Assembly: GCF_001824475.1 (NCBI RefSeq)
Contig: NZ_MHXN01000003.1
Location: forward strand, 147,526 to 211,525
Direction of reading: 5' to 3'
Source of the DNA: Phenylobacterium sp. RIFCSPHIGHO2_01_FULL_69_31
Lineage (GTDB): Bacteria; Pseudomonadota; Alphaproteobacteria; Caulobacterales; Caulobacteraceae
Length of the DNA stretch: 64,000 bases
This document shows, one piece after another, positions 1 to 64,000 of this stretch. The notes beneath the pieces are model-generated. The model did not search any database. It was not told the origin of the DNA and was given only the letters and a program-made list of their open reading frames with translations. Both the position numbers and the translations under genes were made by a program. The first letter of the stretch is position 1, and each line of letters opens with the position of its first letter.

Positions 1-42
1 CGGCGCGCGAAGCGGCGATCCGCGCCTTGCGCCGCCCGCCCA

Positions 43-552
43 TCACGCGGCCAATCCCGGGCGGCCGGAGAAGCGCGCGAAGACGATGCTTTCCTCCAGT
101 TCGACGTGCTCGCGGAACTCGCGCTCGTATTCGCGGCAAAGCGCATATAGCGCGCGCCAGTCGGAGCAGGCCTGCGCCGGCGCGTCGTATCCGCCTGTCA
201 GGTCTGTGAGGCGCCGGATGTCCGCCTCTGCCGAAGCGTGCTCGCTCTGCAACTGACGGAGCGTCGGCCACGGCGCGCCGCCCAGCCGCACGCGCGGCAT
301 CATCAGATGCCCCTCCCGCGCCTGATGGGCCGCCATCTCGGCCAGCATTCGCGCGAGGTGATCCGCGAGCGCGGACGGAAAGCCTTCCGCCTCGCGCCCC
401 TCGACCGCGCGGGCCAACGCCAGGGCGGCGCCAAGGCGCCGAAGGTGAGCCTGGTGATAGGCGAGGATCAGGCGGACGAGATCGATGTAGCCGAGGCGCG
501 AGCGAAGGTCGGTATCCGTAGATCCGCAAAGTGTGGGCGAGGTCTTCGACAT
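43..552 (-). CDS. hemerythrin-like domain protein
   Basis: 169 aa, all-alpha. Four helices carry the His/Glu pattern of hemerythrin (PF01814): AYHQAH near residue 31, HQAREGH in the middle, QSEHAS, and FREHVELEE near the C-terminus. Such proteins bind a non-haem di-iron site for O2 or NO, and RIC/YtfE relatives repair nitrosatively damaged iron centres. There is no N-terminal ScdA_N segment, so it is not full-length RIC. It is divergent from ubiT, with an FNR-type box between them, so a role in anaerobic or NO physiology is a reasonable inference. Start ATG 552 has GGAG only 3 nt upstream, so the start is moderately uncertain. Confidence 0.8.
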   Translation of the reverse strand: MSKTSPTLCGSTDTDLRSRLGYIDLVRLILAYHQAHLRRLGAALALARAVEGREAEGFPSALADHLARMLAEMAAHQAREGHLMMPRVRLGGAPWPTLRQLQSEHASAEADIRRLTDLTGGYDAPAQACSDWRALYALCREYEREFREHVELEESIVFARFSGRPGLAA

Positions 553-660
553 CAGCTCCGATCCGGCAGCGTGATGGTTACGTCATCGGCCATCCACCTC
601 CGCAGAACACACCCTACGACGCCAGGGCGCGCGGGTGATTGGCCGACCTCAAGTCGCGGC

Positions 661-674
661 TTGATCGCGCTCAA
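661..674 (+). promoter_or_regulatory. FNR-type box upstream of ubiT
   Basis: TTGATCGCGCTCAA matches the TTGAT-N4-ATCAA consensus at 9 of 10 positions. A -10-like TCTAGGTA lies at 695-702, with its TA 30 bp from the box centre. That is class II activator spacing for ubiT. The box also sits in the divergent region for the hemerythrin gene. Confidence 0.72.
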
Positions 675-726
675 GCGCGTCGCGCGCACCACCGTCTAGG
701 TATTCGGCGGCAGCAATGAGGATCCC

Positions 727-1263
727 ATGCGACGACCAGCGGGCCGGACCGACGGCCATAGGAAAGGGGCGGCGCCACGCCCTCCCCGGCGCTCTGCGCT
801 CGCGGGGCCCCTCGACGCTGTCCTAGGGGCCACGCTGCGCCGGGTGGCGCGGGAGAACCCGGCGGCCTTCGATCGACTGGGCGCCTATCGCGACGCGGCG
901 TTTCTCATCATCCCCAATGGCGCGCCGGTTGCGTTCCGGCTGGAACCCGCGGGGCGGCAGGGCCGGGTGACCGTGGTCCAGCCGGACGATCGGCAGCCGG
1001 TCGCAGCATGTGTGCGCGGTCCGCTGGTCGATCTCATCGCTCTGTTTGCCGGCGTCTATGACGCGGACGCGGCCTTCTTTGCGCGGCGCATTGAGGTCGA
1101 CGGCGACACCAGCGCGATCATGGCGCTGCACAATGCGCTGGAGGCGGCGGACCTCGGGGTCGGCGATCTCATCGGCGCTCCCCGCCATTTCCGCCCCCGG
1201 CTGAACGCGAGCCTTGCGGCCCTGCTTACCCTGGCACGGGCGCGGACCGCTCTCGGCGCATAG
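727..1263 (+). CDS. ubiT: UbiT, SCP2-domain lipid-binding factor of O2-independent ubiquinone synthesis
   Basis: 178 aa, close to the usual UbiT length (about 174). An SCP2-like sterol-carrier domain covers roughly residues 35-160. UbiT is known to bind prenylated ubiquinone intermediates and to work with UbiU-UbiV in anaerobic ubiquinone synthesis. Here it is the first gene of ubiT-ubiU-ubiV-FAD oxidase: its TAG stop is 1 nt from the ubiU ATG. The start ATG 727 follows GAGG at 5 nt. An FNR-type box and -10 lie just upstream, giving a short leader. The SCP2 fold alone is not specific; the assignment rests on context with ubiU and ubiV. Confidence 0.88.
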   Translation: MRRPAGRTDGHRKGAAPRPPRRSALAGPLDAVLGATLRRVARENPAAFDRLGAYRDAAFLIIPNGAPVAFRLEPAGRQGRVTVVQPDDRQPVAACVRGPLVDLIALFAGVYDADAAFFARRIEVDGDTSAIMALHNALEAADLGVGDLIGAPRHFRPRLNASLAALLTLARARTALGA

Positions 1264-1264
1264 G

Positions 1265-2257
1265 ATGGGGTCGCTCGAACTCGTGTGCCCTGCCGGCTCC
1301 CCGGCCATGCTGCGGGCGGCGGTCACCTCGGGCGCGGACGCCGTCTATTGCGGGCTGCGTGATGAAACCAACGCTCGCAACTTCCCCGGTCTCAACTTCT
1401 CGCCCGAGGAGCTCGCGGACGCCGTGGAGTGGGCGCATGGCCACGGGGCGCGGGTGCTCGTCGCGATCAACACCTTCGCCCGCGCGGGCCACGTCGAGGC
1501 GTGGCGGGCCGCCGTCGACACGGCCGTAGCGGCCGGCGCCGATGCGATCATCGCTGCCGACATCGGCGTGTTGTCCTACCTGCGCGACAGCCATCCTGGC
1601 CAGCGGGTGCATCTGAGCGTTCAGGCCGCGGCTGGCTCACCCGAGGCGATCGCGTTCTATGCGGACGCCTACGGCGTCCGCCGCGTGGTGCTGCCGCGGG
1701 TGCTTTCCGCACCGGAGATCGCCACTCTCACCTCCAGCGTGCCGGTCGAGATCGAGGCCTTCGTCTTCGGCGGCCTTTGCGTCATGGCCGAGGGGCGGTG
1801 CGCACTGTCCTCCTACGCCACTGGCCGTTCGCCCAACCTCTCCGGCGTATGCTCTCCGCCAGAAGCCGTGACCTTCGAGCGCTCGTCATCGGCCTTGACG
1901 CCGCGGTTGGCGGGCCTCGCCATCGATCGCTTCGCCCCGGGCGAACCGGCGGGATACCCCACCTTGTGCAAGGGTCGCTTCGAGACGGCAGGCGAAACAG
2001 CCTATCTGTTCGAGGAGCCGGTCAGCCTCAACGCCATGGGACTGCTCAAAGCGCTGCGCGACGCCGGCGTCAGGGCTGTGAAGGTCGAGGGGCGGCAGCG
2101 GGGCAAGGCCTACGTCTCCCGGGTCGCGTCGGCCTTCCGCGATGCCATCGATGCGCTGGACCGGGGGGAGACGCTCGACGGGTACGAACGCCGACTGTCA
2201 GACTTGGCCGAGGGGGGCCGGGAGACCGCGGGCGCCTATCGGAAGCGTTGGCGGTGA
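1265..2257 (+). CDS. ubiU: UbiU, U32-family O2-independent ubiquinone hydroxylase subunit
   Basis: 330 aa, peptidase U32 family. Four cysteines, C172, C179, C196 and C235, have exactly the spacing of the four [4Fe-4S] ligands of E. coli UbiU (169/176/193/232). The N-terminal CPAG motif and KVEGRQRG near the C-terminus are typical of U32. With UbiV it forms the iron-sulfur heterodimer that hydroxylates the ubiquinone ring without O2. The ATG at 1265 is used because it immediately follows the ubiT stop; an in-frame upstream ATG lies inside ubiT. Its end overlaps the ubiV GTG by 4 bp (GTGA). Confidence 0.95.
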   Translation: MGSLELVCPAGSPAMLRAAVTSGADAVYCGLRDETNARNFPGLNFSPEELADAVEWAHGHGARVLVAINTFARAGHVEAWRAAVDTAVAAGADAIIAADIGVLSYLRDSHPGQRVHLSVQAAAGSPEAIAFYADAYGVRRVVLPRVLSAPEIATLTSSVPVEIEAFVFGGLCVMAEGRCALSSYATGRSPNLSGVCSPPEAVTFERSSSALTPRLAGLAIDRFAPGEPAGYPTLCKGRFETAGETAYLFEEPVSLNAMGLLKALRDAGVRAVKVEGRQRGKAYVSRVASAFRDAIDALDRGETLDGYERRLSDLAEGGRETAGAYRKRWR

Positions 2258-3177
2258 CGGCCCATCGCATCGAACTGACGCTCGGACCGCTGCTGTTCCA
2301 TTGGCCCGAGGCTCGCGTCCGCGACCTGTACGCTCGGATCGCCGACGAGGCGCCCATCGACCGTGTCTATCTCGGCGAGGTGGTCTGCGGAAAGCGGGGG
2401 CCACGGGTCGCGACAGCGCTTGCGGAGGCCGCCGAGCGCTTGGACGCGGCGGGCAAGGCCGTCGTCTGGTCGACCCTGGCGTTGCCGGCGACGGCTCGGG
2501 AGTTGCGCGCTTCCGGTGAGCTGGCTTGTGCACCGGAGATGGTGGAACTGAACGATGCCTCCGGCCTCGCCCAGCGCCAGCCCGGAGCCCCTTTTGTCGC
2601 GGGCCCTTTCCTCAACGTCTACAACGAGGCTGCGGCGGCGGAGCTTGCGCGGCGCGGCTGCGTCCGGTTGTGCGGGAACGTGGAACTGTCCCTGGACGCC
2701 CTGGCCGTGATCGGCGCGAACTGCCCGGCCCTCGAGCTTGAGCTCTTCGCCTATGGCCGCCTGCCTCTCGCCCTCTCCAGCCGTTGCTATCACGCCCGCC
2801 ACCACGGCCGGCACAAGGACGCCTGCCAGTTCGTCTGCGAGCAGGATCCAGATGGACTGGACGTGCGCACGATCGACGGCGAGCCGTTCCTGGCGGTCAA
2901 CGGGATACAGACCCTCTCCTACGGTGTGCATCTGGCCGACGCGCCCGTGAACCGACTGCGTGAGGCCCGTGTCCAGGCCTTGCGCCTGTCGCCTCAGACT
3001 GGCGACATGGTGGAGATCGCCAAGGCGTTCCGACGCTTTGCGGACGAGGCAATCGACCCCGAGGGCCTGCGGCGCGCGGTGCTCGACGCGACGCCCCCGG
3101 CGCGGTTGGTGAACGGCTATCTGACTGGAGCGCCCGGCCTGCGCGCCGTCGCCATTCCGAGGGAGAGCCAACCATGA
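2254..3177 (+). CDS. ubiV: UbiV, U32-family partner of UbiU
   Basis: 307 aa from a GTG start that overlaps the ubiU TGA, implying translational coupling. Cysteines C45, C178, C191 and C195 reproduce the C39/C180/C193/C197 cluster-ligand pattern of E. coli UbiV, including the 13- and 4-residue spacings. It is the second subunit of the anaerobic hydroxylase, letting the cell make ubiquinone for nitrate respiration when the O2-dependent UbiF/H/I-type enzymes cannot work. The frame stays open upstream into ubiU, but similarity begins only at this GTG. It ends in a 4-bp ATGA overlap with the next gene. Confidence 0.95.
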   Translation: MTAHRIELTLGPLLFHWPEARVRDLYARIADEAPIDRVYLGEVVCGKRGPRVATALAEAAERLDAAGKAVVWSTLALPATARELRASGELACAPEMVELNDASGLAQRQPGAPFVAGPFLNVYNEAAAAELARRGCVRLCGNVELSLDALAVIGANCPALELELFAYGRLPLALSSRCYHARHHGRHKDACQFVCEQDPDGLDVRTIDGEPFLAVNGIQTLSYGVHLADAPVNRLREARVQALRLSPQTGDMVEIAKAFRRFADEAIDPEGLRRAVLDATPPARLVNGYLTGAPGLRAVAIPRESQP

Positions 3178-4556
3178 CCACGCTGCTGGCGACGCTGGAG
3201 GCTATTCTCGGGCCTGGGGGCCTGCTCACCGGCGAGGCGGCGGCGGAGCGGGCGTTCAGCCCCTGGACGCGGGCCGCAACCCCGCTGGCGATCGCGCGTC
3301 CACGATCGGCCCCCGAGGTCGCCCAGGTGCTGCGGACCGTGGCCGCCGCCGGCGGGTCCATCGTTCCCTGGGGTGGGCGGACCGGCCTGGTGGAGGGCAC
3401 GGCGGCCGAGGGCGCAGTCGCCCTGTCGCTCGATCGCATGGCCGCCGTGGAAGACATCGACCCTGTCGGGCAGACGATGACCGTCCAGGCGGGCTGCGTG
3501 CTCGCCACCGCCTGCGAGGCCGCCGCGGCCCAGGGACTCTTCCTGCCGCTGGACCTGGGCTCGCGGGGCTCGGCGACCATCGGCGGGACGATCTCGACCA
3601 ACGCCGGCGGCAACCGGGTGCTGCGCTACGGCATGATGCGGGACATGGTGCTGGGTCTCGAGGTCGTCCTCGCGGACGGAACGATCGTCACGGGCCTGAA
3701 CCGGCTCATCAAGAACAACGCCGGCTACGACCTGAAGCAGCTCTTCATCGGCTCGGAGGGCACCCTGGGCATCGTCACGCGGGCGGTCCTGCGCCTCAGG
3801 CCGACGCCGCCCGCGCAAGGAACGGCCCTGCTCGCGGTCGATACGTTCGAGGCCCTGCCCCGACTGTTGCGGGCCCTTGAAGCGGGGCTGCCCGGCCTCT
3901 CCGCCTTCGAGGTCATGTGGCCGGAATTCTACCGGCTGGTCACCACCGAGCCCGCCAGAGGCCGCCCCATCCTCCCCGACGGTCACGGCTACTACGTCCT
4001 GGTGGAGACCCTAGGGCCGGAAGACGGCGGCGCGTTGCTGGAGGCGCGGCTGGAGGCGGCCCTGGCGGACGGACTCGTGACCGACGCGGTGATCGCCAAG
4101 TCCCAGGCCGAGCGCGACCGCATGTGGGCCCTGCGCGACGACGTTGCACAGGTGGCCCGCAACGGCCCCGTGGCCACCTTCGACGTGAGCCTGCCGATCA
4201 CGGCCATGCCGGACTATGTCGCGGGCCTGCGCGCCGCGGTCGCCGGCCGTTGGCCAGGCGCGAGCGTGGTCGTGTTCGGTCACCTCGGCGACGGCAACCT
4301 GCACGTCATCGTCGGCCTTGCCGACGACGCCACGGCCCGCCCCGAGGTGGAGGCGCTGGTCTACGGTCCGCTCGCCACCTGCGACGGATCGATCTCGGCC
4401 GAGCATGGGGTCGGGCTCTCCAAGCGCGGCCACCTTGGCCTCTCCCGTTCGCCGGAGGAGTTGGACCTGATGCGCCGGCTGAAAGCCGCGCTCGATCCGG
4501 CGCAATTGCTCAATCCCGGCAAGGTCTTGCCGCCGGCGGATGGGTCCCACGGTTGA
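3174..4556 (+). CDS. FAD-binding oxidase of the GlcD / D-2-hydroxyacid dehydrogenase type, embedded in the ubi operon
   Basis: 460 aa. An N-terminal PCMH-type FAD domain has PWGGRTG near residue 65 and a GTISTNAGG phosphate-binding loop at 138-146. The C-terminal FAD-oxidase cap has GHLGDGNLH near 370 and AEHGVG near 409, typical of D-lactate, glycolate or D-2-hydroxyglutarate dehydrogenases. These enzymes oxidise a 2-hydroxyacid and pass electrons to quinone or another acceptor. It overlaps ubiV by 4 bp (ATGA), so it is co-translated with ubiTUV. The substrate cannot be read from sequence. It may feed electrons to the anaerobic quinone pool, or have a role in the O2-independent hydroxylation itself. 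Both are inference. Confidence 0.85.
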   Translation: MTTLLATLEAILGPGGLLTGEAAAERAFSPWTRAATPLAIARPRSAPEVAQVLRTVAAAGGSIVPWGGRTGLVEGTAAEGAVALSLDRMAAVEDIDPVGQTMTVQAGCVLATACEAAAAQGLFLPLDLGSRGSATIGGTISTNAGGNRVLRYGMMRDMVLGLEVVLADGTIVTGLNRLIKNNAGYDLKQLFIGSEGTLGIVTRAVLRLRPTPPAQGTALLAVDTFEALPRLLRALEAGLPGLSAFEVMWPEFYRLVTTEPARGRPILPDGHGYYVLVETLGPEDGGALLEARLEAALADGLVTDAVIAKSQAERDRMWALRDDVAQVARNGPVATFDVSLPITAMPDYVAGLRAAVAGRWPGASVVVFGHLGDGNLHVIVGLADDATARPEVEALVYGPLATCDGSISAEHGVGLSKRGHLGLSRSPEELDLMRRLKAALDPAQLLNPGKVLPPADGSHG

Positions 4557-4566
4557 TCTTGGACAA
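4553..4566 (+). promoter_or_regulatory. FNR-type box upstream of moaD-moaB-moeA
   Basis: TTGATCTTGGACAA matches 8 of 10 consensus positions and overlaps the stop of the preceding gene. GCTAGATG at 4587-4594 is a near-perfect GCTANAWC -10 element, with its TA 30 bp from the box centre. This predicts an anaerobic promoter for the molybdopterin genes. Confidence 0.68.
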
Positions 4567-4626
4567 ATGCCCGACGCCTCCGGCAGGCTAGATGGAGAGG
4601 CCCATGTCCATGGAAGCCTTTCCCTC

Positions 4627-4929
4627 ATGACCACCACCGCTTGCGCCCCGCCGCGCCCCGCCGGCCTGCCGTCGGCCGCGCTGCACGTTCTGTTCTTCGG
4701 CAAGGTCGCCGACCAGTTCGGGCGGTCCCTCCATCTGGTGATACCGCCGCAGGGTTGCCCGCTCTCGGCCGTCAAGTCGGCATTAGCGGACCTGGTCGAC
4801 GGCGGGGCCCAGGCGTTGTCCGCGTCCGGGGTCCGCGCCGCCGTCGCCCAGGAGCTCGTGCTAGACGACACCGCCTGGGTCCGCCCTGGCCAGGAGGTCG
4901 CCTTCTTCTCCGCCTTCTCGGGAGGCTGA
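4627..4929 (+). CDS. moaD: MoaD, molybdopterin synthase sulfur-carrier subunit
   Basis: 100 aa ubiquitin-like protein ending in Ser-Gly-Gly, the di-glycine tail that becomes the thiocarboxylate in molybdopterin synthase. The core reads VLFFGKVADQFG and the protein ends FFSAFSGG. The start is uncertain: ATG 4627 leaves an N-terminal extension of about 20 residues ahead of the beta-grasp fold, lies just downstream of the predicted FNR promoter, and lacks a clear Shine-Dalgarno. It is followed within 2 nt by moaB. No moaE (large subunit) is in the window, so the partner must be encoded elsewhere. Confidence 0.85.
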   Translation: MTTTACAPPRPAGLPSAALHVLFFGKVADQFGRSLHLVIPPQGCPLSAVKSALADLVDGGAQALSASGVRAAVAQELVLDDTAWVRPGQEVAFFSAFSGG

Positions 4930-4931
4930 CC

Positions 4932-5501
4932 ATGGACGCCGCCACGCCTCCCAAGGCCGCGCGCAGGCCGGGCGTCGACGCGACGCTGCCGTTCTACCCG
5001 CTCAACATCGCGGTGCTGACCGTCTCCGACACGCGCACGTTCGAGACCGACACCTCCGGCGGGCTGCTCGCCGACCGGCTGGTCGCCGCCGGGCATCGCC
5101 TCGCCCAACGCGCCATCGTGCCCGACGAGGTCGACGCCATCCGACTCCAGGTGCGAGCCTGGACCGAAGCCCAGGACATCGACGTGATCCTGGCCACCGG
5201 CGGCACCGGCTTCGCCCCGAGGGATGTGACGCCGGAGGCGGTGCGCCCCCTGCTTCGCCGCGAGATGGACGGGTTCGCGGCGGTCTTCCACCGCGCCAGC
5301 TACGGTACGGTGGGCGTCTCCACCCTCCAGTCCCGCGCCATCGCCGGCCAGATCGACGAGACGTTCATCTTCTGCGTGCCCGGCTCCACCGGCGCCTGCC
5401 GCGACGCTTGGGACCTGGTGCTGGCGGAGGAGCTGGACAGCCGTTTCAGGCCCTGCTCGCTCGTGGGTCAGGTGCCGAGGTATCGCGGTATCTGCCCGTG
5501 A
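4932..5501 (+). CDS. moaB: MoaB/Mog-type molybdopterin adenylyltransferase
   Basis: 189 aa with the MoCF-biosynthesis fold. Visible motifs are AVLTVSDTR, DTSGG, the TGGTGFAPRDVTPEA signature, and PGSTGACRDAWD. The family adenylylates molybdopterin before metal insertion. GGAGGCTGACC precedes the ATG, and the gene starts 2 nt after the moaD stop. The in-frame opening further upstream is rejected because it would overlap all of moaD. It ends in a 4-bp overlap with the GTG of moeA. Confidence 0.92.
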   Translation: MDAATPPKAARRPGVDATLPFYPLNIAVLTVSDTRTFETDTSGGLLADRLVAAGHRLAQRAIVPDEVDAIRLQVRAWTEAQDIDVILATGGTGFAPRDVTPEAVRPLLRREMDGFAAVFHRASYGTVGVSTLQSRAIAGQIDETFIFCVPGSTGACRDAWDLVLAEELDSRFRPCSLVGQVPRYRGICP

Positions 5502-6685
5502 TCGGGTTCGACGAGGCCTGCGGCTGCGTCGCCACCGCCGCGCGTCCCCTGGGCGTCGAGACCGTGTCCCTCGACGAGGCCTGGAACCGCGTGCTGGCCG
5601 AGGCCGTGGTGGCCGACCGCGCCGCGCCGGAGGCCGCCGTGTCGGCCATGGACGGATATGCCGTGCGCGACGCCGATCTTCGCGACGGGCTGGCGCGGCT
5701 GAAGGTCGTGGGCGAGGCGTTCGCCGGCCAGCTGGCGTATGATCGGCCGCTCGAACCTGGCGACTGCGTGCGCATCTTCACCGGCGCCCGAATCCCGCCC
5801 GGGGCCGACCGCGTGGTGATCCAGGAGCACGTTCGCGCCGAGGCCGGCGAGGCCTGGTTCGAAGGCCCTCTCGCCGCCGCGCGCCACATCCGGGCCGCGG
5901 GCTCCGACTTCAGACAGGGCGACGAGCTGCTGCCCGCGGGCGTCTTGCTGACGCCCCAGGCCCTGGTCACGGCAGCGGCCGCCGGCCGCGCGAGCCTCGA
6001 GGTCTATCGGAAGCCGCGGGTCTTCATCCTGAGCACCGGGGACGAACTGGTGGAGCCCGGCGCGGCCGCAGCGCCCGGGGCGATCTTCGAGAGCGTCTCC
6101 TTCGGCGTCGCGGCCCTCGCCCGCGCTTGGGGCGCGGAGGTTGTCGGCCGGGTGCGCGTGGGCGATGACCTCGACGCGCTACGGCAAGCCGCGGCGGCGG
6201 CGCTCGAGACCGCGGACGTGGTCGTCGCCACAGGTGGCGCGTCGGTCGGCGCGCGGGACTTCTCCTACGCCATGTTCGAGCCGTTCGGCGTGGAGCCGCT
6301 GTTCCGGAAAGTGGCCATCAAGCCCGGGAAGCCGGTGTGGCTGGGCCGCGTCGGCAGCCGCTTCGCCGTCGGGCTGCCCGGGAATCCGGCCGCCGCCATG
6401 GTGACGGCGCGGCTGTTCCTCGCCCCGCTCCTGGCTGGCCTGGGCGGCCGGCGGCCCGAGACGGCGCTGGAATGGGAGTCTCATCGCGCAGCCGTGGCGG
6501 CGGCCGCTGGCTGCGACCGCGACGGCTTTCTGCGTGCGAGCGGCGGCGGGCATGGCGCAAGGGCTCTGGGCGCCCAGGATTCAAGCGGCCAGGCCGAACT
6601 CGGAATGGCCGACCTGCTCATTCGGCGGCGCCCGCAGGCTCCCGCCCTCGCGGCGGGCGATCCCGTCGAGGCGCTGCGGTTCTGA
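5498..6685 (+). CDS. moeA: MoeA, molybdopterin molybdotransferase
   Basis: 395 aa, the usual MoeA length. Motifs in order are SAMDGYAVRDAD (about residues 50-61), the GDCVRIFTGARIPPGADRVV region, STGDELVEPG, VATGGASVG (MoCF motif) and KPGKPVWLG with GLPGNPAA. It inserts molybdate into adenylylated molybdopterin to give Moco, which is then used by NarG. The GTG start overlaps the moaB TGA (GTGA); upstream in-frame codons lie within moaB. It is the third gene of the moaD-moaB-moeA unit. Confidence 0.95.
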   Translation: MIGFDEACGCVATAARPLGVETVSLDEAWNRVLAEAVVADRAAPEAAVSAMDGYAVRDADLRDGLARLKVVGEAFAGQLAYDRPLEPGDCVRIFTGARIPPGADRVVIQEHVRAEAGEAWFEGPLAAARHIRAAGSDFRQGDELLPAGVLLTPQALVTAAAAGRASLEVYRKPRVFILSTGDELVEPGAAAAPGAIFESVSFGVAALARAWGAEVVGRVRVGDDLDALRQAAAAALETADVVVATGGASVGARDFSYAMFEPFGVEPLFRKVAIKPGKPVWLGRVGSRFAVGLPGNPAAAMVTARLFLAPLLAGLGGRRPETALEWESHRAAVAAAAGCDRDGFLRASGGGHGARALGAQDSSGQAELGMADLLIRRRPQAPALAAGDPVEALRF

Positions 6686-6712
6686 AGACGGGCCAGGCGT
6701 CGCCGCCCGGCG

Positions 6713-7249
6713 TCAGTCCAGATAGGGCGCGAAGAGGACCTCGTTTTCGAGACGCATGTGCTCGCGGAGGTCGCAGTCCAGCTTGCGGCACGCGGTGGCG
6801 AGGGCGCGCCAGGTCCCGCAGGCGTCCGGCCTCACCTCATAGCCGCGCATCAGCTCGTGGAGGCGGCGCAGCTGGTCTTCGACATCCACATGCTCCTCCA
6901 TCATCCGGCGCACGGGAAACCGGATCATCGGGCTGCCGCCACCGAGGATCATGGGAAACAGCACCTCTTCCTCCCGATGCTGATGGCTCTCCAGATCGTC
7001 GGCCATCATCGCCAGGTGATCCGCCAGCCCGTGCGGGCAGTCCGGTGCGTCCGCATGGACCGCCTCGACCTTCCTGGCCAGCCGGATGGCGACGGGAAAT
7101 TCGGCCCGGTGCACCGCGTGATACCGGGTGAGGATCAGCTCGATCAGGCCCGCGACATCCGGATCGGGCCGCGCGCCCGGGGAGGGCTTCATGAGCGCGC
7201 AGGAGAGCGGGGCGCGGCTAACCTCGGCGGATCCGGTTTCGTTCAGCAA
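6713..7249 (-). CDS. RIC/YtfE-like hemerythrin protein (di-iron)
   Basis: 178 aa from TTG 7249, chosen because AGGAG lies 7 nt upstream; the first ATG inside the frame (7192) has no Shine-Dalgarno. LILTRYHAVHR, ADHLAMM, SHQHREEEVLFPM, MEEHVDVEDQL and LREHMRLENEVLF match the C-terminal hemerythrin part of RIC (YtfE/ScdA/NorA), which repairs nitrosatively damaged iron-sulfur centres. The N-terminal ScdA_N domain is absent. It sits tail-to-tail with moeA and divergent from nrdJ. It is paralogous in style to the protein at the left end of the window. Confidence 0.85.
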   Translation of the reverse strand: MLNETGSAEVSRAPLSCALMKPSPGARPDPDVAGLIELILTRYHAVHRAEFPVAIRLARKVEAVHADAPDCPHGLADHLAMMADDLESHQHREEEVLFPMILGGGSPMIRFPVRRMMEEHVDVEDQLRRLHELMRGYEVRPDACGTWRALATACRKLDCDLREHMRLENEVLFAPYLD

Positions 7250-7437
7250 GGCGGGACTCCTTTGCCGCGAGACTAGGACGATAGGCCGCTCCGCGCCTTG
7301 AACCCCGCGGAGGGCTGGCTTGATGTTCGACAGGCCCGCGCCTGACGGTTTTCGCACCCTGCGACAGCGCCGCGCCGCGCCGGACGCCGCAGGGAATCGC
7401 CGAGCCTGCGTCTCCCCTATTCCTCTGGAGGCCGCCC

Positions 7438-9663
7438 ATGGCGTTCGACAATCCGCTGGCTGGCGAGATCTGGGCCAGCAAGTACAGGTTCAGCCCGTCG
7501 TCGGGCGCCGGCGACGATACGGTGGAAGCCACCTGGGATCGCGTGGCCACGGCCCTGGCAGGCGCCGAGGCGCCCGAGCTGCAGGCCGCCACCCGGCTGC
7601 GCTTCCTCGACGCCCTGGCCGAGCACCGCTTCCTGCCGGCGGGCCGAATCCTGGCGGGGGCCGGCACGGCGCGAAACGTCACCCTGTTCAACTGCTTCGT
7701 CATGGGACGGGTGCCGGACGACCTTGGCGGGATCTTCGCCCATGTGCGCGAGGCCGCCGTCACGCTGCAGCAGGGCGGCGGCGTGGGCATGGACTTCTCC
7801 ACCATCCGCCCCGCCGGCGCCGCCGTGCTGGGCGTCGGCGCCGATGCGTCCGGCCCGCTCAGCTTCATGGATGTCTGGGACGCCATGTGCCGCACCATCC
7901 TTTCGGCCGGCCAGCGGCGCGGCGCGATGATGGGCTGCCTGCGCATCGACCACCCGGACATCGAAGCCTTCATCGACGCCAAGCGGGACCCGGCGCGGTT
8001 CAGGAACTTCAACCTCTCAGTCCTCGTGCCGGACGCCTTCATGGCCGCGCTCGCCGCCGGCGCGGACTGGCCGCTGGAGTTCGACGGCCGCGTCGCTCGC
8101 ACCGTTCCGGCCACCGACCTGTGGCGTCGGCTGATGCAGGCCACCTACGACGCCGCGGAGCCCGGCGTGATCTTCATCGACCGGGTCAACGCCCGCAACA
8201 ATCTCGCCTATTGCGAGACCATCACCGCCAGCAATCCGTGCGGCGAGCAGATGCTGCCGCCCTACGGGGCCTGCCTGCTCGGCTCGATCAATCTGGCGCG
8301 GCTGGTGTCCGCGCCGTTCCAGCCGGACGCAACCCTCGACGAGGACGAACTGGTCCGGCTGACCCACACCGCGGTTCGGATGCTCGACAACGTCATCGAC
8401 CTCTCGCGCTATCCGCTCGAGGCTCAGGAGGTCGAGGCCAAGGCCAAGCGGCGGATCGGGCTGGGCGTGACGGGCCTCGCGGACGCCCTGGTGTTTTGCG
8501 GCGCGCCCTATGGTTCGGAGCGGGCGGTGGCGCTGACCCAGCGCTGGCTGGGCGCCCTGCAACGAGAGGCCTATCGCGCCTCTGCCGACCTCGCAGCCGA
8601 GAAGGGCGCGTTCCCGCTGTATGACCCGGCCATCCTGGACCGCCCGAACCTGCTGGCCCTGGATGAGGAGACCCGCGAGCGCATCGCCAAGCACGGCCTG
8701 CGGAACGGCTGCCTGACCTCCATCGCCCCGACTGGGACGACCTCCCTGTTGGCCGGCAATGTGTCCTCAGGAATCGAGCCGGTCTTCGCGTACGCCTACA
8801 CGCGAAAGGTCCGCCAGCCGGACGGATCGACGCGCGAGGAGGCTGTGGAGGACTATGCGCTCGCGGTCTGGAAACGCCTGCGGGGAGACGAGCCACCCCC
8901 GGCCGACATCTTCGTGAGCGCCCAGACGCTCAGTCCTGCCGACCACGTCCACATGCAGGCCGCTGCCCAGGCCCACGTCGACAGCTCGATCTCCAAGACG
9001 ATCAACTGTCCGGAAGATATCGCGTTCGATGACTTCCAGGACGTCTACCGCGACGCCTACGAGCGCGGCTGCAAGGGCCTGACCACCTACCGGCCGAACG
9101 CGGTGACCGGCTCGGTCCTGTCCGTACAACCCGCCCCGCCCCCGGCCGAGCCGGCGCCGGCCGAACTCAGACTCGCGCCTCGGCCCGAGAGCCTAGCGGG
9201 CGCCACCTACAAGATCGCCTGGCCGGACAGCGCGCATGCGACCTACGTGACCATCAACGACCTGGTCGACGCGGCGGGCCAGCGCCCCTTCGAGATCTTC
9301 GTCAATTCCAAGAACATGGAGCATTACGCCTGGACGCTGGGGCTCACGCGAATGATCTCCGCCGTCTTCCGGCGCGGCGGCGACGTGAGCTTCGTGGCCG
9401 AGGAACTCAAGGCCGTCTTCGATCCGCGCGGGGGAGCTTGGCTCGGCGGGCGCTATGTGCCGTCCCTGCTCGCGGCGATCGGCGGTGTCCTCGAACGGCA
9501 TCTGGGCGGCCACGCGCCAGCGGCGACCACTTTCGCGCCGGAGGCCGCCCGGCCGGAGGCGGTCCGCCCTCCGGCAGCCTGTCCGAAGTGCGGCGGCTTC
9601 GAACTGCAACGCAAGGAAGGCTGCGACACCTGCCTGTCCTGCGGCCATTCCAAGTGCGGCTGA
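7438..9663 (+). CDS. nrdJ: adenosylcobalamin-dependent (class II) ribonucleotide reductase
   Basis: 741 aa. The active-site loop NPCGEQ places the thiyl-radical Cys at 268 and the catalytic Glu at 270; C86 and C279 are the likely redox pair. A C-terminal cysteine-rich tail (C715, C718, C729, C732, C735, C740) resembles the zinc-ribbon/thiol-relay end of NrdJ. It reduces ribonucleotides using a B12 radical, independently of O2. GGAGG lies 7 nt before the ATG. Its place between the moe and moa genes suggests it supplies dNTPs during anaerobic nitrate respiration. I see no cobalamin riboswitch upstream. Confidence 0.93.
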   Translation: MAFDNPLAGEIWASKYRFSPSSGAGDDTVEATWDRVATALAGAEAPELQAATRLRFLDALAEHRFLPAGRILAGAGTARNVTLFNCFVMGRVPDDLGGIFAHVREAAVTLQQGGGVGMDFSTIRPAGAAVLGVGADASGPLSFMDVWDAMCRTILSAGQRRGAMMGCLRIDHPDIEAFIDAKRDPARFRNFNLSVLVPDAFMAALAAGADWPLEFDGRVARTVPATDLWRRLMQATYDAAEPGVIFIDRVNARNNLAYCETITASNPCGEQMLPPYGACLLGSINLARLVSAPFQPDATLDEDELVRLTHTAVRMLDNVIDLSRYPLEAQEVEAKAKRRIGLGVTGLADALVFCGAPYGSERAVALTQRWLGALQREAYRASADLAAEKGAFPLYDPAILDRPNLLALDEETRERIAKHGLRNGCLTSIAPTGTTSLLAGNVSSGIEPVFAYAYTRKVRQPDGSTREEAVEDYALAVWKRLRGDEPPPADIFVSAQTLSPADHVHMQAAAQAHVDSSISKTINCPEDIAFDDFQDVYRDAYERGCKGLTTYRPNAVTGSVLSVQPAPPPAEPAPAELRLAPRPESLAGATYKIAWPDSAHATYVTINDLVDAAGQRPFEIFVNSKNMEHYAWTLGLTRMISAVFRRGGDVSFVAEELKAVFDPRGGAWLGGRYVPSLLAAIGGVLERHLGGHAPAATTFAPEAARPEAVRPPAACPKCGGFELQRKEGCDTCLSCGHSKCG

Positions 9664-9669
9664 GGGGGC

Positions 9670-9683
9670 TTGATACGCGTCAA
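9670..9683 (+). promoter_or_regulatory. FNR-type box upstream of moaA
   Basis: TTGATACGCGTCAA matches 9 of 10 consensus positions. CCTAGAGT at 9704-9711 is a GCTANAWC-like -10, with its TA 30 bp from the box centre. The predicted transcript starts near 9718 and includes the structured leader. Confidence 0.75.
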
Positions 9684-9742
9684 GGCGGGGCGCGGGCTGC
9701 CGTCCTAGAGTGATCGAACGCCAAGCTGTTTGGCGACATTGC

Positions 9743-9848
9743 TCCGAGCGTCTCGTCCTAAAGCGCCGTCAGGCGCCAGGGCCGACCGCCGCGCCGGCGC
9801 CCGCCGGCAAGGGTTGCGGGGGAAACCCCGCCGCCTCCCGCGCTTGGA
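9743..9848 (+). promoter_or_regulatory. structured moaA leader RNA, candidate Moco-type riboswitch
   Basis: An 8-bp closing stem (TCCGAGCG 9743-9750 with CGCTTGGA 9841-9848, one G-U) encloses three hairpins: 9763-9776 (GCGCC/GGCGC), 9793-9808 (GCCGGC/GCCGGC), and 9816-9831 (GCGGGG-GAAA-CCCCGC, a GNRA tetraloop). GCTCC at 9741-9745 overlaps the 5' strand of the closing stem. It can alternatively pair with GGAGC at 9851-9855, which is the moaA Shine-Dalgarno. That is the layout of a translational switch. Moco riboswitches are known in front of moaA genes, but membership in that family is inference. Confidence 0.5.
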
Positions 9849-9860
9849 AAGGAGCCCGCG

Positions 9861-10838
9861 TTGGGACGTCTCGTCGACGGCTTCGGCCGCCGATTCCGCT
9901 ATCTGCGGCTTTCGGTCACCGAGGTCTGCAACTTCCGCTGCACCTACTGTCTCCCCGACGGCTACAAGAAGACGGGATCGCACGCCTTCATCTCGCCGTC
10001 CGAGGCCGAGAAGGTGGTCCGCGCATTCGCCGAGCTGGGCGTCGGAAAGGTCCGGCTGACCGGCGGCGAGCCCAGCGTGAGGCGCGACCTGCCGGAGATC
10101 ATCGGCCGCGTCTCGACCACCCCTGGGATCGACAAGGTCTGCATCACAACGAACGGCTGGAACCTGGAGCGCCAGATCGACGGCTGGCGCGACGCCGGCC
10201 TGACGAACCTCAACGTCAGCATCGACTCGCTCGATCGCGAGGCCTTCCACCGCATCACCGGGCACGACCGCCTCGGCTCCGTCGTCGCGGGCCTCGACCG
10301 CGCGCTGGAGCTGGGCGTGCCCGCTGTGAAAGTGAACGGCGTGCTGCTGCGCGAGACCGCCCAGGCGGGGTTCGACCACTTCGCGGCCTTCGTGCGCGAC
10401 CGGCCCGTGGCGGTGCGGTTCATCGAACTCATGCGCACGGGCGACAACGCCGAGTTCTTCGCGACGAACCATGTGTCCGGCACGGTGCTGACAGATTGGC
10501 TCGCGGCCCGCGGATGGGCCCGTCGCGAGCGCGGACTGGACGATGGTCCGGCGGTGGAGTTCTCCCATCCCGACTACGCTGGACGGATCGGCCTGATCGC
10601 ACCCTACGCGCCCGGCTTCTGCGACAGCTGCAACCGCTTGCGCGTGACGGCTCGCGGCCAACTGCGGCTCTGCCTGTTCGGCGAACTGGGCGTAGACCTC
10701 AGGGACCTGCTGCAGGCGGACGAGCCGGAACGGCTGCGGGCCCGGATCGAAGCCGCCCTCGCCGGAAAGCCCGCCGGGCACCGGCTGCATGAGGCCAACA
10801 GCGGCGACACGCGCCAATTGGCCCAGTTCGGCGGATAG
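9861..10838 (+). CDS. moaA: MoaA, GTP 3',8-cyclase (radical SAM)
   Basis: 325 aa. The radical-SAM cluster is CNFRCTYC (C23, C27, C30). TGGEP follows, and the C-terminal second cluster is CDSCNRLR...CLF. The chain ends in Gly-Gly, which MoaA uses to complete the reaction with MoaC. It catalyses the first step of molybdopterin synthesis from GTP. The start is TTG 9861 with AAAGGAG 6 nt upstream, and the protein aligns from there. Expression appears to depend on an FNR-type promoter plus the structured leader. It is convergent with the regulator gene, with 3 nt between stops. Confidence 0.94.
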   Translation: MGRLVDGFGRRFRYLRLSVTEVCNFRCTYCLPDGYKKTGSHAFISPSEAEKVVRAFAELGVGKVRLTGGEPSVRRDLPEIIGRVSTTPGIDKVCITTNGWNLERQIDGWRDAGLTNLNVSIDSLDREAFHRITGHDRLGSVVAGLDRALELGVPAVKVNGVLLRETAQAGFDHFAAFVRDRPVAVRFIELMRTGDNAEFFATNHVSGTVLTDWLAARGWARRERGLDDGPAVEFSHPDYAGRIGLIAPYAPGFCDSCNRLRVTARGQLRLCLFGELGVDLRDLLQADEPERLRARIEAALAGKPAGHRLHEANSGDTRQLAQFGG

Positions 10839-10841
10839 GGG

Positions 10842-11609
10842 CTAAGCGACCTTGGTCGGTCGCGGCCAGCGCTCGCGCTGCGCCTTGCCGGTCAGCACCT
10901 CGGTCACGGGCTGGTGGTTGTCGATCAGGGGATCCGGCTTGGCCAAGCGTTCCAGCACCACGGGCCGCGCGATCGTGACCCGCGGCCCGTTCACCTCGAC
11001 GCCATAGTCCGCAAGGGTCGCAAAGGCCCGCGACAGGTTCTCGGGCGTCATGCCGAGCAGCGAGGCGACGACCCGCTTCTCGTGCGGCAGGGTGAACGTG
11101 GGGTCGCCGCCCTGGCGCAGCCGTTGGGTGATCAGGTAGTTCGCCAGGCGCTCGATCCCCCCGCGCAGCTTCTGGTTCTTCAGCGTGCGCACCAGCCCGC
11201 GGTAGCAGCCCGCCAGCTCCTGGGCGACGGCGGTCGCGAACGTGGCGTCCGCCTGCATGGCCCGGCGGATGGCCTCCCCCGACAGCATGAGGATGTCCGA
11301 GCGTTCGAGGGTGCGGGCGCTCATCAGTCCATCGGCTTCCAGCACCACGGCGGCCAGGATGAAGGTGGAGACCGGCTTCAGGATGGAGAGCGTGGTCTCC
11401 TTGTCGTTCCAGGTGCCTTCCAGCTCCACGATCCCGTCGAGCAGCACATAGAGAAAGTCGACCTGGTCGCCCTCGAGCAAAAGGGTCGTGCCGGCTGGGA
11501 AGCGTTGCAGGAACGCCCCGGCCGTGACCGCGTCGAAGGTCTGGGGCGAACAGTCTGAGAAGAGCGGCAACGCCCTGACCCGTTGCAGGTCTCCATCCCT
11601 CATCGGCAT
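10842..11609 (-). CDS. Crp/Fnr-family regulator, NnrR/DNR-like
   Basis: 255 aa. It has an N-terminal cyclic-nucleotide-binding-type beta barrel and a C-terminal HTH with MTPENLSRAF, whose E-x2-S-R pattern is that of FNR-type proteins reading TTGAT half sites. The FNR N-terminal cysteine cluster is missing, so it is not an O2-labile Fe-S protein. NnrR/DNR relatives sense NO, usually via haem. Start ATG 11609 has GGAGG 8 nt upstream. The frame stays open to 11798, but that extension would contain two FNR boxes, so the shorter form is preferred. It is divergent from narK and likely controls the boxes in this island. Confidence 0.85.
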   Translation of the reverse strand: MPMRDGDLQRVRALPLFSDCSPQTFDAVTAGAFLQRFPAGTTLLLEGDQVDFLYVLLDGIVELEGTWNDKETTLSILKPVSTFILAAVVLEADGLMSARTLERSDILMLSGEAIRRAMQADATFATAVAQELAGCYRGLVRTLKNQKLRGGIERLANYLITQRLRQGGDPTFTLPHEKRVVASLLGMTPENLSRAFATLADYGVEVNGPRVTIARPVVLERLAKPDPLIDNHQPVTEVLTGKAQRERWPRPTKVA

Positions 11610-11664
11610 CTCGTGCGCCTCCGCAGCCCGGGACCCTTGGTGCCTGCCCTGGCGGTACTGCGCG

Positions 11665-11678
11665 TTGATCTTCGTCAA
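11665..11678. promoter_or_regulatory. FNR-type box 1 in the regulator/narK divergent region
   Basis: TTGATCTTCGTCAA matches 9 of 10 consensus positions, 56 bp upstream of the regulator start codon. Its centre is 42 bp from the next box, which is four helical turns. It could mediate autoregulation. Confidence 0.65.
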
Positions 11679-11706
11679 TTCGCGCTGAAGATCGCGGGAG
11701 ATCGGC

Positions 11707-11720
11707 TTGACCGACATCAA
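11707..11720. promoter_or_regulatory. FNR-type box 2 in the regulator/narK divergent region
   Basis: TTGACCGACATCAA matches 9 of 10 consensus positions. It lies between the regulator and narK and could serve either direction. Confidence 0.65.
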
Positions 11721-11821
11721 GCGATCAACTGACCGATGTTTAGCTGACAATAGACGCGCGGCAATTCGCCCCCGCTTCTCCTTAGCGGGAGGCGACAATT
11801 CACGCTCTCTCCCCCGCCCGA

Positions 11822-11835
11822 TTGATGTTCGTCAA
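11822..11835 (+). promoter_or_regulatory. FNR-type box 3, upstream of the nar operon
   Basis: TTGATGTTCGTCAA matches 9 of 10 consensus positions, 75 bp before the narK start. A possible -10 (AGTACAGC) is at 11851-11858, so spacing is shorter than at the moaA or ubiT promoters. Confidence 0.7.
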
Positions 11836-11910
11836 AGTTGTCGGGGCGCAAGTACAGCAAAACCATGCCGAACGTAGGGACAAGGTCCCTTCAAAGGCCT
11901 GAGGGGCGTC

Positions 11911-13263
11911 ATGACGGCCAAGTCCACATCCGCTGCGCCAGGCGCGAATGCCGCCCTTGGCATGAGCACCTTCGCCTTCACGGCGTGCTTCGCGGTCTGG
12001 ACGATCTTCTCGATCATCGGCGTCCGCATCAAACAGGACCTGGGCCTGAGCGAAGCCGAGTTCGGCCTGCTGGCCGGCACGCCGATCCTGACCGGCTCGC
12101 TCATCCGGGTCCCGCTCGGAATCTGGACCGACCAGATCGGCGGGCGCCTGGTGAGCCTTCTGGTGATGCTGTCGGCGGCGCTCGCCACCTTCCTGCTGTC
12201 CTACGCCGAGACCTATCCGCAGTTCCTGGTCGCGGCCCTGGGCGTCGGCCTCGCGGGCGGCTGCTTCTCGGTCGGCGTCGCCTATGTCTCCAAGTTCTTC
12301 TCGAAGCAGGCGCAGGGCACCGCCCTGGGCATCTTTGGCGCGGGCAACGTCGGCGCCGCGGTCACCAAGTTCGCTGCGCCGTTCGTCATGCTGGCTTTGG
12401 GCTGGCAGGCGGTGGCCCAGATCTGGGCGGGAGCCCTGGCGCTGATCGCGGTCGTCGCCTTCCTCGTGACGAAGGACGACCCTGAACTGTTGGAGCGGCG
12501 CCGGACCGGCGCCAAGGCGACACCCGCGCTCATGCAGCTCTCGCCGCTGAAGAAGCTGCAGGTCTGGCGCTTCGCGCTGTACTACTTCTTCGTCTTCGGC
12601 GCCTTCGTGGCGCTGGCCCTGTGGCTGCCCCACTACCTGGTCGCAGTCTACCACCTCGACATCGTCGCGGCCGGCATGCTGGCCGCCGCCTACTCGATCC
12701 CCGGGTCGCTGTTCCGGGTGGTCGGCGGCTGGCTGTCGGACCGGATCGGAGCCCGCAAGGTGATGTACATCACCTTCGGCGTCAGCGTGGTCTGCACCTT
12801 CCTGCTGGCCTACCCCGCCACCACCTATGTGGTCGACGGCATCGAGGGCCCGATCACCTTCCGGCTCGCCACCGGCCTCGTTCCCTTCGTGGCCATCCTG
12901 TTCTGCCTCGGCTTTGCGATGAGCCTCGGCAAGGCGGCCGTCTACAAGCACATCCCCGTCTACTACCCCGAGCATATCGGGTCCGTGGGCGGCCTGGTCG
13001 GCATGATCGGCGGCCTCGGCGGCTTCATCCTGCCCATCGCCTTCGGCGCCCTGAACGACCTCACCCACGTCTGGACCAGCTGCTTCATGCTGCTGTTCGC
13101 CCTGGTGACCACGGCCCTCGCCTGGATGCACTTCGCCATCCGCCGGATGGAGCGCGAACGGACGCCGTCCCTGCGCGACCTGCCGGAGCTGCCCGAAATG
13201 GCCGGCCTGCAACCCAACCCCGCGCCTCTGCGCGCCTCGGCCGCCGCGCAGGCTGCCGAATGA
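11911..13263 (+). CDS. narK: NarK-type nitrate/nitrite MFS transporter (type 1-like)
   Basis: 450 aa, 12 predicted membrane segments. The MFS loop motif GIWTDQIGGR lies between TM2 and TM3, and GAGNVGAAVTK is the nitrate-signature glycine-rich helix. Paired NarK1/NarK2 carriers precede narGHJI in several denitrifiers; the type 1 member is generally a proton/nitrate symporter that starts respiration. GAGG lies 7 nt before ATG 11911. It is the first gene of a co-oriented run that continues to mobA. Which carrier does symport is inferred from the second being clearly NarK2-like. Confidence 0.9.
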   Translation: MTAKSTSAAPGANAALGMSTFAFTACFAVWTIFSIIGVRIKQDLGLSEAEFGLLAGTPILTGSLIRVPLGIWTDQIGGRLVSLLVMLSAALATFLLSYAETYPQFLVAALGVGLAGGCFSVGVAYVSKFFSKQAQGTALGIFGAGNVGAAVTKFAAPFVMLALGWQAVAQIWAGALALIAVVAFLVTKDDPELLERRRTGAKATPALMQLSPLKKLQVWRFALYYFFVFGAFVALALWLPHYLVAVYHLDIVAAGMLAAAYSIPGSLFRVVGGWLSDRIGARKVMYITFGVSVVCTFLLAYPATTYVVDGIEGPITFRLATGLVPFVAILFCLGFAMSLGKAAVYKHIPVYYPEHIGSVGGLVGMIGGLGGFILPIAFGALNDLTHVWTSCFMLLFALVTTALAWMHFAIRRMERERTPSLRDLPELPEMAGLQPNPAPLRASAAAQAAE

Positions 13264-13286
13264 CCCCTCAACGGAGATCACCCGCC

Positions 13287-14702
13287 ATGGCCAGATCTGG
13301 TCACGTGCTCGGCGACTGGCGCCCGGAGGATCCGGCATTCTGGGCGGAGGCCGGCAAATCCATCGCGAGCCGCAACCTGTGGATTTCGGTGCCCAACCTG
13401 CTGCTGGCCTTCTCGGTCTGGATGGTCTGGTCCATGGTGGTGGCCAAGCTGAAGCTGATCGGCTTTGCGTTCACCACCGAGCAGCTCTTCTGGCTGACCG
13501 CCCTGCCGGCGCTGTCCGGCGCGACCCTGCGGATCTTTTACAGCTTCCTGGTCCCCATCGTCGGCGGCCGGCTGTGGACGACGATCTCCACCCTGTCGCT
13601 GCTGGTCCCGGCGATCGGCATCGGAATCGCCGTCCAGCGGCCGGAGACGCCCTACTGGGTGTTCGTGGCCCTCTCGCTGGCCTGCGGCCTGGGCGGCGGC
13701 AACTTCGCCTCCTCCATGTCGAATATCTCGTTCTTCTTCCCCAAGGCCGAGAAGGGCAACGCCCTGGCGGTCAACGCCGGCTTCGGGAACCTTGGCGTCA
13801 GCGTCATGCAATTCCTGGTGCCCGTGGTGATCACCCTGGGCGCCTTCGCCCCGGTGGTCGGCGCGCCGCAGACCGTCGTTGACAAGGGCGTCGAGAGCCA
13901 GGTCTGGCTGCAGAACGCCGGCTTCGTTTGGATCCCGTTCATCATCGCGGCCGCGGCCGCGGCCTGGTTCGGCATGAACGATATCGCCTCCGCCCGCGCC
14001 TCGTTCGCCGAGCAATCGGTCGTCTTCAAGCGCAAGCATAACTGGGTCATCTGCTGGCTGTACCTCGGCACCTTCGGCTCGTTCATCGGGTTCTCGGCGG
14101 CCTTCCCGCTGCTGATGAAGACCCTGTTCCCCAGCGCGCCCGCCATGCAGCTTGTGTTCCTCGGCCCGCTCGTCGGCGCCGCCTCCCGCGCGTTGACCGG
14201 CTGGATCTCCGACCGTTTCGGCGGTGAGAAGGTCACCCACTGGGTGTTCCTGGCCCTGGCGGCCGGCGTCATGGGCGTCCTGCAGAGCGTCGGCGCTTTC
14301 GGGGCCGCGCCCTCCTTCGCCCTCTTCTTCGCCAGCTTCATGTGGCTGTTCTTCTGGACCGGCGTCGGCAACGCTTCGACCTTCCAGATGATCCCCGCGA
14401 TCGTCCGGGCCGACATGCCGAGGCTCATGCCGCGGGCCGAGCCCCCGGCGCGGCTCAAGGCGGCGGAGATGGAGGCGGCGGCTATCGTCGGCTTCAGCTC
14501 GGCGATCGGGGCCTTCGGCGGCTTCTTCATCCCGCTGGCCTTCGGCAACTCGATGAAGGCGACGGGCGGGCCGGGTACGGCGCTGTTCGTCTTCCTCGGC
14601 TTTTACCTCAGCTGCGTCGCGGTGAACTGGGCCTTCTACGGCCGCAAGACCTCGCTGCTGCACGCGCCCCCCAAAACCCCCGGCATGGAATTCGCGGCAT
14701 GA
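13287..14702 (+). CDS. narK2: NarK2-type nitrate/nitrite antiporter
   Basis: 471 aa. The N-terminus (DWRPEDPAFW, SRNLWISVPNLLLAF) is strongly like E. coli NarK/NarU, as are the first nitrate-signature region (GLGGGNFASSMSN) and the second (GFGNLGVSVMQ). Around 12 membrane segments are evident. It exchanges imported nitrate for nitrite made by NarG. The ATG at 13287 lies 23 nt after the previous stop with CGGAG upstream; earlier in-frame codons belong to a shadow of narK. It overlaps narG by 4 bp (ATGA). Confidence 0.93.
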   Translation: MARSGHVLGDWRPEDPAFWAEAGKSIASRNLWISVPNLLLAFSVWMVWSMVVAKLKLIGFAFTTEQLFWLTALPALSGATLRIFYSFLVPIVGGRLWTTISTLSLLVPAIGIGIAVQRPETPYWVFVALSLACGLGGGNFASSMSNISFFFPKAEKGNALAVNAGFGNLGVSVMQFLVPVVITLGAFAPVVGAPQTVVDKGVESQVWLQNAGFVWIPFIIAAAAAAWFGMNDIASARASFAEQSVVFKRKHNWVICWLYLGTFGSFIGFSAAFPLLMKTLFPSAPAMQLVFLGPLVGAASRALTGWISDRFGGEKVTHWVFLALAAGVMGVLQSVGAFGAAPSFALFFASFMWLFFWTGVGNASTFQMIPAIVRADMPRLMPRAEPPARLKAAEMEAAAIVGFSSAIGAFGGFFIPLAFGNSMKATGGPGTALFVFLGFYLSCVAVNWAFYGRKTSLLHAPPKTPGMEFAA

Positions 14703-17700
14703 GCAACACCCTCGACCGCCTGGCCTTCTTCACCCGCAAGACCGAGCTCTTCTCTGACGGCCACGGCGTCATGAACGATGAGGACCGTGGGTGGGAAGAG
14801 GCCTACCGCTCGCGCTGGCGCCACGACAAGATCGTCCGCTCAACCCACGGCGTGAACTGCACCGGCTCGTGCTCCTGGAAGATCTACGTCAAGGGCGGGA
14901 TCGTCACCTGGGAGACCCAGCAGACCGACTACCCGCGCACGCGGCCCGAGCTGCCGAACCACGAGCCGCGCGGCTGCGCCAGGGGCGCCAGCTACAGCTG
15001 GTATCTCTACTCGGCCAACCGCGTGAAGTACCCGCTGGTCCGGGGCCGGCTGCTGAAGCTGTGGCGCGAGGCGCGCGCCACGCAGGCCCCGGTGGCCGCC
15101 TGGGCCTCGATCCAGGCGGACGCCGCCAAGCGCAAGTCCTACACCTCCATGCGCGGCTCCGGCGGCTTCGTCCGCGCGACCTGGGACGAGGTCACCGAGA
15201 TCGTGGCCGCGGCCAACGCTCACACGGTGAAGGCCTGGGGCCCGGACCGCGTGTTCGGCTTCTCGCCGATCCCGGCGATGTCGATGGTCTCTTACGCGGC
15301 GGGCGCGCGCTACCTGCAGCTGCTCGGCGGGGTCTGCGGCTCGTTCTACGACTGGTACTGCGACCTGCCCCCCTCCTCTCCCCAGACCTGGGGCGAGCAG
15401 ACGGACGTTGCGGAGAGCGCCGACTGGTACAACTCGGGCTTCCTGATGCTGTGGGGCTCGAACGTCCCGCAGACCCGGACCCCGGACGCGCACTTCTACA
15501 CCGAGGCCCGCTACCGCGGCGCCAAGTCGGTGGTGATCTGTCCGGACTACTCCGAGGCTTCCAAGTTCTCGGACCTGTGGCTGCCGGTGAAGCAGGGCAC
15601 GGACGCAGCCCTGGCGATGGCATTCGGCCATGTGATTCTGAAGGAATTCCACGTCGACCGGCAGGTCCCCTACTTCCGGGAGTATCTGCGCAAGTACTCG
15701 GACCTGCCGATGCTGGTCCGCCTGGTCCCGCAGGAGGGCGGCTACGTCTCGGAACGGCTGCTGCGCGCGGCCGACTTCGCAGGCGCACTCGGCGAGACGA
15801 ACAACCCCGACTGGAAGACGGTCGCGATCGACGAGAGCACGGGCGAGATCGTCGTCCCCAACGGCTCGATCGGCTTCCGCTGGGGCGAGGACGGCAAATG
15901 GAACCTTGAGGAGAAGGACGCCGCGGGCCGCGAGACCACGCTGCGCCTCGGCCTGAAGGGCCTCCACGACGAGGTCGCCGGCGTTCGGTTTCCCTACTTC
16001 GCCAACAGCGCCTCCAACGGTTTCGCCTCGACGGACCACCCCGACGTGCTGGTGCGCAACGTGCCGGTGAAGCGGCTGCAGCTGGCCGACGGCGAGGCGC
16101 TGGTCGCCAGCGTCTATGACCTCTTCCTCGCCAACTACGGGGTCGACCAGGGCTTCGGCGGCGATCACATGCCCGACAGCTACGAGAGCCTGGAGCCCTA
16201 TTCCCCGGGCTGGGCGGAGGCGATCACGACGGTCCCGGCCGAGCAGATCATCGCTGTCGCCCGAGGCTTCGCCACCAACGCCGAAAAGACCGGCGGCAAG
16301 TCGATGGTGATCATCGGCGCGGCGATGAACCACTGGTTCCACATGGACATGAACTACCGCGGCGTCATCAACATGCTGGTGATGTGCGGCTGCGTGGGCC
16401 AGTCCGGCGGGGGCTGGAGCCACTACGTCGGCCAGGAGAAGCTGCGTCCGCAGACCGGCTGGGCGCCCCTGGCCTTCGCCACGGACTGGATCCGCCCGCC
16501 CCGGCAGCAGAACTCCACGTCGTTCTTCTACGCCCACACCGATCAGTACCGCTACGAGACGGTCAGCGCCGCCGAGATCCTGTCGCCCACGGCGCCGGAA
16601 GGCCCCTGGGACGCCTCCTTGATCGACTACAACGCCCGCGCCGAACGCATGGGCTGGCTGCCGTCGGCCCCGGCGCTGAAGACCAACCCGCTCGAGGTCG
16701 CCCGGGCGGCGGCGCGCGAGGGGATCGACCCGAAGGCCTATGCTGTCCGGGAGCTGAAAGCCCGCAACCTCGAACTGTCGTGCCACGACCCGGACGATCC
16801 GGCGAACTGGCCGCGCAACATGTTCGTCTGGCGCTCGAACCTCCTGGGCTCCTCCGGCAAGGGCCACGAATACTTCCTGAAGCACCTCCTGGGCGCCGCC
16901 CACGGCGTACAGGGCAAGGACCTCGGCGAGATGGGCCGGCAGAAGCCCCGCGACATCGCCTGGCACGACGAGGCGCCGGAGGGGAAGCTGGACCTGTTGG
17001 TCACGCTGGACTTCCGGATGTCGACCACCGCCGTCTACTCCGACATCGTCCTGCCGACGGCCACCTGGTACGAGAAGAACGACCTCAACACCTCCGACAT
17101 GCATCCCTTCATCCACCCGCTTTCGGCGGCCGTGGACCCAGCCTGGGAGTCGAAGTCGGACTGGGAGATCTTCAAAGCCATCGCCCGCAAGTTCTCCGAC
17201 GTGTCGCCCGAGGTTCTGGGCGTCGAGAAGGACGTGGTCCTCACGCCGATCCAGCATGACAGCGCCGGCGAAATGGCCCAGCCGTTCGACGTCAAGGACT
17301 GGTACCTGGGCGAGTGCGACCCGATCCCCGGCAAGACCATGCCGCAGATCACGGTGGTCGAGCGCGACTATCCCAACCTCTACAAGCGCTTCACCTCGCT
17401 CGGCCCGCTGATGACCAAGGCCGGCAACGGCGGCAAGGGTCTGGCCTGGAATACCGAGCACGAGGTGGCGCTGCTGGGCGAGCTCAACGGCCACGTCTTG
17501 GAGGAAGGCGCGACCGAAGGGTTGCCGCGGATCGAGACCGACATCGACGCCTGCGAGACCATCCTGATGCTCGCGCCTGAGACCAATGGCGAGGTGGCGG
17601 TGAAGGCCTGGGAGGCGCTGGAGAAGCAGACCGGCCGCGAGCATGCGCACCTGGCGCTGCCGAAGGAAGACGAGAAGATCCGCTTCCGCGACCTGCTGGC

Positions 17701-18430
17701 CCAGCCGCGCAAGATCATCTCCTCGCCGATCTGGTCGGGGCTGGAGAGCGAGAAGGTCTGCTACAACGCCGGCTACACCAACGTCCACGAGCTGATCCCC
17801 TGGCGGACCCTGACGGGCCGGCAGCAGCTCTATCAGGACCACCTCTGGATGCGGGCCTTCGGCGAGGCGCTCTGCGTCTACAAGCCGCCGGTAGACCTGA
17901 AGACCACCTGGGTGAAGGGCAAGACGCCCAACGGCCAGACCGAAGTGGTCCTCAACTTCATCACGCCGCACCAGAAGTGGGGCATCCACTCCACCTATTC
18001 CGACAACCTGCTGATGCTGACGCTCAACCGCGGCGGCCCGGTCGTGTGGATGTCGGAGGTGGACGCCAAGGCGGCGGGGATCGAGGACAACGACTGGACC
18101 GAGGTCTTCAACGCCAACGGCGCCCTGACGGCGCGGGCGGTCGTCTCCCAGCGCATCCGTGAAGGCACGACCTTCATGTACCACGCGCAGGAGAAGATCG
18201 TGAACACGCCGGGGTCCCAGATCACCGGTCTGCGCGGCGGGATCCACAACTCCTGCACCCGCACCGTGCCTAAGCCCACGCACATGATCGGCGGCTACGC
18301 CCAGCTGTCCTACGGCTTCAACTACTACGGCACCGTGGGTTCGAACCGGGACGAATTCGTCGTCGTCCGCAAGATGACCAAGGTGGACTGGCTGGAAGAG
18401 ACCGCCACCTCGAAGGATTTCGCACAATGA
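14699..18430 (+). CDS. narG: NarG, respiratory nitrate reductase alpha (Mo-bisMGD) subunit
   Basis: 1243 aa, standard NarG length. The FS0 [4Fe-4S] ligands H50, C54, C58 and C93 are present, as is the molybdenum ligand D222 in the WYCDLPP motif, at the E. coli position. It reduces nitrate to nitrite on the cytoplasmic face using electrons from NarI and NarH. There is no twin-arginine signal, as expected for membrane-bound NarG facing inside. The start overlaps the narK2 stop. A 4-bp ATGA overlap with narH follows. Confidence 0.98.
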   Translation: MSNTLDRLAFFTRKTELFSDGHGVMNDEDRGWEEAYRSRWRHDKIVRSTHGVNCTGSCSWKIYVKGGIVTWETQQTDYPRTRPELPNHEPRGCARGASYSWYLYSANRVKYPLVRGRLLKLWREARATQAPVAAWASIQADAAKRKSYTSMRGSGGFVRATWDEVTEIVAAANAHTVKAWGPDRVFGFSPIPAMSMVSYAAGARYLQLLGGVCGSFYDWYCDLPPSSPQTWGEQTDVAESADWYNSGFLMLWGSNVPQTRTPDAHFYTEARYRGAKSVVICPDYSEASKFSDLWLPVKQGTDAALAMAFGHVILKEFHVDRQVPYFREYLRKYSDLPMLVRLVPQEGGYVSERLLRAADFAGALGETNNPDWKTVAIDESTGEIVVPNGSIGFRWGEDGKWNLEEKDAAGRETTLRLGLKGLHDEVAGVRFPYFANSASNGFASTDHPDVLVRNVPVKRLQLADGEALVASVYDLFLANYGVDQGFGGDHMPDSYESLEPYSPGWAEAITTVPAEQIIAVARGFATNAEKTGGKSMVIIGAAMNHWFHMDMNYRGVINMLVMCGCVGQSGGGWSHYVGQEKLRPQTGWAPLAFATDWIRPPRQQNSTSFFYAHTDQYRYETVSAAEILSPTAPEGPWDASLIDYNARAERMGWLPSAPALKTNPLEVARAAAREGIDPKAYAVRELKARNLELSCHDPDDPANWPRNMFVWRSNLLGSSGKGHEYFLKHLLGAAHGVQGKDLGEMGRQKPRDIAWHDEAPEGKLDLLVTLDFRMSTTAVYSDIVLPTATWYEKNDLNTSDMHPFIHPLSAAVDPAWESKSDWEIFKAIARKFSDVSPEVLGVEKDVVLTPIQHDSAGEMAQPFDVKDWYLGECDPIPGKTMPQITVVERDYPNLYKRFTSLGPLMTKAGNGGKGLAWNTEHEVALLGELNGHVLEEGATEGLPRIETDIDACETILMLAPETNGEVAVKAWEALEKQTGREHAHLALPKEDEKIRFRDLLAQPRKIISSPIWSGLESEKVCYNAGYTNVHELIPWRTLTGRQQLYQDHLWMRAFGEALCVYKPPVDLKTTWVKGKTPNGQTEVVLNFITPHQKWGIHSTYSDNLLMLTLNRGGPVVWMSEVDAKAAGIEDNDWTEVFNANGALTARAVVSQRIREGTTFMYHAQEKIVNTPGSQITGLRGGIHNSCTRTVPKPTHMIGGYAQLSYGFNYYGTVGSNRDEFVVVRKMTKVDWLEETATSKDFAQ

Positions 18431-19953
18431 AAGTCCGCGCCCAGATCGGCATGGTGCTGAACCTCGACAAGTGCATCGGGTGTCACACCTGCTCCGTCAC
18501 GTGCAAGAACGTGTGGACCAACCGCCAGGGGGTCGAATACGCCTGGTTCAACAATGTCGAGACCAAGCCCGGCGTCGGCTACCCCAAGGACTGGGAGAAC
18601 CAGAAGCGCTGGAACGGCGGCTGGGTCCGCAAGCCCAACGGCAAGATCGAGCCGAAGATGGGCGCCAAGTGGCGGATCCTGGCCAAGATCTTCGCCAACC
18701 CCGACCTGCCGGAGATCGACGACTACTACGAGCCCTTCGACTTCGACTACGGCCACCTGCAGTCGGCGCCCGAGATGAAGGCGTTCCCTACCGCCCGCCC
18801 CCGCTCGAAGATCAGCGGCGAGCGGATGGAGAAGATCGAATGGGGGCCGAACTGGGAGGAAATCCTGGGCGGCGAGTTCGCCAAGCGTAAGGCCGACTAC
18901 AACTTCGAAGGCATCGAGACCGACATCTACGGTCAGTTCGAGAACACCTTCATGATGTACCTGCCCAGGCTGTGCGAGCACTGCCTGAACCCGGCGTGCG
19001 TCGCGGCCTGTCCCTCGGGCGCGATCTACAAGCGCGAGGAAGACGGCATCGTCCTCATCGACCAGGACAAGTGCCGCGGCTGGCGGATGTGCGTCTCGGC
19101 CTGCCCGTACAAGAAGATCTACTACAACTGGGAGAGCGGTAAGTCGGAGAAGTGCACGTTCTGCTTCCCGCGCATCGAGGTGGGCCAGCCCACGGTCTGC
19201 TCGGAAACCTGCGTCGGGCGGATCCGCTACCTCGGCGTCCTGCTCTACGACGCCGACCGCATCGAAGCCGCCGCCGCCGAGCCCGATGAGAAGGACCTCT
19301 ATCAGGCCCAGCTCGACGTCTTCCTGGACCCCTTCGATCCGGCCGTGATCGACCAGGCCCGCCGCGATGGCGTGCCCGAGGCATGGCTGGAAGCGGCCCG
19401 CCGCAGCCCGGTCTACAAGATGGCCATCGACTGGAAGGTGGCCTTCCCCCTGCACCCGGAATACCGGACGCTCCCCATGGTCTGGTACGTCCCGCCGCTG
19501 TCGCCGATCCAGTCGGCGGCCTCGGCCGGCGCCCTGGCCATGGACGGCGAGATGCCGGACGTGAAGTCCTTGCGCATCCCGGTAAAGTACCTCGCCAACC
19601 TGCTCACCGCCGGCAACGAGCCGCCGGTGGTCCAGGCGCTGGAGCGGATGCTGGCCATGCGCAGCTACATGCGGGCCAAGACCGTCGACGGCCGCATCGA
19701 CCACGCCATCGCCGAACGGGTCGGCCTGACCGCGGCCCACATCGACGAGATGTACCGCTACATGGCCATCGCCAACTACGAGGATCGCTTCGTGATCCCG
19801 ACCACCCACCGCGAGACGGTGGAGGACGCCTACGACCTGCGGGCCTCCTGCGGCTTCACCTTCGGCAACGGCTGCTCCGGCGGCCGGACGGAACTGGGCC
19901 TGTTCGGCCCCGCCAAGCGCTCGCGCGCCAAGACCCCCATGGAGGTCAAGTGA
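18427..19953 (+). CDS. narH: NarH, respiratory nitrate reductase beta (Fe-S) subunit
   Basis: 508 aa. Four cluster-binding Cys sets are visible: C16/19/22/26, C183/186/191/195, C216/(W219)/C222/C226 and C243/246/258/262. The tryptophan at 219 replaces a Cys and is the known NarH feature that gives a [3Fe-4S] cluster. It relays electrons from NarI haems to NarG. Start and stop overlap narG (ATGA) and narJ (TGATG). Confidence 0.98.
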   Translation: MKVRAQIGMVLNLDKCIGCHTCSVTCKNVWTNRQGVEYAWFNNVETKPGVGYPKDWENQKRWNGGWVRKPNGKIEPKMGAKWRILAKIFANPDLPEIDDYYEPFDFDYGHLQSAPEMKAFPTARPRSKISGERMEKIEWGPNWEEILGGEFAKRKADYNFEGIETDIYGQFENTFMMYLPRLCEHCLNPACVAACPSGAIYKREEDGIVLIDQDKCRGWRMCVSACPYKKIYYNWESGKSEKCTFCFPRIEVGQPTVCSETCVGRIRYLGVLLYDADRIEAAAAEPDEKDLYQAQLDVFLDPFDPAVIDQARRDGVPEAWLEAARRSPVYKMAIDWKVAFPLHPEYRTLPMVWYVPPLSPIQSAASAGALAMDGEMPDVKSLRIPVKYLANLLTAGNEPPVVQALERMLAMRSYMRAKTVDGRIDHAIAERVGLTAAHIDEMYRYMAIANYEDRFVIPTTHRETVEDAYDLRASCGFTFGNGCSGGRTELGLFGPAKRSRAKTPMEVK

Positions 19954-20660
19954 TGTCCCTCAGCTATCGGGCGCTCGCCCTGCTGCTCAGCTATCCAACC
20001 GAGGCCACGCGAGCGCTGCTTCCGGACGCGGCGGCGGTTCTGGTCGCGGACGCCCGCATTCCCCCGGCGATCCGCCGCGCGCTCGGCAAGCTTGCCGAGG
20101 ACATCGCCACCGCCGACATCTACGAGACGCAGGAGCGCTATGTCTGGCTCTTCGACCGCACGCGCTCGCTGTCGCTGAACCTCTACGAACACGTCCACGG
20201 CGAAAGCCGCGACCGTGGCCAGGCGATGGTGGCGCTTCTCGAGCTCTACCGGTCGAAGGGACTGGAGCTGTCGGCCAACGAGTTGCCCGATCACCTGCCC
20301 GTCTTCCTCGAATTCCTCTCCACCCTGCCCGATGAGGAGGCCGCCTCGCTCCTCGGCGAAGGCGCCCACGTGCTCCACGCCATCGGCGAGCGGCTGCACA
20401 AGCGCCAGAGCCCCTATCGGGCGGTGTTCGGCGCCCTCACGGCCCTCGCGGCCGACTCCGGCGATGCGGAGGCCCTGGCCTCGCTGATGGCCGAGCCGGA
20501 CGACAATCCCGACGATCTCGAGGCCATGGACCGCCTGTGGGCCGAGACCGCCGTCACCTTCGGCCCCTCCGACGTCGGCTGTCCCAAGGCCGACGCCCTG
20601 GTGAAGGCCATGAACGCCAACCCGCGTCCGGCGCCCACCCGCGCCGGCGCCGCGGCCTGA
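19953..20660 (+). CDS. narJ: NarJ, nitrate reductase assembly chaperone
   Basis: 235 aa, helical NarJ/TorD-family chaperone. It has LLLSYPTE at the N-terminus and the conserved region around SLNLYEHVHGESRDRG. NarJ holds NarG during Moco and cluster insertion and is not part of the final enzyme. The ATG shares its A with the narH TGA. It is followed 11 nt later by narI. Confidence 0.95.
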   Translation: MSLSYRALALLLSYPTEATRALLPDAAAVLVADARIPPAIRRALGKLAEDIATADIYETQERYVWLFDRTRSLSLNLYEHVHGESRDRGQAMVALLELYRSKGLELSANELPDHLPVFLEFLSTLPDEEAASLLGEGAHVLHAIGERLHKRQSPYRAVFGALTALAADSGDAEALASLMAEPDDNPDDLEAMDRLWAETAVTFGPSDVGCPKADALVKAMNANPRPAPTRAGAAA

Positions 20661-20671
20661 GGATCGCCCAC

Positions 20672-21448
20672 ATGGACCTCAATCAGATCGTCTTCGGCGT
20701 CTATCCGTACGTCGCCCTCGCCGTCCTGGCCCTGGGCTCGGTGATCCGCTTCGACCGGGAGCCCTACACCTGGCGGACGGGCTCCTCGCAGCTGCTTCGC
20801 CGCAAGCAGCTCGTCATGGGCTCGATCCTGTTCCACCTGGGCGTACTGATGATCTTCGCTGGCCACTTCGTCGGCCTGCTCACGCCGATCGTGGTCTGGG
20901 ACACCCTGGGCGTCAGCCATGGCGCCAAGCAGATGTTGGCCATCGTTGCGGGCGGTGTAGCCGGCGCGTTCGCCCTTGCCGGGGGCGCCCTGTTGCTGCA
21001 CCGCCGGCTGCTCGACCCGCGCATCCGCAACAATTCGAGCTTCGGCGACACCGCGATCCTGGTGATCCTGATGGTCCAGCTGATCCTGGGCCTTTCGACG
21101 ATCCCGCTGTCGCTGCAGCACCGCGACGGCCACGAGATGGTCAAGTTCATGAACTGGGCGCAGGGGGTCTTCACCTTCCGCCCCGGCGTGGCCGAGCATG
21201 TCGCCGACGTGCACTGGGTGTTCAAGGCCCACCTGGCGCTGGGCATGACCATCCTGCTGGTGTTCCCGTTCACCCGCCTGGTCCACATGCTCTCGGCCCC
21301 GGTCTGGTATCTCAATCGCCGAGGCTGGCAGCTGGTCCGCACCCGGCGCGTCCTGCCCCGCCGGGCCGAGGCCCTGGCGCCCACCTACGCCCAGCAGCAG
21401 GTCGCCCGCCTGGCCGCCGACACCGTTCCGCTGAAGGCGGCCGAATAG
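20672..21448 (+). CDS. narI: NarI, cytochrome b (gamma) subunit of nitrate reductase
   Basis: 258 aa with five predicted membrane helices. Two haem-b histidine pairs are visible: the HLGVLMIFAGH segment (N-terminal half) and VHWVFKAH...RLVHML (C-terminal half). It oxidises ubiquinol at the periplasmic side and passes electrons to NarH. It is slightly longer than E. coli NarI (225 aa) through a C-terminal cytoplasmic tail. GAGG lies 8 nt before the ATG. Confidence 0.96.
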   Translation: MDLNQIVFGVYPYVALAVLALGSVIRFDREPYTWRTGSSQLLRRKQLVMGSILFHLGVLMIFAGHFVGLLTPIVVWDTLGVSHGAKQMLAIVAGGVAGAFALAGGALLLHRRLLDPRIRNNSSFGDTAILVILMVQLILGLSTIPLSLQHRDGHEMVKFMNWAQGVFTFRPGVAEHVADVHWVFKAHLALGMTILLVFPFTRLVHMLSAPVWYLNRRGWQLVRTRRVLPRRAEALAPTYAQQQVARLAADTVPLKAAE

Positions 21449-21449
21449 C

Positions 21450-22559
21450 ATGCGCACGCTCGTCGTCGACGGGGTCGAGATCCCCGAAGCCCTGCTTGCG
21501 CAGGAAGTCCAGAACCACCCCGGCGCCTCGGCCGCCGACGCGCGGGCCGCCGCGGGTCACGCCCTCGCGATCCGGGCGCTCCTGCTGCACCGCGCCCGCG
21601 AACTCGGCCTCGATCCCACTCCGGAGTTCGACGCCCAGGGCCGCGAGGAGACCCTGGAGGAGGCGTTGATCCGCGAACTGCTCGACGCGGAGGTCGACGT
21701 CGCCGGGCCCAGCGACGCGGAGTGCCGGCGGGTTTACGACGCCGCGCCGCACCGCTTCCGCACGCCCGCGCTGAGCGAGGCGTCCCACATCCTGGTCGAG
21801 CCCCGCGGCGAAGACCACGCCGCAATCCATGCAGCGCACGACGCCGCAGCGGCCCTCATCCACGCGATGACCGACGGCCAGGCCGCCTTCGCCGATCTCG
21901 CCCGCCAGCACTCCGATTGTCCGTCGGGCGCCACCGGCGGGTCGCTGGGTCAGCTCGGCCCGGGCGACCTGGTTCCGGAGGTCGAGCGCGTTCTGGCGGG
22001 TCTTTCCGCCGGACAGGTCGCGGCCACGCCCGTCCGGTCGCGCTTCGGCTGGCACGTCCTGCGCCTCGACCGCCGGATCGACGGGCGGCAGTTGCCCTTC
22101 GAGTTGGTCGTTGAGCGCATCCGCCTCCACCTCGAAAGCCGGGCCTGGACCGCGGCCGCCACCCGCTATGTGGCGGACCTGACGGCCGAGGCCCGTCGCC
22201 AGGGGGTCGCCCTCACCTTGACCCCCGATGGCGGCGTGCGCGAGGGCTCCGCCACCCTGGGGGATTTCCTCGGCGACGGCGGCGTTGCGGAGCGGCTGGT
22301 TCCCTGGCTGGCCGCGGTCGATCCCGACCTGGGCCAGCGGCTGGCGACAGCGGCCGACGCGGAGGGCGAGACGGCCCAGGGCTACGCCCGTGCGGCGATG
22401 GCGGAGTTCGTGGCCGACGCCAACGACGAGCGGTGGACCAACCTGATCTCCGCCGCCCGTGACGCCGAGGATCCGGCCCTGGCCTGCCTCGCCGCCGTCC
22501 TGCGTTCGAAGCTGGTCCCGGCGAAACAGGCCTTCACCCTTATCCGCAGGGCCAGCTAG
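21450..22559 (+). CDS. PpiC/parvulin-type peptidyl-prolyl isomerase with C-terminal extension
   Basis: 369 aa, no signal peptide. A SurA_N/NifM-like helical region precedes a parvulin domain at about residues 105-205, with ASHILVEP, CPSGATGGSLGQLGPGDLVPE and RFGWHVLRLD. A parvulin gene directly after narI is known in Pseudomonas nar operons, where it is presumed to help mature the reductase. About 110 further helical residues follow the parvulin domain and have no motif I recognise. It starts 1 nt after the narI stop, and its TAG overlaps the next GTG. Confidence 0.85.
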   Translation: MRTLVVDGVEIPEALLAQEVQNHPGASAADARAAAGHALAIRALLLHRARELGLDPTPEFDAQGREETLEEALIRELLDAEVDVAGPSDAECRRVYDAAPHRFRTPALSEASHILVEPRGEDHAAIHAAHDAAAALIHAMTDGQAAFADLARQHSDCPSGATGGSLGQLGPGDLVPEVERVLAGLSAGQVAATPVRSRFGWHVLRLDRRIDGRQLPFELVVERIRLHLESRAWTAAATRYVADLTAEARRQGVALTLTPDGGVREGSATLGDFLGDGGVAERLVPWLAAVDPDLGQRLATAADAEGETAQGYARAAMAEFVADANDERWTNLISAARDAEDPALACLAAVLRSKLVPAKQAFTLIRRAS

Positions 22560-23761
22560 TGCGTCGTAGATCCTGCGCCCTGGCCCTCGGGGCCTTCGCC
22601 GCCACCCTGCTGGTCCCGGGCCTGGCGGCCGCCGGCCCGTCGACCGGCAAGGTCATCCTGGAGATGCGCCTGCGATCCGAGACGGTGGACCAGGACGGGT
22701 TCGGGAAGGACGCCCACGCCCTGACGCTGCGCACGCGGCTGGGCTACGAGACGCCCGCCTGGAACGGCTTCAAGGCCCTGGTCGAGGGCGAGAACGTCGC
22801 CGTCCTGGACGACAGCTACAACAGCACGGTCAACGGCAAGGTTCGCTATCCAGTCGTCACCGATCCGAAGGAGACGGAGCTCAATCGGGCGCAGGTCTCA
22901 TGGAGCGGCGCGCAGGGCGATGTCGTCGTGGGCCGCCAGCGGATCATCCTGGGCGCCGCGCGCTTCGTGGGGAACGTCGGCTTCCGCCAGAACGAGCAGA
23001 CCTTCGACGCCGCGAAGGCCGCCTTCCGACCGACTAAGGACGTGACCCTCACCTACGCCTACGTCGACCGCGTGCACCGGATCTTCGGCGACCACAGCGC
23101 CCAGGGCGAATGGGACGGCGACAGTCACCTGATGCAGGCCGAAGCGAAGACGGGCGCGGGCCAGGCCAGCGCCTATGGCTATCTGCTCGACTTCGGCAAC
23201 GCGCCCGCCCAGTCGTCGGCCACTTGGGGCGCGAGGCTTGCGGGCTCGCGGCCACTGCACGCCGGGCTGGCCCTGACCTATGAGATCGAGGCGGCCCGCC
23301 AGACGGACTACGCCAATAGCCCCACCGACTTCGAACTCGGCTACCTCGCCCTGGGCGCGGGCCTCAAGAGCAAGACCCGCTGGGCCAGCCTCGGCTACGA
23401 GCGCCTCGATGGGGACGGCCGGCGCGGCTTTCAGACGCCGCTGGCGACGCTGCATGCGTTTCAGGGATGGGCCGATGTCTTCCTGACGACCCCGCCTGCC
23501 GGGGTGCGCGACCTGAACCTCCGCGCCGGCGCCACCGTGCCCGTCGGGCGCAACGCAACGCCGCTGAAGCTCCAGGTGGCCGCCCACGACTTCACGGACG
23601 ACGACGGCTCGCGGCGCTATGGCCGTGAGCTGGACCTTCTGGTCGGGGCGCCCCTGACCAAGGCCCTGAGCGCCGAAGTGAAAGCCGCCCTCTTCGACGG
23701 CGCCCGTCCCGGCTTCGCCGACCGCACCAAGGTCTGGATGACGCTGGAGTACCGCTACTGA
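22559..23761 (+). CDS. outer-membrane porin-like protein (alginate_exp type)
   Basis: 400 aa beginning GTG (TAGTG overlap with the previous stop), with a Sec signal peptide ending near AAA-GP (about residue 25). The rest alternates in amphipathic beta strands and ends in an aromatic residue (LEYRY), the outer-membrane sorting signal. Tracts such as NRAQVSWSG, VVVGRQRIILGAARFVGNVG and FRQNEQTFD resemble alginate-export/OprE-type porins found near nar genes. In this operon it is likely an anion pore for nitrate entry or nitrite exit. That role is inference. Confidence 0.75.
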   Translation: MRRRSCALALGAFAATLLVPGLAAAGPSTGKVILEMRLRSETVDQDGFGKDAHALTLRTRLGYETPAWNGFKALVEGENVAVLDDSYNSTVNGKVRYPVVTDPKETELNRAQVSWSGAQGDVVVGRQRIILGAARFVGNVGFRQNEQTFDAAKAAFRPTKDVTLTYAYVDRVHRIFGDHSAQGEWDGDSHLMQAEAKTGAGQASAYGYLLDFGNAPAQSSATWGARLAGSRPLHAGLALTYEIEAARQTDYANSPTDFELGYLALGAGLKSKTRWASLGYERLDGDGRRGFQTPLATLHAFQGWADVFLTTPPAGVRDLNLRAGATVPVGRNATPLKLQVAAHDFTDDDGSRRYGRELDLLVGAPLTKALSAEVKAALFDGARPGFADRTKVWMTLEYRY

Positions 23762-23787
23762 CGCTTCCGGGCCAAGGAGGCCCGCCC

Positions 23788-24345
23788 ATGACAACGCTGC
23801 TGATCCACGATGAGATCGAAGACATCCCCCGGGAGCTCATGGCCGAGCCGCTCGACTGGTTCTTCGCCGAGCATTTCCGCCACCGGCAATTCTGCCGCCT
23901 CATGAACGAGGTGGCGGTGGCTCACGTCTTCGACGGCGAGCGGATCACCCGGCTCGTGGAGTTCCTGCGCAACGACCTGCCGCTGCACATCATCGACGAG
24001 GAACAGGACCTGTTCCCGCTCCTGCGCCGGCGGGTGCTGCCGGAAGACGAGGTCGAGCAGGCGCTGGGCATGCTGTCGGCCGAACACAAGGCCGACGCGC
24101 TGGCGGCGCAGCAGGTCCGCGACTGCCTCGAGGATTGTCTGGCCAAGCAGGCGGCGCCGGGCATGGATCCCGCATCACGCAAGGTGCTGCAGGGCTTCGC
24201 GACCCAGGAACTGCGTCACCTGGCGCTGGAGAACGCCGTCATTCTGCCGATCGCGCGGCTACGGCTGTCACCGCAGGATCTGGAAAGCATGAGCCGGCGG
24301 CTCGCGGCGCGCCGCGGCATCGTGCTGGAGTCGACGCACCGGTGA
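23788..24345 (+). CDS. hemerythrin-domain protein in the nar operon
   Basis: 185 aa. Di-iron ligands are suggested by FAEHFRHR, LPLHIIDEEQDLFPLL, SAEHKAD and ELRHLALENAVILP, the four hemerythrin helices. This third hemerythrin of the island is different in sequence from the two RIC-like ones. It may buffer or sense NO or O2 near the nitrate reductase. AGGAGG lies 8 nt before the ATG. It overlaps the carbonic anhydrase GTG by 4 bp. Confidence 0.83.
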   Translation: MTTLLIHDEIEDIPRELMAEPLDWFFAEHFRHRQFCRLMNEVAVAHVFDGERITRLVEFLRNDLPLHIIDEEQDLFPLLRRRVLPEDEVEQALGMLSAEHKADALAAQQVRDCLEDCLAKQAAPGMDPASRKVLQGFATQELRHLALENAVILPIARLRLSPQDLESMSRRLAARRGIVLESTHR

Positions 24346-25028
24346 TCGAGAGCCTGTTCGACAACAACATCCGCTGGGCCGCGACGCGCGCGCGGGTGGA
24401 CCCCGAGTACTTCCGGCGCCTCGCCAGCCAGCAGTCGCCCGAGTATCTGTGGGTCGGGTGTTCGGACAGCCGCGTTCCGGCCAACGAGATCGTGGGGCTG
24501 GACCCGGGCGAGCTCTTCGTCCACCGCAACGTGGCCAACCTGGCCCCGCCGCAGGACGCCAATTTCCTGTCGGTCCTGCAGTTCGCCCTGGAGGTGCTGA
24601 AGGTGCGTCACGTCATCGTCTGCGGCCACTATGGATGCGGCGGCGTGCGCGCCGCCCTGTCCGGAGAGCGCCACGGGCTGATCGACCATTGGCTGCACCC
24701 GGTGCGGGCGATGTGCTGCCGGCACGCCGAGGCCCTGGAGACCATCGTCGATTTCGACGCGCGCGTGAACGACGTCTGCGAGCGCAACGTCCTCGCCCAG
24801 GTCGCGAACCTGGCCGGCAACCCCTTCGTGCAGGACGCCTGGCGACGCGGCCAGCCGCTGGCGATCCACGGCTGGATCTACGCCATCGAGGACGGCCTGC
24901 TGCGGGACCTGGAGACCACCGTGGACGGCCCGCGCTCCGCCCAGCGCCTGCTCTACGGCCCGCTGGCGAAGGACCCCGCGCCCGTCGTGAGCCCGCGCCG
25001 GCGGCGCGCTCCCGGACGCACGCGGTGA
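24342..25028 (+). CDS. beta-class carbonic anhydrase
   Basis: 228 aa. Zinc ligands C40, H96 and C99 are visible in WVGCSDSR and CGHYGCGG, together with the D42-R44 dyad. It interconverts CO2 and bicarbonate in the cytoplasm. The GTG start overlaps the hemerythrin TGA, and its own stop overlaps the mobA GTG, so it is translated as part of the nar operon. This is an unusual place for a carbonic anhydrase. A link to proton or bicarbonate balance during nitrate respiration is inference. Confidence 0.93.
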   Translation: MIESLFDNNIRWAATRARVDPEYFRRLASQQSPEYLWVGCSDSRVPANEIVGLDPGELFVHRNVANLAPPQDANFLSVLQFALEVLKVRHVIVCGHYGCGGVRAALSGERHGLIDHWLHPVRAMCCRHAEALETIVDFDARVNDVCERNVLAQVANLAGNPFVQDAWRRGQPLAIHGWIYAIEDGLLRDLETTVDGPRSAQRLLYGPLAKDPAPVVSPRRRRAPGRTR

Positions 25029-25627
25029 AGGCTCCGGTAGCCGTGGTTGTCCTGGCGGGCGGCGAGGGACGTCGCATGGGGGGCGGCAAGCCGCTGCGGC
25101 CATTCGGCCAGACCACCCTCGTGGGCCACGCCATCGCCCGCGCCCGACGCTGGTCGCCCATCGTGGCCGTCGCGGTGCGGACCAGGGATCAGCTCCCCCG
25201 CGAGCTCGACGCGCCGGCTATCCTGGACGATCCCGCGATCCCCGGCCCGGCGGCCGGTCTCGCCTCGGCCTTTGCTTTTGCCGCCAGCGTGAACGCCCCG
25301 CGCGTCCTGACCCTGGCCTGCGATGCGCCGCGGCTGCCGGACGATCTTCTGGAGCGCCTGGAGGCGGCGCTGGGGGGGGCTGGCGCGGCGGTGGCCAGCA
25401 GCCTCGGGCGGTTGCATCCGACCTGCGCCCTCTGGCGAACCGACTGCGCCGGCCGCCTGCCCGCCTACCTGGCGACCGGCGCGTCGCTGCGAGGCTTTGC
25501 CGCCGACTGCGGCATGACGTCGGTGGATTGGGATGCAGGTCCCGAAGGCGACCCCTTCGCCAATGCCAACACGCCCGAGGATCTCGCCGCCCTCCAGCCC
25601 GACGCCGATCCGGATTTCGACACGTAA
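25025..25627 (+). CDS. mobA: MobA, molybdenum cofactor guanylyltransferase
   Basis: 200 aa. LAGGEGRRMGGGKPL at residues 10-24 is the nucleotide-binding signature; CDAPRLPDDLLERL and a C-terminal FANANTPEDL complete the MobA pattern. It attaches GMP to Moco, giving the bis-MGD form NarG requires. The GTG start forms a 4-bp overlap with the carbonic anhydrase stop. It is the last tightly coupled gene of the nar operon; 127 nt follow before the next gene. Confidence 0.92.
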   Translation: MKAPVAVVVLAGGEGRRMGGGKPLRPFGQTTLVGHAIARARRWSPIVAVAVRTRDQLPRELDAPAILDDPAIPGPAAGLASAFAFAASVNAPRVLTLACDAPRLPDDLLERLEAALGGAGAAVASSLGRLHPTCALWRTDCAGRLPAYLATGASLRGFAADCGMTSVDWDAGPEGDPFANANTPEDLAALQPDADPDFDT

Positions 25628-25754
25628 GCCTCCTCACGGCCTCTGTAACCGCCAGGCGCCGGTCCGTGACGAAGGGTAACAAGCCGGCTCCCGACCTTGA
25701 CCGGAGCCGCCGCGCCTGAGGATTTTGGCCACCCCTGAACCAGGAGAGGCGGAC

Positions 25755-27062
25755 GTGGCGAACGGTCGATGGAGTTCGTGGGCCGAGCGCGGCGCGGCGG
25801 GGTTGCTCGCCGCCGCGGCCCTCTTCGGCGGGGCCGGACCAGCCGCCGGTGCGCCGCCCTATGGCGCGGGCTGGGCCGCCGCGCACGCGGACGCTGCGAA
25901 TTCGGACTACGCGCCGGTCGATGGCGCCAGGGACCTGACCCTGGCCTGGAGCCGCAAGCTCGGCGGCATGATCAATCTCGGGGCGACCACGGATGCCGCC
26001 GGCCGGGTCTATGTGACCAACTCGGGCGAGGGCTGCCACCTCCACGTGCTGGCGGCGCGGACCGGCGAAACCCTCTGGTGCTCGGACAAGCTCGACCGGC
26101 TGGCGGTGAGTTCGTCGCCGCTGCTGGACGATCAGGGGCGGGTGTTCATCGCCGATGGCCGGGCCATGCACGCCTTCTCGGCCGACGGCGCCCACCTGTG
26201 GGAGACGCCGATCCAGGGCATTCCCCTTTCCGCCCAGTTCACGCCCGGCGGGCGCCTGATCTTCATTACCCACGTCGGCTACGTCCATGTCCTGGACCGC
26301 GGAACCGGGAAGGCGGCGATGCCGACGCTGGCGCTGATCCCCGGCGCGACCTTCGACCCCAGTCAGGGCGCGCGGGCCTGCATGCGCGGGCTGCCCGAAT
26401 GCCCAAGCGCGAACACCCCGGCGATCGACCTGCGCCGGGGGCGGATCTACTTCACCTTCTGGGCGCCGGGCGCCCCGGTCTCCGGGATCCGCGCCATGCA
26501 GATCGTCGAGGAGGGCGACGTCCGCCTGCGCCCGCTCTGGACCAACGACACCCTGCCGGGCGGCAGCGCCTCAAGTCCCGACCTGTCGCCTGATGGGGAC
26601 AGGCTGTACCTGACCGACAACGAGGGCTCGCTCCACGCCCTCGACGCCGCCACGGGCAAGCCGATCTGGAGCTACCCCATCGGCCACGAGTCTGGCGGCA
26701 GCCCCTCGTCCTCACCGGACGGGGTCGTCATGCCCTCCGGCGGGGGCCGCGGCGTGCTGATGGCGATCAAGGATGAGGGGGCGAAGGCGCGGCTGCTCTG
26801 GCGCAACGAGGCGCAGGTGAACCGCGGCGTGCCGACCCAGGCGAAGGGCGGCTTGGCCTATGCCGTGATCGACGCCGGCGAGCGCGCGAACGACCTCCTC
26901 GTCGTGGACACCCACACCGGACGCGAGCTCGATCGCGAGCGCCTGCCTGGCCAGCCGTTGTTCACCGTCGGCACCACTATGGGACCCGACGGCATGGTCT
27001 ATGTGCCGACCATTCGGGGCGAGCTTCACGCCTACCGGCCCGCGGCGGGCCGCGCGCCTTGA
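25755..27062 (+). CDS. exported PQQ-like beta-propeller (quinoprotein-repeat) protein
   Basis: 435 aa from GTG 25755, chosen over an upstream TTG (25725) because AGGAG lies 8 nt before it. A signal peptide ends near GPAAGAPP. Repeats of the kind GRVYVTN...LHVLAARTGETLW, GRVFIADG and DRLYLTDNEGSLHALDAATGKPIW are PQQ-type propeller blades. The acidic catalytic pair of PQQ alcohol dehydrogenases is not evident, so it may be a binding or assembly protein. It is on the nar operon strand but separated by 127 nt, so co-transcription is uncertain. Confidence 0.7.
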   Translation: MANGRWSSWAERGAAGLLAAAALFGGAGPAAGAPPYGAGWAAAHADAANSDYAPVDGARDLTLAWSRKLGGMINLGATTDAAGRVYVTNSGEGCHLHVLAARTGETLWCSDKLDRLAVSSSPLLDDQGRVFIADGRAMHAFSADGAHLWETPIQGIPLSAQFTPGGRLIFITHVGYVHVLDRGTGKAAMPTLALIPGATFDPSQGARACMRGLPECPSANTPAIDLRRGRIYFTFWAPGAPVSGIRAMQIVEEGDVRLRPLWTNDTLPGGSASSPDLSPDGDRLYLTDNEGSLHALDAATGKPIWSYPIGHESGGSPSSSPDGVVMPSGGGRGVLMAIKDEGAKARLLWRNEAQVNRGVPTQAKGGLAYAVIDAGERANDLLVVDTHTGRELDRERLPGQPLFTVGTTMGPDGMVYVPTIRGELHAYRPAAGRAP

Positions 27063-27078
27063 GCGGCCGCAGCGTCGA

Positions 27079-27432
27079 TCACGCAGCCGTCGGCGTCAGC
27101 GGGCGGGACCAGACTTCCAGCGCATTCAGGATCGGCATCAGGTCCCGCCCGGCCGGCGTCAGGGCATAGGCCGCCGTCCGCTCGGGCCCTTGGCGCATCA
27201 CCAGTCCGCGGCGCTCCAAGGCGGCCAGACGCTCGCCGAGGACCTTCGCCGTGACGGTCGGCAGGCAGGTGGCCAGGCCGCCGAACCGCTTGGGACCCTG
27301 GGCCAGGTGATAGAGGACCAGGGCGTTCCACCTGTGCCCCAGGAAGGCGAGCCAAGCCTCGACCGAGCACTCGCTGGCGCGTTCGAAGAACGCCCGGTCG
27401 TAGAGCTCTTCCGCCGCCACGGCTTCGGTCAC
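27079..27432 (-). CDS. HxlR-family winged-helix regulator
   Basis: About 117 aa if GTG 27432 is used; the frame stays open further but family similarity begins near ELYDRAFFERASECSVE. The HxlR winged helix contains WNALVLYHLAQGPKRFGGL and LAALERRGLVMR. The Cys in SECSVE matches the redox-sensitive Cys of some HxlR/HypR regulators. It is divergent from the hydrolase gene, which it probably regulates. It is tail-to-tail with the propeller gene, 16 nt apart. Confidence 0.8.
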   Translation of the reverse strand: MTEAVAAEELYDRAFFERASECSVEAWLAFLGHRWNALVLYHLAQGPKRFGGLATCLPTVTAKVLGERLAALERRGLVMRQGPERTAAYALTPAGRDLMPILNALEVWSRPLTPTAA

Positions 27433-27509
27433 GTTCCTACCCGTTTGGAAACGAACGCCGCGCTCGCCTATCGCTCGCGCCCCAGCGCTTGTTTCCGGAG
27501 CCGACACTA

Positions 27510-28460
27510 GTGAATCGCCGCCATCTTCTGAAGGCCGCCCTGGCCGCATCCGCCGCCACGCCCGGTGTCGCCGGGGCATCAGCGGAGATGAATCTCCGCG
27601 CCTTCGCTCGCGCCCGGCGCTTCGTCGAGACCGCCGCGGGACGTATCGCCTATGTCGAGCAGGGCAAGGGCCCCGCTGCCATCTTCCTCCACGGGTGGCC
27701 GCTGAACGGCTTTCATTGGCGCGGCGCGATGCATCGGCTGGCCGGCGTCCGGCGCTGCATCGCGCCCGACTTCCTGGGCCTCGGCCATAGCGCGGCCGCC
27801 CCCGGCGCCGACCTCTCGCCCGGCGCGCAGGCCGAGATGATCGCCCAGGTCATGGACGCCCTGGGCGTCGCGCAGGCGGACGTGGTCGCCAACGACAGTG
27901 GGACCGGCGTGGCGCAGCTGCTCGCCGTGCGCCATCCGGGACGGGTGCGCAGCCTCCTGCTCACTAATGGCGACGTGCATACCAACAGCCCACCGGAGGC
28001 CCTGCGCCCGGCGCTCGACGCCGCCGCAACGGGTGAGCTCGCCGTCATGATCGAAGGCCACCTGAGCGAGCCGGGGTTCGCCGCCTCGCCCGAGGGTCTT
28101 GGCGGCATCTGCTACACCGACCCCGCGAACCTGACCGCGGACGCCATGCAGGCCTACTTCCCGCCCCTCCTCGCCTCGCCCGAGCGCCGGCGGCAGTTCC
28201 AGGCCTACGGCGTCGCGTTCGAGCCCAATCCCCTGCCCGCCATCGAGGCCCGGTTGCGCGCCCTGACCCTTCCTGCGCGGATGCTCTGGGGCACGGGGGA
28301 TATTCACTTCGCGGCGGAATGGGCTGTATGGCTGGATCGCGCCCTGCCGGGGTCGCGGGGCGTGCGGCTGGTCGAAGGCGCTAAACTGTTCTTCACCGAG
28401 GAGCGCCCGGACCTCGTCGCGGAGGAGGCGCTGAAGCTCTGGGCGGCGGCGCCGGCCTAG
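27510..28460 (+). CDS. exported alpha/beta hydrolase
   Basis: 316 aa from GTG 27510 (CGGAG 9 nt upstream). A twin-arginine-like signal NRRHLLKAALAAS opens the protein. The fold shows HGWPLNG (oxyanion loop, about 61-67), a nucleophile elbow ANDSGTG where D129 or S130 would act, and WGTGDIHF. In haloalkane-dehalogenase/epoxide-hydrolase-like relatives the elbow Asp is the nucleophile. The usual catalytic His near the end is not seen: the segment reads EGAKLFFTEERPD. Function is unknown, and activity is uncertain without the His. Confidence 0.75.
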   Translation: MNRRHLLKAALAASAATPGVAGASAEMNLRAFARARRFVETAAGRIAYVEQGKGPAAIFLHGWPLNGFHWRGAMHRLAGVRRCIAPDFLGLGHSAAAPGADLSPGAQAEMIAQVMDALGVAQADVVANDSGTGVAQLLAVRHPGRVRSLLLTNGDVHTNSPPEALRPALDAAATGELAVMIEGHLSEPGFAASPEGLGGICYTDPANLTADAMQAYFPPLLASPERRRQFQAYGVAFEPNPLPAIEARLRALTLPARMLWGTGDIHFAAEWAVWLDRALPGSRGVRLVEGAKLFFTEERPDLVAEEALKLWAAAPA

Positions 28461-28483
28461 GCGCCGGGAGTTCGGAGACGCCA

Positions 28484-28876
28484 ATGCTGTCGCACGTGCA
28501 TATCGGAATCCGCGACTTCGACCGGGCGCTGGCGTTCTACGCCGCCGTGCTGGCGGCGCTGGGCTGGCGTCCGGCGTTCGTCGGCCCGGAGCGCCCCTGG
28601 GCGGGGTGGAAGCCGGCGGGGCAGGATCGCCCCCTGTTCCTCATCGGCGCGCCGTACGACGGCGAGCCCGCCGCACCAGGGAATGGACAGATGGTCGCCC
28701 TGCTGGCGCCGTCCCGCCAGGCCGTCGACGACTTCCACGCCACCGCCCTGGCCCATGGCGCGACCGATGACGGAGCGCCGGGCCTGCGGCCCGAATACCA
28801 CCCCAACTACTACGGCGCTTACGTTCGCGACCCAGACGGCAACAAGCTTTGCGTCTGCTGCCACACGCCGGACTAG
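28484..28876 (+). CDS. glyoxalase/VOC-superfamily protein
   Basis: 130 aa VOC domain with MLSHVHIGIRDFDRALAFY at the N-terminus and YGAYVRDPDGNKLCV at the C-terminus, the paired beta-alpha-beta-beta-beta modules of this family. Substrate is unknown. GGAG lies 6 nt before the ATG. A relative of similar length lies at 58032-58403. Confidence 0.85.
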   Translation: MLSHVHIGIRDFDRALAFYAAVLAALGWRPAFVGPERPWAGWKPAGQDRPLFLIGAPYDGEPAAPGNGQMVALLAPSRQAVDDFHATALAHGATDDGAPGLRPEYHPNYYGAYVRDPDGNKLCVCCHTPD

Positions 28877-28984
28877 ATCGCGCCTCGGCAATCGCCGCGC
28901 GAATGCGCATCATGCAATCCTCGAATTTGTCTCGGGCGCCGCGCAGCCCGAACATCGGGCGTGTTTGCAGCAAGGGCGCTCGCG

Positions 28985-29509
28985 ATGACCTCATCTCCGA
29001 TTGACCGCGGCCAGATCAGCCGTCGAGCGGCGATGGTCGGCGCTGCGGGGGCCATGGCTGCGCTTCCCCTCGCAGCAGAGAGCCAGCCTATGTCCGCGGA
29101 CGTTCAACTCGCGCGCCCCGCCTCCATGCACCCCACCCGCGGCTATTCGCAGTTCGCGCGCATCAAGACCGGGGACGTCGTCTATTTCGCCGGGCAGGTT
29201 CCGCTGGATCCTGCGGGCGCCCTCGTCGGACCCGGCGACTTCAAAGCCCAGCTGGAGCGGGTCTTCGCCAACCTCGACCTGGCGGCGCGGGCGGCCGGCG
29301 GCTCCTGCCGCGACATCGTCAAGCTCAACTACTTTTGCGTCGGGTCCGTCGATCCGGCCCTGCTGCGGCACGTCTCGGAGGTTCGCGACCGCTACGTCGA
29401 CATCGAACGGCCTCCGGCAAGCACGTTCGTGTTCGTCAGCCGGCTGGTGAGGCCGGAATGGCTGGTGGAGGTCGAGGCCGTCGGCGTGTTCGCGGAGACC
29501 TCCGCTTGA
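28985..29509 (+). CDS. RidA-family protein with twin-arginine signal
   Basis: 174 aa. The N-terminus has SRRAAMVGAAGAMAALPLA followed by AES, a Tat-type signal. The RidA/YjgF domain follows: YSQFARIKTGDVVYFAGQVP, then a C-terminal RPPASTFVFVSRLVRPEWLVEVEAVG containing the family Arg. RidA normally deaminates reactive enamines in the cytosol, so an exported member is unusual. Start ATG 28985 has AAGGG 9 nt upstream. It overlaps the next gene by TTGA. Confidence 0.8.
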   Translation: MTSSPIDRGQISRRAAMVGAAGAMAALPLAAESQPMSADVQLARPASMHPTRGYSQFARIKTGDVVYFAGQVPLDPAGALVGPGDFKAQLERVFANLDLAARAAGGSCRDIVKLNYFCVGSVDPALLRHVSEVRDRYVDIERPPASTFVFVSRLVRPEWLVEVEAVGVFAETSA

Positions 29510-29832
29510 TCGTCGTCCTGGCCGAGCTGGACTTCGCGCCTGCGGACGCGCAGCAGGCGGCCGCGGCTTTGACGCAGCTGGCGCAGGACACCCGGCGGGA
29601 GCCGGGATGCCTGGAGTACGCCATCGCCCTGGACCTCGACGAACCGGGGCGGCTGCGCCTCTCCGAACTATGGTCCGACCGCGCGGCCCTGGACGCCCAT
29701 TTCAAGACCGCGCACATGGCCGACTTCCGGGCCCGCGTGGCGCCCTTGCGCAGGCTGCGGACGTCGGCGCGCGTGGTCGAGGCTACGAAGATTTCCGACC
29801 TCTTTGCGCCCGCTCCGAACGGCGGGGATTAG
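29506..29832 (+). CDS. ABM-family (antibiotic biosynthesis monooxygenase-like) protein
   Basis: 108 aa. The pattern is that of the dimeric alpha+beta ABM fold: REPGCLEYAIALD, LSELWSDRAALDAHFKTAHM. These small proteins act as cofactor-independent oxygenases on quinol-like compounds or as haem-binding relatives. The start TTG overlaps the RidA TGA (TTGA), so it is probably translationally coupled. Substrate unknown. Confidence 0.75.
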   Translation: MIVVLAELDFAPADAQQAAAALTQLAQDTRREPGCLEYAIALDLDEPGRLRLSELWSDRAALDAHFKTAHMADFRARVAPLRRLRTSARVVEATKISDLFAPAPNGGD

Positions 29833-29839
29833 CGCCGGG

Positions 29840-30775
29840 ATGAACCTGGCGGCGGTGGACCTCAATCTGCTCGTGGCCCTCGACGCCCTGCTGGCGGAGG
29901 GCAGCGTCAGTCGCGCCGCGGTCCGTATGCGCCTGTCGCAGCCGGCGATGAGCCATATCCTGCGACGGCTGCGGCTGTTGATCGGCGACCCGCTTCTCGT
30001 TCGCGCGGGCGGAACCATGGAGCTGACGCCGCGGGCCCTGGCCCTGAAGCAGCCGTTGGCCGAGGCCCTGGAACAGGTTCGCGGCCTGCTCGAGCCGTCT
30101 GCTTTCGACCCGCAAACGAGTGACCGCCGCTTCGAGATGATGGTCCCCGACCATGTGTTCGACATCCTGCTTCCGCCCCTCGCGAGCCGGCTTGCGGCTG
30201 CCGCGCCCAGCGTTGCGCTGGATGTGAGGCCGTGGCGGGGCCGCGCGTTCATGGCCAGCCCTGCCGCCCAGGGCCTCGATCTGATCGTGGCCTGCGTCGG
30301 CGACGACTTTGCGGGCTTCCACCGCGAGCGGCTGTTCAGCGACACCGACGTCCTGGCCGTCCGCCTAGGCCATCCAGGCCGCAATGCGCTGGATGAGCTC
30401 CCTGGTTTCCTGCAAGCGCGTCATGTGGGTGTCGCCGGGCACGGACAGACGGAAGACCCCGTCGACACCTGGCTGCGCGACGAGGGCGTTCGCCGAACGA
30501 TCGCCGTAACGGCGCCAACCTACCTGCAGGCCCTGCACATGGTGTCGCGCAGCGATGTCGTGGCCGTTGTCCCGGGGCGCTTGGCCCAGGCCCTCTCCGG
30601 CCCGCTGCGGCTCGAGATCCTGCCGACGCCGCTCGACCCAGGCACGTTCGACGAGTTCGTTTTTCACCCCTCTCGCGCGCATTCCGACCCGGCGTCCAAA
30701 TGGCTGCGGCAGCAGGTCCGCGCGGTGGGTCGTCAGCTCGCCGAGACGCCGCCGCGCCTCGAAAGCGCGGCCTGA
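29840..30775 (+). CDS. LysR-family transcriptional regulator
   Basis: 311 aa. An N-terminal winged helix (DLNLLVALDALLAEGSVSRAA, LSQPAMSHILRRLR) is followed by a LysR substrate-binding domain. It starts at ATG 29840, 8 nt after the ABM gene on the same strand. The target genes are probably its own upstream neighbours, but no divergent promoter supports this. Confidence 0.9.
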   Translation: MNLAAVDLNLLVALDALLAEGSVSRAAVRMRLSQPAMSHILRRLRLLIGDPLLVRAGGTMELTPRALALKQPLAEALEQVRGLLEPSAFDPQTSDRRFEMMVPDHVFDILLPPLASRLAAAAPSVALDVRPWRGRAFMASPAAQGLDLIVACVGDDFAGFHRERLFSDTDVLAVRLGHPGRNALDELPGFLQARHVGVAGHGQTEDPVDTWLRDEGVRRTIAVTAPTYLQALHMVSRSDVVAVVPGRLAQALSGPLRLEILPTPLDPGTFDEFVFHPSRAHSDPASKWLRQQVRAVGRQLAETPPRLESAA

Positions 30776-30779
30776 GGCG

Positions 30780-31292
30780 TCAGTCCGCCGACCTACGCAC
30801 GCGGACCGCCGTCATCCCGGCGCCCGCCTCGCGTTCGACCGCGAACGACATTCCGGCAAAGCTCGACACGCCCGCCTTGAGGGCCGCCGCGATCTCCTCG
30901 CCTCGCCTCGCCGAGGGCGGATCGAACGCCGCAAGGAAGAAGCCGCCCGGGGCGAGGCAGGCGAGCGTTGGCGGGAACGCGGTGTCCGGTCGGAGCCAGT
31001 AGGCGTTCACATTGATCGCCAGGATCCGGTCGAAGCGGCCGAGCGCGGGGGACAGTTCCTCGAGCGGCCCCTGGGACAGGTGCAGCTTTGCGGCAGACGG
31101 GAGCGCCGCGCGCCACCTCTCCGCCCGCCGCACGGCGACCTCGGATCGGTCCACGCCGCACACCTCCAGCGCAGGATGCCGCTCCAGCAGCGCCCGCAGC
31201 GCCCGCCCTGGGCCGAAGCCGATTTCGAGCACCCGCCTGGCGGAGCCCAATTCGAGGCGGGCGAGCGCCCAGGCGTTGCGATCCTCTGCCAC
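30780..31292 (-). CDS. class I SAM-dependent methyltransferase
   Basis: 170 aa from a GTG start. Motif I VLEIGFGPGRAL, the acidic loop VCGVDRS and the later ILAINVNAYW and LAPGGFFLAAF are typical of small Rossmann-fold methyltransferases. Substrate is unknown. It is convergent with the LysR gene, with 4 nt between the stops. Confidence 0.82.
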   Translation of the reverse strand: MAEDRNAWALARLELGSARRVLEIGFGPGRALRALLERHPALEVCGVDRSEVAVRRAERWRAALPSAAKLHLSQGPLEELSPALGRFDRILAINVNAYWLRPDTAFPPTLACLAPGGFFLAAFDPPSARRGEEIAAALKAGVSSFAGMSFAVEREAGAGMTAVRVRRSAD

Positions 31293-31358
31293 GGCGCCTG
31301 CTTAACCCGTGCGGCGCCGTCTGGCACGCCGACGCATGTTGCAATGGGGCTTGGCCTC

Positions 31359-31601
31359 TTAGGTCGAAGCGGTGGGCGGTCCGTGGAGCGCCCGCCACAG
31401 CGACCAGCCGCCCAGCAGCACCAGAACCTGGGCGAACGCCGAGGCGAGGAGGCTGCCGGCGAGGCCCAGCTTCATCGCCCAGGCGGTGCAGGCGTCGGAG
31501 GCGCCGTAGACGGCCACCATGAGCCCCGCGACCCCGGCCAACCCGGCGAGCAGGCAGACCAGTCCGAACAGCGCCAGCCCGGGCCGGGGATGTTTCGCCA
31601 T
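31359..31601 (-). CDS. small membrane protein
   Basis: 80 aa with two hydrophobic segments (about residues 8-31 and 44-68) linked by DACTAWAMK. I do not recognise a family. It lies 5 nt downstream of the PNPOx-like gene on the same strand, suggesting co-transcription. Confidence 0.55.
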   Translation of the reverse strand: MAKHPRPGLALFGLVCLLAGLAGVAGLMVAVYGASDACTAWAMKLGLAGSLLASAFAQVLVLLGGWSLWRALHGPPTAST

Positions 31602-31606
31602 CGCCC

Positions 31607-32074
31607 TTACGCCTCCGCCGTCGCGCCGAGGCGCGTGCGCGTCACGTGGCCGAAGCCCTGCCGATAGTCGAGCACCGCAACGTTCGTGGGCGTCACCTCG
31701 AACAGGGCCAGCTCATCACCGCCATCGGTGGAGACGTACTGGGCGATCTCGCTGAACTTCTGCAGAAACAGCAGGCCGGCGCGATCGGCCTCGGCGCCGG
31801 GCGGCAGGCGGCGGGCGCGTCCCTGCAGCGTCAGGCCGCGGATCTCGCCCCAGTCGCGGTACGGCAGGGTGATGGTGATCGCTACCCGGTCGTCGCGTGC
31901 GAGGTTCTGCGCCTTCTGCGAGGCCGGCGAACAGCCGAAATAGATGCGCAGGCCCTCGCTGGCGTAGCTGACGGTGCTCGCATGCGGCGCCCCGTCGGGC
32001 AGCAGGCTGGCGAGCGTCATGTCCTGGCCGAGCGCCAGGATGTCTTGAATGTCGGCTTCAGGGTGCGTGGCCAT
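31607..32074 (-). CDS. pyridoxamine-5'-phosphate-oxidase-like flavin-binding protein
   Basis: 155 aa from ATG 32074, which has GGAGG 6 nt upstream; an in-frame ATG further upstream lacks one. A split-barrel flavin fold is indicated by MTLASLLPDGAPHASTVSY, IYFGCSPASQKAQNL and RDDRVAITI. Such proteins bind FMN or F420-like cofactors or haem. Specific function unknown. A weak FNR-like sequence upstream (7 of 10) was not accepted as a site. Confidence 0.78.
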   Translation of the reverse strand: MATHPEADIQDILALGQDMTLASLLPDGAPHASTVSYASEGLRIYFGCSPASQKAQNLARDDRVAITITLPYRDWGEIRGLTLQGRARRLPPGAEADRAGLLFLQKFSEIAQYVSTDGGDELALFEVTPTNVAVLDYRQGFGHVTRTRLGATAEA

Positions 32075-32264
32075 CGGCGCCTCCTTCGATGGCCATGAAA
32101 GCCGAAGGCGACCGCGCGCGCCTTGCGCTGGGTCAAGGCCAGGCACGAGGGGCGAGGAACGTTCTTCCCCGGAACGCCGCGCTTTTGGATTCCGAATCCG
32201 CGACCCAGCGCGTGGGCGCGCAAATCGGGAATCTTATGCGGACCGCAGCGGGTAGATTGGGCGC

Positions 32265-33482
32265 ATGAGCAGCACCCACACCGCGCCCGCCCGCGCCGCC
32301 GCCGCCGGCGTTCTCTTCGACGGCCTCCTGCCCCAGCCGCCCGATGCCGTGCTGGCGGTCAGCAAGATGTTCCGCGAGGACCCCCGCCCTGCGAAGATCG
32401 ACGTCGGTGTCGGCGTCTATCGCGACGCGAACGGCCACACCCCGGTGTTCGCGGCCATGAAGGCCGCCGAGGCCCGCCTGCTGGAGACCCAGGAGACCAA
32501 GGCCTACCTGGGGCCGGAGGGCGACTTCGGCTATCTGGAGCGCCTGTCGCCGATCATCTTCGGCCGAGGCGCGGCGGCGGACTTGTTCGGCGTCCAGACG
32601 CCCGGGGGCACGGGTGCCCTCCGGCTGGCCGCCGAGCTGGCGCACGCCGGGCGGCCCGGCGCTCGCGTGTGGCTGGGCGCGCCGTCTTGGCCGATCCACG
32701 CACCGATCTTCGCCGAGGCGGGCCTGGAAGTGATCTCCTTCCGCCACTTCGACCCGCAGACCCAGGCGCTGACGTTTGACGAGACCCTGGCGGCGCTCAA
32801 GGGCGCCCAGGCCGGCGATGTGGTCCTGCTGCACGGCTGCTGCCACAACCCCAGCGGCGCCGACCCCGACCTCGACCAGTGGCGCGCCCTGACCGAGGTG
32901 ATCCTGGAACGCGGCCTGACGCCCCTGATCGACCTGGCCTACCAAGGCCTGGGCGTCGGGCTGGACGAGGACGCCGCCGGCCTTCGCCTGGTCCTCGAGG
33001 CCGTGGACAACGCCATGGTGGCCTACTCCTGCGACAAGAACTTCGGCCTCTATCGCGAGCGGACGGGCGCGCTCTTCGTCCGGGCCCGGGCCCACGCCGA
33101 GGTCGTGCGCACCAACATCCTGAAGATCGCCCGCTGCGCCTGGTCGATGCCGCCGGACCATGGCGCGGCCGCGGTGCGGGTGATCCTGGAGGACGAGGCC
33201 CTGACGGCGCTGTGGCGCGGCGAGCTGGAAGGTCAGCGGGCCCGCCTGCAGGCGGTGCGCGAGATGCTGGCCGACGCCGACCCGCGCTTTGAGCCGATCC
33301 GCAGCCAGCGCGGCATGTTCTCGATGCTGGCGCTCTCGGCGGCCCAGGTGGAGGCCCTGCGGCGCGACCACGCCGTCTATATGACGGGCAACGGCCGCAT
33401 CAACATCGCCGGCCTGCGCGCCGAGACGATCGGCCCATTCGCCGCGGCCTACGACGCCGTCTTGCGCGACACGAAGGCGTAG
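32265..33482 (+). CDS. aromatic amino acid aminotransferase (TyrB/AspC class)
   Basis: 405 aa fold-type I aminotransferase of the aspartate/aromatic subgroup. The N-terminus has KIDVGVGVYRD, then NPSGADPDLDQW and the PLP-binding Lys K258 in SCDKNFGLYRERTG. A substrate-carboxylate Arg is expected in the C-terminal region. It transaminates aromatic or dicarboxylic amino acids with 2-oxoglutarate. It is convergent with the amino-acid permease, and the two coding regions overlap by 34 bp, a natural pairing of uptake and transamination. Confidence 0.88.
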   Translation: MSSTHTAPARAAAAGVLFDGLLPQPPDAVLAVSKMFREDPRPAKIDVGVGVYRDANGHTPVFAAMKAAEARLLETQETKAYLGPEGDFGYLERLSPIIFGRGAAADLFGVQTPGGTGALRLAAELAHAGRPGARVWLGAPSWPIHAPIFAEAGLEVISFRHFDPQTQALTFDETLAALKGAQAGDVVLLHGCCHNPSGADPDLDQWRALTEVILERGLTPLIDLAYQGLGVGLDEDAAGLRLVLEAVDNAMVAYSCDKNFGLYRERTGALFVRARAHAEVVRTNILKIARCAWSMPPDHGAAAVRVILEDEALTALWRGELEGQRARLQAVREMLADADPRFEPIRSQRGMFSMLALSAAQVEALRRDHAVYMTGNGRINIAGLRAETIGPFAAAYDAVLRDTKA

Positions 33483-34741
33483 TAAGCCAGGCCCAGGGCC
33501 AGCCAGCCGGCCAGCAGGGCATAGGGCTTCCAGTCCGTCCCGAAGCCCAGGCTGGCGATGACCACCGCGGCTGCCATGCCCAGCCCGGCCAGCACGCGCA
33601 CCGTGCCGCGGCCAAGGCGCAAGCGCGCCTGGGCGTGGACCTCCGGATGCCGCGCCGCGACGTTGTAGGCGGCGAGGCACGAGCCCAGGTACTTCATCAT
33701 CGTCGGGATGTTCACCGCCAGCAGCAGGAACAACAGGCTCGACGGCAGGAACAGGCCCAGGCAGCACGCGATGAAGGCCACGACCGTGGCCACGTGCGGC
33801 GTGCCGAAGCGCGGATGGATGCGGCCCAGCGGCGCCGGCAGCACGCCCGCTCGTCCCATGGCGTAGAGGAAGCGGGCGAAGACCAGGAACACGGCGTTCA
33901 TCGACTTCAGCAGGGCCAGGACCGCGGCGGTGACGATCAGCGGCATCGCCCAGCCCCCCAGCGCGGCCTCGGCCGCCGTGAGCAGCGGCGCGTCGCTGGC
34001 GGCCAGGGCGTCGGCGCCCACCAGGCTGAGGGCCGTGAACGCAATGGCCAGGTACACCACCACCGTCAGCGCCAACGCCAACGCCAGGCCCAGCGGCACC
34101 ACACGCTTGGGATCGGCCACCTCCTCGCCCACCTCCGTCGTGGTTTCGATGCCGAGGAACAGCTGGATCATCAGCGGCAGGGCCGCCAGGATCGGAACCC
34201 AGCCCACCGACAGGGACTGCTGGACCAGTTGCGGTTTCAGCGACGGCGCCCCGGCGATCACGAACACGGCGAACACCGCCAGCAGCAGCAGCATCATCAC
34301 CGTCTGCGCCCGCGCCGCGATGGCGACGCCCAGGTAGTTGAGCGCGAAGACGGCGAGGAACAGGCCGAACATCACCGGCTTGGCCGGAACCGCGATCACC
34401 CGTCCCAGGTAGCTGACCAGCACCGTGCCCAGCACGATCATCACCACCGCGTTGGACAGGATCCGCAGCCACACGATCCCGAACGCGATGAGCGGATGGG
34501 TGAACTGCCGCTGCCACTCGAACGACGCGGCGGTGCGGGGCACGGCCGAGGCCATGTAGGCGTACACGAGGCCGAACAGCACCATGGGCAGCGCGGCGAG
34601 CACGCAGGCCACTAGGATCCCCTCATGGCCCACCTGGGCGGCCGGCCCGAGGACCGAGAAGATCGAGGCGCCGATGGCGGTGCCGGCGCCCAGCATGACC
34701 AGGTCGATCAGGCGGACTCCGTGGCGGAGCTGGTCGGTCAT
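33449..34741 (-). CDS. APC-family amino acid permease
   Basis: 430 aa from ATG 34741 (GGAG 5 nt upstream); the longer open frame extends into the preceding peptidase gene and is not used. About 12 membrane segments. TM1 contains the APC signature GAGTAIGASIFSVLG, and a consensus amphipathic region reads GIETTTEVGEEVADPKRVVP. It imports amino acids, probably those released by the exported peptidases encoded upstream in the same three-gene operon (amidohydrolase, M61, permease). Its last 34 bp lie under the convergent aminotransferase gene. Confidence 0.9.
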   Translation of the reverse strand: MTDQLRHGVRLIDLVMLGAGTAIGASIFSVLGPAAQVGHEGILVACVLAALPMVLFGLVYAYMASAVPRTAASFEWQRQFTHPLIAFGIVWLRILSNAVVMIVLGTVLVSYLGRVIAVPAKPVMFGLFLAVFALNYLGVAIAARAQTVMMLLLLAVFAVFVIAGAPSLKPQLVQQSLSVGWVPILAALPLMIQLFLGIETTTEVGEEVADPKRVVPLGLALALALTVVVYLAIAFTALSLVGADALAASDAPLLTAAEAALGGWAMPLIVTAAVLALLKSMNAVFLVFARFLYAMGRAGVLPAPLGRIHPRFGTPHVATVVAFIACCLGLFLPSSLLFLLLAVNIPTMMKYLGSCLAAYNVAARHPEVHAQARLRLGRGTVRVLAGLGMAAAVVIASLGFGTDWKPYALLAGWLALGLAYYAFVSRKTAS

Positions 34742-34751
34742 TCGGGCTCCG

Positions 34752-36251
34752 TCACCACGTGCGGCAGGTCGCGTCCGGCACGGACGGAACACGCACCCAG
34801 GCGTACCCCTCCACCGGCTTGTCCGCGACGGTATAGGTCTTCGGCGTCCGCCGGAAACAGGGGCCGAAGGCGTTGCTCTCGGGGATGAACATCTCGCCAC
34901 CCAGGATCACGCTCTCCCATTCCGTCACCGCCTTCGGCCCGAGCTCCCGGGCGAGCATCACCTTCCAGACCGCGTGGTCGAAGCGGACGCCCTGCTGGCG
35001 ACTCACGAACATCGGCTTCAGCATGTCGTCCAGCTTGCGCTTGCCGCCCGACTTCGCGCGGATCCGCGCGTCCAGGCTGGCGAAATAGAGGCTGGAGCGA
35101 TTGTAGGGGACGTGCCGGATGCTCTCGTCGCCGAACCCGGCGTGGGCGATCCGGTCCGCCGACCAGTCGCGGGCCGGGCTCCCCCAGTAGCCGGCGGCCA
35201 TCTCGTTGATCTCTTCGCCGTAGGCCTCGATGGAGGTGAACCCGCCGCGCATGGGCAGCAGCGCGGTGTAGAAGGTGGTCAGCCCCTCGGAGAACCAGCT
35301 CGATACGCCCTGCGGCGCCTCGATGCCCCCGGTCCATTGGTGGGTCATCTCATGCACCAGGGTCCGGCGCGGTCCTTCCGCCTTCGGATCCAAGGGCCCG
35401 GAGCTGCGTGACAGCATGAACGACTGGGTGAGCGCCGTGGCGCCGCCAAACGGCGGGGTGTCCAGGAAGCGCATGAAAACGCGGTAGCGCGGCGACGGCA
35501 GGTAGCCGAACGACCGGTCCAGGTGAGCGTAGACCTCGGCGGCCCAAGCCATCTCCCGCTCGACGTCGAACGGCGCCTTGCCCAGCCAGGCGCCGCTGTA
35601 GCCGTCAGCGTCGCCGGCCGTCGGGTAGCGGTTCAGCGGGCCGGCCATGTACCAGCCTTGCATCAGGCGCGACGGCGGCCCCTGGACGGTGAATTGGCCT
35701 TCGCCGAAGGAGGTGATCCCCGCGGCGCCGGCCGCGAAGCCGGAGAGGTCCCAGCGGACCGTCGAAGTCCCGCCCTTCACATGCTCTGGGATCACCAGAA
35801 AACCCGAGCCGGCGCCGGACACGCCCCCGCCGGCAGGACGGATGCCGAAGGGCGGGCCGCCCGGCGAGCCCGCAGGCTGGACCTGGGACGCATAGGTGAC
35901 CGTCACCGGATAGCTCACCGGCCGATCCGCCTTCCAGTGCCGGAAGTAGGGAAAGCCGCCCGGCGCGGGCGGATCGTCTTTCGCGGTCAGCGGCACGAGG
36001 CCCTGGCTGTCGCGGACCTGGAGGTTCGTCACCCGGTCGGCCACCCCGCGCAGGGCGGCGTACACGACCGGCGCGGCCAGCGAGAACGGCCCTGCGTCGG
36101 CCGGCATGTCGGTGAGGGTCGAGCGGACCTCGATGGCGGCCACTTCGCCGGCGGCGTCGCGCACCGGCTTCAGGGTCGCGTCGAAGGTCTGGGCGGCCGC
36201 GGGCGCGGCCAAGGCCAGCAGGGCGCCGGCGGCGAAGGCGAGCTTGCGCAT
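34752..36251 (-). CDS. exported zinc metallopeptidase, M61/M1-like
   Basis: About 499 aa. A Sec signal (MRKLAFAAGALLALAAPAAAQ) opens the protein; ATG 36251 is preferred because AAGGA lies close upstream, though ATG 36257 is also possible. The catalytic HEMTHQW (HExxH) is near residue 311 and the third ligand Glu lies in WFSEGLTTFY, the gluzincin arrangement of glycyl-aminopeptidase family M61. No PDZ domain is evident, unlike its paralogue at 39969-41663. It lies between the amidohydrolase and permease genes on one strand. Confidence 0.83.
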   Translation of the reverse strand: MRKLAFAAGALLALAAPAAAQTFDATLKPVRDAAGEVAAIEVRSTLTDMPADAGPFSLAAPVVYAALRGVADRVTNLQVRDSQGLVPLTAKDDPPAPGGFPYFRHWKADRPVSYPVTVTYASQVQPAGSPGGPPFGIRPAGGGVSGAGSGFLVIPEHVKGGTSTVRWDLSGFAAGAAGITSFGEGQFTVQGPPSRLMQGWYMAGPLNRYPTAGDADGYSGAWLGKAPFDVEREMAWAAEVYAHLDRSFGYLPSPRYRVFMRFLDTPPFGGATALTQSFMLSRSSGPLDPKAEGPRRTLVHEMTHQWTGGIEAPQGVSSWFSEGLTTFYTALLPMRGGFTSIEAYGEEINEMAAGYWGSPARDWSADRIAHAGFGDESIRHVPYNRSSLYFASLDARIRAKSGGKRKLDDMLKPMFVSRQQGVRFDHAVWKVMLARELGPKAVTEWESVILGGEMFIPESNAFGPCFRRTPKTYTVADKPVEGYAWVRVPSVPDATCRTW

Positions 36252-36259
36252 CCCCATCC

Positions 36260-38281
36260 TTAGCGGGCCGGCGTCACGGGCGGCGGCGGCGCAAAGGGCC
36301 GGATCGCCAGGTGCTCATAGATCTCGGCCGGGTAGTAGGCGACCCCGCCGACCATGGTCATGCGCACATTGCGGATCTTGGAGATGTCGGCGACGGGATC
36401 GCCGTCCACCAGGATGAAGTCCGCCAGCTTCCCGCGCTCGATGGAGCCCAGCTGGCTGTCGCGGCCGAAGTATGTCTCGGCGTCCAGCGTGGACAAGCGC
36501 AAGGCCTTGCCGGCCGGGATGCCGGCCATGACGTACACTTCCAGTTCGCGCTGGCTGGAGAACCCCGTCCCGTCGTCGGTGCCGGGCAGAAGCTGGATCC
36601 CGCGGTCGTCCAGCATCTTCAGCGTCTCCAGCACCTTGCGGAAACCGGCCTGGTAGTCGGCGTCGTCCTGGGGCGTCGTGATGGTCACGAAGTTGCGCTT
36701 GCGATAGCGCTGGTAGCCGATCGGCACATGGTCGAGATAGGGTGCATCGCCCGCCTGTACCTGCCCCGAGCGCGAGAGCATCAGCCGCTCCAGGATCATG
36801 GCCGTGGTGTCCAGCGCGACCCCCTTCTCCTTCATGAGCGCGACGGTGGCCTGCACGCGCGGCGAGTTGAGGTCCAGGTCCTTGCCCCGCGCCATGCCCG
36901 TAAGCCGCAACGGCGTGCGGGTGTCTTCCTTGGGGTCGAGGATCCAGCCCAGCATCAGTTGATTGATGTGAGCGATATCGTCGTAGCCGTCGCGCATCAC
37001 CCGGTCGGGGGACGAGAAGGCCGGCACGTGGCCCGTAACGCCCAGCCCCAGCCGGTTCGCCTCGGCGGCGACGGGCGCGACCCAGTCCGGGTTGAAGCTG
37101 TTGTAGAGCTTGACCTGCCAATAGCCGCGATCGGCGTACCAGCGGACCTTGGTCAGCGCCTCGTCCAGGCTGTCGACCACGAAGCCCAGGCGGGCCGAAT
37201 AGGGGCTGCGGCCCTCCAGGAAGCCATTGCGGACGACGCGCGGCCCGGCGAGGCGTCCGGTGCGAAGGCCCTCCAGTATGGCCAGCAGGTCTTCGTTGTC
37301 GTTGCCCTGGTCGCGGGTGGCGGTGACGCCGGCCGCCAGGTTGAAGAGGTTGGACGACAGGCTGGTGTGCGAGTGCATATCGTGCAGGCCGGGCAGCAGC
37401 GTGCCGCCCTGCCCGTCGATCACGGTTTCGCCGGCAGGCGCCGGACCCGCCGCATCGTTCGCGCCCACCGTGGCGATGCGGTCGCCATAGACCACCACCG
37501 TCGACAGGCCGCTGACCGTCATGGAGACAGGGTCGAAGATGCGCACGTTGCGGATGCGGACCGGCCCATCGAACCTGTGCGCCAGCTTCGCCTGCGCCGC
37601 TTCGGCGCGGGCCAGGGCGATCTCCCGGTGCATCTTTTCCAGGACTGGGACCTGGGCCTCGTAGCCTTCGCGGATCAAGCCGCCGGAGGCGAACAGTTCC
37701 CCCTTGCGGTCGACTAGGACGTAGGTCGGATTGAGATCGATCCCCGTCAGCTCGTAGACGGTCAGCGGGACCGCGGCCTTGCCTTCGCCTAGGGTGATCT
37801 TGCGCACCTCGGTCAGGCGCAGCCGACCGGACGGCGCCACCGGCAGGGACCTGTCCGGCGCCTTCAGCAGCGCCTTGACGTAGACGCTCAGCATCCATGG
37901 GCTCACGTCGTTGCCGATATAGAGCAAGGGCTTGGCCGCGGGGATCTGTCCCCTGTCCGCCTGGCTCACCCACTCGGCCTGACCCGCTAGCCAGGAGTAG
38001 CGCTCCTGCACCGGGCTTCCGAACAGGGACTCGCCCTCGATGGTCCAGGTCACGGGGATGCCCGCGGCGTCCGCCTCGATCTTCTCGCGGGCCTTGGGGC
38101 CGCGGCCGTTGTTGCTCACCGCATAGTCGACGGAGGTGCTGCGCCCCTGGACCTCGGCGACCAGGTGGCCGACCTTCTCGCCATTGGCCATGACCACGTA
38201 CCGGAAGGTCTCGGCCAGGGCCGATCCCGACAGACACAGGGACAGGAGGACGCCGACGGCGGCGGCGGTTCTTGGCGGCAT
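36260..38281 (-). CDS. exported amidohydrolase (imidazolonepropionase/prolidase-like) with N-terminal domain
   Basis: 673 aa from ATG 38281 with a signal peptide ending near GSALAET. Residues about 25-260 form a beta-rich N-terminal part I do not recognise. The amidohydrolase TIM barrel follows, with metal ligands HDMHSH near 298-303, VKLYNSF, GVTGHVPAF, HINQLM and LLPGTDDGTG. These enzymes cleave cyclic amides or dipeptides, including Xaa-Pro types. It is the first gene of the operon with the M61 peptidase and the permease. The promoter carries the shared locus motif. Confidence 0.85.
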   Translation of the reverse strand: MPPRTAAAVGVLLSLCLSGSALAETFRYVVMANGEKVGHLVAEVQGRSTSVDYAVSNNGRGPKAREKIEADAAGIPVTWTIEGESLFGSPVQERYSWLAGQAEWVSQADRGQIPAAKPLLYIGNDVSPWMLSVYVKALLKAPDRSLPVAPSGRLRLTEVRKITLGEGKAAVPLTVYELTGIDLNPTYVLVDRKGELFASGGLIREGYEAQVPVLEKMHREIALARAEAAQAKLAHRFDGPVRIRNVRIFDPVSMTVSGLSTVVVYGDRIATVGANDAAGPAPAGETVIDGQGGTLLPGLHDMHSHTSLSSNLFNLAAGVTATRDQGNDNEDLLAILEGLRTGRLAGPRVVRNGFLEGRSPYSARLGFVVDSLDEALTKVRWYADRGYWQVKLYNSFNPDWVAPVAAEANRLGLGVTGHVPAFSSPDRVMRDGYDDIAHINQLMLGWILDPKEDTRTPLRLTGMARGKDLDLNSPRVQATVALMKEKGVALDTTAMILERLMLSRSGQVQAGDAPYLDHVPIGYQRYRKRNFVTITTPQDDADYQAGFRKVLETLKMLDDRGIQLLPGTDDGTGFSSQRELEVYVMAGIPAGKALRLSTLDAETYFGRDSQLGSIERGKLADFILVDGDPVADISKIRNVRMTMVGGVAYYPAEIYEHLAIRPFAPPPPVTPAR

Positions 38282-38307
38282 GAAGCACCCCTGGACGATG
38301 GGATCAT

Positions 38308-38339
38308 CGTACCTCCGAGGCCGGGATTTTCTATTCGAA
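38308..38339 (-). promoter_or_regulatory. shared locus promoter element F (amidohydrolase operon)
   Basis: Read on the minus strand, the TCGAATAGAAAATCCC core at 38339-38320 matches the locus consensus ACGAAARGAAAATCCGGCG at about 14 of 19, with a one-base insertion. GGTACG at 38313-38308 is the -10-like box. This is the weakest of the six copies. Confidence 0.5.
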
Positions 38340-38433
38340 GTGCGGGCCGACCGCCGGCGCCGCGACAACTTCAATGCAGACGCTCGCGCACGGTCACATA
38401 GCCTATGCCGCCGGTTTTCGCAGGTGGCGGCAG

Positions 38434-38465
38434 AACGAAAGGAAAATCCGGCGTACCCACGATAG
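38434..38465 (+). promoter_or_regulatory. shared locus promoter element A (S10 gene at 38497)
   Basis: ACGAAAGGAAAATCCGGCG at 38434-38452 is a full match to the consensus; after 7 nt comes GATAGC at 38460-38465, a GCTANAWC-like -10. Confidence 0.72.
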
Positions 38466-38496
38466 CCTTCGATCCTGGCCGGGTCAGGAGAGACGG

Positions 38497-39972
38497 ATGA
38501 CCGAGATCACCAAGCGCGCCCTGCTGGGCGCCGGCGCCCTCCTGCCCCTGGCCGCCGGCCTCGCCCACGCAGCGGAAAGCGTCCCGTTCGTCACCCGCCA
38601 CTCCGGTGTCTTTAACGGCCTGAAAGTCGACTATGTCGCGACGGTCGGCGAGACCGTGCTGAACGGCGCCGACGGCCAGCCGACCGTCCGGTTCGTCTGC
38701 ACGTCCTACATGAAGGCCGGTGGCGATCCGGCCAGGCGCCCCGTGCTGTTCGCCTTCAACGGCGGCCCCTCCAGCTCCTCCGCCACCCTGCACATGGTGG
38801 CGCTGGGCCCGAAGCGGATCGCCGTCGCCCAGGACCCCAAGGCGCCCCCCTTGCCCGCGTCCATGTCCGACAACCCGCTCACCGTGCTGGACGTCGCCGA
38901 CCTCGTCTTCATCGACCCGGCCGAGACGGGCTTCTCGCGCATCCTGCCCGGCGGCAAGCGTGACTATTTCTATTCCATCGGCGGCGACAGCCAGTCGGTG
39001 TCGGACTTCATCGTCGCCTGGATCCGCGCCAACGGCCGCGAGGCCTCGCCCAAGTACGTTCTGGGCGAAAGCTACGGCACCCAGCGGGCCGCCTTCATGG
39101 CGGGCCAGCTCGCGCCGGTCATGCCGCTGGCCGGGCTGTTCCTGTTCGGCCAGGCCGTGAACATGATCGAGACCAGCCAGCGGGCGAAGAACGCGCTGGC
39201 CTACGCCACCAACCTGCCCGCCCTCTGTGCGATCGCCGCCTATCACGGCAAGGCGCCGGCCTGGAAAGGCCAGTCGATGGAGGCGGTGGTCGACCGGTCC
39301 TACGCCTGGGGGATGGGCGAGTACCTTCAGGCCCTGCTGCAGGGCTACGACCTGCCGGAGGCCAAACGTCGGCGTGTGGCTGAGCGGCTACAGGCCATGA
39401 CCGGCATCGGCGCGGACTACTATCTGGCCAACGACCTCGCCATCACCAAGATCGCCTTCCTGCGCGAGCTGCTGAAGGCCGAGGGCCAGGTGCTGGGCAT
39501 GTACGATGCCCGCTACGTGGGGCCGGCCGCCAAGCCCGGCGAGCGGGGCGCCGATCCGTTCATGGCCACGATCGAGCCGATCACGCCGATGATGCGCGAG
39601 CACCTGTCGCGGAACCTGGGTGTCACTTGGCCGGTCGGCGACTACCGGCCCTACGCCCCCGACACCCACACCTGGACCTGGGGCGGCACCCTGGGGCCGG
39701 GCGGTCCGTTCCTGGACTACGACTATCCCAGCCGCATCGACCCGGCCTTCAAGGCCAATCCCGATTTCCGGTTGATGATCGGCACCGGCATCTATGACCT
39801 CACCACCACCGTGGGCCCGGCGCGCTACCTCGTCACCCGCAGCAACTGGCCGCGCGACCGGGTCTTCCAGCGCCAGTATGTCGGCGGGCACATGGCCTAC
39901 ACCCACGTCCCGTCGCACAAGGCCTTCACCGACGACATCCGCGCCTGGGTGACCGGCGGGCGTCCCGCTTAG
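38497..39972 (+). CDS. exported S10-family serine carboxypeptidase (paralogue 1)
   Basis: 491 aa from ATG 38497 (AGGAG 9 nt upstream). A signal peptide ends near AHAAES. The triad fits family S10: S192 in GESYG, D434 in GIYDLTT and H465 in GGHMAY; FNGGPSSSS is the oxyanion/carboxylate-binding motif. S10 enzymes remove C-terminal residues from peptides. It is preceded by the shared promoter element. Its stop interlocks with the stop of the convergent M61 gene. Confidence 0.92.
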   Translation: MTEITKRALLGAGALLPLAAGLAHAAESVPFVTRHSGVFNGLKVDYVATVGETVLNGADGQPTVRFVCTSYMKAGGDPARRPVLFAFNGGPSSSSATLHMVALGPKRIAVAQDPKAPPLPASMSDNPLTVLDVADLVFIDPAETGFSRILPGGKRDYFYSIGGDSQSVSDFIVAWIRANGREASPKYVLGESYGTQRAAFMAGQLAPVMPLAGLFLFGQAVNMIETSQRAKNALAYATNLPALCAIAAYHGKAPAWKGQSMEAVVDRSYAWGMGEYLQALLQGYDLPEAKRRRVAERLQAMTGIGADYYLANDLAITKIAFLRELLKAEGQVLGMYDARYVGPAAKPGERGADPFMATIEPITPMMREHLSRNLGVTWPVGDYRPYAPDTHTWTWGGTLGPGGPFLDYDYPSRIDPAFKANPDFRLMIGTGIYDLTTTVGPARYLVTRSNWPRDRVFQRQYVGGHMAYTHVPSHKAFTDDIRAWVTGGRPA

Positions 39973-41663
39973 TTGACGCAGCGATCGTCGGGCACGCCCG
40001 GCGCGCGAGCCCACTGCCAGGCGTCCACGACCTCGCCGCGCGGCAGGTAGGTGATCGGGAAGGTCTTTCCCTCGCGGGTCACGTTCAGGGTCAAGAGGCG
40101 GGACTGGTCGCCCTGCACACTGTCCATGGCCACCGAATAGGTGACGACGTCCCCGTCCTTCAGGCCCGCCTTCGCCGCCTCGGAGTCCGGCTTCAGGCCG
40201 CGGATGGTCTTCACGTCGCCGACGAGGGACTTGGGCTCGAATCCCAGATCGAAGCGGCGGAAGCGGCCCGTCGTGCGGATGAAGCAGGGGCCGAAGGCCT
40301 CGCTGCCGGGCAGCATCAGCTTGCCGGCCAGCATGTCGGCGTGGATGCGCCGGCCCTCGTCGCCCAGGTCCTTGGCCAGGAGGTCCAGCCAGCCGGCCTC
40401 GGGCACGGTCTCGCCCGCCGCGCGCCGCCGCACCATCTCGCGGATCAGGTCGTCCAGCGAGCGCTTGCCGCCGCTGGCCTTCCGGATCTTCTCGTCCAGC
40501 ACCGCGAAGTACATGGCGCCCCGGTCGTAGGGCAGCGTGCGGATGCGTGTGTCTTCCCAGAAGCGGGCGGCGATCTCAGCGTCCGGCGTGTCGTTCAGGG
40601 CGTTGGTGTAATAGCGCCGCGCAGTGTCGTTGATGTCTTCCAGGTACTGGTCCGGGGTGAGCATGCCGGCCCGCAGGGGCAGCAGCGCCTGGTAGTGCAC
40701 AGCGATGCCTTCGCCGTACCACTGGCCGCCGAGGCCGGAGGCGGTCCAGGTGTGGATCATCTCGTGCGCCAGGGTGCCCTTCAGGCCCTCCGGGTCCTTG
40801 GCCGTCTCGCCCCAGGTCAGGAGGAACGAGTTGCTGAGGGCCGCGCCGCCGCCGGCGTTGATCGGGTTGTAACGCAGGACCACCCGGTAGGGCGGCTCGG
40901 ACGGGTCCTGGAAGAAGCCGCTCATCCAACCGTGCAGGCGCTCGGCCCAGCCCATCAGGGGCCGCGGGTCGAAGGGCGGGTCGCCGAGCCACGCGGCGGA
41001 AAAGCCGGTCGGCTTCACCTGTTCGGGCACGCGCCGCATCTCGCCCGCCATGAACAGCGTGCGGTGCAGCCGTTCCACCGGGCCGGCGGCCAGGCGCACG
41101 TCGCCCTCCCCCAGACTGGACATGGCCGAGGCCTTGGGGCCCAGCGCCTTCAGGTCCCAGCGCAGCGAGATGCGACACGGCTTCCCGCCCTCGGGCAGCA
41201 GGATGAAGGTGTTGCCTACGCCCGAGACCCCGCCGCCCTCGGTCCGCAGGCTGTAGGGTGGGCCTGAGCCGCGAGCCGGCGGCGTGTTGTCCACAGGCGC
41301 GCGGTAGCGGACGGTCAGGTCGCCCTTCACGGCGCGCTTCGCCATCCAGTGGCGGGCATAAGCGATGGCCACGGGGTCGTCCTTGGCCGTCAGCGGGACC
41401 TCGCCCAGGGCATCGGTCACCCTAAGCCCGGTCAGGGTGTTGGCGACGGTGTCGGTGTTGGCGATCACGACTGGCAGGGTGAGCAGCGGCGCGCCGGCGG
41501 CAGCGTCCGCCTGGGGTATGGTCAGGGTCACGTCGACGAAGCCCTTGCCAGTCGCGCGGTCCATCGGCCCGGGCGCCAGGAGCACCCCAAACTCCGGCGC
41601 GGTCTCCGCGGCGGCGGCCGTGGCGACAGCGGCGGCGGCCAGGGCGAACAGGAGGCGCGGCAT
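39969..41663 (-). CDS. exported M61-family metallopeptidase with C-terminal PDZ domain
   Basis: 564 aa from ATG 41663, which overlaps the stop of the upstream gene (ATGA). Signal peptide MPRLLFALAAAAVATAAAAE. Catalytic HEMIHTW with the downstream Glu in GEGIAVHY gives the gluzincin site. A PDZ-like domain near the C-terminus (GLKPDSEAAKAGLKDGDVV) is typical of M61 glycyl aminopeptidases. It is translationally coupled to the ornithine cyclodeaminase homologue and lies downstream of the TonB receptor on the same strand. Confidence 0.9.
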   Translation of the reverse strand: MPRLLFALAAAAVATAAAAETAPEFGVLLAPGPMDRATGKGFVDVTLTIPQADAAAGAPLLTLPVVIANTDTVANTLTGLRVTDALGEVPLTAKDDPVAIAYARHWMAKRAVKGDLTVRYRAPVDNTPPARGSGPPYSLRTEGGGVSGVGNTFILLPEGGKPCRISLRWDLKALGPKASAMSSLGEGDVRLAAGPVERLHRTLFMAGEMRRVPEQVKPTGFSAAWLGDPPFDPRPLMGWAERLHGWMSGFFQDPSEPPYRVVLRYNPINAGGGAALSNSFLLTWGETAKDPEGLKGTLAHEMIHTWTASGLGGQWYGEGIAVHYQALLPLRAGMLTPDQYLEDINDTARRYYTNALNDTPDAEIAARFWEDTRIRTLPYDRGAMYFAVLDEKIRKASGGKRSLDDLIREMVRRRAAGETVPEAGWLDLLAKDLGDEGRRIHADMLAGKLMLPGSEAFGPCFIRTTGRFRRFDLGFEPKSLVGDVKTIRGLKPDSEAAKAGLKDGDVVTYSVAMDSVQGDQSRLLTLNVTREGKTFPITYLPRGEVVDAWQWARAPGVPDDRCVN

Positions 41664-42604
41664 CACTTGCTCTCGTACAGGGCCTTGGCGGCGGCGAGGT
41701 CCTGGACCACGTGGCCCAGCGATTTGTAGACGGTGATCTGCTCGCGCGACTGGCGGCCTTCCAGGTCGCCCGCCAGCACCTGGCCGATCTCGCCCACCAC
41801 GTGGCTGTCGTCGATCAGGCCGGCGGCCTTCGCGTAGAGGAACTCCGCACCCTGGGCGAGGACGCCCTCGCGGCTGTCGGCGATGAAGCGCGAGCGGACG
41901 ACCAGGTCGTGATCCGCCTCCGTCGGCCCCGGGCCGCTGGAGCCCACCAGATTCACGTGCGTCCCCGGGGCGACCCAAGCGCCTTCCAGGATCGGCTCCC
42001 GCGCGCCAGAGACTGCGGTGACGATATCCACGCCCGCCACGGCCTGGCGCACGCTGGGGGCGGCGAACACGGGCACGCCCAGTTCGGACTCCGTCGCCTT
42101 GGCGAACGCCTTGGCCTTGGCAGGATCGCGGCCCCAGACGGTGATCGCTTCTAGCTTGCGGACCTTGGAGATCGCCCGCGCGTGGGTTCCGGCCTGCTCC
42201 CCATAGCCCAGGATCGCCATGCGCGCCGCGTCCGGCCGAGCCAGTGCGTCAGTGGCGACGGCGCTGGCTGCTGCTGTGCGGATCGCGGTGATCTCGCCCG
42301 CATGTGCGATGCAGACCGGGGCGCCGGTCTCGCCGTCGAACAGTACGACCACGCCCTGGTGCGACTGGATCCCCTTGGCGAAATTGCCGTGGAAGACGCT
42401 GATCAGCTTGGCGCCGAACATGGCGTGCTCGCCCAGCGCCCCCGGCATGATCCCGAACATCCGCCCCTCGCTGAGCGGCAGGATCGAACGCAGGTGCTGG
42501 CGCGTCTCCCCGCGGGAGAAGGCGATCATCGCCTGGCGGACCAGCGGGATGCAGAGCTCGTAGGTGAGCCGCTCGCGGACCTCGTCCCGATCGATGAAAC
42601 GCAT
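41663..42604 (-). CDS. ornithine cyclodeaminase / mu-crystallin family enzyme
   Basis: 313 aa. It has a Rossmann NAD(P) motif in AILGYGEQAGTHARAI, an N-terminal dimerisation/substrate part with RSILPL and FGAKLISVFHGN, and AGEITAIRTAAASAVATD. The family includes ornithine cyclodeaminase, alanine and lysine dehydrogenases and imine reductases, so the exact reaction is open. No signal peptide. GGGGAG lies 9 nt before the ATG. It follows the TonB receptor after a strong hairpin and overlaps the M61 gene by 4 bp, implying cytoplasmic processing of the released amino acids. Confidence 0.9.
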   Translation of the reverse strand: MRFIDRDEVRERLTYELCIPLVRQAMIAFSRGETRQHLRSILPLSEGRMFGIMPGALGEHAMFGAKLISVFHGNFAKGIQSHQGVVVLFDGETGAPVCIAHAGEITAIRTAAASAVATDALARPDAARMAILGYGEQAGTHARAISKVRKLEAITVWGRDPAKAKAFAKATESELGVPVFAAPSVRQAVAGVDIVTAVSGAREPILEGAWVAPGTHVNLVGSSGPGPTEADHDLVVRSRFIADSREGVLAQGAEFLYAKAAGLIDDSHVVGEIGQVLAGDLEGRQSREQITVYKSLGHVVQDLAAAKALYESK

Positions 42605-42639
42605 CAGTCGGTCTCCCCGCGGCCGAACCTTAGATGACT

Positions 42640-42675
42640 GGAGCGCGGCGGCGATGTGGGGACCACCGCCGCGCT
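42640..42675 (-). terminator. intercistronic hairpin after the TonB receptor gene
   Basis: A perfect 11-bp GC stem (42640-42650 with 42665-42675) with a 14-nt loop lies between the receptor stop and the next gene start. There is no U-tract, so attenuation or mRNA stabilisation is as likely as termination. Confidence 0.4.
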
Positions 42676-42706
42676 CACGCGACCCGTTACGCTGGCTCGC
42701 GGTGGA

Positions 42707-45697
42707 CTAGAAGCGGGCGCGCAGGCCCACGTAGTACTGGCGCCCGAGGATGTCTCCGTAGTTCCGAGTCGGGAACGACGGCTCCTCGTCGGTGATATTC
42801 GTGACCCCGCCGCGGATGGTGTAGTTCCCGATGTCGTAGGACGCCGACACGTTCTGCCGCAGGTTTTCCTTCACCGTCGGGGTCGGAACGTTTTCGATCG
42901 TCGAGGTGTAGGTGAGCTTCACCGGCGACATGTAGTTGATCGAATAGTTCACCCGCAGCGGGCCGCCCCGCCAGCGGGCGTCGAAGCGGGCCGAGAGGTC
43001 CGGCGACGGACCGAAGTCGGTGGTCGCCGCGGTGTTGTCCACCCGGGTGAGGTCGACCCCGGTCACCGAGATTTCGAACTTCTCGATCCGCGTGGCCTCG
43101 AGGTTCAGCTCCAGCTCACCCAGGTCCCGATCGCCGAAGTAGCGCCCGACTGGGAAGGTGTAGTTGATGTTGTAGACCTCGCCGCGGAACCTCATCCGCC
43201 CCGCGTTGAAGGTCGTCGACCGCGCGGTAGCGATGTTGCCCTGGGCGTCGCGGGTGAAGGTGCCGCAGATGTCGGCCGGCTGCTCCGCCAGATCATAGCA
43301 GGTGGCCATGAAGCTCGCCGGCGTGAAGGGCGACAGCCCGTTCTTCAGGTCCACCTCGACCCGGTCCGCCACGATGGTCAGACCCGGCACGAAGGTGGGC
43401 TGGAACACGAAGCCGTAGGTCCAGGTCTTCGAGATCTCGTTCTTGAGCTCGGCGTTGCCCCCCGAGGTGACGAGCGCGCGCGAGAAGTTCTCCGACTGGT
43501 CCTGGAAGGTCGCCAGGGGGCCGTACCCCGGATTGGCGGCGAACAGCGCCTGGCAATTGGCGAGACGCGTGGCCGGCGCAGGGCCCGACGCGATCCGGTC
43601 GGCGTCGCATGGGTCGTTGCCGGAGTTGGCGAGCACCGTCCGGGACGGCGCGAACAGCTGGTCGAGAGTCGGCGCGCGGAAGTTGCGGCTGCGCGAGGCG
43701 CGCAGGGTGAACCCTTCCACGACCTCCCATCGCCCGCCGACGCCCCAGACGTCTTCCTTGCCCGCGATCGAGTTATCGACATAGCGGTAGGCGCCGTTGA
43801 GCTCGACCGTGCGGGCGAAGGGCAGCGAGAAGTCTCCGCCCAGCACCGGCACCAGCAGCTCGCCGGACAGCTCGTCCGTGTTGTACTTGCCGCGCGTCGC
43901 CGCGGTCGGCACCTGCGAGCCGACGAGGCCGCGCTGGTTGGCGGCCAGCGGCACGAATTTGGCCTTTTCTTCGCGGTGCTCGTAGGCCGCGCTGAATTTC
44001 ACCTTGCCGGCCGGCAGGGCGAAGAGGTCGCCGCCGAACGTCGCCAGCAGGTCGTCCTGGGTGTTCAGATAGTCCTGGCCGACCTCAGTCGTGGCGTAGA
44101 GGCGGGCGTCCTGGCTCACGTTGCCCACGCCGAACGGATTGATCGGCGCGCACGCGGGATCGTCGTTGGCTGTCGTGCCGTCGGCGTTGATGGCGCACAC
44201 GATCTGGCCGGCGCTGTTCCGCACCGCGTTGATCGCGTTGTTGAAGCGCTGGGTATAGACTTGATACCCGCGTGTCTCGCCGTCGGTCTCGGCGTGGCTG
44301 AACGACAGGCTCCAGTAGAAATTGCGATCGCCGACGTCGAAGTCGCCGTCCAGGGCCACCAGGGCCCGAACCGTATCGGTCTGATAGGCCTGCTCGCGCG
44401 TCGGCAGCAGGTCGGTCCACCACTTCGACAGCGTGAGCGGCGCGCCGGCCGGACCGAGGATCGCGGTGACCGCCGGCGAGAGGTAGGGATTGGTCCGGGA
44501 GACCGAGATCGCCCCCGCGCCGCTGGCGGCGTTGTTCAGCACGGTGTTGCTGGCCTGGTTGCCATAGGGGTCGCGGCCTTCGACGCGGGCATACAGGAGC
44601 TCGCCAGACAGCTTGATCCGGTCGGTGATGTCGTAGTGCCCGACGACCGTGCCGCTCCAGCGCTCGACGCCGGTCACGAGGGCGGCCAGTTCCTGGTACG
44701 GGTTGCCGTCGCCGCCGCTGGTGAAAGGCGGCACGTTGTTGTTGAGCAGATTGCCGACGCTGTACGGGATCAGCGACGTACCCGTGGCGTCGAACTGTTG
44801 CGGCACGCCATTGACCTTGTAGATCGAGCTGGCGAACGGCGGGCCCGGCGAGAACAGCACGCCGTTGGCGTTGAAGCTGACGAAGCGGGTGTTCAGGTTC
44901 TCGGTGACCGCAGGAATGCCGTCGGAGTTGGTGCGGTTCAGCGGGTTCGAGATCGTCACCCGGCCCAGGTTCGAACGCGGGCGGTCGTAGTCGAACAGCG
45001 GCCGGGTCTTCGACCACTCAAGATTGACGGCGACATTGGCGCGGTCATCGAGGAAGTTGCGGCCCGCCGTGGCCCGCAGGCTCTGGGTCGGATAGTCGTC
45101 GCGCGAGGAGATGCCGTACTGGGCGTCGAGCTCCAGGCCCGTGAAATCGTCCCGAAGGATGTAGTTCACGACGCCGGCGATAGCGTCCGAGCCATAGACC
45201 GCCGCACCGCCCGCCTGCACCACGTCGATCCGGGAGATCAGGCCGGTGGGGATGACGTTGGTGTCGACGGCCCGGTCCCCGATCACACCCGGGTTCGCGA
45301 CCGAAAGGCCCGAGGAGGAGGTCACGAACCGGCGGCCGTTCACCAGGGTCAAGGTACGACCGGCGCCGAGGCCGAACAGGTTCGGAAACTGCTGGGCATT
45401 GCCCGCGGCCGATCCGCTGCCGGAGGCCTGGGCGAACTGGGGCATGTTGGCGGTCAGCTCGTTGAGCGCCTGGCCGGCCTGGATGAAGCCGCGGTCCGTG
45501 ATCGCCTGCGCCGTCAGCACCGACACCGGCGCTTCGGTGGTCGTCTCGGCGCGCTTGATGCGCGAACCGGTGACGACGATTTCGCCGATCTCGCTGGCGC
45601 CCTCGGCCTGCGCGAAGGCCGGTGCGGCCCCCATCAGCACAAGCCCGCCGAGCACGGTCGAGGCCAACATACGTCCGCGGATGGTATTGCCGTTCAT
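42707..45697 (-). CDS. TonB-dependent outer-membrane receptor 1
   Basis: 996 aa. A signal peptide ends near PAFAQAEG and a TonB-box-like EIGEIVVTGSRI follows. The plug domain shows GAGRTLTLVNGRR and YGSDAIAGVVNYILRDD, and a 22-strand barrel ends ARF. It imports a ligand across the outer membrane with TonB energy. Surrounding exported peptidases suggest peptides or modified amino acids as substrate; this is inference. Upstream, the shared promoter element E faces this gene, and an Lrp-type regulator is divergent. Confidence 0.93.
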   Translation of the reverse strand: MNGNTIRGRMLASTVLGGLVLMGAAPAFAQAEGASEIGEIVVTGSRIKRAETTTEAPVSVLTAQAITDRGFIQAGQALNELTANMPQFAQASGSGSAAGNAQQFPNLFGLGAGRTLTLVNGRRFVTSSSGLSVANPGVIGDRAVDTNVIPTGLISRIDVVQAGGAAVYGSDAIAGVVNYILRDDFTGLELDAQYGISSRDDYPTQSLRATAGRNFLDDRANVAVNLEWSKTRPLFDYDRPRSNLGRVTISNPLNRTNSDGIPAVTENLNTRFVSFNANGVLFSPGPPFASSIYKVNGVPQQFDATGTSLIPYSVGNLLNNNVPPFTSGGDGNPYQELAALVTGVERWSGTVVGHYDITDRIKLSGELLYARVEGRDPYGNQASNTVLNNAASGAGAISVSRTNPYLSPAVTAILGPAGAPLTLSKWWTDLLPTREQAYQTDTVRALVALDGDFDVGDRNFYWSLSFSHAETDGETRGYQVYTQRFNNAINAVRNSAGQIVCAINADGTTANDDPACAPINPFGVGNVSQDARLYATTEVGQDYLNTQDDLLATFGGDLFALPAGKVKFSAAYEHREEKAKFVPLAANQRGLVGSQVPTAATRGKYNTDELSGELLVPVLGGDFSLPFARTVELNGAYRYVDNSIAGKEDVWGVGGRWEVVEGFTLRASRSRNFRAPTLDQLFAPSRTVLANSGNDPCDADRIASGPAPATRLANCQALFAANPGYGPLATFQDQSENFSRALVTSGGNAELKNEISKTWTYGFVFQPTFVPGLTIVADRVEVDLKNGLSPFTPASFMATCYDLAEQPADICGTFTRDAQGNIATARSTTFNAGRMRFRGEVYNINYTFPVGRYFGDRDLGELELNLEATRIEKFEISVTGVDLTRVDNTAATTDFGPSPDLSARFDARWRGGPLRVNYSINYMSPVKLTYTSTIENVPTPTVKENLRQNVSASYDIGNYTIRGGVTNITDEEPSFPTRNYGDILGRQYYVGLRARF

Positions 45698-45778
45698 CTC
45701 TGATCCCCCAGGTCCGAAGCCTGAGCCGGCGCCGCGTTTCCCGCGTATCCCCGACCGAACTCCTGCCTTTCGGAAACG

Positions 45779-45810
45779 GTAGGTTCGCAGCGCCGGTTTT
45801 TCTTTTCGTT
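45779..45810 (-). promoter_or_regulatory. shared locus promoter element E (TonB receptor operon)
   Basis: On the minus strand ACGAAAAGAAAAACCGGCG (45810-45792) matches the consensus at 18 of 19; 7 nt later CCTAAC (45784-45779) is the -10-like box, giving a leader of roughly 75-80 nt. Confidence 0.7.
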
Positions 45811-45985
45811 CTTAGAACCTTTGTCCGTTCGACACACATTGATAATGCAGCCGCCCCGCCGGCGACGAATGGCCAATGCAGCCGTCCGAAAATCGGGCGC
45901 CGCCGTTTCCGCGACCCACCCGTTCCTTGACAGCGGCGCTTTACGCATCCGCTATGCGCACATGGCCCGCCGCAAGGATGAAGTT

Positions 45986-46468
45986 ATGCCCGCCGCGCTC
46001 GACGCGATCGACATCAAGATCCTGGATCTGATGCAGCGCGACGCTTCGCTTTCCACCGGCGAACTGGCCGAGCGGGTGGGGCTGTCCCAGTCGCCCTGCT
46101 GGCGACGGATCCAGCGCCTGCGCGAGGAGGGCTACATCAAGGCCGTCGTCGCGATCGTCGACCACGAGTTGGTTGGCTTCAAGATGCAGATCTTCGCCCA
46201 GGTGAAGATGACCACGCTGACCGAAGAGGAGCGGGCCAACTTCTACAAGGCGATCAACAGCATCCCCGAGATCCTGGAATGCTGGACGGTCTTCGGCGAG
46301 ATGGACGCCATGATGAAGATCCTGGCCCCGGACGTGACCTGGTACCAGGACTTCATCTTCTCGGTTCTGCTGAAGCTTCCAGGCGTCGTCGACGTCCGCT
46401 CCATCGTCACCCTGTCGGCCCAGAAGAGCACCATGGCGGTGCCGCTGACCGCCCGGAAATTCCGCTGA
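45986..46468 (+). CDS. Lrp/AsnC-family transcriptional regulator
   Basis: 160 aa from ATG 45986 (AAGGA upstream); an ATG at 45962 is an alternative. The N-terminal HTH reads DIKILDLMQRDASLSTGELAERVGLSQSPCWRRIQRL, here cited for position 7-43, and a RAM ligand-binding domain follows. Lrp-type proteins sense amino acids. Located divergently from the TonB receptor and in the middle of the peptidase locus, it is the best candidate to read the shared promoter element. That link is inference. Confidence 0.9.
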   Translation: MPAALDAIDIKILDLMQRDASLSTGELAERVGLSQSPCWRRIQRLREEGYIKAVVAIVDHELVGFKMQIFAQVKMTTLTEEERANFYKAINSIPEILECWTVFGEMDAMMKILAPDVTWYQDFIFSVLLKLPGVVDVRSIVTLSAQKSTMAVPLTARKFR

Positions 46469-46513
46469 TCGCTTGGATAAATCATCCAAGCGCCGCCGAT
46501 CGCGCCGGCAAGT

Positions 46514-46545
46514 ACGAAAGAACAATTCGGCGGCCGGGCGCTAGC
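46514..46545 (+). promoter_or_regulatory. shared locus promoter element B (PLP enzyme / S10 operon)
   Basis: ACGAAAGAACAATTCGGCG at 46514-46532 matches the consensus at 16 of 19; GCTAGC at 46540-46545 (followed by ATC) is a close GCTANAWC -10. Confidence 0.65.
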
Positions 46546-46568
46546 ATCCTCGGGAGGCAGGACGTCCG

Positions 46569-47816
46569 ATGAAGTTCACCCGAAGAGCGCTGGTGGCCGC
46601 CGTGGCGGCTGCCCCCGGCCTGGCCCAGGCGGCGCCTGCGCCCGCGGGCGGCGCGGGCGCCCTGCCCGCCCGATCGGCCTTCGCCCGGATGCCGTTCGTC
46701 TATCTGGACAGCGGCTCGACCCACCCGATGCCGCTGGGCGCCAAGGCGGCGCTGGAGGAGTACCTCCGCTACAAGACCCGCGACGGCGACTGGCCCGGCT
46801 ACAGCATGGACGCCAAGGAGAAGGCGGTCGTGGAGGGCTTCGGGGCCCTGGTCGGCGCGGCGCCGGATGAGCTGACCGTCATCCAGTCCACCACCATGGG
46901 CGAGAACCTAGTCCTGCGGGCCCTGGGCCTGCCCGAAGGCGGCGGCCGGATCGTCACCGACGCCCTGCACTTCTTCGGCTCGTTCTACACCTACGGCGAA
47001 CTGGGCAAGGCCGGCATGGACGTGGTCACCCTGCCCATGACGCCCGAGGGCCGCATCGACATGGACGCCATGGCCGCGGCGATCAACGACCGGACGCGGC
47101 TGGTCTCCATCAGCCACGTCTCCACCACCAACGGCTTCGAGCACGACCTGAAGGCCGTCTGCGACCTGGCCCACGCGCACGGGGCCTACGTCTATGCCGA
47201 CATCGTGCACGGGGCCGGATCGACCCCGCTGGACCTGCGCGCCGCCGGCGTCGATTTCGCGGCCTGCTCCTCCTACAAGTGGCTGATGGGGGACTTCGGC
47301 CTGGCCTTCCTCTATGTGCGCCGCGAGGTGCAGGAGAAGGTGCGGAGGCCCTGGTGGGGCTACCACCAGGTGGGCGGGCGCTTCGTCACGCACGTCTTCC
47401 CCTTCGACCCGCCGGGCGAAACCGTCGCCGACTACGGCTATGCGCCGGGCGCCAACGGCAAGTTCGCCATGGGCACGACGTCCTGGACCGGCGTGGTCCA
47501 GCTCGAGCACAGCCTGGGCTTCATCCGAACGCTGGGCGTCGCCAACATCCAGGCTTGGCGCCAACCCATGATCGACGCGATCCAGGACGAACTGCGCCGC
47601 CGTGGCTACCAGCCGATGACCCCACAGGACAGCCGCACCCCCCTGGTCGCCTTCGCCCTCAAGGACGCCCGGGCCAAGCTGGGCGAGCTGCTGGCGAAGA
47701 ACGACCTGCGCCTGACGGTCAGCGCCAACCGCTTCCGTGTGTCCCTCTCGGTGTTCAACGACATGAACGACGTCGATCGGCTGCTGGCCGTCCTGCCCAA
47801 GGCGCCGCCGGCATGA
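46569..47816 (+). CDS. exported class V aminotransferase-fold PLP enzyme (isopenicillin-N-epimerase/cysteine-desulfurase-like)
   Basis: 415 aa. The first 23 residues (KFTRRALVAAVAAAPGLAQA) have a twin-arginine-like signal. The fold-type I PLP domain follows, with YLDSGSTHPMP, VHGAGSTPLDL (Asp/His side of PLP) and the PLP Lys K237 in SSYKWLMGDFG. Family members epimerise, desulfurate or cleave amino acid side chains. A Tat signal fits export of a folded cofactor enzyme. It overlaps the following S10 gene by 4 bp (ATGA). The actual reaction is unknown. Confidence 0.85.
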   Translation: MKFTRRALVAAVAAAPGLAQAAPAPAGGAGALPARSAFARMPFVYLDSGSTHPMPLGAKAALEEYLRYKTRDGDWPGYSMDAKEKAVVEGFGALVGAAPDELTVIQSTTMGENLVLRALGLPEGGGRIVTDALHFFGSFYTYGELGKAGMDVVTLPMTPEGRIDMDAMAAAINDRTRLVSISHVSTTNGFEHDLKAVCDLAHAHGAYVYADIVHGAGSTPLDLRAAGVDFAACSSYKWLMGDFGLAFLYVRREVQEKVRRPWWGYHQVGGRFVTHVFPFDPPGETVADYGYAPGANGKFAMGTTSWTGVVQLEHSLGFIRTLGVANIQAWRQPMIDAIQDELRRRGYQPMTPQDSRTPLVAFALKDARAKLGELLAKNDLRLTVSANRFRVSLSVFNDMNDVDRLLAVLPKAPPA

Positions 47817-49390
47817 GGCTCGTCGCCCTCCTGGCCATCGCCGCCGTCGTAGCCTCGTCCGCGCAGGCGCAAGCGCCGGCGGCGACCACGCCCCCGCCGA
47901 ACGCCGGCCCGTTCGCCATCCCCATGTCCCGGCCGACGCCGCCCGGCCCGGTCGAGCCCCTGCCCGCCCCCAAGCGCTTCGTCACCAAGCGCGCGATCAC
48001 CGTGAAAGGCGTCCGCGTCCCCTACACGGCCATCGCCGGTGAGACCTACCTCTACAACCGCGCCGCCGAGCCCATCGGCTCGATCTTCTCGTTCACCTAC
48101 CTCAAGGAGGGGCCCACCGACCCGAACCGGCCGGTGATGTTCGTCTTCAACGGCGGGCCCGGCTCGTCGTCGCTTTGGCTGCACATGGGCGTCGTCGGCC
48201 CCCGTCGGGTGGTGCTCGACCGCGAAGTGAACCCCACCAACACCCCCCCGTTCGGCGTCGCGGACAACCCGCACAGCCTGCTGGATGTGGTCGACCTCGT
48301 GTTCATCGACCCGGTGGGCACGGGCTGGTCCCGGGTCGTCGGCAAGGGAACGACCGCCGACTTCTGGGGCGTCGACGAGGATGCCGACACGGTCAGCCAG
48401 TTCATCGAGCTGTGGCTGACCGAGCATCGGCGCTGGAACGCGCCCAAGTTCGTCATGGGCGAAAGCTATGGCTCGGTGCGCGCCGCCGTCCTGCCCCGGG
48501 CCCTGATGGGCGGGCCGCTGTACATGGGCGTGATGCGCGGCATCACCCTGAACGGCGTCGTCCTGCTGGGGACGACGCTGGACGCGCGCAACGCCACGGG
48601 CGCGGCTGGGGGCGCGGAGATGCGCCAGGCGCTGGCCCTTCCCGCGTTGGCCGACACGGCCTGGGTCCACGGCAAGATCGACCGTCAGGGCCGCGACATC
48701 GAGGCCTTCCACCAGGAGGTCGTGGCCTTCGCTCGGGACGACTATGCGGAGGCCCTCAGAAAGGCCGCGGCCGGCACGCTGCCCGACGACGAGCGCGCGG
48801 CGATCCTGGCGCGCCTTTCGGCCTACACCGGCCTGCCGGCGTCCGCCTTCGGATCCGGCCTGACGATCTCCGACGCCGCGTTCGGCCGTCAGATCCTGGC
48901 GGACCGGGGCCTGCAGGTGGGCGCCTACGACAGCCGTTACACCCTGCCTCTCGCCGGCAGCGGCGGCGATCCCGTGGGCGACGACCCCGCCATGGGCCGC
49001 TACGTGCCGGGGTTCGTTTCGGCCTTCCATCAGATGGTCGTGGGCGACCTCAAGGTGGAGATGGACCGGCCCTACGGCGCCATCGTCTGGAAGGATCTGC
49101 TGCCGTCCTGGAACTGGAACCGCACCGGCGTGCCGCCGGGCCAGAGCTTCGCCACCGACCTGGCGGTGGCCATGCGTCGGAACGAGAAGCTGCGGGTGCT
49201 GGTGGCCTCCGGCTACTACGACCTGACCACCCACGCGGCGCCGGCCGAATACGCCGTCGAACAGGCCAAGATGCCGGCGGACCGGATGATGCTCCGCCGC
49301 TACGCCTCGGGTCACATGCTCTATCTGGGCGACACCGCGGCCGCGTTCGCCGACGACGTGCGCACCCTGATCCGCGACGCCACCCGCTAA
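47813..49390 (+). CDS. exported S10-family serine carboxypeptidase (paralogue 2)
   Basis: 525 aa from ATG 47813, overlapping the previous stop. Signal peptide MRLVALLAIAAVVASSAQAQ, then a Pro-rich linker. Triad S218 (GESYG), D470 (GYYDLTT) and H501 (SGHMLY); FNGGPGSSS present. It is co-translated with the Tat-signal PLP enzyme, so the two probably act on the same material. Its TAA stop interlocks with the stop of the third, convergent S10 gene. Confidence 0.93.
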   Translation: MRLVALLAIAAVVASSAQAQAPAATTPPPNAGPFAIPMSRPTPPGPVEPLPAPKRFVTKRAITVKGVRVPYTAIAGETYLYNRAAEPIGSIFSFTYLKEGPTDPNRPVMFVFNGGPGSSSLWLHMGVVGPRRVVLDREVNPTNTPPFGVADNPHSLLDVVDLVFIDPVGTGWSRVVGKGTTADFWGVDEDADTVSQFIELWLTEHRRWNAPKFVMGESYGSVRAAVLPRALMGGPLYMGVMRGITLNGVVLLGTTLDARNATGAAGGAEMRQALALPALADTAWVHGKIDRQGRDIEAFHQEVVAFARDDYAEALRKAAAGTLPDDERAAILARLSAYTGLPASAFGSGLTISDAAFGRQILADRGLQVGAYDSRYTLPLAGSGGDPVGDDPAMGRYVPGFVSAFHQMVVGDLKVEMDRPYGAIVWKDLLPSWNWNRTGVPPGQSFATDLAVAMRRNEKLRVLVASGYYDLTTHAAPAEYAVEQAKMPADRMMLRRYASGHMLYLGDTAAAFADDVRTLIRDATR

Positions 49391-50889
49391 GGGGTCACGA
49401 ACGCCCGCACGGCGGCGCTGAACCGGGCCAGGTTCGCCTCCCCGTCGTAGACCCCGTGCGGGCCCGCGAAATAGGCCGCGGTAAGCTGGCCCGCCGGCAC
49501 GCCGGCCTGGTCCAGGGTGTAGCGGCCGGCATAGGCCGGCGTGGTGAGGTCGTAGTAGCCGGCGGCCCAGAAGAGCCGCAGGCTGGGATTCTCCCGCATC
49601 GCCTGGCCCAGCCCCTCGATGGCGGCCCCGCGCTCGTGCGTCCAGGCGGCGTTCACCGAGAAGTTGACCCCGTAGTAGGTGTCCGTGCTCGGGTACTTCA
49701 GCACTTCCGTCAGGTAGCGGCCCACCACGGGGCTGGGGACCGGACCGATGGCCGCGGGATTGGGCGGCGGAGCGGCCGGCGCGCCCGGCGCCCTCTTGGG
49801 GACGACGCCCAGGGCCGGATCGTCGATGGCCCCGTCCTGGCCCGGCTCCAGCGGCGCGGTGACCGTCACGTCCAGCAGGCCGGTGCGCAGGCCCTGGTCC
49901 TTGAGGACGTTGAACATCCAGTCGTTCTTGGACAGCCGCAGGTTCTTCTCTTCGATCAGGCCGGCAGGCAGGCCCACGAGGGCCGACATGCGCTCCGCGA
50001 TGCGGCGCCGCTCGGCGGCCGGCAGACCGCCGCCCTGGATCAGGGCGCTGACGTAGTCCGTGCGCGCGAACTGCACGGCCTCGGCGAAGACCTCGTCCAC
50101 CGTGCGGCCGGCGCGATCGATCTTTCGGTGATGCCAGGCGCCCGCCGCCATTGTGGGAAGGCTCGCCACGTACGGCATTTCGCGGCCCGGCGTGTCGCCC
50201 ACCATGGCCACCAGAAGCACCCCATCGAACGGCAGGTCCTTGGCAAGTCTGACGATCGTCGCCGCGCGGGTCGTTCCATAGCTCTCGCCCGCCAGATAGC
50301 GGGGCGAGGCCTCGCGGCCATTGGCCTTCAGCCAGGCGCGGATCACGGCCGCCACCGCCTGAGCGTCGCCCGAGGTGCTGTAGAACGCCTTGGGGTCCGC
50401 GCCTGGGAACGGCCGTGAAAACCCGGTGCCGACGGGGTCGATGAACACCAGGTCGACGGCATCGAGCGGGCTGGCGGAATTTTCGACCCAGCCGCCGCCG
50501 TTCCGGTCGCCAGGCGCGCCGGGCGTCCGCCTGTACGGGCCCAGCGCGCTCATGTGCAGGGGCGAGGACGAGGCCCCGGGGCCGCCGTTGAACAGGAACA
50601 TGACGGGTCGCTTCGCGCGCGCCTTCACGCCATCCCGGACGTAGGCGATCGTCGTCGCCGCGGCAGACGGCTTGCCGGCAGCGTCGTCCAGGAACGTTTC
50701 CGTGACGGTCGCCGTGTAGCGCAGCGCCTGTCCGTTGAAGACGCCCCGGTGTTTCGTCACCGCGACCCGCGGCGCGCGGAGTTCGGCAGCTGTGGCCGCC
50801 GTCGGCGTCCGGGCCAAGGCTGGCCCCCCCGTCAGTGTCACCAAGACCAGGACGGCCAGGCCGCCGTTACGCCATCTTGTCATCTGCAT
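49387..50889 (-). CDS. exported S10-family serine carboxypeptidase (paralogue 3)
   Basis: About 500 aa from ATG 50889 (ATG 50883 equally possible; no strong Shine-Dalgarno). A signal peptide ends near GPALARTP. S10 motifs are FNGGPGASSS, GESYG (nucleophile), GYYDLTT and a C-terminal GPHGVYDG where the His differs in context from its paralogues. It is tail-to-tail with paralogue 2, sharing 4 bp at the stops. The shared promoter element D lies just upstream. Confidence 0.92.
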   Translation of the reverse strand: MQMTRWRNGGLAVLVLVTLTGGPALARTPTAATAAELRAPRVAVTKHRGVFNGQALRYTATVTETFLDDAAGKPSAAATTIAYVRDGVKARAKRPVMFLFNGGPGASSSPLHMSALGPYRRTPGAPGDRNGGGWVENSASPLDAVDLVFIDPVGTGFSRPFPGADPKAFYSTSGDAQAVAAVIRAWLKANGREASPRYLAGESYGTTRAATIVRLAKDLPFDGVLLVAMVGDTPGREMPYVASLPTMAAGAWHHRKIDRAGRTVDEVFAEAVQFARTDYVSALIQGGGLPAAERRRIAERMSALVGLPAGLIEEKNLRLSKNDWMFNVLKDQGLRTGLLDVTVTAPLEPGQDGAIDDPALGVVPKRAPGAPAAPPPNPAAIGPVPSPVVGRYLTEVLKYPSTDTYYGVNFSVNAAWTHERGAAIEGLGQAMRENPSLRLFWAAGYYDLTTPAYAGRYTLDQAGVPAGQLTAAYFAGPHGVYDGEANLARFSAAVRAFVTP

Positions 50890-50907
50890 CCCCGGGTCTG
50901 GCGGCAG

Positions 50908-50939
50908 ACTAACCGTGGGTGCGCGGATTTTCTTTTCGT
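50908..50939 (-). promoter_or_regulatory. shared locus promoter element D (S10 paralogue 3)
   Basis: On the minus strand ACGAAAAGAAAATCCGCGC (50939-50921) matches the consensus at 16 of 19; GTTAGT (50913-50908) is the -10-like box 7 nt on. The leader is very short. Confidence 0.65.
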
Positions 50940-51066
50940 TGTGCAAGCCCGCCGGAGAGCGTCGGGCCGCTCGCGAGAGCGCCCGGAACGGCTCATGCAT
51001 GAGTTATGCGCACGCACCGAACCGCGCGAATAGCCCAAGCGCCATGGGCCCTGCGCAGGGGCGAAA

Positions 51067-51097
51067 TAGCAAAGAAAGTCCGGCGTGGGCGCCTAAG
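51067..51097 (+). promoter_or_regulatory. shared locus promoter element C (class I aminotransferase)
   Basis: TAGCAAAGAAAGTCCGGCG at 51067-51085 matches the consensus at about 15 of 19; CCTAAG at 51092-51097 is the -10-like box. Confidence 0.58.
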
Positions 51098-51141
51098 CTA
51101 GGAGCACTCGCCGAAGTAGGGCGGCGGCTAGGGATCCTTCT

Positions 51142-52329
51142 TTGACTTCTGTCCACTTGCCAGGCGCGGACGGCGCACAGCCGACAGATGCGCCCGACGA
51201 TCTGTTCGCCGCGCCGTCCTACGCCGACTGGGGCCGCGCCGCGGTGCGCGTCCGCGAGTCCGGCGCCGATGTGGCCATGCTGTGGGACAGCACGATCGCC
51301 GAGCCGACCGAGGCCCTGGTCGATGTGGTGCGCGCGGCGTTCTCGCCCGCTGTGACGTCACGCTATGTGAGCGTGTTCGCCGACGGCAACCGCTTCGCCG
51401 TCGAGGCGCTCGCGCGCCGCTATGGCCTGTCGGCGGACCGGATCATGACGACCACCGGCGCCACCTCGGCGCTGGGCCTGGCGCTAAAGGCGCTGGCGGC
51501 GCCCGGGGACCGCGTGCTGGTCGAGCAGCCGGGGTTCGACGTCCTGGCCCACCAGGCCCGCGCCGCGGGGCTGTTGGTGGGCGAGGTCGCCCGTCCGGCG
51601 CCCGACTATCGCATCGACCTGGAGGACCTCGCCGCCAGGCTCACGCCCCGCACGCGGGCCGTGGTGATCACCAATCTGCACAATCCCACCGGCGCGCGCC
51701 TGGAGCCAGCCGAGCTCGCCGCCATCGCCGCCGTGGTCGCCAGGGCCGGCGCGGTGCTGGTGGTGGACGAGGTCTATGCCGACTTCGCCGCGGACACCGG
51801 GGCGCCGCCGGCTGGAACACTGGCGCCCAACATCCTCACGGTCTCCAGCCTGACCAAGGTCTTCGGCCTCTTCTCGCTCAAGTTCGGCTGGTTGGCGGGC
51901 GATGCCGCCCTGGTCGCCCGCATCCGCGCAAGCGCTCCCGACGGCGACATCGGCGTCTCCAAGCTCTCGCACGCCGTCGCCGCCCTGGTGCTGGAGAGCC
52001 CGCGCCCGTTCGAAGCCCATTGGCAGGGCACCCTCGCGGCCACGCGGCCGGTGATGGAGCGCCACGCGGCCGCCCTGGTCGGCGGCGGGCTGGTGTCCGG
52101 AGACCTGCCCGCGCACGGCTGCATGTACTTTCCGAGGGTCGTTGGGACCGACGACACGCGGGCCCTGGCGCGCCGGCTGTTCGGCGAGTTCGGCGTGCTC
52201 GTGGCGCCCGGGGAATACTTCGGCGCTCCCGGCCATATCCGGATCGGTTTCGGCGGCGACCCGGAGGCGCTCGATAAGGGGCTGCAGCGCCTGAGGGCCG
52301 GCCTCGACGCGCTGCGCCCGACGGCCTAG
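51142..52329 (+). CDS. class I/II PLP aminotransferase
   Basis: 395 aa from a TTG start with AGGGA 7 nt upstream and the -10 of element C about 45 nt before. Fold-type I features are TTTGATSALGLAL, NLHNPTGARL (PLP-binding Asn), VVDEVYADF and PLP Lys K239 in SSLTKVFGL. It transaminates an amino acid in the cytoplasm; substrate unknown. It is grouped with the peptidase locus by its promoter element. Its stop interlocks with the convergent SDR stop. Confidence 0.85.
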   Translation: MTSVHLPGADGAQPTDAPDDLFAAPSYADWGRAAVRVRESGADVAMLWDSTIAEPTEALVDVVRAAFSPAVTSRYVSVFADGNRFAVEALARRYGLSADRIMTTTGATSALGLALKALAAPGDRVLVEQPGFDVLAHQARAAGLLVGEVARPAPDYRIDLEDLAARLTPRTRAVVITNLHNPTGARLEPAELAAIAAVVARAGAVLVVDEVYADFAADTGAPPAGTLAPNILTVSSLTKVFGLFSLKFGWLAGDAALVARIRASAPDGDIGVSKLSHAVAALVLESPRPFEAHWQGTLAATRPVMERHAAALVGGGLVSGDLPAHGCMYFPRVVGTDDTRALARRLFGEFGVLVAPGEYFGAPGHIRIGFGGDPEALDKGLQRLRAGLDALRPTA

Positions 52330-53120
52330 CTCATGCCGCCGCCGATGTCGCGGTCCCGCGCGTCGCCGAGCTGGGAGCCGCCATCGCAGTCCAGGATCGT
52401 CCCGCTCACATAGGCCGCCGACGAGCTCACCAGGAAGACCGCGCTCTCGGCCACCTCGCCGACTTCGCCGAACCGGCGCAGCGGAATCCGCGCGGTGATC
52501 GCCCGGTCGCTCTCCGGCGTCGGGCTGAGCCGCGCCATGCCCTCGGTGCCCGCGATGGGGCCGGGCGAGATGCCGTTCACCCGCACGCCGGCCGGCCCCC
52601 ACTCCATGGCCAGCACGCGGATCAACTGGTTGATGCCCGCCTTCGCCGCGCAAACATGGGCCTGCATCATCGCGGGGTTCACGGCCTGCCCGGCCGTGAT
52701 GGCGATCAGGGACGCGCCCGGCCGGTTCAGGAGGTCGTAGCAGGCGCGGAAGACGTTGAAGGTGCCGTTCAGGTCGATGTCGACCACGGTCTTGAAGCCG
52801 TTGGCCGACATCCCGAGGGCGGGGGCCACGAAGTTGCCGGCGGCGCCCGACACCACGATGTCCAGCGGCCCGAGTTGGCCGGCCGCCTCTTCCAGCGCCC
52901 CGCGGATCTGGCCGTAGTCGCGCACGTCGCACGACAGGCCGATCGCCCCGCGACCGATCTCCGCGGCCGCATTGGCGGCCTTCTCGGCGTTGCGGCCGGC
53001 CACCGCGACCTTGGCCCCGAGCTCGGCGTAGCGCTTGGCGATCCCCAGATTGATGCCGCTGGTGCCGCCCGCCACGAAGGCCGTCTTGCCGGCCAGCAGA
53101 TTGTCCTTGAAGGCGCTCAT
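52326..53120 (-). CDS. SDR oxidoreductase, 2,4-dienoyl-CoA-reductase-like
   Basis: 264 aa classical SDR. The cofactor motif is GGTSGINLGIA. The usual Tyr of YxxxK appears replaced: the segment reads HVCAAKAGINQLIR, with Lys present and no Tyr four before it. ISPGPIAGTEGMARL resembles the DECR2-type dienoyl-CoA reductases, which also lack the classical Tyr. It probably handles unsaturated acyl-CoA esters, which fits the acyl-CoA dehydrogenase pair nearby. Confidence 0.8.
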   Translation of the reverse strand: MSAFKDNLLAGKTAFVAGGTSGINLGIAKRYAELGAKVAVAGRNAEKAANAAAEIGRGAIGLSCDVRDYGQIRGALEEAAGQLGPLDIVVSGAAGNFVAPALGMSANGFKTVVDIDLNGTFNVFRACYDLLNRPGASLIAITAGQAVNPAMMQAHVCAAKAGINQLIRVLAMEWGPAGVRVNGISPGPIAGTEGMARLSPTPESDRAITARIPLRRFGEVGEVAESAVFLVSSSAAYVSGTILDCDGGSQLGDARDRDIGGGMS

Positions 53121-53217
53121 GGTTTCCTCGTCCCAACGGTGTCTGTGCAGCCCCCATCGGGGCCGCCTGTCTCGGCGTCAGTCAACGTCGATCCCCCGGC
53201 GGCGGGACTATTTCGTC

Positions 53218-54021
53218 CTAGTCTTCGTTCGGAATGGCCAGCAGCGCCCCGCAGGCCTTGCAGTGCACCGCGTCGGGCTCGTGCCGCATCAGCCCGCAGG
53301 TCTCGCAGGCGAAGCGCACCTTGTAGGGGCGCATCAGCGTCTGGGCGAACCGGACGAACAGGGTGATGCCGCTGATCATGATCACGATGGTAAGCAGCTT
53401 GCCCCACGTCCCGGGCAGGGTGATGTCGCCGAACCCGGTGGTGGTGAGCGTCGTGACGGTGAAGTACAGCGCGTCCACATAGCCATCCAGGCCGGGGTGC
53501 GTGCGCGCGAAGCCGGCGTACACGAACCCGGTGGTCACGAACACGAAGGTCACAAGGGTGGCCAGCGACTTGGTGACGTCCTCCACCCGCGTGTCGTCGT
53601 AGCGGCGTCCGATCGTGGTCCAGAACAGCTCGCTATGGGCCAGCGACCAGAGCCGCAGCACCCGCAGGAAGGCCAGGTTGAACAGCCACAGGGGGAACAA
53701 GAGCGTGAGAAGCACGAACAGGTCCACCCAGACGCTGAAGCGCCGGAAGAAGGTCCGGAGGCTGGCGTCCGCGAGCGCCCGGGCGCCGATCTCCACCGCG
53801 ACGAGCAGCGCTACGGCGTAGTCGACCACCAGGTAGGCGGGATAGTCGCGCAAGAAGGGCGAGGCGATGAAGAAGGCGATCAACAGCACGTCGATCGCAA
53901 TGATCCAGAGGCGGAAGCGGACCGCTCCCGGCGACTTGCCGTGGTAGAGTTCGCGCAGGCGCACCCGCAGCCTGGGCAACGCCCGACGTCTTCCCGGATC
54001 CTCCACCGTCGAACCTGCCAC
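53218..54021 (-). CDS. two-pore-domain-type K+ channel with C-terminal zinc ribbon
   Basis: 267 aa from GTG 54021 (AGGAG 5 nt upstream). It is an ion-channel protein with an N-terminal voltage-sensor-like set of helices, then the pore helix and selectivity filter TTTGFGD. The cytoplasmic C-terminus ends with a CxxC...CxxC zinc ribbon (CETCGLMRHEPDAVHCKACGA). TGFGD rather than TVGYG suggests K+ channel selectivity with a variant filter. A zinc ribbon on a bacterial channel is uncommon. Confidence 0.8.
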   Translation of the reverse strand: MAGSTVEDPGRRRALPRLRVRLRELYHGKSPGAVRFRLWIIAIDVLLIAFFIASPFLRDYPAYLVVDYAVALLVAVEIGARALADASLRTFFRRFSVWVDLFVLLTLLFPLWLFNLAFLRVLRLWSLAHSELFWTTIGRRYDDTRVEDVTKSLATLVTFVFVTTGFVYAGFARTHPGLDGYVDALYFTVTTLTTTGFGDITLPGTWGKLLTIVIMISGITLFVRFAQTLMRPYKVRFACETCGLMRHEPDAVHCKACGALLAIPNED

Positions 54022-54113
54022 CCGCGCTCCTGCCTTGGCCGTGAACCCTTGAAGCGCCGGCGGGTTCAACAGACCGCCGCGCACCCTCGCGCAGGCCTGG
54101 AAGGAGTACAACC

Positions 54114-54296
54114 ATGCCCGCCAAGTCCGCCGCCCAGCAAAAGGCCGCCGGCGCCGCGCTTTCGGCCAAGCGGGGTGACACGCCCAAGAGCAAGCTTCAG
54201 GGCGCGTCGAAGTCGATGACGTCGATGTCCGAGAAGGAGCTTGAGAAGATGGCCCACACCAAGCGCAAGGGTAAGCCCGAGCACGTCAAACACTGA
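54114..54296 (+). CDS. DUF3008-family small basic protein
   Basis: 60 aa, Lys-rich. It matches the DUF3008 pattern: PAKSAAQQKAAGAALSAKRG at the N-terminus and TKRKGKPEHVKH at the end. AAGGAG lies 8 nt before the ATG. Function is unknown; similar proteins occur widely in proteobacteria. Both flanking genes lie on the opposite strand, so it is monocistronic. Confidence 0.85.
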   Translation: MPAKSAAQQKAAGAALSAKRGDTPKSKLQGASKSMTSMSEKELEKMAHTKRKGKPEHVKH

Positions 54297-54308
54297 CGCC
54301 GGCGCAGC

Positions 54309-55382
54309 TCAGGCCGCCAACCCCTGAAGCCGTGCGGCGATCTCCCGCACCTTTTCAGGGCCGCCCAGCAGCTGGCGGTTCTGCCCGATGCGCTTGAACC
54401 AGTAGTGCAGGCCCAGCAGGTCGGTCATGCCGATGCCGCCGTGCACTTCGGTCGCGGTGCGGGCGATGAAGCGGCCGATTTCCGACAGATGCGCCTTGGC
54501 GTGGGCGGCCATCAGCGGCGCCTCGTCCGGCGCGTGGTCGAAGGCGTAGGCCGCGTACCAGACCAGCGCCCGCGCCGGCTCCAGTTCCGCCGCCATCTCG
54601 GCGCAGAGGTGTTTCACGGCCTGGAAGCTGCCGATCGTGCGGCCGAACTGCCTGCGCTCCTTGGCATAGGCCACGGCCTTCGCGAGCATGGCCTCGGCGG
54701 CGCCCAGGGTGTCGGCGGCCAGGACGATCCAGGCCGCGTCGCGGAGGCGGTCGAGCGCCTGGTTCGAAGCGAGCGCTTCTGCGGGCGTGTCCGCGAAATT
54801 GAGCTCGGTAAGCCGCCGCGTGGCGTCGATGCCGGGCATGGGTTCGGCCGCCTCGGCGCTGTGGGCCAGGTGTAGGCCGCCTGCCCTGTCGGCCACCACC
54901 AGCAGGTCGACGCCGGCGGCGTCCAGGGCAAACAGCGCCTTGCCATTGAGCCGCCCGGCCGAGGCCGTCACGCCCGCGCCGTCGCGCGCCCCCGCCACCG
55001 GCTCCGAGATCGCGACTCCGGCGGTCGCCTTGCCGGCCGCCAGTTGCGGCAGCCATCGGGCCTGTTGCGCAGAGCTCCCGCCCAGCTTCAGCGCCAGCGG
55101 CGCCAGCACCGCAGAGCCCAGGAAGGGAGTCGGCGCCACGACCCGGCCCAGCGCCTCGGCGGCCAGCGCCGCCTCCAGCATCCCGAGCCCCAGCCCGCCG
55201 TGCTCCTCGGCGATCGTCAGCCCCGGCAGTCCCAGTTCGGCCAGTCCCGCCCAGATGTCCGGCGCGGCCGCCTCGCCCTCGTCTGCGAACCGGCGCACCC
55301 GCTCCAGGGGCGAAAGATCGCCGAGCGCCCGGTTCAGGCTGTCCTGCAGCATCGTCTGGTCTTCGGAGAGCGCGAACCGCAT
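54309..55382 (-). CDS. acyl-CoA dehydrogenase, shorter partner
   Basis: 357 aa ACAD fold (N-terminal helices, FAD beta domain, C-terminal helices with ERRQFGRTIGSFQAVKH and TEVHGGIGMTDL). It starts directly after the stop of the longer ACAD. Pairs of unlike ACAD genes often make alpha2beta2 heterotetramers that act on bulky acyl-CoA such as steroid side chains. Substrate unknown. Confidence 0.88.
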   Translation of the reverse strand: MRFALSEDQTMLQDSLNRALGDLSPLERVRRFADEGEAAAPDIWAGLAELGLPGLTIAEEHGGLGLGMLEAALAAEALGRVVAPTPFLGSAVLAPLALKLGGSSAQQARWLPQLAAGKATAGVAISEPVAGARDGAGVTASAGRLNGKALFALDAAGVDLLVVADRAGGLHLAHSAEAAEPMPGIDATRRLTELNFADTPAEALASNQALDRLRDAAWIVLAADTLGAAEAMLAKAVAYAKERRQFGRTIGSFQAVKHLCAEMAAELEPARALVWYAAYAFDHAPDEAPLMAAHAKAHLSEIGRFIARTATEVHGGIGMTDLLGLHYWFKRIGQNRQLLGGPEKVREIAARLQGLAA

Positions 55383-56549
55383 TCAGGCCTCCACGGTCTT
55401 GGGTTCGCGCGGCATGCCCAGCCCGCGCTCCGAGATGATGTTCTTCTGGATCTGGGCGGTGCCGCCGCCGATGATCAGGCCCAGGTCGAACATGTAGTTC
55501 CACTGCCATCGGCCCTTGGCCCGCAGGTGCGGCCCGTCCTGGTAAAGGATGCCCAGCTCGCCCAGGGCGTCGATGGCGAGCGCCGCCACCTGATGGTTCA
55601 GCTCGCAGCCCTGCAGCTTCACGACGAGGCGCGCCAGGCCGGCTGTGTCGTCCGTCATGGTCCGCAGGCCGTTGAACTTCATCGACAGCACGCGCGCCTG
55701 CAGCTGCATCAGCCGGTCGCGGAAGATGGGGTTGTCGATGATCCGCTGGCCGTCGACCGTCTCGGTGGTCATGAGCTCGATCAGCGACTTCAGCCGCGCC
55801 TCGGTGGCGTTGGGGTCGCCCAGCATCCCCCGCTCGTGCTTCAGCGTGGTGTTGGCCACCTGCCAGCCCCGCCCCCGCCCGCCGACCACATTGGCCTGCG
55901 GCACGCGCACGTCGGTGAAGAACACCTCGTTGAACTCGGCCTGACCCGTCATGGTCTTCAGAGGCCGCACCTCGATCCCTGGCGTATCCATCGCGAAGAG
56001 TACGTAGGAGATGCCCTCGTGTTTCGGCTTGTCGGGCTCCGTGCGCACCAGGCAGAACATCATCTGCGCCTGAGCCGCCGTACTTGTCCAAATTTTCGAA
56101 CCACTTATCAGGAAATCGTCACCGTCCTCGACCGCCTTAGTCTGCAGGTTGGCGAGATCAGACCCCGCGCCCGGCTCGGAGTAGCCCTGGCACCAGATGA
56201 TCTCGCCGCTCAGCGTCGGCGGGATCCAGCGCCGCTTCTGTTCCTCCGTCCCCATCTCGAGCAAGGTCGGGACAAGCATCGAGATCCCCTGCCCGCTCAT
56301 CCCGCGGGGCGCGCCGGCCGCGATGAATTCCTCGGCGATGATCCGCGCCTTCAGACCGTCCGGCTCGGCGCCGAAGCCGCCGTACGCGCGGGGGATGGTC
56401 CGCGCCGCATAGCCGTTGTCGATCAACAGCCGCTGCCAGCCCTTCGGGTCCTTCGGGGCGCCACCCTCGTGCTCGGCCTTGTGGGCGTCCAGGAAGGCGC
56501 GCACCTCGTCGCGGAAGGCCGCCAGTTCCGGCGTCAGCGTCAGGTCCAT
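55383..56549 (-). CDS. acyl-CoA dehydrogenase, longer partner
   Basis: 388 aa from ATG 56549. It has the ACAD FAD/substrate signature WCQGYSEPGAGSDLA, SKIWTSTAAQA and LKHERG, with a likely catalytic Glu. It lies immediately upstream of, and abuts, the shorter ACAD, so a heteromeric enzyme is likely. An in-frame upstream ATG (56624) is rejected because the family alignment begins at MDLTLTPEL. Confidence 0.9.
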   Translation of the reverse strand: MDLTLTPELAAFRDEVRAFLDAHKAEHEGGAPKDPKGWQRLLIDNGYAARTIPRAYGGFGAEPDGLKARIIAEEFIAAGAPRGMSGQGISMLVPTLLEMGTEEQKRRWIPPTLSGEIIWCQGYSEPGAGSDLANLQTKAVEDGDDFLISGSKIWTSTAAQAQMMFCLVRTEPDKPKHEGISYVLFAMDTPGIEVRPLKTMTGQAEFNEVFFTDVRVPQANVVGGRGRGWQVANTTLKHERGMLGDPNATEARLKSLIELMTTETVDGQRIIDNPIFRDRLMQLQARVLSMKFNGLRTMTDDTAGLARLVVKLQGCELNHQVAALAIDALGELGILYQDGPHLRAKGRWQWNYMFDLGLIIGGGTAQIQKNIISERGLGMPREPKTVEA

Positions 56550-56686
56550 GGCCCGTCCCGTTGGTTTCCTCAGGGCGCACTGCATCGGGTTTCGATGGCC
56601 GGCGCAACGGCGCCCCGGCGTCAACCCCGCGCCGCAACGCTGGCGCCCCGCGGCCGTTTCAGGTCAAGTCACCCGCGGAGGAGCCC

Positions 56687-58045
56687 ATGCCCACACGCCG
56701 TCTTGTCCGCGCCCTGCCGCTGCTCGCCTTCCTGGCCGCCGCCGGCTGCTCCAGCGGGTCCAGCGATCCCTTCGTGGGTTTCGGCCCCAACCCCCCGCTG
56801 AAGGCGCCGAACAAGAGCCTGATCCCCACCATCGGCGTGCCCGACGTCGTGGGCTGGTCCGCCGGCGCTGCGCCCAAGGCGCCGCCGGGGTTCACCGTAA
56901 CCCGTTTCGCCGAAGGCCTGGACCATCCGCGCTGGCTGCTGGTGCTGCCGAACGGCGATGTCCTCGCGGCGCTATCGGCCACCGAACCCAGCAAGGCCGG
57001 CAAGTCGAACCAGGGGATCAAAGGCTTCTTCCAGAAGATGCTCATGAAGAAGGTCGGCTCGGCCAAGCCCAGCGCCAACCGGATCGTCCTGATGCGCGAC
57101 GCCGACGGCGACGGCGTGGCCGAGACCAAGACCAACTTCGCCAGCGGGCTCAAGCAACCCTTCGGCATGACCCTCGTCGGCGGGCTGCTCTATGTGGCCA
57201 ATTCCGATGGGGTGGTGGCCTTCCCCTACCAGCCCGGCGCGACCGCCGTGCCCGGCTCGGGGACCAAGGTGTTCGACCTGCCGGGGCCGCCCATCAACCA
57301 CCATTGGACCAAGAACGTCGTCGCCAGCCCCGACGGGACCAAAATCTACGCCACCGTCGGGTCGAACTCGAACATCGGCGAGAACGGGATGGAGAACGAG
57401 CAGGGCCGCGCCGCGATCTGGGAGCACGACCTGCGGACCGCGAAGACGCGCATCTTCGCCACCGGCCTGCGCAATCCGAACGGCATCGACTTCGAACCGA
57501 CCACGGGCGTGATGTGGACGGTGGTCAACGAGCGCGACGAGATCGGCAACGACCTGCCGCCGGACTATATGACCAGCGTCCGCGAAGGCGGCTTCTACGG
57601 CTGGCCGTACAGCTACTGGGGACAAAACGTCGACGAGCGGGTCAAGCCGCAGAACCCCTCGCTGGTGGCCTCGGCGCTGAAGCCGGACTACGGCCTTGGG
57701 CCGCACACCGCCTCGCTGGGCCTGACCTTCTACCGGGCCGACGCGTTTCCGGCGGCGTACAAGGGCGGCGCGTTCATCGGCCAGCACGGGTCGTGGAACC
57801 GCAAGCCGCTGAACGGCTACCGCGTCGTGTTCGTACCCTTCGCGGGCGGGCGGCCCCAGATGCCCCCGCAGGCCTTCCTCACCGGCTTCCTCAACGACGA
57901 CGACAAGATCCAGGGGCGGCCGGTGGGCGTGGTCGTGGACGCGCGGGGCGCCCTGCTGGTGGCCGACGACGTGGGCGGCATCGTGTGGCGCGTGGCGCCC
58001 GCCGCCGCAGCGGCAGGCGCCACGCCGGGCGTCAGCCCATCTTGA
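56687..58045 (+). CDS. sorbosone-dehydrogenase-like (GSDH) lipoprotein
   Basis: 452 aa. The lipobox LAAAGCSSG puts the lipidated Cys near residue 19-20. The rest is a six-bladed propeller of the soluble glucose/sorbosone dehydrogenase family (FAEGLDHPRWLLVLPNGDVL, FATGLRNPNGIDFEP, GGFYGWPYSYWG, IGQHGSWNR). Such proteins bind PQQ in the periplasm and oxidise sugars or aldehydes. GGAGGAG precedes ATG 56687. It is convergent with, and overlaps, the VOC gene by 14 bp. Confidence 0.87.
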   Translation: MPTRRLVRALPLLAFLAAAGCSSGSSDPFVGFGPNPPLKAPNKSLIPTIGVPDVVGWSAGAAPKAPPGFTVTRFAEGLDHPRWLLVLPNGDVLAALSATEPSKAGKSNQGIKGFFQKMLMKKVGSAKPSANRIVLMRDADGDGVAETKTNFASGLKQPFGMTLVGGLLYVANSDGVVAFPYQPGATAVPGSGTKVFDLPGPPINHHWTKNVVASPDGTKIYATVGSNSNIGENGMENEQGRAAIWEHDLRTAKTRIFATGLRNPNGIDFEPTTGVMWTVVNERDEIGNDLPPDYMTSVREGGFYGWPYSYWGQNVDERVKPQNPSLVASALKPDYGLGPHTASLGLTFYRADAFPAAYKGGAFIGQHGSWNRKPLNGYRVVFVPFAGGRPQMPPQAFLTGFLNDDDKIQGRPVGVVVDARGALLVADDVGGIVWRVAPAAAAAGATPGVSPS

Positions 58046-58403
58046 AGACGCAGACCTTGTTGCCGTCCGGGTCGCGGAAATAGGCGCCGTAGAAGGTCGG
58101 CAGGCGCTGGCCGGGCGGGCCGTCGCAGACACCGCCAGCCGCCATGGCCGCAGCGTAGGCCTCGTCCACCTGCTCCTTGGACGCGGCCGGCAGGCCGAAC
58201 ATGCTGCCATTGCCAGCGGTGGCCGGCTGTTCGTCGTAGGGCTTGCTGACGGCGATCATGCCGGGCGTCGCGCTGCTGCCGTAGAACTGCATCCGGTCGC
58301 CGTTGGCGAACGTGCGCTTGCCGCCCAGCGGGGCAAGCACGGCGTCGTAGAACTTGGTCGCCTTCTCGAGGTCGTTGGTGCCGATGGTCGCGTAGCCGAT
58401 CAT
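58032..58403 (-). CDS. glyoxalase/VOC-superfamily protein
   Basis: 123 aa VOC protein with MIGYATIGTNDLEKATKFY and YGAYFRDPDGNKVCVFKMG. It overlaps the 3' end of the propeller lipoprotein gene by 14 bp on the opposite strand. Function unknown. Confidence 0.85.
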   Translation of the reverse strand: MIGYATIGTNDLEKATKFYDAVLAPLGGKRTFANGDRMQFYGSSATPGMIAVSKPYDEQPATAGNGSMFGLPAASKEQVDEAYAAAMAAGGVCDGPPGQRLPTFYGAYFRDPDGNKVCVFKMG

Positions 58404-58526
58404 TTTGGGAATCCCCCTTTGAATTCGGCGACCCTAGCCGATGACCTGTGCGGAAGCGCAAGCGCTGCGTGACGGGAGGCCACGCGCCGGTCCACTATCG
58501 CCGCAACCATGCGACGGAGGGGCGGA

Positions 58527-60887
58527 ATGAAGCGCGGCATGATGTGGGGTCTGGCGACGATGCTGCTGGCCGGATCGGCTGAGGCGGAGGTGTCCAGCGC
58601 CGTGCGCCAGGAGACGAGCGCCGTACCGGGGCTGGCCGCGCCGGCCGAACTGATCGTCGACCGCTGGGGCATTCCGCACATCTATGCGCAGTCGTCGCGC
58701 GACGCGTTCTTCCTGCAGGGCTGGAACGCCGCGCGCGACCGGCTCTGGCAGATCGACCTGTGGCGCAAGCGTGGCCTGGGCCGTCTGTCCGCGAGCCTGG
58801 GCCCCGCCTACGTCACGCAGGACCGGGCCACGCGCCTGTTCCTCTACCGGGGCGACATGGCCGCCGAATGGGCGGCGTACGATCCCGGCGGCAAGGAGGC
58901 GGTCGAGGCCTTCGCCGCCGGCGTGAACGCCTATGTGGCGGACGTCCGCGCCGGCAAGCGACCGCTCCCCGTGGAGTTCAAGCTGACCGACAGCCGGCCC
59001 GAGGACTGGAAGCCTGAGGACATCCTGCGCATCCGCAGCCACGCGCTGGTCTCCAACGTCGCCTCGGAAGTTGCCCGGGCCCGCACTATCTGCGCCGGGG
59101 GCGTGGAGGCCGACGCCCTGCGCCGCAAGCTCGAGCCGGCGCACAAGGTCACGATCCCCAAGGGGCTGGATCCTTGCGACGTGCCGGCGGACGTGCTGGC
59201 CGACTATGTGCTGGCAACCGAGCCCGTGAGCTTCAAGCCGCCGGCGCCCAGGACGCTTGCCCAGGTCATCGACGAGCGGTCGGCCGAGGGCTCCAACAAC
59301 TGGACCATCTCGGCGGCGCGCACGGCCACGGGCCGGCCGATCCTGGCCAACGACCCTCACCGAGCGGTAGGGACCCCGTCGCTCCGCTATATCGCACACC
59401 TCGATGCGCCGGGCCTGTCGATCATCGGGGCGGGCGAGCCCGCCCTGCCGGGCGTCTCCCTGGGACACAACGGGACCGCCGCCTTCGGCCTCACCATCTT
59501 CTACATCGACCAGGAAGACCTCTACGCCTACGAGACCAAGGGGGACGCCTATCGCTACAAGGGCGCCTTCGAGCCGATGACGGTGGTGCGGGAGACCATC
59601 GAGGTGAAGGGCGAGGCGCCGCGCGAGGTCGAGCTGCACTTCACCCGCCACGGGCCGGTGGTCTTCCAGGACGACGCCAAGGGCCGCGCCTTCTCCATCC
59701 GAACGATCTGGAACGAGCCGGGCCTCGCCGGCTATTTCGGCTCCTCGCGCCTGTGGCGGGCCAAGGGCTGGGAGGATTTCCAGACCGCGCGCGACCGCTG
59801 GGGCGCCCCGCCGCTGAACCTCGTCTATGCGGACACCAAGGGCGACATCGGCTGGTCGGCCGCCGGCCGCACCCCGGTGCGGCCCAATTGGGACGGCCTG
59901 ATGCCCGTGCCGGGCGACGGCCGCTACGAGTGGGCCGGTTTCGTGGAGGACGGCGGCCTACCCGTGGTGAAGAACCCGGCCGCAGGGTACTTCGCCACCG
60001 CAAACGCCATGAACATCCCCGCCGAACCAGCCTATCCCCGCGAGCGGCGCAAGCTGGGCTTCGAATGGGCGGACCCGTCGCGGACGCAACGCGTGCACGA
60101 AGTGCTGGACGGGCTGCCGAAGTCCACCCTCGCCGACTCCATGGCTTTGCAGGTGGACAGCGTCAGCCCGCAGGCGCGCCGCGGCGTGGCGCTGGTGAAG
60201 GGGCTGCAGAGCGCCGATCCGGACGTCGCGCGTGCGCTCGCCCTGCTCTCCGCCTGGGACGGGCACGAGAGCACCGACAGCGCCGCCGCCGCGATCTACG
60301 AGACCTGGGCGGTCAAGCACCTGGGCCGCCACACCGCCGCGGCCGCCGGCCTATCGGCCGATGCGCGGAAGCTGATCGGCGCAGGATCGCCCGACCCGGT
60401 CCTCACCTGGCTTGAGGCCCGGCCCGCCAAGGTCCGCGACCCGATCCTGCTCTCGAGCCTCGCGGACGCCGTGGGCGAGCTGAAGGGCCGCCTGGGCCCG
60501 GACATGGCCACCTGGACCTGGGGCCGCCTGCACAGGGCGACCTTCGTCCCGGCCGTCGCCGCCCTGGCCGACCCGCAGCTTGCCGCGCAGATGACGGTGG
60601 GTCCGCTCCAGGTCCCGGGGTCGTCCTCCACGCCGCGCGCCGCGACTTGGCGGGCCGAGGACTTCGCCCAGTCGGCCGGCGCCTCGGTCCGCCTCGTGCT
60701 CGACGTGGGGGCCTGGGACAACTCGATGGCGATCAACACCCCCGGCCAGTCCGCCGACCCGACCAGTCCGCACTACCGCGACCTGTTCCCGCTCTGGGCG
60801 GCCGGCGCTTACGTGCCCCTGCGCTTCAGCCGGGCCGCGGTCGAGGCGGACGCCGAGACGCTGATGCGCCTGACGCCGGCCCCTTAG
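58527..60887 (+). CDS. penicillin-acylase-family (Ntn) amidase
   Basis: 786 aa from ATG 58527, which has GGAGG 7 nt upstream; ATG 58509 is rejected. Signal peptide ends near AEAEV. An alpha subunit and spacer precede the maturation Ser S256 in EGSNNW, the N-terminal nucleophile created by autocleavage. The downstream beta subunit has TRHGPVV and GPHYRD-like regions. Relatives hydrolyse penicillin G, cephalosporins or N-acyl homoserine lactones. It lies tail-to-tail with TonB receptor 2, possibly a scavenging pair. Confidence 0.9.
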   Translation: MKRGMMWGLATMLLAGSAEAEVSSAVRQETSAVPGLAAPAELIVDRWGIPHIYAQSSRDAFFLQGWNAARDRLWQIDLWRKRGLGRLSASLGPAYVTQDRATRLFLYRGDMAAEWAAYDPGGKEAVEAFAAGVNAYVADVRAGKRPLPVEFKLTDSRPEDWKPEDILRIRSHALVSNVASEVARARTICAGGVEADALRRKLEPAHKVTIPKGLDPCDVPADVLADYVLATEPVSFKPPAPRTLAQVIDERSAEGSNNWTISAARTATGRPILANDPHRAVGTPSLRYIAHLDAPGLSIIGAGEPALPGVSLGHNGTAAFGLTIFYIDQEDLYAYETKGDAYRYKGAFEPMTVVRETIEVKGEAPREVELHFTRHGPVVFQDDAKGRAFSIRTIWNEPGLAGYFGSSRLWRAKGWEDFQTARDRWGAPPLNLVYADTKGDIGWSAAGRTPVRPNWDGLMPVPGDGRYEWAGFVEDGGLPVVKNPAAGYFATANAMNIPAEPAYPRERRKLGFEWADPSRTQRVHEVLDGLPKSTLADSMALQVDSVSPQARRGVALVKGLQSADPDVARALALLSAWDGHESTDSAAAAIYETWAVKHLGRHTAAAAGLSADARKLIGAGSPDPVLTWLEARPAKVRDPILLSSLADAVGELKGRLGPDMATWTWGRLHRATFVPAVAALADPQLAAQMTVGPLQVPGSSSTPRAATWRAEDFAQSAGASVRLVLDVGAWDNSMAINTPGQSADPTSPHYRDLFPLWAAGAYVPLRFSRAAVEADAETLMRLTPAP

Positions 60888-60891
60888 AGGC

Positions 60892-63444
60892 TCAGCGCCA
60901 GCGGTAGGTCACGCCCACGCCCACCATCCGCGGGGCGCCGGCGATGAAGGTGGGCAGGCCCAGGCTGTCGCCCGTGTTGCCGGCGTCGATGATGTAGTCC
61001 TCATCCGTCAGGTTGGAGGCGAAGGCCTCCAGCGTCACCGGCGAGTCCTCGCGGCTCCAGGAGACGCGCAGGTTCAGGAGGCCATAGGCCTTCTGGAACT
61101 CGTCCTGGACTCGGTCGGGCACGAAGTTGTTCGCCTGGAACACCGCCCGGTCGTTGGTGTCGTCGAAGAACACCTTGGACTGCCAGGTGTAGCTGGGCCG
61201 GATCTCCAGTTCGCCGCCCGCGAGCGGCGCGCGCCAGGAGACCGCCACCGACAGCGAGTGGTCGGGCGACAGCCGGAAGCGGTTGCCGTCGTAGGCGCCG
61301 CCGTCGAACCGGGCGTGGCTGTAGGCATAGGTCGCCAGCAGGTCGAGGTAGGAGGTCACCGCCCAGTCCGCCTGGCCCTCGAACCCGTAGGCCTTGGCCT
61401 TGCCGGCGTTGGTGATGACGAACAGCGTCCCCTGCTGCTCCACGGTCTGGAAGTTGTCGTAGTCGTAGCGGTAGGCCGACAGGTCCAGGCGCAGGCGACG
61501 GTCCAGGAGGGCCAGCTTGGCGCCGGCCTCGTAGCTGTCGACCGTCTCGGCGTCGACCTGGCCGAACCGCGGGGCCGTCCCCGGCGACGCGGGGCCCGAG
61601 GCGGCCAGCACCCCGGGGCGGCGGCCCCGGGCGAACGAGGCGTAGAGGTTGGCGTCGTCCGAGGCCGCATAGCGCGCGACCAGGCGCCAGGTGACGCCGT
61701 CGTCCTTCAGGTCCTGCTCGAACACCTGGCCGTTGCCCGTGGTCGGCTGGAACGTGACGCCGAACAGCGGGAGTTGCGAGGCCGGGATCTGCTGCACGGT
61801 AGGCAGCGAGAGCGCGCCCAGGATCGCTTGCGCCTGCGCGAGAGCGGCCGGGGTCCCGGCCGCCGCGACGGTCGCCGCGCCGATGGCGCCGCCCAGGACG
61901 CTGCGACCGCCGACCACGCGCGAACCGAAGCCCGTGGTCTTGTCGTCGCGGGTGAACCGTACGCCGGCCGACACCTCCAGCTTGTCGGTCACCTTGAAGG
62001 TGCCATCGGCGAAGACGTCGAACGAGTCCAGGTCACTGGTGGAGCTGGTTTCTTCCACGTGGTTCGCGCGCAGGTTCGCGGCGATGGCCGTCGCCTGGGC
62101 CGTGCTCAGCACCACGCGGTTGCCGCTGATACTGGCCACCAGCCCGCGCAACAGGGCGCCGGTAAAGGCGGTGTTGGCGAACACCCCGGCCGGCGCCGGC
62201 GTCGTGGCGGCCAGGCCGAGACCCGCGGCGCTGGCGTTGAGCTGGCCGGTCACGACCGCCAGGCCGATGCGCTCGTCGAACTGCAGCGGGACGCGCTGCC
62301 GGTCCTTGGCCTTGAAGATGTCGCCGCCGACGAAGCCGCGGAAACGGCCGCCGTTGTCGTAGTTGAGCCGCAGTTCCTGGCTCCACTGCTCGCCGCGCGC
62401 ATCGTTCAGGCCGGTGAGGATACCCAGGGCCGTCCCGTCGGGATCGAAGGTTTCCTCGCTGTCGTAGCGGCGATAGGCGCTGATGGAGTTCAGCGTCAGG
62501 GCGTCGGTCAGCTTGAACTCGGCCAGCGCCGTATAGCCGGTCACCATCCGCTCGAGGCCCAGCGGCCGGCCGCCCTCGAAGTTGGCCGGCGACGCCAGGG
62601 CCGCCGCGCTCTGCGGCCGCGTATCGCCCAGGACTTGGCCGGTGACCGGGTCGGTTGGTGAGAACCCGCCCGACTTGAACGAGGTGCCCGTGGGCTCGTC
62701 CTTCTGGTAGTTGGCGATAAGGTCGATGCCGACCCGCTCGTTCGGCTCGAACCGCAGCGCGGCGCGGAAGGCGCTGGTGTCCACCGACTGGAAGTCTTCG
62801 CCGCCCAGGGCGTTCTTCACATAGCCGTCGCGATACCGCAGCCGGCCGGACAGGCGCAGCGCCAGCTTGTCGTTCATGGGCAGGTTCACGGCCGCCTCGC
62901 CCATGCGGTAGTCGTAGTCGCCGGCCTCGACCTTGAAGTAGCCGTCGGCGCCGGCTGTGGAGGCCTTGGTCTGGATCAGGTTCACGCCGCCGATCAGGGC
63001 GCCGCGGCCGAACAGGGTGGACTGCGGTCCCTTGGCCACCTCGACCCGCTCCAGGTCGAACAGCTCCACGTATGAGCCCTGGGACTTGGAGATCGAGACG
63101 CCGTCCTGGAACACCGAGACCCGCGCCTCGGAATAGGGGTCCGTCGAGTCCGACGTGATGCCGCGCATCACGAAGCCGGGGTTGTTCGGCGACTGGTCCT
63201 GGACCTCGAAGCCGGGCGTGAACAGCGACAGATCGGCGAAGTCCTGGACGCCCAGCGCTTCCAGCCGCTCGGCGCCATACGCCGTCAGCGAGATCGGCAC
63301 GTCGATGGCCTGCTGCTGGGTCTTCTGGGCCGTGACGACGATCTCCTCGACCGCCGAGGCTTCCTGGGCCAGGGCCGCGGCCGGGAGGGCGCACAGGCCA
63401 AAGGCGCTCGCCGCGGCCAGCAGCCGCGCACGTGACATGGTCAT
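60892..63444 (-). CDS. TonB-dependent outer-membrane receptor 2
   Basis: 850 aa. A signal peptide ends near LAQEAS; TonB-box-like VEEIVVTAQK follows; plug with DVPISLTAYG, NNPGFVMRGI and FGRGALIGGVNLI; barrel ending YRWR. Sequence is of the FecA/sphingomonad type and differs from receptor 1. It imports an unknown ligand. It is convergent with the amidase gene, 4 nt apart at the stops. Confidence 0.93.
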   Translation of the reverse strand: MTMSRARLLAAASAFGLCALPAAALAQEASAVEEIVVTAQKTQQQAIDVPISLTAYGAERLEALGVQDFADLSLFTPGFEVQDQSPNNPGFVMRGITSDSTDPYSEARVSVFQDGVSISKSQGSYVELFDLERVEVAKGPQSTLFGRGALIGGVNLIQTKASTAGADGYFKVEAGDYDYRMGEAAVNLPMNDKLALRLSGRLRYRDGYVKNALGGEDFQSVDTSAFRAALRFEPNERVGIDLIANYQKDEPTGTSFKSGGFSPTDPVTGQVLGDTRPQSAAALASPANFEGGRPLGLERMVTGYTALAEFKLTDALTLNSISAYRRYDSEETFDPDGTALGILTGLNDARGEQWSQELRLNYDNGGRFRGFVGGDIFKAKDRQRVPLQFDERIGLAVVTGQLNASAAGLGLAATTPAPAGVFANTAFTGALLRGLVASISGNRVVLSTAQATAIAANLRANHVEETSSTSDLDSFDVFADGTFKVTDKLEVSAGVRFTRDDKTTGFGSRVVGGRSVLGGAIGAATVAAAGTPAALAQAQAILGALSLPTVQQIPASQLPLFGVTFQPTTGNGQVFEQDLKDDGVTWRLVARYAASDDANLYASFARGRRPGVLAASGPASPGTAPRFGQVDAETVDSYEAGAKLALLDRRLRLDLSAYRYDYDNFQTVEQQGTLFVITNAGKAKAYGFEGQADWAVTSYLDLLATYAYSHARFDGGAYDGNRFRLSPDHSLSVAVSWRAPLAGGELEIRPSYTWQSKVFFDDTNDRAVFQANNFVPDRVQDEFQKAYGLLNLRVSWSREDSPVTLEAFASNLTDEDYIIDAGNTGDSLGLPTFIAGAPRMVGVGVTYRWR

Positions 63445-63611
63445 CTTCTATCCCCTACGCAAAACGCGTGGGGCGCGCCCTAGCGTGACTGTACGACGGA
63501 TACGTGACGATCCGGGTGCGGGAGCCCGGCCCTGCCAAGATCGCCCACAGATGCGGCGCCAAAGCCGCAATCCCTTACGCCATAAGGTGTTGCTGCGATC
63601 CCGGCGATCGC

Positions 63612-64000
63612 TCAGACGCGGCCGGTGACCGGCACCAGCGCGCCCGTGACCGCCGTCGCCGCCTCGCTGGCCAGGAACAGCATCACGGCCGCCAGGTCGG
63701 CGGGCGCGACCCAGGTCGAGGGATCGGCGTCGGGCATGTCCGCGCGGTTGGCCGGCGTGTCGATGATCGAGGGCAGGACGGCGTTGACGGTGACGTTGTC
63801 GCCCTTCAGCTCCTCGGCCAGGGCCTGGGTCAGGCTGTGGACACCGGCCTTGGCGGCGGCGTAGGCGCCCATGCCCAGCGCGGCCTTCTGCGCCGCCGAC
63901 GAGCCCACATTGACGATCCGCCCCGCCGCGCTGCGCTTCAGATGCGGAACGGCGGCCCGGCAGGCGGTCGCGGCGGTCAGCACGTTCAGCCGGTACATGG
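63612..64000 (-). CDS. SDR oxidoreductase, truncated by the window end
   Basis: The C-terminal part of a classical SDR is visible (at least 128 aa): GRIVNVGSSAAQKAALGMGAYAAAKAG, with the catalytic Ser and the Tyr-x3-Lys of YAAAK, then TVNAVLPSIIDTPANRADMP. The N-terminal cofactor-binding part lies beyond the right edge. Fits 3-oxoacyl-ACP-reductase-like or other SDRs. Confidence 0.85.
   Translation of the reverse strand, partial: MYRLNVLTAATACRAAVPHLKRSAAGRIVNVGSSAAQKAALGMGAYAAAKAGVHSLTQALAEELKGDNVTVNAVLPSIIDTPANRADMPDADPSTWVAPADLAAVMLFLASEAATAVTGALVPVTGRV

Follow-up and report, generated by a model that had tools for sequence, protein, structure and literature searches.

A Moco riboswitch as predicted translational OFF switch before the nitrate-reductase-linked moaA of an alphaproteobacterial Phenylobacterium

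Introduction

The leader of a moaA gene in Phenylobacterium sp. RIFCSPHIGHO2_01_FULL_69_31 raises two questions: does it contain a Moco riboswitch, and which of the base pairings open to it would control the gene? The DNA analysed here, referred to as the window, is a stretch of 64,000 nucleotides from contig NZ_MHXN01000003.1, and all coordinates are positions within it. An original prediction had described 9741-9860 as a riboswitch-like RNA in which an 8-bp stem closes around three perfect hairpins, among them one capped by a GAAA tetraloop; GCTCC at the 5' end would pair either partly in that stem or with the moaA Shine-Dalgarno sequence, giving two exclusive states. One paper describes the Moco element as present throughout the gammaproteobacteria and scattered in several other lineages (PMC3766115). 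The abstract of a 2008 report gives the hosts of Moco RNAs as gamma- and deltaproteobacteria, Clostridia, Actinobacteria, Deinococcus-Thermus and environmental DNA, and names no alphaproteobacteria.

Results

Family assignment of the moaA leader

An Rfam scan of all 64 kb returned one match at the curated cut-offs, the Moco riboswitch (RF01055) at 9730-9870 on the forward strand, a span slightly wider than the interval originally predicted. The match scores 61 bits against a cut-off of 36 (E 3.5e-12) and is full length, covering positions 1-135 of the 135 in the model. A search of the host genome gave no further copies of RF01055, and the window copy is the sole one found. To this family model we added a covariance model of our own, R2, for which 16 close leaders were used and the window was held out; leader L005 was also excluded as very like L004. 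Including the window put P2 out of register, and adding three distant leaders spoiled the alignment. The held-out window leader scores 100.9 bits with R2 (rough E 6.4e-27). The 47 other loci in that search, 16 nar regions of element-free genomes and 31 loci of housekeeping moaA, score 13.4 bits at best.

The features expected of the family are present: a score above the cut-off across the full model, covariation of P1-P5, a GNRA loop with a P2 receptor bulge, a position before a Moco gene and a ribosome site within P1. On the Rfam match and the covariation in orthologous leaders described below, the sequence before the window moaA is assigned as a Moco riboswitch, and the riboswitch reading of the original prediction is borne out on both counts. 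The window's 61 bits are the second lowest among the 20 matches in its family. We also considered folding energy as proof of structure and found it uninformative: the minimum-energy fold is no more stable than shuffles (z -0.29), 68 of 200 of which fold as well. In this 74% GC stretch folding energy is therefore not evidence of structure; the family match, the held-out model score and the covariation are.

Layout and covariation of the leader

The leader lies between nrdJ, which ends at 9663, and moaA (GTP 3',8-cyclase; 9861-10838; TIGR02666, 324 bits against a cut-off of 284), and all of its features are on the forward strand. The 5' strand of P1, GCUCC at 9741-9745, is an anti-Shine-Dalgarno sequence, and the 3' strand, GGAGC at 9851-9855, is the Shine-Dalgarno sequence of moaA, whose TTG start at 9861 follows six bases past GGAG. 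Within P1, the 5' strand of P2 (9748-9758) pairs imperfectly with its 3' strand (9780-9789), and the two halves of a tetraloop receptor are found at 9757-9762 (CCUAAA) and 9777-9781 (CAGGG). Past the receptor is a distal P2 hairpin (9762-9777) with a perfect core, GCGCC-GTCA-GGCGC. This is one of the three perfect hairpins of the original prediction, which are seen in the minimum-energy fold, the one with the GAAA loop included. P3 is a hairpin of five pairs, GCCGG/CCGGC, at 9793-9808; P4 occupies 9811-9836 with its GAAA tetraloop at 9822-9825; and P5 (CC/GG) with its loop, at 9837-9847, runs into a conserved UUGGAAAGG (9844-9852).

P3 and P4 both show covariation, and P1 shows compensatory changes. 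When 35 leaders are aligned with plain MAFFT, P1, P4 and P5 together contain 72 cells in which both sides of a pair change, compared with 23.3 in shuffles, none of 500 of which reached as high; their score of 0.326 compares with at most 0.124 when the helices are slid. For all helices in the 16 close leaders the corresponding values are 70 against 28.1, and 0.309 against at most 0.126. An alignment of 91 leaders fitted to the model, and hence biased towards structure, gives 720 such cells against 221. In this larger alignment P1 column pair 12:262 is AU in 62 leaders, GC in 11, UA in three and CG in two, and pair 13:261 is CG in 77, AU in five and UA in three; at pair 14:260, 39 of the 81 ungapped leaders depart from standard pairing. 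Double changes in P1 are absent within the 16 close leaders and appear across the sets of 35 and 91. P5 is invariant among the 16 close leaders, and two of the 35 leaders show changes on both of its sides. A base-by-base count of P1 found its anchor in only 56 of 108 leaders, the remaining 52 being left out, and the case for P1 therefore rests on the 35- and 91-leader alignments instead. Covariation thus supports the P1-P5 architecture, and neither of the outcomes that would have refuted the original prediction, a lack of covariation in orthologous moaA leaders and a lack of an Rfam match, is seen.

The tetraloop and its receptor

Every one of the 91 rows in the model alignment has GAAA as its P4 loop, as do 15 of the 16 close leaders. 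CCUAAA/CANGG is the sequence of the P2 receptor in the window and in 10 of the 16 close leaders; most other leaders differ at two sites, carrying G and U instead of A and C. Among the 98 leaders with letters at both receptor sites, the pair is G-U in 62, A-C in 22 and C-C in eight. G-U and A-C together account for 84 leaders, against 49.4 for shuffles and a maximum of 65 in 5000 of them, a statistic that ignores kinship. The standard 11-nt GAAA receptor is CCUAAG/UAUGG, of which the window's CCUAAA/CAGGG is the A-C variant, and A-C and G-U wobbles are near-isosteric. The GAAA tetraloop is predicted to dock in the P2 receptor, where the exchange of A-C for G-U offers a ready-made structural test.

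A competing stem at the Shine-Dalgarno sequence

Both GCTCC at 9741-9745 and GGAGC at 9851-9855 are where the original prediction placed them, and so is the 8-bp stem, in which TCCGAGCG at 9743-9750 pairs exactly with CGCTTGGA at 9841-9848. Their roles, however, have to be exchanged. The pairing of GCTCC with the Shine-Dalgarno sequence is real, but it is no alternative to the aptamer: it is the family's own closing stem, P1, and the predicted OFF state. The 8-bp stem is ruled out as closing stem of the aptamer on covariation and is instead a competing fold.

Could the 8-bp stem nevertheless have a function, as an anti-sequestering state in exchange with P1? It overlaps both P1 and P5, so the states would be mutually exclusive, and in the folding prediction for the window its probability is near 1 and that of P1 near 0. 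Of its cells, 86.1% are paired, compared with no more than 62.6% in slid versions, and its core is predicted with a probability above 0.5 in six of 18 close leaders, the window included, and in one of 25 other alphaproteobacterial leaders (L023), or seven of 43 in all. In the other 12 close leaders, however, the core probability is at most 0.20, and the CCGA arm of the stem is missing from many gammaproteobacterial leaders. Nor does the stem covary beyond shuffles, which match it in percentage paired in 33 of 500 cases, in double-change pairs in 427 of 500 and in score in 105 of 500. The competing fold is also not obviously a gene-ON state, since the Shine-Dalgarno sequence is paired elsewhere in the predicted fold of the window (unpaired probability 0.01). 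We consider such an exchange unlikely. As the stem lacks covariation and is predicted in few alphaproteobacterial leaders, the existence of two exclusive states can be no more than a lineage-specific detail.

Distribution of the element

Matches to RF01055 were found in 20 of 249 genomes of a family sample, all above the cut-off, in 14 of 150 of an order sample (13 above), in 10 of 385 of a class sample (eight above) and in 27 of 299 of a phylum sample (26 above); the samples overlap, and the search filters can lose weak matches. The family, order and class searches together give 35 distinct matches above the cut-off, all of which precede moaA. Three matches below the cut-off were dropped (L030, 25.7 bits; L037, 32.5 bits; L038, 27.5 bits), and moaA lies behind none of them. 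The element is also found at 75 of the best 80 named loci nearest in MoaA (15 of the first 20, then 20 of 20 three times), two of which are identical to two of the 35 matches; the five element-free loci have no Moco match even at a permissive threshold.

A motif of the form TTGA-N6-TCAA lies upstream of the window element, at 9670-9683 (TTGATACGCGTCAA); we take it to be a putative operator of the FNR/Dnr type, with transcription predicted to start near 9718. The same box is upstream of 34 of the 35 matches and in 42 of 43 alphaproteobacterial leaders, against 0.125 expected from mononucleotide shuffles. Outside the alphaproteobacterial set, where the 65 leaders are nearly all gammaproteobacterial, the strict motif is found in only four.

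Our search of the open literature found no paper linking the Moco riboswitch to alphaproteobacteria, Caulobacter, Brevundimonas or Phenylobacterium, although papers that spell the class name in another way would be missed by it. For this known kind of riboswitch the Alphaproteobacteria are a host group with little documentation, one that may be new. These searches place a well-known riboswitch class in a coherent group of nitrate-reductase genomes within the Alphaproteobacteria, and not in a stray match.

The nitrate-respiration setting and a second moaA

The genes near the window moaA are moaB, a moeA-like gene, a hemerythrin-domain gene, nrdJ, an FtrB-type CRP/FNR regulator, narG, narH and narI, together with two narK-like genes that fall short of the curated cut-off. 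In the family sample, narG scores above its cut-off in every one of the 20 carriers and in 36 of the 249 genomes overall (Fisher p 4.6e-20, a value that ignores relatedness), and in all 20 the riboswitch lies 3.5-7.3 kb from narG. The CRP/FNR-family regulator, at 10842-11798, matches NCBIfam FtrB above the cut-off and, lying beside the nar genes, is a candidate binder of the 9670-9683 box. Directly upstream of the moaA promoter region, at 7438-9663, nrdJ encodes a B12-dependent ribonucleotide reductase, which fits anaerobic growth.

A second moaA of the host, of the housekeeping kind, lies on a different contig (G000:C7:202893-203873, L149); it is 35% identical to the nar-linked one and lacks the element. 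Judged by the listed search scores, 13 of the 20 family carriers seem to have both kinds of MoaA and seven the switched kind only. Genomes with one switched and one unswitched MoaA, together with switch-free sisters, provide a natural experiment on the worth of cofactor feedback.

Origin and loss of the switched moaA

The switch-linked MoaA proteins of alpha- and gammaproteobacteria form one group in an 83-row tree, apart from seven housekeeping MoaA proteins of the Caulobacteraceae. Nested within this group, the alphaproteobacterial rows cluster together (SH-aLRT 96), with gammaproteobacteria such as Microbulbifer and Saccharospirillum as neighbours. The tree is a quick one of chosen alpha, gamma and housekeeping rows, with SH-aLRT as its only support measure and with L165 (a short match) and duplicates omitted; row L118, from the alphaproteobacterium Erythrobacter, mistakenly carries a gamma label, and its long branch joins that of L031. 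The placement fits the transfer of a cassette of moaA plus riboswitch, with one entry into the alphaproteobacteria followed by spread and several losses. Gene and switch probably entered the Alphaproteobacteria together from a gammaproteobacterium-like source, the direction being read from this quick tree of chosen rows. Such a pattern points to joint movement of a biosynthetic gene with its RNA switch.

Sixteen genomes of the family sample have narG and no riboswitch. Eleven of them keep an orthologous moaA near narG, 63-81% identical, which implies that the switch is dispensable; one has a housekeeping-type moaA near narG, and four have no moaA in the stretch examined, which in one case was ended by the contig end. 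The leaders of the switch-free, nar-linked moaA genes differ. Four loci from the genus of the window (L166-L169) share another conserved leader, some 190 nt long and at around 1501-1690 of each locus, with a mean column identity of 89% and a strong hairpin, GGCGCCGG-GARA-CCGGCGCC. It lies directly before moaA, replacing the Moco riboswitch, in G211 (L166), G128 (L167) and G241 (L169); L168 is from G770. This RNA is predicted to fold strongly, none of its 55 predicted pairs changes on both sides in the four sequences, and the riboswitch model matches only its hairpin, with at most 12.7 bits. Yet another common leader precedes moaA in two genomes that share the genus code g14 (L155 and L165, from G014 and G114), with an FNR-type box and, by eye, a hairpin loop of GUGA or GCGA, and without a Moco riboswitch.

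A bolder reading joins these observations: the alphaproteobacterial nitrate-respiration module would contain a gamma-type MoaA of its own, controlled by a Moco riboswitch, beside an unswitched housekeeping MoaA, and in some Phenylobacterium the switch would have been swapped for the other conserved, structured leader, making that leader a second, independent cofactor-sensing RNA. We regard this as speculative and quite improbable.

Discussion

Taken together, the data make it very likely that the Moco riboswitch of the window is a translational OFF switch on a moaA tied to nitrate respiration. By this model, an FNR/Dnr-type activator would turn on transcription from the 9670-9683 box when oxygen is low, and the leader would fold into P1-P5 with the GAAA tetraloop docked in the P2 receptor. 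Binding of the molybdenum cofactor, as expected for the family, would then close P1 by pairing GCUCC at 9741-9745 with GGAGC at 9851-9855, and the closed P1 would hide the Shine-Dalgarno sequence and stop MoaA synthesis, by analogy with E. coli. When the cofactor is scarce, P1 would open and moaA could be translated. The FNR-type activation, cofactor binding and translational repression in this scheme are modelled on E. coli. Several points tell against the OFF-switch reading: the near-zero probability of P1 in folding, the ordinary stability of the fold, the often non-standard P1 pair 14:260, the lack of double changes in P1 among the 16 close leaders, the imperfect P2, the low score of 61 bits, the dispensability of the switch and the second moaA of the host.

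The same aptamer might instead act chiefly on transcription, with the cofactor causing early termination, for example Rho-dependent, and masking of the ribosome site being secondary. For E. coli, a 2025 RNA-seq method paper reports results that point to modulation of transcription termination by the Moco riboswitch (PMC12121620). In the window, however, a simple scan gave no intrinsic terminator in or just after the leader, its sole match in 9000-11500 being at 11385, which is the shuffle rate; moreover, the Shine-Dalgarno sequence sits inside P1, and compensation keeps P1. A chiefly transcriptional mode of action seems rather improbable to us. That the element is a non-functional relic brought along by a transferred moaA would suit the same-family orthologues without it and the low score and imperfect P2 of the window, but we give this little credence in view of the compensatory changes among close relatives and of a conserved core, GAAA loop, P1/Shine-Dalgarno overlap and operator motif that are all intact.

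The translational OFF switch favoured here has its closest known counterpart in E. coli moa. There, the Moco RNA lies downstream of an FNR-dependent promoter and has the ribosome site inside its P1, and expression of a reporter increases more than threefold under conditions expected to make Moco scarce (PMC2408646). The same 2008 study divides Moco RNAs by the presence of P3 (PMC2408646). Having a P3, the window element falls in the P3-carrying group. The group lacking P3, which is linked to the tungsten cofactor, has the same core, from which the window differs by its five-pair P3. Like the E. coli moaA element, the predicted window element has P1-P5 with P3, a GAAA loop in P4 and a receptor in P2, a position before moaA, a ribosome site in P1 and an FNR-type box upstream. 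Unlike it, the window element has an alphaproteobacterial host, stands before a moaA beside a nar cluster and belongs to a genome with a second moaA. At the level of bases, P1 of the window reads GGAG where many gammaproteobacterial leaders read GGUGU, and its receptor has A-C where most of them have G-U.
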